From positions 1 through 34,371 of the forward strand of contig CALRCM010000007.1 in the NCBI GenBank assembly GCA_943354555.1: 34,371 bases of DNA, read 5' to 3'. The translations under genes were made by a program, and so were the position numbers. Below the pieces are notes generated by a model, which saw nothing but the letters and a program-made list of their open reading frames with translations, did no database searches and was not told the origin of the DNA. The stretch is from Candidatus Peribacteria bacterium. Its GTDB lineage: Bacteria > Patescibacteriota > Gracilibacteria > Peribacterales > Peribacteraceae. Shown here in pieces: positions 1-34,371 of the stretch. Each line of letters opens with the position of its first letter. The first letter of the stretch is position 1.

Positions 1-93
1 CAGAGTGGTATTGGGCTGTTTGCCGTTGGCTCCTCGATGATCGGATCGTTTGTCGGATGGAAGAGAGCGAAAAAGATTGGTGCAAAGCGATAA
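1..93 (+). CDS. C-terminal end of an unidentified, probably membrane protein
   Basis: The window opens inside a reading frame that runs for 30 codons and stops at a TAA. The visible tail has a Gly-rich hydrophobic stretch (GIGLFAVGSSMIGSFVGW) followed by a basic end (KRAKKIGAKR), which looks like a last transmembrane helix with a positively charged cytoplasmic tail. The next gene is a ComEC-type metallo-beta-lactamase protein, so a split ComEC membrane domain is one possibility, but 30 residues cannot decide it. Confidence 0.55.
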   Translation, partial: QSGIGLFAVGSSMIGSFVGWKRAKKIGAKR

Positions 94-108
94 GATCTCC
101 AAGTCAGT

Positions 109-122
109 TGTACGTTTGTACA
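109..122. promoter_or_regulatory. Inverted repeat TGTAC-N4-GTACA, operator-like
   Basis: TGTACgtttGTACA is a perfect 5-bp dyad with a 4-nt spacer, 36 bp before the ComEC-type gene. The same architecture occurs only once more that I could find, upstream of ssb at 34111-34126. That suggests a dimeric repressor site. LexA operators of some phyla share this size and symmetry, but assignment to LexA is inference. Confidence 0.4.
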
Positions 123-158
123 CCTGTTTTTTGGCTTAAAACCATGTAGCTTTAGGAG

Positions 159-992
159 ATGCATCCCCGACATATCCTCTGGCTCTTTGGCCTCTTTGGA
201 TTCCTCGGGCTCCTCTTTCAGGAATCTTCCAAGCTCCCTGACGGCCTCCTGCATGCGCACATTCTTGATGTCGGGCAGGGCGATTCCATCATGCTTGTTT
301 CCCCATCCGGAAAGCAGGTCGTCGTTGACGGAGGACCGGATCTTTCCGCTCTAGAAGGAATAGGAAGGACTATGTCGTTTTTTGACCGGAGCATTGAACT
401 CCTTGTTCTTACGCACCCTGACCTTGACCACATCACCGCTCTTCCGGCCATGATCGAACGCTACCAAATCCAAGCAATTCTTCTCTCCGGCATCATTACG
501 GTGCAACCACAATACCGGCGGCTTCTTGCAGAAGTAGCCGAGCGGCAGATCCCCGTGATCATCGCCGACCCCGCAATGGATATCGATCTGGGTGATGGCG
601 TAGTCCTGGATGTCGTCTGGCCCCAAAAAATATTTGGAACTGTACCGAAAAAAACCAACGACACGTCTGTTGTCCTGCGTGTGATCTTTGGAAGTGGATC
701 CATTCTTCTCACAGGGGACATCGAAGAGGCCGCAGAGTGGGCAATTCTAAAAACAGGCGCTGACATTCGATCAGGTATATTGAAAATCGCCCACCACGGA
801 AGCCGCACCTCGTCGTCCACAGGGTTTCTCCTCGCAGTAGAACCGGACAGCGCGGTAATTTCCCTTGGGAAAGACAATGGCTTCGGACATCCACACCCGT
901 CTGTTATGGAGCGGCTAAATCACATGCATATTCCCGTACAAAGAACGGACTTGGAAGAGGATATAGAAATTGTTCTGAGGAAAAATAAATAA
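159..992 (+). CDS. ComEC/Rec2-type metallo-beta-lactamase-fold protein
   Basis: A 277-aa protein with an N-terminal hydrophobic segment (WLFGLFGFLGLLF, about residues 8-20; signal anchor or signal peptide) followed by a metallo-beta-lactamase domain of the ComEC C-terminal type. Visible family marks are HILDVGQGDS, the metal motif THPDLDHITAL (HxDxDH form), LTGDIEE and KIAHHGSRTSSS. In full ComEC proteins this domain sits behind the membrane channel and acts on DNA during uptake. Here it stands alone, as in many CPR genomes, and the ComEC membrane domain is not visible. The ATG at 159 follows AGGAG with no spacer, too close for a normal ribosome site, so initiation may be unusual or the start may be misplaced. 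An inverted repeat at 109-122 lies just upstream. Fold assignment is firm; role in DNA uptake is inferred. Confidence 0.85.
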   Translation: MHPRHILWLFGLFGFLGLLFQESSKLPDGLLHAHILDVGQGDSIMLVSPSGKQVVVDGGPDLSALEGIGRTMSFFDRSIELLVLTHPDLDHITALPAMIERYQIQAILLSGIITVQPQYRRLLAEVAERQIPVIIADPAMDIDLGDGVVLDVVWPQKIFGTVPKKTNDTSVVLRVIFGSGSILLTGDIEEAAEWAILKTGADIRSGILKIAHHGSRTSSSTGFLLAVEPDSAVISLGKDNGFGHPHPSVMERLNHMHIPVQRTDLEEDIEIVLRKNK

Positions 993-1018
993 AAATGCTG
1001 GTGGTCGGAAAAGTCCAT

Positions 1019-1046
1019 GTAGGGGCATAGCGCGCTATGCCCCTAC
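1019..1046. repeat. Perfect 28-bp palindrome, GTAGGGGC hairpin family
   Basis: Two 14-nt arms (GTAGGGGCATAGCG and its exact reverse complement) meet with no loop. It sits 27 bp after the ComEC-type gene stop in a 150-bp gap that otherwise shows only a -10-like box at 1127. Related hairpins occur at 2436 and 16806. It may work as a terminator, but there is no T-tract, and recurrence with a shared end sequence points to a dispersed REP- or MITE-like element. Confidence 0.85.
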
Positions 1047-1126
1047 GGTGCATTTATAACCATACTGAACGACCCAAAAGGAAATATTTCTCTGATTCTC
1101 CCGTAGCGCCACACCTCTGTTCTCCG

Positions 1127-1132
1127 TACAAT
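1127..1132 (+). promoter_or_regulatory. -10-like TACAAT before the nucleotidylyltransferase gene
   Basis: TACAAT within CCGTACAATAG lies 11 bp before the ATG at 1144, so transcription would start only about 5 nt before the start codon. No convincing -35 is seen. The same GTACAAT string precedes the genes at 4062 and 10057. Confidence 0.35.
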
Positions 1133-1143
1133 AGAGAGGATTT

Positions 1144-2439
1144 ATGCAGGTTCTGCTCCTCCTTGCAGGTCGCTCCAAACGCTTCTGGCCACTGAGCGAA
1201 AAAACGCTGTTTCCGGTCTGCGGAAAGACACTTTTAGAACACCAGATTGACCGGCTGCACGCCGCAGGACTGAAAAATATTACCCTTGTTGGTGGAGCAC
1301 ATAATCTGAAAGCTGCGAAGAAGCTTACAGGGCTACCGGCAATTGAGCAGCAGGATTTGGCGCTCGGCATGCGTGGTGCACTGCTCTCCGCATTGCCGAA
1401 GATTAAAAAAAACGAACCTGTTCTTATCGTGAGCGGCAATGATGTTGTGGACTCTGATGCCTATCGATTGGTTGTAGAAAAATCACAGCAGGCGGACGGC
1501 GCCCTTCTTGCCAAACGCGTAAAGGGATATTTCCCCGGCGGTTACCTTTCCATAAAAGGAAAATGGGTTACGGGAATAGTAGAGAAGCCGAAGCCGGGAA
1601 AAGAGCCAAGCAAGCTCGTGACGATCGTTGCACATGTGCATAACGATCCGAAGGCACTCCTCGACGCCCTCGCGGATGCTGACGAAAGCCGTGACGACGG
1701 ATATGAGCAGGCACTCGGCGCATTATTCCACACAAAGCACTATGCGGCAGCGGCCTACGACGGCGAGTGGCAAGCAGTGAAATATCCATGGCATCTCATT
1801 CCTCTCCTGGATCTTCTTCTCAAACAACAATCCAAGGCATCCATTCATAAAACGGCTTCTGTTCATAAAACTGCGGTTATCGATGGCGCTGTAATACTTG
1901 GCGAGGGTGTGCGAGTGCTTCCATTTGCCACAATCGTCGGCCCCTGCGTCATTGGTCCAAGAACTATCATTGGCAACAACTGCCTTGTGCGCAGCTCGAG
2001 CATTGGTACGGACTGTGTGATCGGATTCGGAACGGAAGTGAAATCCTCAGTGCTCGCTGACCATGTATGGACCCACATGTCCTACATCGGAGAAAGTGTG
2101 ATCGGCAATAATGTTGCATTCGGCGGTGGCAGCATCACCGGAAACCTCCGCCTTGATGAAAAAATCATCGAGTCACAGGTGGGTGAGGAGAAACTTCCCA
2201 CAGGACTGACGAAGTTTGGAGTGGCTGTCGGTGATGGTTGTCGGTTGGGGATCCATGTGAGTACACACCCCGGTGTAAAGATTGGTGCCGGTTCCTTCAT
2301 CACCAGCGCTGCCGTCATCGCCGATGATGTTCCAGAACAAAGCTTTGTCTCCATGAAAAATGGGACCGTGGTTATTCGCCCGAACCGGACGAAAACGAAT
2401 GATCCGGCGGACCGGAAAAAATACCGAAAATCTCTGTAG
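1144..2439 (+). CDS. GlmU-like sugar-1-phosphate nucleotidylyltransferase with left-handed beta-helix
   Basis: A 431-aa two-domain protein. Residues 1 to about 225 form a nucleotidyltransferase domain with the signature LLLAGRSKRFWPLSEKTLFP (a variant of LAAGxGxRxxPLT...PK) and VSGNDVVDSDAY as the metal and nucleotide-binding loop. From about residue 235 to 410 come hexapeptide repeats (for example AVILGEGVRVLPFATI, VIGPRTIIGNNC) that fold as a left-handed beta-helix, often an acyltransferase domain. Such enzymes make NDP-sugars (UDP-GlcNAc or dTDP-glucose type) from sugar-1-phosphate and NTP for envelope polymers. The substrate cannot be read from sequence. AGAGAGGA precedes the ATG by 3 nt. 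The TAG stop lies inside the hairpin repeat at 2436-2464. The first-loop motif differs from classical GlmU, so I give no symbol. Confidence 0.85.
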   Translation: MQVLLLLAGRSKRFWPLSEKTLFPVCGKTLLEHQIDRLHAAGLKNITLVGGAHNLKAAKKLTGLPAIEQQDLALGMRGALLSALPKIKKNEPVLIVSGNDVVDSDAYRLVVEKSQQADGALLAKRVKGYFPGGYLSIKGKWVTGIVEKPKPGKEPSKLVTIVAHVHNDPKALLDALADADESRDDGYEQALGALFHTKHYAAAAYDGEWQAVKYPWHLIPLLDLLLKQQSKASIHKTASVHKTAVIDGAVILGEGVRVLPFATIVGPCVIGPRTIIGNNCLVRSSSIGTDCVIGFGTEVKSSVLADHVWTHMSYIGESVIGNNVAFGGGSITGNLRLDEKIIESQVGEEKLPTGLTKFGVAVGDGCRLGIHVSTHPGVKIGAGSFITSAAVIADDVPEQSFVSMKNGTVVIRPNRTKTNDPADRKKYRKSL

Positions 2440-2464
2440 AGACGTGCCACCGGCACGTCTCTAC
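2436..2464. repeat. GTAGAGAC hairpin repeat that supplies a stop codon
   Basis: Arms GTAGAGACGTGCC and GGCACGTCTCTAC are perfect complements around a 3-nt loop (ACC). The second to fourth bases (TAG, 2437-2439) are the stop codon of the preceding gene. The ends match the palindrome at 1019 (GTAGGGGC) and the hairpin at 16806 (GTAGAGAC on the minus strand). Could terminate transcription, but no T-run follows. Confidence 0.85.
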
Positions 2465-2489
2465 CAACATCAACACCCAATCTTTGTTC

Positions 2490-2760
2490 AAAAAAGTTAT
2501 CCACAAAGTATGTGCATTACCGTGGATATCTCATCTCCATAGTTTGCGGTGGATTCCCACAGGATTCTTGAGAAATGGCTTATGTAAGCCATAAATTATA
2601 TACCAAGCCTATAAGCTGTTACCTGGTGTATTTTTCCACGAGTTTTCCACACCCCCTACACACCCCCTCATTTCTCTTCTTGCTCTTGTTGCAGCCATTT
2701 TTTAGAATTTCCTGTATATTCGCACCAAAGAATATCTTCCTTCTCCACACGATCAGACTG
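2490..2760. other. Candidate replication origin (DnaA-box cluster upstream of dnaN)
   Basis: The gap between 2440 and 2836 has no credible gene. It contains a perfect DnaA box TTATCCACA at 2497-2505 and close variants in the same orientation: TTTTCCACG (2632-2640), TTTTCCACA (2643-2651) and TTCTCCACA (2741-2749). A weaker inverse variant CGTGGATAT lies at 2521. An A/T-rich part (about 2582-2612, with ATAAATTATATACC) separates the outer and inner boxes. dnaN follows directly. Origins often lie in the dnaA-dnaN region, although dnaA itself is not in this window. Inference; strand switch or GC-skew data would decide. Confidence 0.5.
2575..2592. repeat. Short palindrome in the dnaN upstream region
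   Basis: ATGGCTTA-TG-TAAGCCAT, an 8-bp perfect dyad with a 2-nt centre, lies in the A/T-rich part of the candidate origin, between the first DnaA box and the later three. It could be a protein site or part of the unwinding region. Confidence 0.45.
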
Positions 2761-2836
2761 TAAATGTTTAAAAAGTGCTAGAGTCTACTACTATGATGAA
2801 TTGGAGATAGAGAATATTTATTCCTTCTATAGAGCT

Positions 2837-4006
2837 ATGAAACTCCTGTGTAAAACCACCGATCTCCAACAGGCACTCCATCTTGTGAGTAGGGCAATTA
2901 GTAACCAACAAGCACTACCAATTTTAGGGAATATTCTTTTACAAGCTGAAGGAAAAAGATGTACAGCGAGTGCGACAGATTTGGAGTTGAGTATTATGAC
3001 AAGTTTTCCGGCGGATATAGAAAATGAAGGAGCAATTACTATTCCAGCAAAAGCATTTTTAAACTTTGCCCAATACAACACCGATCCTGAGGTGCTTTTG
3101 GAAACAAGTGAGGGGACGCAATTGAAATGTACTTCTAAGCGTGCAAAAACCCTTATTTCCGGCGAGGCAGCTACAGAGTTTCCTACTATTACCCCTATAG
3201 AGCGGCAAACCACCTTTCCTATTGCTGCAGCGCCGCTTTTAGAGGCCCTACACACTGTTACATTTGCAGCTGCAAAAACCACTCTCCGTCCCGTACTCTC
3301 AGGTGTGTATGTCCGGTCCCAAAAAGGAAAAATTATCTTCGTTGCTACAGACAGTTACCGACTTTCTGAGTACAAACTTTCTATTGATGGCGATGTGGAT
3401 ATGTCCTGCATCATTCCTACAAAAGTATTTGATGAGCTGCAGGCTGTTTTAGGTGCTAAAAAAGAAAAAACAGAAGATGCTTCTGGAGAAAAAGATAAAA
3501 AAGAAAAGAAAGAGAAGGTTAAAAGTCAGCAACTCGTCGATGTCACCCTTAGTTCCCAGCAGATAGAGCTGCAGGAGGGTGGCACACAACTCCTTTCCCG
3601 TCTGATCGACGGAAAGTTTCCCGACTACGAGCAGATCATTCCCAAAGCCCCCAAAACCAAGGTACAGATTGCTGTGAAGGAGCTTCTGCCGGCCATCCGC
3701 CGTATGCATTACTTCGCAAAGGAAACGAACAACAACCTTACATTTCACATTTCCAAAAACGATATACGCATTGTGACGCCGTCGACACAAGCTGGCCGCG
3801 ACGAAGCAGTCCTTCCTGCAACCATTACAGGGCCGGAGAATAAGATCGCTCTCAGTTCAAGTTACCTTCTGGACTTTCTCAGTCGCCTTTCGGGTGGAGA
3901 TATCGAGATCCACATTACGGACAGTCAGCACCCGGCGCTCTTTAAGGTTCCCGGCATGGATGCTCTCAGTCATCTTATAATGCCGCTAAGATTGCAGGAG
4001 GAGTAG
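2837..4006 (+). CDS. dnaN: DNA polymerase III beta subunit (sliding clamp)
   Basis: A 389-aa beta clamp, the ring that tethers DNA polymerase III to DNA. The start typical of the family, MKLLCKTTDLQQALHLVSRA, begins at the ATG at 2837; the ORF track extends 12 codons upstream to a TTG, which I reject. Family marks include LPILGNILLQ near the N-terminus, ATDSYRLSEY in the middle, LIDGKFPDYEQIIP, and a C-terminal end of the LIMPLRL type. It is slightly longer than the usual ~366-380 aa because of a Lys/Glu-rich insertion (about residues 207-230, KKEKTEDASGEKDKKEKKEK) in the second domain. DNA before this insertion is visibly A/T-rich and DNA after about 3570 is richer in G/C. It stands alone next to the candidate origin, without dnaA or recF. 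Confidence 0.95.
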   Translation: MKLLCKTTDLQQALHLVSRAISNQQALPILGNILLQAEGKRCTASATDLELSIMTSFPADIENEGAITIPAKAFLNFAQYNTDPEVLLETSEGTQLKCTSKRAKTLISGEAATEFPTITPIERQTTFPIAAAPLLEALHTVTFAAAKTTLRPVLSGVYVRSQKGKIIFVATDSYRLSEYKLSIDGDVDMSCIIPTKVFDELQAVLGAKKEKTEDASGEKDKKEKKEKVKSQQLVDVTLSSQQIELQEGGTQLLSRLIDGKFPDYEQIIPKAPKTKVQIAVKELLPAIRRMHYFAKETNNNLTFHISKNDIRIVTPSTQAGRDEAVLPATITGPENKIALSSSYLLDFLSRLSGGDIEIHITDSQHPALFKVPGMDALSHLIMPLRLQEE

Positions 4007-4033
4007 GGGCTATTCAGCATACTCTTTTTGAGG

Positions 4034-4039
4034 TACAAT
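4034..4039 (+). promoter_or_regulatory. -10-like TACAAT before the 610-aa orphan gene
   Basis: GTACAAT, identical to the strings before the genes at 1144 and 10057, sits 22 bp before the ATG at 4062 and would give a leader of about 16 nt. No SD sequence precedes the ATG and no good -35 is seen. Confidence 0.35.
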
Positions 4040-4061
4040 ATTAATAATACCAATATCCACT

Positions 4062-5894
4062 ATGTCTGATTTTGAATCGCCGCGCTTTCGTGGGAGCGAT
4101 GCTCCTCAGGAAGCTGAACCAAAACATCAGGATGAATGCAAACCCAACCCCATTGAGAGTGGGGCCAAAAAAGGATTAGGAAGGACAGAGATGAAACAAA
4201 AAGAAAAAAACGACCAGCAAACTGCTAGTGCGATTTTGCGTAAAATTGAAAATGCAGAGCCGGAACGGAAAGAAAAAATTATAAAGAAAAGTACTCAAGA
4301 AATTTCAGAAATAACAGGGCGAGAAAGGGGGTATGCGATCCAAGATCTCGATGTTCTCCTGCGGGAGGTTGCTGACCAGGAGGTTCATCTCCAGTGGATG
4401 GAGGATAAAACAAAGCATATCCCAGCTGCAGAATTAGATTTTGCAGGTATCTGCAATGCTATTAATGCGCGGGAGAGAGAGGATTTGAGTGCAAGAAGGC
4501 TGTTTATCCGGAATTTGCAAGCAATGTTAAGACTCCCTTCTAATGATGGACGGCAACCAACCAATATTTCCTCAGTAACCTCAAACTCAGAAGATTTTCA
4601 ACCTATCCCGGTTGCAAGCAGCCTTTCTCCGAAGGAATACAAAGACCATATACTTTTTGCAGAAGAGTTTATTGCTAGTATGCAGGAAACACGACAATCA
4701 CTTGTTCGAATTGAAGATCACATCAGTCACACGGACACTCGGAACCCCCAGTACCAAAATGCAAAATTACTATGCACGCGATCCCGCATCACTGCCATTG
4801 ACCGTTGCACTGACACTCTGCGTAAAACGGAAATTCCGAAACTAGAAGCAAAAACAGCAGGAGCGAAAGACCGCCCTTCGGAGAAAAGTGACGGAACCAA
4901 GGAGAAGAAAAACATTTCCCCAGAAACGCTTGAGGGGAAAATAGCATCACTCAATGAACGCAACCAGGCTGTGGGCCAAAATCTCAAAAAGGAAAGAATT
5001 CATTCTCATGCTGCAGACAAAATTTCAGAACGGAGTTATGAGATGTACAAGGGGGAGCCGTGTTTCGTACTTCACACCGATGTGGATTTTACCAAGCCGT
5101 CCAACAGGGCATGTTTTACCGCGATTTTCCAATCGATGACGGCCTTCCGTGGAGAGCCGGTTCCAAAATACGAAATTACACCCAATAAAATCTATGTCTT
5201 TGAAACACTTGATGGAATCGAAAGGCGTGTGCAGGACACAGAACGCAAGTGGGGGATGGGAGAGATCAAAGAAACAGAGGAGGATATCAAAAAGTTCAAT
5301 GGCTCAGTACGGCGATCGCCGGCAGGCATTGCTCATAACGAAAACTTTGTGCAAATGCCCAGTGAAAACCAACAGCTGGATAGCATCATGAATGAATGCC
5401 CGCCCATGAAAAAAGTGGCATGGGGACGTCTTGTTTCCAAGGGGAGGTTTGAGCAGGCTACCAGTGACGGGCAAAAGAAAATGTATTTCCGTGTGCCCAC
5501 TAGCAGAGCCGCGGAATTCCGCCAGTGCGGAGCCTTTATTTTTCCAGAACAGTTCAAAGAGAAAACCGAAATAGCAACAAATGGCGGGTATCTGCTTCAA
5601 CTCACTGTCCCAGAGGTGGAAAATGTGTTATTTCGCTTGGAATCTTTTGTCACAAAAGATTTCTGGAAGTATCTGGCCGGCGACCCCAAAACGCGTGATT
5701 GGTGCAAAAAGCATAATTTTACAAAAACATCTCTTAAAAAATTGGGAGAAGGAGTTATAACCGATGATCTTGCCACATCCATAAAGTCCATGGAGGGCGG
5801 CTCCGATGTTTCCAATCTCAATCCAAAAGAGCTTAAGCAAATCATCCTTACAAACGCCACAGTGCAAAATGCCTTGGATGCACCAAAATTGTAG
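4062..5894 (+). CDS. Uncharacterised 610-aa charged protein
   Basis: I do not recognise this protein. It has no signal peptide or transmembrane segment, so it is probably cytoplasmic. The first ~60 residues are hydrophilic and look disordered (Pro/Glu/Lys/Gln-rich). Residues about 60-300 are mostly charged and helical, with possible coiled coils. A second charged linker (KDRPSEKSDGTKEKKN) leads to a more globular C-terminal half (about residues 325-600) with aromatic and Cys residues (GEPCFVLHTDVDF, RKWGMGEIKETEED, ECPPMKKVAWGRLV). The ATG at 4062 lacks an SD and follows a -10-like box by 22 bp. It follows dnaN in the same direction with a 55-bp gap, so it could be co-transcribed or have its own promoter. 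Probably lineage-specific. Confidence 0.7.
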   Translation: MSDFESPRFRGSDAPQEAEPKHQDECKPNPIESGAKKGLGRTEMKQKEKNDQQTASAILRKIENAEPERKEKIIKKSTQEISEITGRERGYAIQDLDVLLREVADQEVHLQWMEDKTKHIPAAELDFAGICNAINAREREDLSARRLFIRNLQAMLRLPSNDGRQPTNISSVTSNSEDFQPIPVASSLSPKEYKDHILFAEEFIASMQETRQSLVRIEDHISHTDTRNPQYQNAKLLCTRSRITAIDRCTDTLRKTEIPKLEAKTAGAKDRPSEKSDGTKEKKNISPETLEGKIASLNERNQAVGQNLKKERIHSHAADKISERSYEMYKGEPCFVLHTDVDFTKPSNRACFTAIFQSMTAFRGEPVPKYEITPNKIYVFETLDGIERRVQDTERKWGMGEIKETEEDIKKFNGSVRRSPAGIAHNENFVQMPSENQQLDSIMNECPPMKKVAWGRLVSKGRFEQATSDGQKKMYFRVPTSRAAEFRQCGAFIFPEQFKEKTEIATNGGYLLQLTVPEVENVLFRLESFVTKDFWKYLAGDPKTRDWCKKHNFTKTSLKKLGEGVITDDLATSIKSMEGGSDVSNLNPKELKQIILTNATVQNALDAPKL

Positions 5895-6001
5895 AAAAAG
5901 ACATCTTCCGTTTGTATTACCTCTATATTTTGATAGCCTATCAGTAGATTGAAGGCTTGGAGGCTGTAAGCCATTCAGCATTGTTTATTCATTCATTCTT
6001 C

Positions 6002-6027
6002 CTTCCCGATAAAGGGAAGATTGTTTT
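6002..6027 (+). terminator. Possible intrinsic terminator after the 610-aa gene
   Basis: CTTCCC-GATAAA-GGGAAG (6-bp stem, 6-nt loop) is followed by ATTGTTTT. It is the only terminator-like element in the 165-bp gap before mfd. The stem is short and the T-tract broken, so strength is doubtful. Confidence 0.4.
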
Positions 6028-6059
6028 AGGGCCGCGCGCCCACTGCACCATTTCTTTCT

Positions 6060-9000
6060 GTGGATCCCCTACTTTTTTTAGGAAGCCGCACACACCGTGA
6101 TCTCGCTGATGCTCTGCATGCGAGAGGTTCGCTCGTGCTCAGTGGCGCATCGAACGAGACGGCCAAAGCGCTTCTCATCGGCGCGATTCTCGGACATACG
6201 CCGCGATCGGGATTTCTTGTCACAGATGATGAGAGTCATGCCGAGGCACTGGAACACTGGCTGCATTTTTTCGGTGTCTCCTCAGTCCGGCTTACCCCCA
6301 CAGAAAACGAAGCCGGCGAAATTGTGCCGGAGGCTCTGCGGACATTCCTCCTTGGGATGCGTGGCGGGGAGGCACCGTTCACCCTTGTTCCGCGCGATGT
6401 CTGGGAAGCGCAATTTCCCGCGTTTACCGAGCTGCAGGCAAGTGCGCTCCGCTTTACCGCCGGAGACAAGGTCGACTTTACGGCCTGTGTGGAGAAGTTG
6501 ATCGCTATGGGGTACGTGCATGGTGATGACCGCTTCCTGCGCCCCGGTCAGTACAGACGCATTGGCGATGTGTTTGAGGTCTACCCTGTTCAGTCATTTC
6601 ACACCTATCGGCTCACACTAGAATTCGATTGCATTGAAAAGATCGTTGCACTTGATCCGGAGGATCCATCTATCGTGCGCAGGGAACAGGAATCTCTCGA
6701 GGTCTGGCCGATTGTCTACCAGCATATGCAGCCGCTTTGCGAGCAGGTCCCCGCAAGTCACTTCCTCGTGCTTGATGATCAGGACGATGTTGCCGCTCCG
6801 GAGGGTATCGATACGCTGCGCTTCACGCCGTTTCCTGAGGGGGCTGAGCACCATGTGCACCTGCGATATCTCTCGGTGATGAAGTTTTATACCCTCACGG
6901 ATTTCCTCAACGATGTTCGCGACAAACTTGCGCAGGATTGGACGTTGTTCGTGGTCACAAAACGCATTGAAGAACTTAAGGGGATCTGTACTGAGGAACA
7001 TATTCCTTTTACGCAGGAGCTTGAGCGGCGCCCAGGAGCTATTACCATCGTTCCTGCTGAGGTGAACGATCTTCTGCCGCACTCGCTCCAGAATCCCGAC
7101 CTAAAAATTGCGCTTCTCACAGACCGTGAAATATTTTCTCTCCGGAAAGCCGGACGCGAGCGGTCCGTACAGAAGCTCTCGCTGGATTTCATCACATCAC
7201 TTGTGCCGGGGGACTTCGTCGTGCATATGGAGCACGGCATCGGGCACTTCGCAGGAATGACGGAGAAGGAAGTCGATGAAACGGTGCGTGAATATCTGGA
7301 GCTGACCTACGCCGAAGGTGACAAGCTCTTCGTCCCCGTCGATCAGGCGGATAAGCTGAGCAAGTATGTCTACGAGGAGGGCAATGAGCCTGTTCTCACG
7401 CGCCTTGGGACCAATGACTGGAAGAAGATTCAAGGAAGGCTACATGAAGAGACGAAGAAGATTGCCGAAGAGCTTCTGAAGATCTATGCGCTGCGTGCCA
7501 AAGCCAGAGGACATTCGTACGGGCCGGATACGGATGTGATAAAGAAATTTGCCGAAGCGTTTCCCTATCAGGAGACCCCTGGGCAGACCAAGGCAATCGA
7601 AGACATCCGTCATGATATGGAAGATGGGCACCCGATGGATCGTCTTATCTGCGGCGACGTGGGATTTGGAAAAACCGAAGTCGCCATGCGTGCAGCCTTT
7701 AAAGCCGTAAAAGATGGAAAGCAGGTTGCTGTGCTCGCGCCGATTACCATCCTTGCACAGCAGCACTTCGATTCGTTCCAAAAGCGTATGGAAGGGTTCA
7801 ATGTCCGCATCGATATGCTCTCGCGGTTCCGGTCACCGGCGCAGCAGCGCGTTACTCTGGAGAGGCTTCGTAAAGGGGACATCGACATCGTCATCGGTAC
7901 ACACCGCCTCATTCAGGATGATGTGCAATTCTTGAATCTCGGCCTTCTCATCATCGACGAGGAGCAGAGATTCGGCGTAAAGCAGAAGGAGAAGTTCAAG
8001 GAAATGCGTGCATCCATCGACATTCTTACACTCACAGCAACGCCGATTCCGCGCACATTAAACCTTGGGCTTCATAAACTCCGCGACATCACCACGATCA
8101 CCACGCCGCCGCCCGGCAGACTCCCCATCATCACCGAGGTCCGAAAATTCAGCGACATTCTCATGCGCGAGGCGATTATGACAGAGCTGAAGCGTGCGGG
8201 GCAGATTTACGTCCTGCATAACCGCGTAGAAACCATCGATGCATTCGCCGACAAGCTCAGGCTTCTCGTGCCCAAGGCGAAGTTTGTGGTGGGTCATGGC
8301 CAGCTCAAGCCAGAGACACTCGAGGAGCGTATCCTGGCCTTTAAGAATGGCGAATTTGATGTGCTGGTGAGCTCGACGATCATCGAGAACGGTATCGACC
8401 TCCCGCGGGCCAACACATTGATCGTCAATGAAGCGGAGCGCTTCGGTCTTTCACAGCTCTATCAGCTGCGTGGACGCGTGGGTCGTAGCAAGTTACAAGC
8501 CTATGCGTACTTCCTCTACCACGGCCAAAAACTGCATGATGATGCCAAAAAGCGCCTACGCGCAATTGTGGAGGCCTGCGAACTCGGTAGTGGTTTTCAG
8601 GTCGCCATGCGTGATCTCGAAATTCGCGGAGCAGGAGAGATTCTTGGGGCGGAACAGTCCGGTGCGATGCAGACCGTTGGCGTCTCGCATTACCTTCGCA
8701 TGCTCAAGAGTGCCGTCGAAGAACTGAAGTCCGGCGGTACGCCCGATGTGGAGCAGGAAGTGGCCGTGGAAATTCTTCTCCCTGTCACCGCACTTCTCCC
8801 ATCGTTCTACATTCCCGACGAAGGCGAACGCATTTCTGTTTATCAGAAGCTTGCCGGAAGCGAGAACGTATCCATCCTTGCGGAATTTGATAAGGACCTT
8901 ACCGAGGAATATGGAAAGATGCCGAAGCAGGTCGAGAATCTCTTCTCTATTCTTCGTTTGAAATTATCTTGCCGCAGCGCAGGAGTACACCGCATCAAGA

Positions 9001-9251
9001 TGGACTCCGGCGTAAACAGGGAAGAGGTGGTGATGACGCTTGGCTCCCGCGTGACGGCGAAAGAAATCATGCAGCTTGTTGCGCTGCACCCTCAATGGAG
9101 GATTTCGGGCGCACAACTCCGTATGCATTTCGGGGAACTGAAAAAAGAATCAGGAGAAACCGATGCACAGTGGCTGAAGGGACTGACGCAGCAGGTGGGG
9201 TTACTGAAGAAGGAGGAGAAGAAAGGGAAGGAGGGAAGAAAAAGTAGCTAG
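6060..9251 (+). CDS. mfd: Transcription-repair coupling factor Mfd
   Basis: A 1063-aa Mfd, which uses ATP to push stalled RNA polymerase off DNA lesions and recruits UvrA. N-terminal UvrB-like domains span about residues 1-340, followed by the RNA-polymerase interacting domain with [18 protein letters not shown] (about 380). The RecG-type SF2 translocase follows: Walker [17 protein letters not shown], the DEEQ box [42 protein letters not shown] and [18 protein letters not shown]-terminal Mfd domain (about 910-1020) and a Lys-rich tail ([12 protein letters not shown]) end it. It is somewhat shorter than E. coli Mfd (1148 aa). The start is GTG at 6060 with no SD. A possible weak terminator separates it from the upstream gene. 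Confidence 0.97.
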
Positions 9252-9294
9252 ATCATGTGCGCTTGCGAGCGACTCTTCGCTGTTCATTCGTGCT

Positions 9295-9300
9295 ATACTT
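9295..9300 (+). promoter_or_regulatory. -10 TATACT, suggests a leaderless transcript
   Basis: TATACT inside GTGCTATACT ends 6 bp before the ATG at 9307, so transcription would begin at or next to the start codon. There is no SD. A good -35 is not seen. It would drive the HEPN/MNT pair independently of mfd. Confidence 0.45.
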
Positions 9301-9306
9301 TCTCAT

Positions 9307-9690
9307 ATGACGGAAGATGAAGTTATTGCACATTGGCGGAAAGGATCTTCAAACGAGGTGCAATCTGCAAAGTTGCTCTGTGCCGGAGGGCAGTACGCTG
9401 GTGCGCTTTTTCACTGCCATCTCGCTGTAGAAAAAGCTCTAAAAGCTCTCTATATGGAACATCGTAATAAAGAAGCCCCCCTCACACATGACTTGCTTCA
9501 GATTGCCTTGCAAATAGAGCGACCATGGACGGAAGCAGATAAGAAACTTTTTGCGGATCTTACAGGCTACGCGGTTGCTGCGCGGTACGATGATCCATTA
9601 TGGGCCGAGAGAGAGGCGACAGTCATAAATGTCCATCGATGGATGGAGCGCATCGAATCACTTCTTTCCACATTTTTTCATGCAGCGTAG
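9307..9690 (+). CDS. HEPN-domain protein (toxin-like partner of MNT)
   Basis: A 127-aa all-helical HEPN protein (PF05168-like). Visible marks are the repeated-helix core QSAKLLCAGGQYAGALFHCH, AVEKALKALYMEH, LTHDLLQIALQ and YAVAARYDDP. In HEPN/MNT modules the HEPN member is usually the toxin, often an RNase. The canonical RX4-6H motif is not clear here (RNKEAPLTH has seven residues between R and H), so nuclease activity is uncertain. It overlaps the next gene by 11 bp, supporting a two-gene operon. The ATG lies just after a -10 box, so the mRNA may be leaderless. Confidence 0.85.
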   Translation: MTEDEVIAHWRKGSSNEVQSAKLLCAGGQYAGALFHCHLAVEKALKALYMEHRNKEAPLTHDLLQIALQIERPWTEADKKLFADLTGYAVAARYDDPLWAEREATVINVHRWMERIESLLSTFFHAA

Positions 9691-9991
9691 TGAGGGTCTA
9701 TCACTGGCTAAAAAATTCAAAGAGCTACTCATTGCTCGCGGGTACCCCATAGAGCGCGTCGTGCTCTATGGATCAGTAGCAAAGGGAACCGCTCGTGTAG
9801 ACAGTGATATCGATATCGCCGTAGTCACACATTCTTTCCTCCCATCACGCATTCGTGAAGGGGGGGATATTCTTCTTGCAAGCAAGGATATCGACTTACG
9901 CATTGAGACAGTGACGCTGCATCCAGAAGACTTCGCCCGCCCTTTTTTTACTCTTGCGCATGAGATTGAAACGACAGGAATAGAGGTTTGA
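9680..9991 (+). CDS. MNT-type nucleotidyltransferase (antitoxin-like)
   Basis: A 103-aa minimal nucleotidyltransferase. The motif VVLYGSVAKGTARVDSDIDIAVV carries the GSx..G and DxD signature of the polymerase-beta fold, with a further catalytic-type Asp in KDIDLRIETV. In the best-studied HEPN/MNT pairs the MNT protein neutralises HEPN by adding AMP. I start it at the ATG at 9680 (MQRSEGLSLAKKF), which overlaps the HEPN gene end; the ORF track extends further upstream with an unlikely Phe/His-rich N-terminus. It could also be a stand-alone stabilisation module. Confidence 0.85.
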   Translation: MQRSEGLSLAKKFKELLIARGYPIERVVLYGSVAKGTARVDSDIDIAVVTHSFLPSRIREGGDILLASKDIDLRIETVTLHPEDFARPFFTLAHEIETTGIEV

Positions 9992-10006
9992 ATCAAAAAT
10001 GGCCCA

Positions 10007-10035
10007 TTGTAGGAATATCGATTTTCCTGTACAAT
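10007..10035 (+). promoter_or_regulatory. Promoter TTGTAG-N17-TACAAT
   Basis: A -35-like TTGTAG (10007-10012), a 17-bp spacer and -10 TACAAT (10030-10035) form the best promoter match in the window. The start would be near 10042, giving a leader of about 15 nt before the ATG at 10057. Confidence 0.5.
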
Positions 10036-10056
10036 ATGGAGATTTCACAAACACCC

Positions 10057-10395
10057 ATGACGACCACTACGCAGACGGCCGCAGTTCCTATCGTTCATAA
10101 CGGTCAGGAAATGTATGACGCGATCATGAGGACGATTGAGCCGGAGCTCTGCAGTGAAGCAATCCCTCTTCTCGAAGAGAAATGCAAAAACGAAACAGAT
10201 GACCAAAAGAAAGCCCGCGCAGAGCGCTATACGAAAGCCTATGCGGAGTATGACAAGCGCGCTGCGGAATTTTTTGCCGAAGTGGGCACACAGGTAAACA
10301 AACTCAAGCGTCAGGCATTCTCTTCTGCGGAACAGAAAAATCGCAGTGAGGAAACAGCAAAAATGCAGCAACTTGAATCCCTTATCAGCTCTTAA
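10057..10395 (+). CDS. Uncharacterised 112-aa helical protein
   Basis: I do not recognise a named family. It is hydrophilic and helical with no signal peptide. The core reads as MYDAIMRTIEPELC, a charged stretch (KCKNETDDQKKARAERY), KAYAEYDKRAAEFFAEV and a Gln/Glu-rich tail. Small proteins of this general look are common in CPR genomes. The ORF track starts at a TTG at 9988; I prefer the ATG at 10057 because the promoter at 10007-10035 would start transcription after 10036. The next gene begins about 64 bp after the stop in the same direction and may be co-transcribed. Confidence 0.65.
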   Translation: MTTTTQTAAVPIVHNGQEMYDAIMRTIEPELCSEAIPLLEEKCKNETDDQKKARAERYTKAYAEYDKRAAEFFAEVGTQVNKLKRQAFSSAEQKNRSEETAKMQQLESLISS

Positions 10396-10459
10396 TTTTT
10401 CTATGCGTCATACATTCTTCTGTCGGAAAGGATTCATTGCGGAAGCGAGGTTGTGTCGC

Positions 10460-13400
10460 ATGGGAGCCGATCAACCTGAGCCAGTACCTCCAACAGAGGC
10501 AACTGCAGACCAGCCTTCTGACCTGCAAATGGGCCAGATTGATGGAGGGGAGAAAGTGGATGCCAAGATGGAAACACCAAATAAGCCCAAACCTATTGAT
10601 TGGCAGGCTATAGGGAAGGGTGCACAGGAAAACTTCAAGGTGCTTAAAGATGTTGCAACAACCAAACTCAATGAGCAGTCTGCCAACATTAAGAGATTCA
10701 GTGATCAGGCCGTAAAGATGGGCGGGGATGCCATTGGTACAGTGAAGACAAAGTATGCAGAGTGGCAAGCCTCCAAGAGCACACCAAATGCCGCCGGAGA
10801 AACTACTGCCAAGACGGAGAAGCAACAAGGAGGAGGAGATATGGGGGCGGAAATGGACGCTGTTGGAGAAAACATAAAAACGGAAGATGCGTCGGCTCCA
10901 AAAGTCGAAGCCCCCCCTGTTCCTGTTCCTCCTCTTCCTGAACCTGCCGCCCCCACCCCCCCTGCTTCTCCAGATCGGGCTGTTCCTGTTCCTCCCCTTC
11001 CAGAGGCCGTTCCTTCTAAACCCGTAAATCCTGCGGCGACTGATGCAAAAAATAAAACTAATGAAAATGGAAATCAATCGACTGATTATGGACCACAAAC
11101 ACCTGAAGAGAAGCAGAAGTTTGAAGAGGCAAAGCCAACAATAGCTCTTTTTAATAAAATTAGTGATCAGGCAAGTTCGAAATGTTTAGACTATCGTCAG
11201 GCGATTGATAATGCGACGAGACAGCAGCCGAATTTTAAATTCCTAGATGCACTCACCCCGAAAGAAGATTTGGCTATGTTGAATAGCTTAATTGCTCAAA
11301 CTGACGCAGTCCCATTATATAAAAATATATATGCAGATCTTTCACGACCGGGAAGAGAATTTGGACAACTCAATGCATTAATTTCTAAAGCACAAGAGAT
11401 GAAGGACGCGCGAAAGATTTCTCCTGCTCCGGATGCTTCTACCTCAACAGATCTTCCGCCAGATAAAAAAACCGAAAAACCTAAATCTCTCTCTGGATAC
11501 AAAAATCTTCTATATAATTTTAACATTATTAGCGACAGCGCAGTAGCAGAGATAAAGGAAGAGGTGAAAAAGGAATTAAAACTTGACCCAGAAACAGCAA
11601 AACGACCGATTAAAATTAGCGTGCAAACACCTAAAACAGGAATCACCCTAATTAAGGTTTACGATCAAGAATCGAAAAAAGAAATTGGTCAAATTGAACT
11701 AGATCAGAAGGGGGATGGGAAAATTCTAAGCGTGAAGAGGAGTGATGTGTCGTCAACTTCGGATCCAAAAGGAGCTGCAGGGAATGACAAGGTTTCGGGG
11801 GGAGAACCAAATGCAGCTGGGTTAGACAAGTCTTTACCAGCTAAGCCACAAACTTCCACTCCTGAATCGCCACTACCAGCAACACCAGGCAACAAAGAAA
11901 AGGATGTTCCCCAACCGGCAAAACCAGAAGCATCAGAAAGAAAAGATGGCAACACTGAAGCAGCAAAGGAACTGCCTCCTGCTGTCAAAGAAATAAAAGA
12001 ACATTTCAGTCAACGTTATGCAAACCTCTCTCCTGATAAACAAAAGGAGGTGATGAAGGCAATCGAAGGTATGAATCCAGAATCGGCACTTGCAATGAAG
12101 GGTGCCTATCAAACTCTCTCTCCCCAAGAGAGGGAAATATATGACAAAGCCGGACCTAAAATAGTCGAAAGACTCGCACAGCTGAGTCCGAGTGATGTGC
12201 GTCTGTATTTCCAGGCGTCCGTTGAAACAGATCCAGAGAAATATATAAAGCTTCATAATGCGATGTCGCCGGAAGGCAAGGCTGTATGCGAAAAGACCGA
12301 ATCTTCATTTTCAAAAGAGGAAAATAATGTATGGGACAAATTGGATGCGGAACATGAGAGACTCCTCCCTCAGAACCTGAAGCGATCTCCTGACCAGAAA
12401 GGTGGACGCCTCAACGATGCATTCAAAAATCTTTCTGAGTCACTCAATGCCAAGCCTGCGGACTGGGATGGCTTCTTTGCCGCTGCCGCGGAAATTATCG
12501 CAGCATTTAAAGCTATCTTTAAGCCAGGAGATGGCAGGAACACTGCAGGGGATACCGGTAATACGGGGCCTTCTGCAGGGCCGAATGATGGAGGGAATAG
12601 TTCTTCAGAGAAAGGTCCCGAGGTGCAGATTACCCGCCAGAATCGGTTGCGTAATGAGCTAAAGAATTCCACCACTGCAAATACCTCCCAAGAGCTCGTT
12701 ACTGAGAAAAAGCAGATCATCGAAAAACAGAAAGATTCCCTAAGGGGTCGCATCGAAAAAGTGGATGCAGAAACCAAAGGACTCAAAACAGACCGTGAGG
12801 GATTACAGAAAAAGATTGCCGATACTGAGGGGGCGATTGCAAAGGCCAAGCCCGAAGAGCGCGAGGCCATGCAAAGTGAACTGAGAATGGTGAAGCAGGA
12901 CATGAAGTCCCTGGACGACCGGATTACTGCACGCGAAAACGAAAGCAAATCACTGACAGAAAAGATGAATGCAGCTCCCGTCGAGATGGAAGCGGATATT
13001 AAAGAACTCGAGAGCATGAGAGAAAAACTGCAGAAACAGAAGGACGCAATGGATGTCCTTATGAGGGGCTTAAAAGAAAGGAAAAACGCGGAGGTCAACA
13101 AGGTTCTTGATGGGGTTTCTCTGGCTATTGACGAAAAGAACCTGACCTTCACCGTTACTGCCACGCCGGATGCTCAGAAGAAAATCCAGGAACTTTCTCC
13201 GGAATTGAAATTTGATAGTACGGGCAAGTGCGATCCGGAAAAATTTGCTGACGTGCTCACAAAACTTACCGATATGGCGAAGAATCAGCCTGGAGCCACG
13301 CCATCAGGCGACGCACCTCCATCTGCAGCACCAACGTCACCGGACACGTCCAGTGATATTAAAGGGGCATTGAAGGACGTTATTAAGGGAACGCTTGGTG

Positions 13401-15655
13401 ATACACAGAATATTCTCGGGGATCGCATCGGACGTGCGCAAAAAAACCTCGCTGACCAGAAAAAGGATCTCGCTGAAGTGAAGGGATCATGGAATCCGTT
13501 CCGTAACGGTGAACAGCGCAACAAAGAAAATGCCGTAAACATGCAGGAAGCTGCTCTAAAAGTTCTTCAGAGCAAAGTGGATCAACTCAAAGCCATCCCT
13601 ACGGATGATCCGAAGAAGCAGCTCGATGGCATTATGAGAATTCGCGAAGAGCTGGGCTTGCCGAAAGTTCCGCAGGAATTTGCCAAGGACTATGACACGT
13701 TTCAGAAGATGGCTTCCGAAGGAATAGACAAGAAAGACAAGAGTACGGAAGTGGACTATGCCGCACTCAATAAAGAGTTGCAGGACATCGATGCGACGCT
13801 TGCGAATGTAGAGATGGGGCTGGAGGCCCTTGATACAGCTGCCGGAACTGCTGCCAGCCTCGTTCCGTTTGGAAGTAAGGTCTATAGCTTGTCACAGATG
13901 GCAACCTATGTGGCTACAGGCAATAAAACGCCACAACAGGCAGGTGTGGATTTTGCGACCTCGTTTGTGTTTGGCAAGCTTGGAGGCAAGGTAATGGCTT
14001 CTGCCGGAGGAAAGAAACTTATTGAAAAGTATTCCATGAAATTTGCCGAGAAATTCTTCTCCAATCCGAACCTTATAAAAAAGTTTACAGATATCGCAAG
14101 CAAGAAAATATCGGGTGAAGTCATCAAGCAAGTCGATAATGTTATTGGTCTTAAGAAGGCTATTGGAGGGGCAATAAATACTGGCGCAACTACAGGGATG
14201 AAGTGGCTTAATGATGGCGGGAAATGGCTTGGAGAAAAAGGATATGCTCTGGCTGAGGATATTGCCCCCACGCTTCAAGGCCTTTCCGCTGACGTGCAAA
14301 AGCAGTTTGGCGATGGCATGAAAGCCTTTCAGGAAATCAAAACCGGCATCATGACCTCCACGGCTACAGACTTTGCTCAGGGGTATAAAGGGAAGTTCAA
14401 AGATATGTATGGTGGAGCTGTGCAAAGTGCGACGGATCAGATCAAAAAAATCCCTGGGCTTGATCCTGCAAAGGTTGATGCACTTGTGACACAGGTGACT
14501 GGAGAGCTTGAGAAGCAGTTTGATAATGCTGCAAAGACCGTCCAAGACGTCAACGACAAGGGTGCAGGAGCAGTGCTTAGAGGATTCGTCGCAGACCTTA
14601 GGGTTGTGGGTGGTGACGCCTACGAAAAGAATATCGCTCCTCTAGTAGCCAATCTGCAAGAGGGAGGGCAAAAGCTGGCTGCTGAAGGCATGCAAATGCT
14701 TAAGGCCATCAAAGAGTCCACTGCTACCGATTTCGGTAAAGGTTACAAAGAGCAGTTTGCCAAGATGTATGGCCCCAAGATTGAGCAGGCCAAGGGTCTT
14801 CTTGTGCAGGCCGGTCTCGACAAGGGTCAGGTCGACAAGTTCGTTGCAGATGTCACTGCGGGGATTGAGAAGGGGTTTGATAAAGGAACTCAGACCGTCC
14901 AGGACATCAATGACAAGGGTGCAGGCAATGTCCTCCGGAGCTTCGCAGCAGACCTCCGCGTCGTGGGTGGTGATGCCTATGACAAATATCTCGCTCCTTA
15001 CGAGAAAAATATCCGCGAAGGAGGAAGGCAGATGATGGCCGATGGCATGCAAATGCTCAATGAAATCAAGACCGGTGTGATGACCTCCACCACTCAGGAT
15101 TTTGCCAAGGGGTATAAGGAGCAATTTCAAGGACTCTACGGAGCGAAGATCGAACAAGCTAAAGGACTTCTCGTACAAGCGGGCCTGGAAAAGGGTGATG
15201 TTGATGCATTCGTCGATAACGTCACCGCAGGTATTGAGAAGCAGTTCGATGCCGGTGTAAAAACTGCCACCGAGATGCAGCAGAAGGGCGTAGCGGTTGT
15301 TCTGAGAGAATTCTCTGCGGATATGGGGACAATTGCTGAGCAGGGGTATAAGGATTACATCCAACCTCGTGTGGATAGCATGAGTGCCACTGCGCGACCG
15401 CACATGGAAAGAGCGATGAAGCAGTTTGCCAACTTTAAGGAAGGCGCTGCACAGCTCATAGCACAAGATCCGAAGCAAACTGCGCAGGAGTATGTCCAGC
15501 GACTACAGAAGGCCTACGGTCCAGCTATCGAAGCTGCACGAACAGAACTGGTACAGGCAGGGATCACTCCTGATAATGCCCAAAAATTCCTCGATGCCAC
15601 ACTGAAATCTGCACAGGATGGTTTCCAGAGAGTCGCAGCCCGTGTTCAGGGGTAA
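10460..15655 (+). CDS. Giant 1731-aa orphan protein with C-terminal tandem repeats
   Basis: I do not recognise a family. The order of regions is: hydrophilic N-terminus; Pro-rich linker with a repeated PVPPLPE motif (about residues 150-185); A/T-rich-coded helical region; Pro/Ser/Gly linker (about 430-500); globular helical part; Gly/Asn linker near 700; long coiled coil (about 745-880, KKQIIEKQKDSLRGRIEKVD onward); a Gly/Ala-rich semi-hydrophobic stretch (about 1125-1190, AASLVPFGSKVYSL) that faintly recalls pre-toxin regions of polymorphic toxins; and 3.7 tandem repeats of ~120 residues to the end. No signal peptide or clear TM helix. I chose the ATG at 10460 (GAGG nine bases upstream); the ATG at 10403 is the alternative. 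A structural or surface-associated role is possible, but function is unknown. Confidence 0.75.
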   Translation: MGADQPEPVPPTEATADQPSDLQMGQIDGGEKVDAKMETPNKPKPIDWQAIGKGAQENFKVLKDVATTKLNEQSANIKRFSDQAVKMGGDAIGTVKTKYAEWQASKSTPNAAGETTAKTEKQQGGGDMGAEMDAVGENIKTEDASAPKVEAPPVPVPPLPEPAAPTPPASPDRAVPVPPLPEAVPSKPVNPAATDAKNKTNENGNQSTDYGPQTPEEKQKFEEAKPTIALFNKISDQASSKCLDYRQAIDNATRQQPNFKFLDALTPKEDLAMLNSLIAQTDAVPLYKNIYADLSRPGREFGQLNALISKAQEMKDARKISPAPDASTSTDLPPDKKTEKPKSLSGYKNLLYNFNIISDSAVAEIKEEVKKELKLDPETAKRPIKISVQTPKTGITLIKVYDQESKKEIGQIELDQKGDGKILSVKRSDVSSTSDPKGAAGNDKVSGGEPNAAGLDKSLPAKPQTSTPESPLPATPGNKEKDVPQPAKPEASERKDGNTEAAKELPPAVKEIKEHFSQRYANLSPDKQKEVMKAIEGMNPESALAMKGAYQTLSPQEREIYDKAGPKIVERLAQLSPSDVRLYFQASVETDPEKYIKLHNAMSPEGKAVCEKTESSFSKEENNVWDKLDAEHERLLPQNLKRSPDQKGGRLNDAFKNLSESLNAKPADWDGFFAAAAEIIAAFKAIFKPGDGRNTAGDTGNTGPSAGPNDGGNSSSEKGPEVQITRQNRLRNELKNSTTANTSQELVTEKKQIIEKQKDSLRGRIEKVDAETKGLKTDREGLQKKIADTEGAIAKAKPEEREAMQSELRMVKQDMKSLDDRITARENESKSLTEKMNAAPVEMEADIKELESMREKLQKQKDAMDVLMRGLKERKNAEVNKVLDGVSLAIDEKNLTFTVTATPDAQKKIQELSPELKFDSTGKCDPEKFADVLTKLTDMAKNQPGATPSGDAPPSAAPTSPDTSSDIKGALKDVIKGTLGDTQNILGDRIGRAQKNLADQKKDLAEVKGSWNPFRNGEQRNKENAVNMQEAALKVLQSKVDQLKAIPTDDPKKQLDGIMRIREELGLPKVPQEFAKDYDTFQKMASEGIDKKDKSTEVDYAALNKELQDIDATLANVEMGLEALDTAAGTAASLVPFGSKVYSLSQMATYVATGNKTPQQAGVDFATSFVFGKLGGKVMASAGGKKLIEKYSMKFAEKFFSNPNLIKKFTDIASKKISGEVIKQVDNVIGLKKAIGGAINTGATTGMKWLNDGGKWLGEKGYALAEDIAPTLQGLSADVQKQFGDGMKAFQEIKTGIMTSTATDFAQGYKGKFKDMYGGAVQSATDQIKKIPGLDPAKVDALVTQVTGELEKQFDNAAKTVQDVNDKGAGAVLRGFVADLRVVGGDAYEKNIAPLVANLQEGGQKLAAEGMQMLKAIKESTATDFGKGYKEQFAKMYGPKIEQAKGLLVQAGLDKGQVDKFVADVTAGIEKGFDKGTQTVQDINDKGAGNVLRSFAADLRVVGGDAYDKYLAPYEKNIREGGRQMMADGMQMLNEIKTGVMTSTTQDFAKGYKEQFQGLYGAKIEQAKGLLVQAGLEKGDVDAFVDNVTAGIEKQFDAGVKTATEMQQKGVAVVLREFSADMGTIAEQGYKDYIQPRVDSMSATARPHMERAMKQFANFKEGAAQLIAQDPKQTAQEYVQRLQKAYGPAIEAARTELVQAGITPDNAQKFLDATLKSAQDGFQRVAARVQG
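14312..15652 (+). repeat. Tandem protein repeats, 3.7 units of about 120 aa
   Basis: Units begin at about 14312, 14684, 15041 and 15407 (124, 119, 122 and 82 aa). Shared blocks include DGMQML.EIKTG, DF.KGYKEQF..MYG, IEQAKGLLVQAGL, TAGIEKQFD, DKGAG.VLR and ADLRVVGGDAY. Units 2 and 3 are the most alike; the last unit is truncated and most diverged. The DNA is similar but not identical, so the duplications are not recent. Confidence 0.85.
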
Positions 15656-15660
15656 AACTG

Positions 15661-15691
15661 TTGTCTGTCAGGCCTCTCCCCGAGCTATGCT
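15661..15691 (+). promoter_or_regulatory. Probable promoter of tRNA-Leu
   Basis: TTGTCT (15661-15666) and TATGCT (15686-15691) have a 19-bp spacer; the -10 zone reads TATGCTATAC and lies 8 bp before the tRNA. The spacer is long, so the -35 is uncertain. Confidence 0.35.
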
Positions 15692-15699
15692 ATACGCAT

Positions 15700-15785
15700 G
15701 CCGAGGTGGCGAAATGGCAGACGCACCAGCCTTAGGAGCTGGCGGGAGCAATCCCATGAGGGTTCAAGTCCCTCTCTCGGCACCA
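15700..15785 (+). tRNA. tRNA-Leu (anticodon UAG)
   Basis: The 86-nt sequence folds as a class II tRNA. The acceptor stem GCCGAGG pairs with TCTCGGC (last pair G-U) and is followed by discriminator A and an encoded CCA. The anticodon stem CCAGC/GCTGG holds the loop CTTAGGA with anticodon TAG. A long variable arm (GGGAGCAATCCC) and the T-arm GAGGG-TTCAAGT-CCCTC complete it. It reads CUA and, with wobble, other CUN Leu codons. The - strand gene ends 8 bp after it, convergently. Confidence 0.97.
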
Positions 15786-15792
15786 CTTGATT

Positions 15793-16782
15793 TCACTTGA
15801 TCTCCTCTCCCGGCTTGATGTCGTGCAGGATGCGCTCACTCTCCTTTTTCGCAAATTCGCCTTTGGCTTTCCGTGCGTAATCGGCATCGCGGATTTTCTG
15901 GTGCATGGATTCCTCGAGAGTGACCAGCTCCTGTCGCTCCTTTGAGGCAATCATATCGCGGGTCAGTTTTGCTTTGGTGATAATGTCCGAGAAGGCTTTG
16001 CGGTCATCTACTTCAATCTGCGATTTGCGGTGCTGAAAGTCCTTTTCCATCTTCTGCTTCTTTGCGTTGTGTTCGGTTTGCATCCGTTCTTCCTCCCGTA
16101 TGAGCATTCCTGTGGGCAGACCCTGTAACCGCATTTTTTCGCGCTCAAATTCTCTGGCAAGCGCTTGCAGGGCATCGCGTTCCTCCATATCGATCCTCGT
16201 GCGCCTGCTGCGCGCCTCTTCGGCGATTTGCTCCTTTTGCTCACGCTCCCAGATGTCGGTGTCGCCGCGCTTTTTGCGGGCAGCATCCTCTACGCGACGC
16301 TTGGCACGCATCGTTTCTGATTCTGTCGCCTGTTTGCTGCGGAAAGCCTCTGCGTCCGCTTCCGTGCGTATCTCTCGCTCCACTTGAGCAGACTTTTCCT
16401 TCCGTTGCTCCTTGCGCATACGCAGTGCTCCTGCCTTGCGCATGTCACTGAGGTATACCTTGTGCTGCTCCGCGGCTTTCTTTTCCTCCTCTTTGCGCTT
16501 GAGCATTTTTTCCTCCTCCTCACGTTTTTTCTTCTGGAATATCTCCACCTCTCGCTTGCGTTCGTCCTCTTTCACCTTAAATTCCCGTAATCGTTTTTCG
16601 TGCTCCTCTTCAAAGATTTCCTCCTGAGCTACACCCTCGCGTACGGATTTTTCATGGACTTCGAGTTCCTGCTCCCGTTTTTCACTTTTCTTTTCGCGCC
16701 GCTCCTTCATCACTCCACGTTGCTCTTCGCCTTTTTTCATGACGGCGTCGATTTCCTTCCGGCGGTCCTTTGGGTCTGGCAT
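15793..16782 (-). CDS. Highly charged coiled-coil protein, unknown role
   Basis: A 329-aa protein made almost entirely of Glu, Lys, Arg, Gln and Ala, predicted to be one long coiled coil or single alpha helix (for example KKKREEEEKMLKRKEEEKK). There is no signal peptide, no TM segment and only one Pro-containing break (QGLPTGMLIREEERM, about residue 225). Similar low-complexity sequence is found in many unrelated proteins, so homology calls by composition would be unreliable. Scaffold or filament roles are possible. It is last in a - strand run after aspS, separated by 72 bp that contain a hairpin repeat, so it may be transcribed separately. No SD precedes the ATG. Confidence 0.7.
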   Translation of the reverse strand: MPDPKDRRKEIDAVMKKGEEQRGVMKERREKKSEKREQELEVHEKSVREGVAQEEIFEEEHEKRLREFKVKEDERKREVEIFQKKKREEEEKMLKRKEEEKKAAEQHKVYLSDMRKAGALRMRKEQRKEKSAQVEREIRTEADAEAFRSKQATESETMRAKRRVEDAARKKRGDTDIWEREQKEQIAEEARSRRTRIDMEERDALQALAREFEREKMRLQGLPTGMLIREEERMQTEHNAKKQKMEKDFQHRKSQIEVDDRKAFSDIITKAKLTRDMIASKERQELVTLEESMHQKIRDADYARKAKGEFAKKESERILHDIKPGEEIK

Positions 16783-16805
16783 GGAGAAAGGATAGGGGAA
16801 GAGGC

Positions 16806-16832
16806 TGGAGACGCAACAGCGTTGCGTCTCTA
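16806..16832. repeat. GTAGAGAC hairpin repeat after aspS
   Basis: Arms GAGACGCAAC and GTTGCGTCTC (16808-16817 and 16821-16830) pair perfectly around AGC, extended by G-T and T-A pairs. Read on the - strand it starts GTAGAGACGCAAC, matching the family at 1019 and 2436. It lies 22 bp after the aspS stop and 24 bp before the next - strand gene, so it may act as a terminator for aspS. Confidence 0.75.
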
Positions 16833-16854
16833 CGGTGGATGTTATTCCATGGCG

Positions 16855-18624
16855 TTACGCTGTTTCCTCGATAATTTTTATCCCCAACTCCGCAATCTGC
16901 TCTTCCGGCATCGGACTTGGTGACCCGAGCATCAAATCCTTTGCTTTCTGGTCTTTGGGATAGGCGATGACTTCGCGGATGTTGGGTTCATTGCAGAAAA
17001 GCATCACCATACGGTCTACTCCCCAGGCGATGCCGCCGTGCGGTGGTGCACCGTATTGGAAAGCACGGAGAAGATGTCCGAAGCGGCGCTCCGCATCTTC
17101 CGGCGTGATGCGCAGGATGCTGAAGATTTTGGATTGGAGATCCGCTTCATGGATGCGCACGGAGCCTCCGCCGATTTCCGATCCATTCAGTACGATGTCA
17201 TAGGCAACTGCACGTGCACGGAGAGGATCGGCATCCAGAAGCGCAAGATCTTCGTCTTTCGGTCGGGTAAACGGGTGATGTACCGCTGCAACTGCGCCCG
17301 TGGCGGTGTCTTTCTCGAACATCGGAAAATCCGTCACCCAGCAGTAGGCAAATACTGCGGGATCGGCGAGATTGCGCTTGGCTGCGATGGCAGTACGGAC
17401 AGCGCCAAGGCTGATACAGGCCGTGGAGAAATTGTCTGCGGTGAATAGAAGCATGTCTCCTTGTTTTGCTTTTACTGCCTGCACAATCAATTCCGTACAT
17501 TCCTTCCCGAGTTTATCGACAGGCACGCCTTCGTATCCCTTCTCACTCACTTTTATCCACGCCAATCCTTTGGCTCCATAAATCTTTGCGGTTTCCGTAA
17601 GATCATCAATCTCCTTGCGGCTCATGGTAGCTCCGTTGGAGACAACCATTACCTTTACAACACCACCAACCTCCACTGCTTTGGAAAACACACCAAACCC
17701 ACATCCTTTGCAGAGCTCTGAAACATCAGTGAACTCCAAACTGAAGCGGATATCAGGCTTGTCGGATCCGTACCGCTCCATTGCTTCCGTATAGGTGAGA
17801 CGGGGAAATGGAGAAGTTAGTATGCGTACATCAGGGCGGATTTGCTTTGTGAGTTCCTGCAGGCACTGCTCGGTCAACTCCATAATGTCATTGGGCTCCA
17901 TGAAGGACATCTCTATATCTACTTGGGTAAACTCCGGTTGGCGGTCACCACGCTGGTCTTCGTCTCTAAAGCAGCGGGCGATTTGCATGTAGCGGTCAAG
18001 ACCGGCAACCATCGTGAGCTGCTTGAGCTGCTGGGGCGACTGTGGAAGCACGTAGAACTGTCCGTGATAGAGACGGGACGGCACCAGATATTCGCGGGAT
18101 CCCTCTGGCGTTCCTTTGATAAGAATCGGTGTTTCAATTTCAAGGAATTCGCGGTCGTAAAAGAATTTCCGGATGGATTGCACCATGCGGTGCCGCGTGA
18201 TCATATTTTTGCGCATCCGGTCTCGGCGCAGATCGAGGTAACGGTATTCCAGTCGAAGCTCCTCACCCACCTCTTTATCCTGATCGATTTCAAATGGAGG
18301 GGTTTTTGCCTGATTGAGAACTTTCACAGTAGAGACACGAAGTTCGATGCCCCCTGTCGGATTATCATCGCGCTCGGCTCCCTCAAGACGTGCCGTGACA
18401 GTTCCTTTCACCTGCAAGACCCATTCCGGACGGATGTGCTCGGCTTCGGTAAATAGTGCCTTGTCCTTTGGATCGAAGACGATTTGCGTAAAGCCGTAGC
18501 GGTCGCGGAGGTCTACAAAGATCAACCCTCCATGGTCGCGACGGCGATGCACCCAGCCACAGAGAGTGGCCTCTGAACCAACATCAGATTTCTTCAGCTG
18601 GCCGCAGGTGTGGGTACGAAGCAT
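16855..18624 (-). CDS. aspS: Aspartyl-tRNA synthetase, bacterial type
   Basis: A 589-aa class II synthetase charging tRNA-Asp. It has an N-terminal OB anticodon-binding domain (GWVHRRRDHGGLIFVDLRDR), the class II catalytic core with motif 2 (RCFRDEDQRGDRQPEFTQ) and motif 3 (GGIAWGVDRMVML), and a GAD insertion domain in the middle, as in bacterial AspRS. Length is normal for the family. Residue 31 is His (RRDHGG). His at this place is characteristic of non-discriminating bacterial AspRS that also charge tRNA-Asn, whereas E. coli-type discriminating enzymes have Leu. This suggests an Asp-tRNA(Asn)/GatCAB route to Asn-tRNA. It follows nrdR by 38 bp, filled with heptamer repeats; no SD is seen. 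Confidence 0.97.
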   Translation of the reverse strand: MLRTHTCGQLKKSDVGSEATLCGWVHRRRDHGGLIFVDLRDRYGFTQIVFDPKDKALFTEAEHIRPEWVLQVKGTVTARLEGAERDDNPTGGIELRVSTVKVLNQAKTPPFEIDQDKEVGEELRLEYRYLDLRRDRMRKNMITRHRMVQSIRKFFYDREFLEIETPILIKGTPEGSREYLVPSRLYHGQFYVLPQSPQQLKQLTMVAGLDRYMQIARCFRDEDQRGDRQPEFTQVDIEMSFMEPNDIMELTEQCLQELTKQIRPDVRILTSPFPRLTYTEAMERYGSDKPDIRFSLEFTDVSELCKGCGFGVFSKAVEVGGVVKVMVVSNGATMSRKEIDDLTETAKIYGAKGLAWIKVSEKGYEGVPVDKLGKECTELIVQAVKAKQGDMLLFTADNFSTACISLGAVRTAIAAKRNLADPAVFAYCWVTDFPMFEKDTATGAVAAVHHPFTRPKDEDLALLDADPLRARAVAYDIVLNGSEIGGGSVRIHEADLQSKIFSILRITPEDAERRFGHLLRAFQYGAPPHGGIAWGVDRMVMLFCNEPNIREVIAYPKDQKAKDLMLGSPSPMPEEQIAELGIKIIEETA

Positions 18625-18632
18625 CGAAAAGA

Positions 18633-18667
18633 AGCTTACAGCTTTCAGCTCCCAGCTGTCAGCTATT
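18633..18667. repeat. Heptamer tandem array AGCTNNN x5
   Basis: Five consecutive heptamers read AGCTTAC, AGCTTTC, AGCTCCC, AGCTGTC, AGCTATT. The AGCT core is constant and the next three bases vary. The array fills the nrdR-aspS gap and its last unit includes the nrdR stop codon (TAG on the - strand). A second AGCTNNN array precedes dnaE at 23846. Confidence 0.8.
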
Positions 18668-19109
18668 TGAAGAGCTTCCCGAGCTCCTCCTTAAACTCCT
18701 CCACATCCTTGAATTCCCGGTGAACAGATGCAAACCGGATGTAGGCGACCTTGTCGAGCTTGTGCAGCGCCCGCATGACATCATTTCCTATAGTCGCGCT
18801 ACTGACTTCTCCTTTATTCGCTCCCCATTTCTCTTCAAGTTTATTCAGAAGGTCATTGATTTGTTCTTCTTTTATGGGTCGCTTGGTGCAGGCGATCCAG
18901 ATGCCCCGCTCGATTTTTCCTCTGCTATACGGCTCTCGCGTACCGTCGCGTTTGACGACGATCAGGTTACTCAGCTCCTGCCTCTCAAACGTCGTGAAGC
19001 GATGCGTGCACTTTGGGCATTCCCTGCGCCTGCGGATGGCGCGTCCCTCCTCGGCGATGCGGGAGTCGACAACGGCCGTATCCATTTCTTTGCATCTCGG
19101 ACAATGCAT
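18663..19109 (-). CDS. nrdR: Transcriptional repressor NrdR
   Basis: A 148-aa NrdR, the ATP/dATP-sensing repressor of ribonucleotide reductase genes. It has the N-terminal zinc ribbon (MHCPRC...CPKCTHRF), the basic segment RAIRRRRECPKC, the VVKRDGTREPYSR entry of the ATP-cone and the C-terminal REFKDVEEF typical of the family. Length is normal. No ribonucleotide reductase gene is in the window and no NrdR box was seen. It lies between a small ORF and aspS. The ATG has no SD. Confidence 0.96.
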   Translation of the reverse strand: MHCPRCKEMDTAVVDSRIAEEGRAIRRRRECPKCTHRFTTFERQELSNLIVVKRDGTREPYSRGKIERGIWIACTKRPIKEEQINDLLNKLEEKWGANKGEVSSATIGNDVMRALHKLDKVAYIRFASVHREFKDVEEFKEELGKLFK

Positions 19110-19174
19110 GTAGGCATTGAAAAGGGAAAAGGTGTTTCAGGGAAGGGGAAATATCATGAAATCAGTACGACGAA

Positions 19175-19200
19175 ACCAGCCCTCATGCATGAAGGCCGGT
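19175..19200 (-). terminator. Strong hairpin after the small ORF
   Basis: On the - strand the RNA would form a 13-bp stem (ACCGGCCUUCAUG with CAUGAGGGCUGGU, two G-U pairs), 22 nt after the small ORF stop, followed by UUCGUCG. The hairpin is strong but the U-tract is short. It is asymmetric for RNA: the G-U pairs become A-C mismatches on the other strand, which favours function in the - strand transcript. It could also be a regulatory hairpin in the nrdR leader. Confidence 0.45.
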
Positions 19201-19221
19201 CTCGATGATTCACAATAAGGA

Positions 19222-19380
19222 TTACTCAGTAATCTTCTCAACAATATTCTTGTCGTCCTCCTGCTTTGCAAGCTTTTCGTGCAATGCCTTGCGCAGTGCA
19301 TCGAGAGCGCCAGAGTTGTTCTCCGGCGTTGGCATTGCCTCCTGATCGGGCATCATTCCTCTCTCAAGGGGGTTACCCAT
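19222..19380 (-). CDS. Small 52-aa hypothetical protein (not in ORF track)
   Basis: Reading the - strand from CAT at 19380 gives MGNPLERGMMPDQEAMPTPE followed by NNSGALDALRKALHEKLAKQ and EDDKNIVEKITE, ending in TAA at 19222. It has an acidic, Pro/Met-rich N-terminal part and an amphipathic helical C-terminal part (ALDALRKALHEKLAKQ). It lies between tsaC and nrdR, in the same direction, 60 bp after tsaC, and is followed by a strong hairpin. It was excluded from the track by length. No family is recognised. Placement, codon texture and the downstream hairpin support it; conservation would need testing. Confidence 0.6.
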   Translation of the reverse strand: MGNPLERGMMPDQEAMPTPENNSGALDALRKALHEKLAKQEDDKNIVEKITE

Positions 19381-19440
19381 AGTGTGGTTGGGGAAAGAAG
19401 TACAAAGCGATCATACGGCGAATATTCGGGCATGCAAGCA

Positions 19441-20094
19441 TTAGGGCCGCCGCAGGATATCTGAAGTGCCTGTACAGTCGATTATCCGCGATGGCTTGCG
19501 GAAAGGAAGGGGTCCTGCATCCAGTATCAAATCAGGTTTTTCCCTCATATTTTCATATTGTTCTAGAATTTCTTCTGCACTATAAGGACTGGGCTTTCCG
19601 TGAACATTTGCGGAGGTGGTGCTGATGGGGGTGCCGAAGGCTTGTACGAGCTGCATTGCGAATGGATGCGAGGAGATGCGGAGGCCGATAGTTTCGGGTT
19701 TCGGGTTGCTGGTTACTGGTTGCAAATCCTCGATTGTTTGCCTGGCTGCAGGGGTGATGTGGATGGTATACGGTATATCTTTTCTAGCGTGGAGGATCAG
19801 CGTCAGTGGTCCGGGAAGAAATTCACTCGCAAGTGCTTCTGCACGGTCATTCCATTCCACAAATTTCTTCGCTTCATCAATAGAGGCAAGCAAAGCACTG
19901 ACCGGCTGGTCTACTGGTCTTTGTTTTACCGCAAATAATCGTTGTACTGCTTCGGGATTACGGAGGTCACATGCAAGTCCGTAGCAGGTTTCCGTTGCAT
20001 GGATAACAATCCCCCCTGACTGGAGAACCTGTAGAGCTTCCTGCAATGAAGCCGGTGATTCCGGAAGGATACGCAAGGCAGAAGCATCATCCAT
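19441..20094 (-). CDS. tsaC: Threonylcarbamoyl-AMP synthase (Sua5/YrdC/TsaC family)
   Basis: A 217-aa YrdC-domain enzyme that makes threonylcarbamoyl-AMP from Thr, bicarbonate and ATP for the t6A modification of ANN-reading tRNAs. Family marks are GGIVIHATETCYGLACD, FAVKQRPVDQPVSALL, FLPGPLTLIL, IGLRISSHPF and ISTTSANVHGKPS. It has the short TsaC form, without the C-terminal Sua5 domain. I start it at the ATG at 20094, whose first codons overlap the dnaE stop (ATGGATGA), implying translational coupling. Codons about 124-135 (PVTSNPKPET) are encoded by a GGTTNCN heptamer array, inserted just before IGLRI. Confidence 0.93.
   Translation of the reverse strand: MDDASALRILPESPASLQEALQVLQSGGIVIHATETCYGLACDLRNPEAVQRLFAVKQRPVDQPVSALLASIDEAKKFVEWNDRAEALASEFLPGPLTLILHARKDIPYTIHITPAARQTIEDLQPVTSNPKPETIGLRISSHPFAMQLVQAFGTPISTTSANVHGKPSPYSAEEILEQYENMREKPDLILDAGPLPFRKPSRIIDCTGTSDILRRP
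19689..19723. repeat. Intragenic heptamer array in tsaC
   Basis: On the + strand: TAGTTTC, GGGTTTC, GGGTTGC, TGGTTAC, TGGTTGC, or GGTTNCN units in another register. It encodes a Pro/Thr/Asn-rich linker in TsaC. Two similar arrays lie in dnaE. Confidence 0.75.
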
Positions 20095-23000
20095 TATCGC
20101 TGTGTGCGGCAATCACTTCCTCCACTTTCTTCTCCAGAATGGTGGATGTGGCGACGGTGATCGGTAGATCGATCTGCTGTTCTCCGATCATGAGCTGCAC
20201 GCGTTCACTTCCGGGAAACATTTCCAGAGTGTGCTTGAGATCGAGAAGGAGTTTCCTAGGTGCGCGCGCGGGGAGTGTGATCTGATAGGGGCGGATGGGG
20301 GAGGGGGATATCGGTTCGGGGTTCTTGGTTCGGGGTTCCTGGCTTTTATTCACAGGAACAACAGGGCTTATGGTTCCTTCAATATTCAATACGGTTATCG
20401 CTTCATTTGTAGGCATCCCTTCAAGGATCCATTTCCCGAGCGGGCCATAAAACTCTGCATCGGGTGCCGGTGCTTCAGTGACGTTGATCACTTCTCCTGC
20501 TACGACATTTCCTTCTTCGTCTACTGCATCAACGCCATCATCACTACCGACAACCGGTCTCGAAAGCCGTAGTCCGCTTTTTGCCTCCTCTTCATCGAAG
20601 AATCCTGCTGCACGCGCTTTATTGATCATGGTTGAAAGTGACGCTCGCTTTACTACATCTGCACGCATCTGGAGCATGCTATTGCGTACGTCCAGAATAC
20701 CCGCGACGACGAGCACGGTATCTGGTTGTTCCAGATGCTCTGCAGCATCGGCAAACGCGCGGGGGAAAAGTGTGACTTCCATTTTTCCCGTCGGGTCTTC
20801 TAAAAACAGGATGGCCATGGTCTCTCCCTTCTTCGTCGTAATGCGCTTCACTCCTTCGACGATGCCTGCGAGGGTGATCTTTTTTCCTGCATCTTCGAGT
20901 GTGAGGTTGGCAATAAGCTGGGCCTTTTTGCCGATATATTTCTTGAGACCCGCCAGCGGATGGCTGCTCACGTACATGCCGAGCGTTTCTTTCTCCCATT
21001 GAAGTTTCTGCAGGCCGGTTGCGGGAACGCTTTCTGGGAAACTGAGAGTTGCTTCGTCCATCTGGCCTGCTCCGAAGAGTCCTTCCTGTGCGGAGCTTAC
21101 GTCCCCCGCGGCTTTGCCGTACTCCGCTATAACATCGTAGTGCGCGACGAGCGCTCCCCGTTCTCCGAGCGAATCCAGTGCTCCGGACTTTGCGAGAGAT
21201 TCGAGCAATTTTTTATTCAGGACCTTTGCCGGAACACGTTTGGCAAAATCCTCGATGGATGCGAATTTCCTTTCCCCCCGCACCTCTATGATTTGCTGCA
21301 CGGAACTATCACCGATGCCTTTGATGGCTGTAAGACCGAAGCGGATGGAGCCAGCGGCGTTGCTGGTTCCTTGTTCCTTGTTCTTGGTTCCCGGGATGGC
21401 GGTGAAGTGGCGTAAAGATTCATTGATATCCGGCGGGAGAACGGCGATGCCCATGGCGCGGCATTCCTCGATCTCGATCATGACGCGGTCGGTGTCCTGT
21501 GCATCGCTACTCAGGAGCGCTGCCATGAACTCCGTCGGATAATTCGCTTTCAGATACGCCGTTTCGTAGGCGATTTTGGCGTAGCCCGCAGCATGGGATT
21601 TATTGAATCCGTATCCGGCGAACGGTGTGATGACGTCATCGAAGATGCGCTCGGCAAGCGGTCGCTTGTAGCCTTTTTTTTCCGCGCCTGCCAGAAACTT
21701 CTCGCGCTGTGATGCCAGTTCCTCTTTGATCTTCTTTCCGATCGCTCTGCGCAGGATATCCGCTTCTCCAAGAGAGAATCCGGCGAATGCCCGTGCGATT
21801 TCCAGAATCTGCTCCTGATACACGCCGATGCCATAGGTGACCTCGAGAATGGGGCGCAGATCCTCGTGCTGATAGCTCACATTTTCCTGGCCGTGCTTAC
21901 GTTTGATGTACTGCGGGATCCACTCCATAGGTCCTGGGCGGTAGAGTGAGACCATCGCGATGATGTCGTTGAATGCCGTCGGCTTGAGTTGTTTTAAGTA
22001 CCGTCGCATACCCGCAGATTCCAACTGGAAGACACCGGTCGTGTCTCCGCGCTGGAGCAATGCGAATGTTTTCGTATCGTCGACGGGGATGCTGCCGATA
22101 TCAATTTTCTTGCCGTGGAGCCTTTCAATGATTTCCAGAGTTGTCTGGATCACCGTGAGGTTCATCAACCCAAGAAAATCCATTTTGAGTAGTCCCAATG
22201 ACTCCAAGGGCTTCGCGGATGTTTGTGTGATGATCGTCTCTTCGTCCTTTGGTGCGCGCTGGAGTGCTGTGTAGCCTACTGCAGGTTCCGGCGTGATGAT
22301 CACACCGCAGGCATGGACAGAGACGTGGCGTGCCTTTCCTTCAAGTTTCTGCGCGATGTCGAAGATCTTGCGGTAGGTTTCATTCTCTTTGTAGGCCAAC
22401 TGGATTTCTTGTGTGGCCAGTGCCTCAAGGAGCGTTGTACCCGGCTTGTCCGGAATGAGTTTTGCGAGGGCGTTCATTTCCAAAAATGGCACACCGTATG
22501 CACGTCCGACATCTTTCACAGCGGCGCGGGCGGCCAATGTTCCGAAGGTGCATATCTGCACAACACGGTCTTTGCCGTATTTCTCCCGCACGTAGTTGAG
22601 CACCTCGTCGCGGCGCGTGTCGGCAAAGTCAATATCGACGTCCGGCATGGATATGCGTTCAGGATTGAGAAAGCGTTCGAAGAGAAGTCCGTGCTCCATG
22701 GGGTCCAGCCCGGTGATGCCGAGGCAATAGGAGACCATCGAGCCGGCAGCGCTTCCTCGCCCAGGACCGACGGTGATACTGCGGCGCTTTGCTTCATTCA
22801 CGAAGTCGGCAACGATAAGAAAGTATCCGGAAAATCCCACTTGGTTAATGATGCCAAGCTCGTAGTCGAGACGTTCACGGTATCCTGCAGCAGGATCCGG
22901 ATATTTTTTTGCAAAACCCTCCTGAGCCATCCTGCGCAGCTCATCATTTTCTGTTGTGCCCTGTGGTACCGGAAATCGCGGGATGTGATACTTCGAAAAA

Positions 23001-23845
23001 TCCAGATGCACCGCGCACCGATCGGCGATGATCCGCGTGTTTTTGAGGGCGTCGGGGATATGCCCGAAGGATTTTTCCATCTCTTCGAATGTGCGCATGG
23101 AATAGTCCGTATCGCGCATGGAAAAGCGGCTGGGGTCGGAGATATGTGCATTCTTCTGGATGCATAGCAGGACATCATGGGCCTCCGCATCCTCTGCTCT
23201 GCAGTAGTGGGCATTGCAGGTAGCTACAACCGGCACGCCAAGCTTCTCCCCCCAGTGGATGAGCTGCTGGTTGATCTCCACCTGCCCAGGGACATTGGGT
23301 AGATCCATGAGCTCGAAGTAGAGATTGTCTTTTCCGAAGTACCCCTGATATTCCTCCACAAGTTCGGCAATTCTCTTTCCGTCTTCTGCGAGTGCTGCCT
23401 GCGGGATGGCGCCGCTGATTGGCCCCGATAGCGCAATGAGACCCTTTCCAAAGCGGGAGAGGAGATCTTTGTCGACGCGTGGTTTGTAGTACATGCCTTC
23501 CAGCGCCGCCAGCGTGATGAGCTCCAGAAGATTGCGGTATCCCTCATCGGTTTCTGCGATAAGTACGATAGGGTATCGCTTCGTATCTGTTCCGCTTTCC
23601 TTGTCAAAGCGCGTGCGCATCGCGATATATGTTTCTACTCCGAGTACAGGGTGCATCTTTGCTGCGCCACATGCCTTGTACAATTCCACCAGTCCGTAGG
23701 AATGCCCCTTGTCGGCGATGCCAACAGCGCTCTGCCCCAATTCCTTTGCCCGCTCGACAATTTCTTCCGGTGAAGGAAGTGCCTCGAGGAGAGAGTAGGT
23801 GGAGTGGCAGTGGAGATGGACGAAGTCAGAGGATTTCACGCTCAA
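20087..23845 (-). CDS. dnaE: DNA polymerase III alpha subunit
   Basis: A 1252-aa DnaE, the replicative polymerase. Order: PHP domain (HLHCHSTYSLLEAL at residue 10), palm and fingers with the catalytic motif MPDVDIDFADTRRDEVL, VGPGRGSAAGSMVSYCLGIT, SVHACGVIITPEP and GYGFNKSHAAGYA, helix-hairpin-helix region, OB fold (TLAGIVEGVKRITTKKGETM, about 1000) and a C-terminal domain. Several PHP metal-ligand positions look changed, so PHP proofreading is probably lost. Two in-frame heptamer arrays encode linkers (about 818-827 and 1169-1178). The track start is a TTG next to an AGCTNNN array; a GTG lies two codons later. tsaC overlaps its end. If the origin is near 2.6 kb, dnaE faces the fork head-on. 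Confidence 0.97.
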   Translation of the reverse strand: MSVKSSDFVHLHCHSTYSLLEALPSPEEIVERAKELGQSAVGIADKGHSYGLVELYKACGAAKMHPVLGVETYIAMRTRFDKESGTDTKRYPIVLIAETDEGYRNLLELITLAALEGMYYKPRVDKDLLSRFGKGLIALSGPISGAIPQAALAEDGKRIAELVEEYQGYFGKDNLYFELMDLPNVPGQVEINQQLIHWGEKLGVPVVATCNAHYCRAEDAEAHDVLLCIQKNAHISDPSRFSMRDTDYSMRTFEEMEKSFGHIPDALKNTRIIADRCAVHLDFSKYHIPRFPVPQGTTENDELRRMAQEGFAKKYPDPAAGYRERLDYELGIINQVGFSGYFLIVADFVNEAKRRSITVGPGRGSAAGSMVSYCLGITGLDPMEHGLLFERFLNPERISMPDVDIDFADTRRDEVLNYVREKYGKDRVVQICTFGTLAARAAVKDVGRAYGVPFLEMNALAKLIPDKPGTTLLEALATQEIQLAYKENETYRKIFDIAQKLEGKARHVSVHACGVIITPEPAVGYTALQRAPKDEETIITQTSAKPLESLGLLKMDFLGLMNLTVIQTTLEIIERLHGKKIDIGSIPVDDTKTFALLQRGDTTGVFQLESAGMRRYLKQLKPTAFNDIIAMVSLYRPGPMEWIPQYIKRKHGQENVSYQHEDLRPILEVTYGIGVYQEQILEIARAFAGFSLGEADILRRAIGKKIKEELASQREKFLAGAEKKGYKRPLAERIFDDVITPFAGYGFNKSHAAGYAKIAYETAYLKANYPTEFMAALLSSDAQDTDRVMIEIEECRAMGIAVLPPDINESLRHFTAIPGTKNKEQGTSNAAGSIRFGLTAIKGIGDSSVQQIIEVRGERKFASIEDFAKRVPAKVLNKKLLESLAKSGALDSLGERGALVAHYDVIAEYGKAAGDVSSAQEGLFGAGQMDEATLSFPESVPATGLQKLQWEKETLGMYVSSHPLAGLKKYIGKKAQLIANLTLEDAGKKITLAGIVEGVKRITTKKGETMAILFLEDPTGKMEVTLFPRAFADAAEHLEQPDTVLVVAGILDVRNSMLQMRADVVKRASLSTMINKARAAGFFDEEEAKSGLRLSRPVVGSDDGVDAVDEEGNVVAGEVINVTEAPAPDAEFYGPLGKWILEGMPTNEAITVLNIEGTISPVVPVNKSQEPRTKNPEPISPSPIRPYQITLPARAPRKLLLDLKHTLEMFPGSERVQLMIGEQQIDLPITVATSTILEKKVEEVIAAHSDNG
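20313..20340. repeat. Intragenic GGTTCNN heptamer array in dnaE (3' part)
   Basis: Four perfect units on the + strand: GGTTCGG, GGTTCTT, GGTTCGG, GGTTCCT. In the - strand gene this encodes EPRTKNPEPI in the linker before the C-terminal domain. Confidence 0.85.
21365..21392. repeat. Intragenic GGTTCNN heptamer array in dnaE (middle)
   Basis: Four units on the + strand: GGTTCCT, TGTTCCT, TGTTCTT, GGTTCCC. It encodes the linker GTKNKEQGTSN between HFTAIP and IRFGLTAIKGIG, a junction where most DnaE proteins have only a short loop (recalled family knowledge). Confidence 0.8.
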
Positions 23846-23873
23846 AGCTTATAGCTTATAGCTTATAGCTTCC
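23846..23873. repeat. Heptamer tandem array AGCTNNN x4 upstream of dnaE
   Basis: AGCTTAT, AGCTTAT, AGCTTAT, AGCTTCC, directly next to the dnaE start codon and within the 46-bp gap after the exported gene cluster. Same core as the array at 18633. Confidence 0.85.
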
Positions 23874-23891
23874 AGAAGCCTTCAGTACTTA

Positions 23892-25556
23892 TTACGGACT
23901 TACGGTGACCTCGGCGGCATTTTTGCACTGTTCATGAGCAGTGGTGCTGTTGAAGTACGCTCCGCTAAAGTATGGGAAGCATTCACTCTTAAAGTTGATG
24001 CGCAGAACCTGCTCGAGACGTCTGTTGCATGACCGGTACATGCATGATCTGCGCATGTAGAAGGCAAAGCCTTTCGTGAAGAAGCGTAAACCGGCGGAAT
24101 GGCCGGTGATGAGACCGCCCAGACGCTCGATGGGCCCATGAGCACTTCTGAGTGCTTCGGCGATTTGCAGTTGCCCGTCTTGGGACTTGGCGATGGGAAT
24201 AGCTGCCTTTTTGCCGTGGTAGATATTCCATGAGGAAGAGAACATACGCATGAACCATTCGTATGCAAACACAATGGGCATCTTACTGAGAGTGCGTTCT
24301 TGGGAGGCCGTACGTTCCCCGCCCGGCGGAAATTCATTTGGGTAACGCAAATACTTTGCCTGGGGCCGGCGGATACCCCATTGCTGGAGGAGTTGTGTGT
24401 AACGGACAATCAACCATGGTTCGTTTTTAGGAATGGAGAAGGCGCCGCGTGTTTCATAGGCGCCGATGAGGAGCCCCTGAAGGAGAGACCCGGAGCCAAT
24501 GTCTTTTAGGAGTGACCCTGTGTCCGTGAGGACGGCTCCAGTACCATTGAGTCCCATCTTCTGATCCTTCTGAATCTGCTCGATGCATCCGAAAATACGC
24601 AGAGTTGCACCCGTTGCCCTATGGAGGTATGTCCCTTCTGCAGAGGTATGGTCGGTTGCTACGCCAGCCATCACATCGAGTGCTTCGATGAGTTTGGTGA
24701 AGTTTGTCATGGAACCTGTTACGTCCTCGCGCTTCGTCATCAACTCGGCGAGCGCAGACATTTCCGCTCCTGTAGGAGGATGCACAGAGGCTTCGTCAGG
24801 AATTACACTATCAGTGCAGCCGAATAACGTTCTTGAAGGAGGTAGGTAGTCCGAGTCAAACGGACAGAGCCTTCCCTCCAGAGGATTCGGGTGATCTTTT
24901 GGGAGAAGACATCCATAAGATTGGCATCCATGTGGTGTATTGAACATTACCCCGCCAGTGCCGGTGCATACCGTTTCCGATACATTGATGCAGGCGTTGC
25001 CGGGCCTTCCCTGTGGGCAGCACCAGACGGGATCCACCGTATCGAACGACTGTATGCGTGCCCAGCCGGTATCTTCATACAAGGGATCGCGCGCTCCCTG
25101 TAGCAAATGCTCAACGCGTCGGTTTAAAAAGCGAATGAGGCGCTGGAGGAGTATCACCCGGAAAGGCTCGGCTGCCTCGAGCGCTGTATGCAATTCCTCA
25201 CGCACTTTTTCAATCTTTGACTGCAAAATGATCACATCAAGATGGAGACAAGGCGTGGTTTCAAAAAGATTCTTTTGCATTTCCGAAAGTTGCATCCTAG
25301 TGTCGACGGTGGAGAGCATCGCGGACGTTGTATAAAATATCCACCATGGCTTGAGCAGATCAAAGATTGGCCCCCCCGGAGTATTCATGGAGCTTGCCTT
25401 GGTGATGCCGGCATTTGCGCGGTCGAGGACGCGTTGCACATAGTGTTCAGAGATCGGAGGGATGGCCACAATGTCATCGACCGTTATGGCTCCGGCCGTA
25501 GTGGGCAGCAGCACAGTGATGCAGAGCAAGCCGGCAATTATACGAGCATTCGGCAT
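23892..25556 (-). CDS. Exported Cys-containing orphan protein, cluster gene 5
   Basis: A 554-aa protein with a clear signal peptide if started at the ATG at 25556 (MPNARIIAGLLCITVLLPTT, then AGA before ITVDD). This start is 2 bp after the stop of the upstream gene; the track start, 15 codons earlier, lies inside that gene. The mature part has a helical region (about residues 80-170), a Cys-rich part (VWCCPQGRPGNACINV, CQSYGCLLP, GRLCPFDSD), a helical central part and a C-terminal end with paired Cys (RRSCMYRSCNRRLEQ). No family is recognised. The even Cys content suggests disulfides outside the cytoplasm. Last gene of a five-gene operon. An exported structural or enzymatic role cannot be told. 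Confidence 0.75.
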   Translation of the reverse strand: MPNARIIAGLLCITVLLPTTAGAITVDDIVAIPPISEHYVQRVLDRANAGITKASSMNTPGGPIFDLLKPWWIFYTTSAMLSTVDTRMQLSEMQKNLFETTPCLHLDVIILQSKIEKVREELHTALEAAEPFRVILLQRLIRFLNRRVEHLLQGARDPLYEDTGWARIQSFDTVDPVWCCPQGRPGNACINVSETVCTGTGGVMFNTPHGCQSYGCLLPKDHPNPLEGRLCPFDSDYLPPSRTLFGCTDSVIPDEASVHPPTGAEMSALAELMTKREDVTGSMTNFTKLIEALDVMAGVATDHTSAEGTYLHRATGATLRIFGCIEQIQKDQKMGLNGTGAVLTDTGSLLKDIGSGSLLQGLLIGAYETRGAFSIPKNEPWLIVRYTQLLQQWGIRRPQAKYLRYPNEFPPGGERTASQERTLSKMPIVFAYEWFMRMFSSSWNIYHGKKAAIPIAKSQDGQLQIAEALRSAHGPIERLGGLITGHSAGLRFFTKGFAFYMRRSCMYRSCNRRLEQVLRINFKSECFPYFSGAYFNSTTAHEQCKNAAEVTVSP

Positions 25557-25558
25557 CG

Positions 25559-28396
25559 TTATTTTTTGGGCGGAGGACATATGCGATTCACCCGTGAGCA
25601 CAATTGCTCAGGGAATGCGGTAGAGCCGATATCTTCGAGCATGGTCGCTGCAGCTGACAGGATCTCGCCGTATGCCTTACTCATGGGGCCAACCTGCATG
25701 CGATAGAGCGTGGTGGCGTACCGTGCGCCTATGCTCGGGGTCATGCGTTGGATATCTTCAGCGGGATTCATCTGATTCGTTACTGCATTTGCGAGAGCGA
25801 GGAGCATGTCGAGTGCGTCGCTAAGCGGGCGGGCAAGGGTGCGTGATACTTCCGCCTGGCAGAGCGTGGGGGGGGTACGCGGAGGAAGGCCAAGTATCTG
25901 GCAAAGAGCGCGATCCGTGAGTTGTGCGATATCCCATGGCCGGTATTCTGGGATGATTGGAAACGCCATCGAGGGAAGAACGAGTTGTGATGAGACAGGC
26001 GGTTTGGTATTCGCAAGCGGGTCATCGCCGTAGCAGCTATCCCATGGGAAGGCCTCATCAAAAACGTTTTGTGACATCCTTCCTGGGATCATGCGCTCTT
26101 CCTCGATGGTTTGCTCTATGCATTGTCCGATGAAGCAAAGATTGTTACCGATGGTGTTTTCATATTCCGAGCGGCACTCTGGTGTGCAGACATTGGGGAG
26201 TGAGGCGATCATGGATTTTGTCCGTAGGTCGAGTCTGTTCACGGCATCCGCACAGGAGGTTGGGAGGTTGAGCCTCACTTTATGACGTTCGACGGCTTGT
26301 ATGACAGCGTTGGAAAAATCAATGGGAACAACTGGTACGTCACTGCATTGTCCTAGGCCTTCACAACTGAGAGTGCTGAGCGTCGCGGCACAGACTTCCG
26401 GTGTAACGTACATGGGTTCGCCACGGTAGTCATACCGTAAGTCCGCAAGGATCCCGTCGCGGTCCAGCATGATGCACTGTGCGAGGTATGCCTGATATTC
26501 TCCACTACAACAACGTTCCAAGCTTCCTGTGAAGGCCTCCTTCGGCTGGTTGCAGGTTTGTTGCACATGCACCATTTCATGAACAAGGAGTGGAGCCAGC
26601 ATTGCTGTTGACCCGCTTCCGCCTATGTCTGGCGGGATACAAACACGGATGAGCCCATTGGATTGCTTTGGCTCGGTGAAGAGCCCTCCTCCTGGGCAAG
26701 TATCCCCACAGTAGAAGTCTACTGCGCAGTGGCTGCAGGGGCCGGGTAGGATATCATCCTGTTTTACCGGTGTATCGGCTACCGTTGGTGATTCTGTAGC
26801 AAGGCGCCAGCCGCCGATGCCACAGACATTCGGGCCGGCAGGGGACAGGGCAATGGGGAAACGCAGCGGAGGTTTTATACAGATTCCGAGGTACATTCCG
26901 GAGCCTGTGCGCTCCTCATCGATCGGTGGTGGCGGGCCTCCACCCGGGGTTCCACCGGGGCCGGGAAATATGCGCGTGATGCGTCCGATGATGCTGCCGA
27001 CTCCTCCTCCAGGCGAAGAAGAGGAAGACCCGCCACTACTCGATGATGAGCTACTATTGTTATCTATGGGATCACAGACATTACCTATGCCATCACCATC
27101 TGTGTCAGCCTGATCGGAGTTTGGGATGAGAGAACAGTTGTCCGCTTCATCAAGGTCTCCGTCGTTGTCATCATCGGGATCGCAGGAATTTCCAAGGCCA
27201 TCTCCGTCTGTATCGGTCTGATGGGGGTTTCCGACAAACGGGCAGTCATCGAGTACCGGCGTATAGGCGACGCTGCATTCGTTTTGCTCCAATGTGCGGC
27301 ACAAAAACCCTAGTGTATTGATCGCCATACGACAGACGCCTGCTGTTGCGATCGGCGTTTGTGGTGGAGCGGCATAGTTGCCCCCAAGAGAAAGTACAGG
27401 AGGGAAAGTAGCAGAACACATGGATGCATCCCCAGCACTCGCCATACATTGTTGGTATGCACTGTCATCTATCATGCGTGGCTGCACTGGCTCCAAGGGC
27501 ACTTCCCATTCAATGCCCGCATCGCGGTTATTTACCCAGACGATGATGTTCATGTTGCGGTAGGCCCATGTGGGGAATACCACCAATGCATCGTTATTTA
27601 CGACGGGTAATCCTGCGGTCGCTGCATTCCATACGTTATTAAGTTCGATTTCCACATTGCACCAGCGTGCGAAGAGAAGCCCAAGCTCGCCTCCGGGGTC
27701 GTTTCTACTGCACGCTCCTTCTTCTGCAACAGCTTTATATCCAAAGCGGTACCGAGCGATTGCTCCCGCAAGTTCTTCGATCTGCTCTCTGCCCGCCACC
27801 CCCGTCTTGAGAGCTTCGAGCGCTGTTTTGAGGCCGTTGAACTGTGCTTCTATGGCACTGAGCGGTTCTGGGTACGATGCTACGGACATATTCACAAAAA
27901 TATCCGTTGTGAACATTCTGTCTGTGCCGGATTCCCAGATGTGCAGAATACTTGCAAACGCCGTCGGGAATCCTGCAAAAGTACCAGGGTACTCGGATAT
28001 GCCAAGTTCATAACTTCCTGCAGAAATAGAAAGATCTCTTGCAAGCCGTCGCACGCGCTGTTCGCGCTTCACGAGCCGCTGGATTTCTCCCTGTAAATTT
28101 TCACAGACGATGAGTTGCTTGGTTTGCAATCTACCGCATCGGCCGATAAATTCGCCAGGGTTGTGGACGGCAAGCCCGATCTCGTTTTCCGAAAATGTAA
28201 GGCTGTAGGTATTACTGATAAGTTGTGCCGCAAACTTTGCAATGATCGGTTCCACTTCATCCAGTGTCTCTTTCTCCTGCAGGAGCTTGATGCGCTGGTA
28301 GAGCGTGGAAGGGGCAGAGGCTACATTTGCTGCTAGTGCGCTTGAGGTACTGCCCAGTGCCATCAGCATGCCGATGATCGCAATGGAGTTTCTCAT
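25559..28396 (-). CDS. Exported protein with TSP3-like repeats and HExxH metallopeptidase-like motif
   Basis: A 945-aa protein with signal peptide MRNSIAIIGMLMALGSTSSALA. Residues about 30-380 are helical and Cys-containing. Residues 383-440 hold thrombospondin type-3-like Ca-binding repeats (DTDGDGLGNSCDPDDDNDGD, then DTDGDGIGNVCD). A Ser/Gly/Pro linker (about 443-475) follows. H606-H610 forms HEMVH followed by VQQ, with E633 in GEYQAY as a possible third zinc ligand, a layout like DUF4157-type 'HExxHVxQQ' proteins. The Cys-rich surroundings (CSHCAVDFYCGDTC, ERCCSGEY) suggest disulfides. The C-terminal part is helical. Its ATG overlaps the previous gene stop by 4 bp (ATGA). Protease activity and substrate are inference. 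Confidence 0.8.
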   Translation of the reverse strand: MRNSIAIIGMLMALGSTSSALAANVASAPSTLYQRIKLLQEKETLDEVEPIIAKFAAQLISNTYSLTFSENEIGLAVHNPGEFIGRCGRLQTKQLIVCENLQGEIQRLVKREQRVRRLARDLSISAGSYELGISEYPGTFAGFPTAFASILHIWESGTDRMFTTDIFVNMSVASYPEPLSAIEAQFNGLKTALEALKTGVAGREQIEELAGAIARYRFGYKAVAEEGACSRNDPGGELGLLFARWCNVEIELNNVWNAATAGLPVVNNDALVVFPTWAYRNMNIIVWVNNRDAGIEWEVPLEPVQPRMIDDSAYQQCMASAGDASMCSATFPPVLSLGGNYAAPPQTPIATAGVCRMAINTLGFLCRTLEQNECSVAYTPVLDDCPFVGNPHQTDTDGDGLGNSCDPDDDNDGDLDEADNCSLIPNSDQADTDGDGIGNVCDPIDNNSSSSSSSGGSSSSSPGGGVGSIIGRITRIFPGPGGTPGGGPPPPIDEERTGSGMYLGICIKPPLRFPIALSPAGPNVCGIGGWRLATESPTVADTPVKQDDILPGPCSHCAVDFYCGDTCPGGGLFTEPKQSNGLIRVCIPPDIGGSGSTAMLAPLLVHEMVHVQQTCNQPKEAFTGSLERCCSGEYQAYLAQCIMLDRDGILADLRYDYRGEPMYVTPEVCAATLSTLSCEGLGQCSDVPVVPIDFSNAVIQAVERHKVRLNLPTSCADAVNRLDLRTKSMIASLPNVCTPECRSEYENTIGNNLCFIGQCIEQTIEEERMIPGRMSQNVFDEAFPWDSCYGDDPLANTKPPVSSQLVLPSMAFPIIPEYRPWDIAQLTDRALCQILGLPPRTPPTLCQAEVSRTLARPLSDALDMLLALANAVTNQMNPAEDIQRMTPSIGARYATTLYRMQVGPMSKAYGEILSAAATMLEDIGSTAFPEQLCSRVNRICPPPKK

Positions 28397-29367
28397 TCTG
28401 TCATATCGGAAAGACTTTCACATCCTTCGTCGTCGAGATCCACCGATCCATCATCATCATTATCGTTTCCATCAGAGCAAACGCTGGGATCTCTCATAGG
28501 GTCTTTCGCATTCCAAATACGCGGCATGCACGCCGCGGTGTCCGCTGAGAGGCCTAGGGCATTACGGATATCGAGAGATGCGCGCTGCATGCAGTTTGTA
28601 TCCTGCGCAAGTATACGGCTCATCTGCACCGTACCCATCAAGCCAAGGACACGATCAAGAGTCGGTCGCGCTATCTTGAGCTCGAGCTGTATTTCGCGAC
28701 TTTGCTTGTACCATTCTTCAAACAATTTGGTGAAAAAGAAGGGGTTTGCAGCAAGTCCTCCCGGGAGAAGTGCTCTGCGCTCACTTTCTTCCCGCCAGAT
28801 TTCCGCGGGGAGACGTGTGGTGCGTTCTGCGAGGCTGCATTCATACACACGCAGGTACTCGATGAGTACAGGTGTTGTATCCGATTGGCCGAATACAGTC
28901 TCATTCTTCATCCATGGCTCCAGTTTCTTTGCGATGTCTCGAAGAAGAGGAGGTGCGGGTGTTGTGCTTGCCGCCTGCGTGCCGGAGCAGAGCCCTTGCC
29001 CCCCAGGAGGCTCGCGCTGTGCAAAATTTCCCGCCACTTCCTTTCCAATGAAGCTCTCCAGGATATTGTCGATATCTCTGTGATAGATTCTTGACCATTC
29101 TTTATATGGAATAGGTACGCGTGGATGAAGACTACTGCACAAGTCTTGGTCGGCAGCATTTTCAGCCTCCTCCATACAGTCGGAGTAGAGCTGATTATGC
29201 TCGAAGGAGAAAATTTCTGTGTCGAGCTTCGTGCATGATCCCAGCTTCGGATAGGGCTGCTGCCATTCCGCAGCCTTCCCCGAGATTGCTGCGAAGATAC
29301 CGACACACAACAAGGGCAGAGTGCTTCTTATAGAGATTCGCCTTTGCAAGAAAATAACTGATTGCAT
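28393..29367 (-). CDS. Exported orphan protein with C-terminal CSDGxDND motif
   Basis: A 324-aa protein if started at the ATG at 29367 (MQSVIFLQRRISIRSTLPLL, then CVGIFAAISGKAAE), which gives a probable signal peptide or anchor. The track start 21 codons earlier would lie inside the upstream gene. The middle is helical with scattered Cys. The C-terminus CSDGNDNDDDGSVDLDDEGC is a recognised type of acidic, probably Ca-binding repeat seen in exported bacterial proteins. The gene starts 4 bp after the upstream stop and overlaps the next gene by 4 bp. No family is recognised for the rest. Confidence 0.75.
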   Translation of the reverse strand: MQSVIFLQRRISIRSTLPLLCVGIFAAISGKAAEWQQPYPKLGSCTKLDTEIFSFEHNQLYSDCMEEAENAADQDLCSSLHPRVPIPYKEWSRIYHRDIDNILESFIGKEVAGNFAQREPPGGQGLCSGTQAASTTPAPPLLRDIAKKLEPWMKNETVFGQSDTTPVLIEYLRVYECSLAERTTRLPAEIWREESERRALLPGGLAANPFFFTKLFEEWYKQSREIQLELKIARPTLDRVLGLMGTVQMSRILAQDTNCMQRASLDIRNALGLSADTAACMPRIWNAKDPMRDPSVCSDGNDNDDDGSVDLDDEGCESLSDMTE

Positions 29368-29371
29368 GGTC

Positions 29372-30289
29372 TTACGGTGGGGCGGGGCTGGATGAGCTGT
29401 CGAGGCTGGATGGGTTGTCGTCGCATGCACCTATAAAGCATGGGACGCGGCTGAAGCTTGTGATCATCTGGGTTGAACTGCGTATGGAGCCCAAAACCAC
29501 TCCTCGCATCTGCGCGAGAAAAGAGCGGAAGATTCCAGAGAACTGAAGTCCTGTCCGGTACCCAGCGTCATATTCTGAGACAAGCTTAAGAACCTGCGTT
29601 TCTCGTAGACGCAGAGATTCGGTCATGGCGATGCAGTACGCCTTCAGGTTTCCCTGCGTGGTAACCAATTCTTGCTCTACAGGAAGATGGCAGAAAGGAA
29701 TGGTTGTTGTCGCAACGTCCTGACATCCCAGTATTTTCACGGTGACGGTCTGCGGGGCTGGTTCCTCGACGGTAAGGGACATATCCACCAGTCGGCACAA
29801 TTGCTCCAGTTTGCACTCCAGTGTGCGGTACGCCTGAGCAAGGTTGGGGATCAGCTCTGTCGAGAGGCGTCGCTGAACGCCGAAGATTCCACTACGCGGA
29901 GCGACATCGTTAAACGTGTCCATGGTGTTATCCGGCCATGTGGTGGATTCAAATCCTGGCGATACGGATTCCCAAATACTGGGTTGCGCTGCGGTACTGC
30001 TTGTAGAGGAGGTCGCACGCTGTGTCTTGATCCAAATACTCTTGTCCTGCGTCGCGAAGCGCACTTCGGCGATGATCGCTTTCTCTGCATTCGTGAGACC
30101 GAACAGTACAGCACGAAATTCCCTTTGCTCTTTCCATGCCCTCCAATCCATTTCTTCGCGGCATGCGTCGTAACCCACACCGGAAGATGAAGAAGAGGAA
30201 GAGGAACTGCTTTGCGCTTCAACATAGGGCACAAAAGCCAGTGCAGATGCCATAGCGAGCAGACCGATACTGAAAAGATTTCGGAACAT
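29372..30289 (-). CDS. Exported Ser-rich orphan protein, cluster gene 2
   Basis: A 305-aa protein with signal peptide MFRNLFSIGLLAMASALAFV (cleavage after VEA likely), directly followed by ten Ser residues. The mature part is mostly helical with Cys at ECKLEQLCRLVD, LGCQDVATTTIPFCHLP, AYCIAM and PCFIGACDDN, and it ends in another Ser run (SSSSPAPP). The poly-Ser stretches look like flexible linkers. The gene starts 2 bp after the upstream stop (TAACTATG). No known family. Confidence 0.75.
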   Translation of the reverse strand: MFRNLFSIGLLAMASALAFVPYVEAQSSSSSSSSSSGVGYDACREEMDWRAWKEQREFRAVLFGLTNAEKAIIAEVRFATQDKSIWIKTQRATSSTSSTAAQPSIWESVSPGFESTTWPDNTMDTFNDVAPRSGIFGVQRRLSTELIPNLAQAYRTLECKLEQLCRLVDMSLTVEEPAPQTVTVKILGCQDVATTTIPFCHLPVEQELVTTQGNLKAYCIAMTESLRLRETQVLKLVSEYDAGYRTGLQFSGIFRSFLAQMRGVVLGSIRSSTQMITSFSRVPCFIGACDDNPSSLDSSSSPAPP

Positions 30290-30291
30290 AG

Positions 30292-33200
30292 TTACGGTGA
30301 TAAAGATCCGGAATACAGCTTGAGACTTGGCCGCTGATCAAACGATGGAGTGATGGTGTTGCGGTCTGCCTGGTACGGGAATGTGGAAGAGGATGAGGAT
30401 GAGGAGCCGCCGATATTTTGCAATGTGTCTCGGAAGAGCTCTACGCGCCACTGGTCTATAGAACTCGTTTGGTCGTCCACCTTCACATCCGAGAACCACC
30501 CTATGCGCGGGAGGATTCTCTGCTTGTGCACATCCTGGCATGCCCAGTCTTCGGGATCACATGGGTGAAAGTCTCCTCGTCCATCCTCTCTCCACACGCC
30601 TGTCACTTCAAAGTCTTCTATGAGTTCTACGGCTGGTCGCGCGCCTATACGTGTGAAGCGCTCCAAAAGATCCATCTCCACATGAACGCAGGTGTCTTTA
30701 CCCCACCCCTTTCTGCAGTACACCTCTTCACCAGGGAGGACGCAACAATCACCTTTGATCTGGTCAGGGTCGTCATTCTTGCACCGCACAAAAGCTTCCT
30801 GTGTGCCACAACGGGGTTTGGTAATGGCATCCCAAAATTTTCCGTAGGCTTGCTTCAAGGAACTGATAAAACTTTTTTGGGCATCAATGAATGTCATGAT
30901 GCTGGCTACGTCCCGCCCCTCATGATTGCCCAGAGCAGGATACGTGACGGTCAATCCATCCTCTGTCTTAAATGGCAGAGTAAGAGCACCAGAGATCGAA
31001 AGAATGGGTAGAGGTGGGAGCGGCGGGAGGGTGGGGATAGTGGCATTTCTTTCCAAGGCTCCCGGAGGGCGCAGCTTGTCATGAGCAATAAGAAGTTGCA
31101 CTGGTTTGATAACGGGAATGAGAATCGTATCAGTGGAGATTTCAAATGCCGTGAGATCGATGAAGAGATCTTCGGGCCGGCCAATGCTTGGGAGAGTACT
31201 TCTTCCACCACCTCCTGCTCCGACGAATGAGTAGATCGGAGTGGTAAAGGTGTCGTTTTTGCACCATGGCATATTGGTGATGTCATGGAAATCCCGATAG
31301 GCTTTTTGGGCATTCCTCCATGCAGGAGCGATCTGGTCCCGTATGGCTTTGCGTTGCTCCTCAAAGGCACGGAAGGTTGCCAGGTGCTGCGTGAGCCAGT
31401 CATTGATCACGAGGCGCAGTTTATTTTGCTGTACCAGTGCTTTCCCAAGTGCATTGGGAAGTTCCGCACGGAGAGATCGCGCCTTATCAATATTCACTGC
31501 ATATTCTTCCAAGCGGTCGATGAGGTCGTTGACCTCCGGACCAACAGGGATGCCTTCATGGATGCGGAGCTTCTTCCACCGGACCCACCCTTCCTTGTGT
31601 GCTCGGAAGTCCATTGCGGATCCAAACGGCACGATGAGTGTAAGCGGGCGCTCCCGCACAGGAGCGATGATTGCACTTTCCAGAAGTGCGGCGATATCGC
31701 CGAGGATATCGTCACGTACCTCCATCTGTACCTCCATCGTTTTACGTTCCGGTTCATAGGACCATTGCTTGGCAGGTGGCTTTGGGGGCTTGGGAGGGTT
31801 GCTGTTGAAAAGCATTTCCTGAAATTCAAGGTTAGCGCTCCATGCGGAGGGAAAGATGATATGCACCACTGGCGGGTGCATAAATTGTTGCATCTCCGTT
31901 TCGTACCGCTGCCATGTTTCTGTGTAGAAGCGTGTATTGCCGTTAGCGTTGGTCACAGAATCGTCAAATGCACGCCGGAGCCCTCCGATTGATCGGAAAT
32001 TTATGTACGGGTCCGGACCGTAGGTGGAGCTCGAGGATCCGGACGTTGCCGCGCTGCTGGCGCTTCGGGTTTTAAGCTTTGCACCACGCGCACGCTCTAG
32101 CGTGCTATCGAGTGAGAGTAGTGCGAAAGTGAGATCCTGACCATATTTTTTCTTGAAGACTTCTCCATTGAGGAGACTGAATGCCCCGCCGAGATTCTGG
32201 TACCAGAGATCTTCGTTTATATTAAAATTCCTGTTACGGATCTCGTTTGAAGACGTGGGGTTTGGATCCAGTGGGTTGAGAGTTTCCACAAATTTCCCCC
32301 TCCCTCGTTGGGTTTTATAGAACGTTCGGAATTCATAGGGCTCTTTGTACGCGCCGATGACACATCGCTGATCATTGTTAGATGCGGTGCGTGTCTTCGT
32401 ATCGAATTCGGTATAAAAACCGAAGCACGTCACAGGGATATTTATCCTTGTACGTACATCATTTGGTGCATTTATCACGGACTTACGTGCGTACCCTGTG
32501 CGGGGATACTCACGGAAGTAGGAAACGTAGAGCCCAGGGATCATCCTATTTCCGGATTTCGCAGCGCCGTACCCCGCACGGCATCCAGTCTCTCTGCGGA
32601 TGGGACGGGGAATGAGCTCTCCATTGTAATCGATGACGGGAGCTGAACCGTCGGAGGCAAGGCAGATCCCCGGTATAGCTGGATGTATACATACAGAACC
32701 AGGGATTTTACATTCCCATGGTCTGCAGGGAGGAGTGAGACATGGGACTGCAATCTCGCAGTCCGTTGCGTTGATACATGGAGTTGTCGTAGTGAATTCC
32801 GGCACGACATTTCTACATTGCAGAGGAGCGGGGCAATCTGCGCTTACAAGACAGGCGACATCTGAACCAGGAAGAATACCGACCGAAAGTCCATCTCCGG
32901 CGCAGCGTACGCAGTTACGACGTGCATCAGGGTGTCCGGCACATGCACCGGCGGCAGTGAGAGTGCAGGACTCGTACTCCAGTTTTGTAACTCTTGCTTC
33001 GGAGCAGCAGTAGTACCATCCAGAGAAGAAGTGAATACGTGTGTACCCTCCACTAATAAAGCCACCCGCTTCGGTTTCACAATCGGAGCCCGGAGGCATG
33101 GTTCCGGGGTATGGATCCCACATAGGGCTGGGTGTTTCTCCTGCTCCCGGATACTTTTTTGCGCAGGAAGGAGCTTTGTCGCGCGCATCAGTGTCATCTG

Positions 33201-33903
33201 CGTCGAAGGCGCCCAGTCGCTCACAGCAGTCACCGTTCAATGGGTCGTCATTTCTCGCCTTCTCATTGTTGCCATGCTGCACACAGGTCTGGACGTCTAC
33301 GACAGGAGGCACAAGAGAGATGATCTTGTACCAAACATCTACCCAGACAGGAGATTGCCATTTATTCATGCGCTGGCAGATGTCTTGGCAGCGAGCGGGT
33401 GTCGCCATATTGTCTTTGTTCGGATCGTCGTCCGGTTTTTTGCAGGGAGGGCCATCATCAAAAAATGGCGGGAACCCCGGGCGGCACGCCGTGCTCCACC
33501 CGCGCGCCCGTGTCGTCACCGGATACACGTATCCATCGCCAAGTGCCCCACTCGATTCATCACGAAGTGCCATACCAGACGGCTTTTTTGCAAACGGGTC
33601 TCCTGTGCGTCCCGGTACACCCACAACAGTTGCTATTCTATCGACGGCACTGAGATTCATATTCCATCCACCACACACTGCGCGCTCATTGAGATCCTGA
33701 TAGATTTCACCCTTTAACTGACCGATTTTTCCTGTGACATCGAAGATGGCATCCATATCCCCTGGGTTATCTGAGGGGATTTTGTAGGGCTCGGGAAGAT
33801 CCACCGTATCTCTCGGTGCCGCACTTGCTGAACTCACTGTCAGAAGCATCCCAAATCCGAGTAATGTGACGAGAAGTCGGTGAGGAGGGGGAAGTGATCG
33901 CAC
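30292..33903 (-). CDS. Large exported Cys-rich orphan protein, first gene of the cluster
   Basis: A 1203-aa protein if started at the GTG at 33903, which gives a good signal peptide (MRSLPPPHRLLVTLLGFGML, cleavage near SSASA). The track start at 34200 adds about 99 residues that do not look like protein and would reach into ssb. Residues about 95-430 are Cys-rich, with CCSEARVTKLEYESC and CNRCAG-like spacing. The motif NDDP..GDCC occurs twice: ARNDDPLNGDCC in the N-terminal part and CKNDDPDQIKGDCC near the C-terminus. A Ser linker (SGSSSSTYGPDP) precedes a helical region (about 700-870), a Pro-rich PPLPPLPILS segment follows, and the end carries SSSSSSST. Not recognised; likely a surface or envelope protein. 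Confidence 0.75.
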   Translation of the reverse strand: MRSLPPPHRLLVTLLGFGMLLTVSSASAAPRDTVDLPEPYKIPSDNPGDMDAIFDVTGKIGQLKGEIYQDLNERAVCGGWNMNLSAVDRIATVVGVPGRTGDPFAKKPSGMALRDESSGALGDGYVYPVTTRARGWSTACRPGFPPFFDDGPPCKKPDDDPNKDNMATPARCQDICQRMNKWQSPVWVDVWYKIISLVPPVVDVQTCVQHGNNEKARNDDPLNGDCCERLGAFDADDTDARDKAPSCAKKYPGAGETPSPMWDPYPGTMPPGSDCETEAGGFISGGYTRIHFFSGWYYCCSEARVTKLEYESCTLTAAGACAGHPDARRNCVRCAGDGLSVGILPGSDVACLVSADCPAPLQCRNVVPEFTTTTPCINATDCEIAVPCLTPPCRPWECKIPGSVCIHPAIPGICLASDGSAPVIDYNGELIPRPIRRETGCRAGYGAAKSGNRMIPGLYVSYFREYPRTGYARKSVINAPNDVRTRINIPVTCFGFYTEFDTKTRTASNNDQRCVIGAYKEPYEFRTFYKTQRGRGKFVETLNPLDPNPTSSNEIRNRNFNINEDLWYQNLGGAFSLLNGEVFKKKYGQDLTFALLSLDSTLERARGAKLKTRSASSAATSGSSSSTYGPDPYINFRSIGGLRRAFDDSVTNANGNTRFYTETWQRYETEMQQFMHPPVVHIIFPSAWSANLEFQEMLFNSNPPKPPKPPAKQWSYEPERKTMEVQMEVRDDILGDIAALLESAIIAPVRERPLTLIVPFGSAMDFRAHKEGWVRWKKLRIHEGIPVGPEVNDLIDRLEEYAVNIDKARSLRAELPNALGKALVQQNKLRLVINDWLTQHLATFRAFEEQRKAIRDQIAPAWRNAQKAYRDFHDITNMPWCKNDTFTTPIYSFVGAGGGGRSTLPSIGRPEDLFIDLTAFEISTDTILIPVIKPVQLLIAHDKLRPPGALERNATIPTLPPLPPLPILSISGALTLPFKTEDGLTVTYPALGNHEGRDVASIMTFIDAQKSFISSLKQAYGKFWDAITKPRCGTQEAFVRCKNDDPDQIKGDCCVLPGEEVYCRKGWGKDTCVHVEMDLLERFTRIGARPAVELIEDFEVTGVWREDGRGDFHPCDPEDWACQDVHKQRILPRIGWFSDVKVDDQTSSIDQWRVELFRDTLQNIGGSSSSSSSTFPYQADRNTITPSFDQRPSLKLYSGSLSP

Positions 33904-34110
33904 AGCGATGACTATGGTAACTCTTTTATGGTGCAAGGATGGTGAAAGAAAATTGACAACATTGCGGGATTGGCGATTGGGAGAATCATCAGAATGCATA
34001 TGGTTTTTGTGATGATGTACAACATTTGTTTCGGAGACATTGCAGATCATCCAAAAAAAGTATTTGCAATAAAATGCCATATTTCGTCTATTGCACCTTC
34101 TTTTGAGTGG

Positions 34111-34126
34111 GTGTACGAATGTACAC
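34111..34126. promoter_or_regulatory. Palindrome GTGTAC-N4-GTACAC upstream of ssb, operator-like
   Basis: A 6-bp perfect dyad with a 4-nt spacer (GAAT), 60 bp before the ssb start and next to a possible -35. The core matches the site at 109-122. ssb belongs to the SOS regulon in many bacteria, which is why a LexA-type site is a reasonable hypothesis; the regulator itself is not in the window. Confidence 0.5.
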
Positions 34127-34139
34127 GTTGATTCTTTTA

Positions 34140-34156
34140 GAGCCTCGCGTAGGCTC
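34140..34156 (+). other. Hairpin in the ssb leader
   Basis: GAGCCT-CGCGT-AGGCTC forms a 6-bp stem with a 5-nt loop, 30 bp before the ssb ATG. It overlaps the possible -10, so it may be chance or a protein site. Confidence 0.3.
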
Positions 34157-34186
34157 CGCAATCCACTCGTCTTTCCCCACTCTTCT

Positions 34187-34371
34187 ATGTTTTCTCTCAA
34201 TAGAGTCTCACTGATTGGTTACCAGACCCAGCCCGTTGAGCTTCGTCAGACACCTTCCGGTACTGCGGTTACCGATCTCAATATCGTTGTCCCAACAACA
34301 TTTTCTTCCGGAGCCGGAGAGCAGCTCACCGGCAAAGGATTTTTCACGGTGACAGTCTGGGGAGCGATGGC
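34187..34371 (+). CDS. ssb: Single-stranded DNA-binding protein, N-terminal part
   Basis: The ATG at 34187 opens a frame that runs to the window end (61 complete codons). The N-terminus MFSLNRVSLIGYQTQPVELR, then TPSGTAVTDLNIVV and GFFTVTVWGAMA match the OB-fold of bacterial SSB (compare MxLNKVxLIGxLxxDPELR, TPSGxxVxxFxxA, WxxxVxWGxxA). It binds single-stranded DNA in replication and repair. It is missing from the ORF track, perhaps because it is cut by the window edge. No SD. The upstream dyad suggests regulation. Confidence 0.93.
   Translation, partial: MFSLNRVSLIGYQTQPVELRQTPSGTAVTDLNIVVPTTFSSGAGEQLTGKGFFTVTVWGAM

Follow-up and report, generated by a model that had tools for sequence, protein, structure and literature searches.

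A probable LexA operator upstream of ssb in Candidatus Peribacteria recurs before DNA-uptake genes and tRNA-like RNA loci

A palindrome stands upstream of ssb in a genome of Candidatus Peribacteria (G000; 1.16 Mb, 93% complete), raising the question of whether it is a regulatory site and, if so, of which regulator and over which genes. The window analysed is the whole of contig 7 of this genome (34,371 nt), the end of which cuts ssb; the 61 amino acids that remain show 89% identity to the ssb product of a relative (G002). The initial annotation had described a perfect dyad 60 bp 5' of ssb with one further copy of its core in the window, and both statements are borne out: the dyad lies at 34111-34126, before an ATG at 34187, and the sole other exact TGTACN4GTACA is at 109-122 (Table 1). 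Three matches to this pattern with at most one mismatch are present in the window, a number reached in 0 of 100 shuffles. The second copy precedes a gene for a metallo-beta-lactamase-fold protein, and we infer that its product is probably a stand-alone ComEC-type (DNA-uptake) hydrolase.

Two other features were observed beside these. The intact SSB of a Peribacteria relative (L048 470-1430, minus strand) has 283 aa and reads as two OB-type halves. At 9307-9991 of the window, a HEPN-domain ORF adjoins a nucleotidyltransferase (MNT) ORF, as in a HEPN/MNT toxin-antitoxin pair.

Table 1. Positions of the predicted operators and of the genes and RNA loci associated with them (window coordinates, or locus handles with coordinates within the locus).
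Feature	Position	Strand	Remarks
LexA-type operator GTGTAC-GAAT-GTACAC	34111..34126	.	60 bp before ssb; kept in relatives
ssb, first 61 codons	34187..34369	+	Pfam SSB 5.7e-9
Second LexA-type operator TGTACGTTTGTACA	109..122	.	36 bp before ORF; position same in 5/5 genus genomes
Metallo-beta-lactamase-fold protein with N-terminal hydrophobic segment	159..992	+	Pfam Lactamase_B 2.9e-12
tRNA-like RNA and antisense modules	L009 1562-1631, L014 1373-1443	L014 -	often under LexA-type box
Further tRNA-like modules	L051, L059, L071, L090, L092, L098, L103, L064, L107-L116, L134-L164		
RAYT/Y1 transposase loci with box	L003, L021 (799-1401), L055, L072, L075, L094, L096	L021 -	LexA-type box
Small coiled-coil protein loci	L025 5783-6100, L047, L088, L101, L053, L046, L102		LexA-type box upstream

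A genome-wide pattern search found 16 exact TGTACN4GTACA sites in G000 and none for the reversed control pattern, where base composition would give about 1.07 (Poisson P ~5e-14), so the sites are not spread at random. The four other genomes of the genus hold 13, 13, 9 and 14 exact sites (reversed control 0-1) and other genera of the Peribacteria family hold 1-6 per genome; in genomes outside the family the count is no higher than that of the control. Promoter positions account for 15 of the 16 exact sites in G000, many of them about 36 bp before an ORF. At the end of contig 3, the sixteenth (G000:C3:192) forms part of a long perfect palindrome and may represent a hairpin of unrelated nature; in relatives, a few sites fall inside ORFs. 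One-mismatch matches on contigs 6, 14 and 17 of G000, which lie in ORFs or lack a fitting downstream gene, are probably due to chance. The predicted LexA operator of Candidatus Peribacteria very probably has the consensus GGTGTAC-N4-GTACACC, with TGTAC-N4-GTNCA as its family-wide form; the exact consensus drifts, since several genera hold only 1-6 exact sites. The long palindrome on contig 3 is adjoined by a formaldehyde-activating enzyme (Fae) gene (L026 120-843), which is unusual in a Patescibacterium and could be due to horizontal transfer or contamination.

The site before ssb is kept exactly in all five genomes of the genus. Of 30 ssb loci across the family, 23 have a box within 200 bp that departs from the motif at one position at most; its placement varies rather little between loci, and the chance of such a box is ~0.0055 per promoter; a combined probability over the ssb loci is not given because the genomes are related, and counts over relatives are to be read as non-independent samples. 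Three further ssb loci have a box with two mismatches, which in two of them is the symmetric variant TGGACGATCGTCCA, while no good box was found before ssb in G048, G049, G050 and G064 among the 30 family genomes.

The genes behind the boxes include the core of an SOS response. The lexA promoter contains two tandem boxes, one within and one just 3' of TTGACA-N18-TATNAT, and these are recognisable, with substitutions, upstream of most lexA genes among 16 Peribacteria relatives in which the flanking sequence differs. In 5/5 genus genomes lexA is directly followed by a Y-family polymerase gene (dinB), and in the same five genomes recA is preceded by two boxes 81-82 bp apart with one mismatch each. 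The LexA of G000 (L012, 212 aa) has LexA_DNA_bind (1e-10) and Peptidase_S24 (1.8e-30) domains. Its best solved relatives are the LexA structures 8s7g and 3k2z, in alignment with which it has the AAG (Ala-Gly) cleavage site, the GDSM serine and the TLKR lysine. Relatives of this LexA in named records assign the genome to Candidatus Peribacteria (Patescibacteria).

Exact sites in G000 precede lexA(-dinB), ssb, topA, dprA and the divergent comM/yraN pair (two sites), as well as genes for a ComF-like phosphoribosyltransferase (a tentative name from a weak Pfam match), the ComEC-type hydrolase, a Y1/REP-type (RAYT) transposase, an S23-type four-helix protein, a divergent NYN-domain/carA pair, a small coiled-coil protein and a small conserved ORF. 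Two tRNA-like loci likewise have an exact site in front of them. The exact site is present in all five genus genomes at comM, the metallo-beta-lactamase-fold hydrolase and RAYT, and in 4/5 at yraN.

Several of these families recur. In all five genus genomes, RAYT/Y1 (REP-associated) transposases have a LexA-type box ~35 bp upstream. Genes for small coiled-coil proteins ('APATKQDI...' and similar), several per genome, also recur behind such a box, and the one protein that was searched had no match in Pfam. A conserved ORF of 75-80 aa, possibly for a peptide that is induced by damage and acts in cell division or as a toxin, stands directly behind a box and is followed by a small membrane-protein ORF (L006 1501-1760, L076, L093, L065). 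Putative RmuC genes (L018, L095-L097, L070) and a neighbouring putative S15 gene are named here from a reading of their sequence.

The initial annotation had proposed that the dyad may be an SOS/LexA motif of this lineage and had named random distribution, absence of lexA and a lack of conservation at ssb in related genomes as grounds against it. Present results support the proposal, because the sites are enriched and located at lexA, recA and ssb, the ssb box is conserved across the family and the genome encodes a LexA with the residues for self-cleavage. The dyad is, with high confidence, a LexA operator (SOS box) of Candidatus Peribacteria, through which LexA would repress ssb and the rest of the regulon; the binding by LexA, the repression and the induction by damage are assigned by analogy with the LexA family. 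A LexA dimer would bind the two GTAC half-sites, separated by a 4-nt spacer, over or just beside the promoter and block transcription of ssb and the other regulon genes. Upon DNA damage, RecA filaments would trigger self-cleavage of LexA and release the regulon, which beyond repair would extend to dprA, comM, yraN, the comF-like gene, the ComEC-type hydrolase, topA, RAYT transposases and small-RNA pairs.

The box could instead belong to another dimeric repressor, such as an HTH competence or stress regulator, whose regulon incidentally includes lexA and recA. By number the targets are indeed mostly DNA-uptake genes and mobile or RNA elements rather than repair genes, but the two boxes straddling the lexA promoter across the family are the signature of LexA autoregulation, recA also has two boxes with dinB directly after lexA, and GTAC or GAAC halves with a 4-nt spacer are the LexA layout of Gram-positives and cyanobacteria, which makes another repressor quite improbable. 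A chance palindrome, or a terminator or hairpin repeat without regulatory function, would fit the one site in a long palindrome and the few intragenic sites of relatives but is hardly credible given 16 sites against about one expected, an empty reversed control and a position kept before ssb in 23/30 genomes.

LexA operators have the form GAAC-N4-GTTC in Gram-positives and RGTACNNNDGTWCB in cyanobacteria. The Peribacteria operator resembles both in its palindromic halves of 4-5 bp, its 4-nt spacer and its position before lexA, recA and ssb, and in its GTAC halves it comes near the cyanobacterial form. It differs from them in its stricter TGTAC/GTACA halves and in its targets, which are mostly DNA-uptake genes and small-RNA loci. 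SOS in Patescibacteria was reportedly studied by Sanchez-Osuna, Barbe and Erill in 2017 (Environ. Microbiol. 19:3465). That study is cited in PMC8565304 and PMC7739468, and the latter seems to place it among examples of LexA proteins that bind direct repeats. It concerns the same superphylum and regulator, but the Peribacteria site is a palindrome and not a direct repeat; the operator motif of Peribacteria may nevertheless already have been reported there. Within the incomplete set of literature searched, no relevant match was found for LexA in Peregrinibacteria or the candidate phyla radiation.

Several boxes stand before a 70-nt tRNA-like sequence instead of a protein gene. In the tRNA-like RNA the acceptor helix is 8 bp long with G3-U70 (read in 48/50 loci), and the terminal CCA is encoded. 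The T stem has 4 bp and a TTCGANT loop, the D-type hairpin has 3 bp, and the anticodon-like arm has 8 bp and a loop of 8 nt, mostly YYGNCAN or UUGAGAC. In a comparison of seven sequences, both partners vary at seven of the eight base pairs in this arm, and the covariation score is higher than in all 500 shuffles and all slid controls. Within 130 bp upstream, a LexA box with at most one mismatch was found at 25 of 30 loci of the family and at 0 of 20 loci outside it. A covariance model recovered more copies, from eight further genera within the family and from several other families of the class; copies are rare elsewhere in the phylum. At the L009 locus a 255-aa ORF was considered as the LexA target and rejected, the target being the tRNA-like RNA and its antisense partner.

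Known RNA families do not account for this sequence. Rfam returned only sub-threshold matches to tmRNA and mascRNA (RF00023, RF01684), with which it shares a reduced D arm, the GGGG...CUCCACCA acceptor, G3-U70 and the T arm. It is neither a normal nor a split tmRNA: it scores 18-31 bits where the gathering threshold is 47, is 70 nt long and has no tag reading frame, and a separate ordinary tmRNA scores above the cut-off in 8/10 genomes. It is also not a canonical tRNA, having a 3-bp D hairpin and an 8-nt loop in place of a full D arm and a 7-nt loop, and ARAGORN returned 'tRNA-???' or nothing for most copies.

At 47 of 50 tRNA-like loci an adjacent copy of the anticodon-like arm lies on the strand that gives a complementary RNA, so that two mutually complementary RNAs are read there from sequence alone. 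The copy is upstream and divergent in 19 loci, downstream and convergent in 22, upstream and codirectional in 5 and downstream and codirectional in 1, and in each arrangement the RNA read towards the terminator is the complement of the arm. Two extra loci from other parts of the phylum have exact complements of 16 and 17 nt, downstream and codirectional. By pairing energy, the arm of the cognate tRNA-like RNA was the best partner for the antisense at nine of the first ten loci; at the tenth (L098), an insert within the slice used for comparison displaced the pairing. A larger test over 50 loci, which covered all four orientations with cognate and non-cognate controls, placed the cognate arm first among 50 at nearly all loci having an antisense. 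The antisense usually starts 4-14 nt from a TATAAT-like box and is predicted to end at a terminator after 50-70 nt. The predicted pair is present in several families of the phylum, and a LexA box at it was found only in the Peribacteria family, where predicted LexA control, judged from the boxes, extends to pairs in at least six genera.

The complementary copies could alternatively be DNA repeats, left as scars of recombination or insertion, for example by RAYT transposases, with no RNA pair involved. This would suit the presence of RAYT transposases under the same boxes and of REP-like hairpins inserted in the tRNA-like genes L098 and L103, but it is unlikely given that the copy occurs in four arrangements, each giving an RNA complementary to the arm, and that a TATAAT-like -10 immediately precedes it, a perfect one in 23% of cases compared with 1.3% of shuffles, with a terminator after it. 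The two hairpin insertions, both in G004, share one insertion point in the 3' acceptor strand.

Complementarity kept across four gene arrangements points to pairing between two RNAs. These may, as a tentative proposal, form a new class of pair, in which an apparently alanine-chargeable tRNA-like RNA, induced through LexA along with the DNA-uptake genes, has a separate antisense and acts on translation when unpaired. An RNA-only toxin-antitoxin system in which the unpaired RNA interferes with translation is the leading reading of the predicted pair, possible rather than probable. Interference with translation is proposed because the RNA looks alanine-chargeable yet carries a non-alanine loop of 8 nt; it would act as a decoy for AlaRS, EF-Tu or the ribosome, or as a miscoding tRNA. 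A benign regulatory role, or one as an alanine donor outside translation, is also conceivable.

The E. coli tisB/istR locus is a type I toxin-antitoxin system in which the tisB RNA encodes a peptide. The Peribacteria pair is similar in that an RNA under LexA control (predicted here) can be divergent from an antisense with ~20 nt of complementarity, but its LexA-side RNA is tRNA-like and non-coding. Other toxin-antitoxin pairs composed of two RNAs include CreTA (PMC8501985, PMC10097628), in which CreA acts via CRISPR Cascade. As in CreTA, one putative RNA would be the toxin, acting on the tRNA pool or translation, and the other the antitoxin; unlike in CreTA, the partner is a directly complementary antisense RNA, here predicted from sequence. 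No relevant match to an RNA toxin of tRNA-like type was found in the incomplete literature set, and the pair appears to be new to Rfam and to the literature searched.

The coupling of the box to uptake genes suggests DNA uptake by damaged cells. Helicobacter pylori is not known to have a LexA. Damage and DNA-uptake genes are coupled in H. pylori (PMC2912397) and in Streptococcus pneumoniae (PMC8394987), the latter without an equivalent of SOS. Unlike in the damage-induced competence of these species, the link in Peribacteria would be LexA itself. If the LexA reading is true, a damage repressor is linked directly to DNA uptake, and a branch of the candidate phyla radiation for which metagenomes are almost the only source of knowledge gains a testable SOS regulon, together with a conserved RNA pair without an Rfam family, the function of which is probably on translation and can be tested in E. 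coli.
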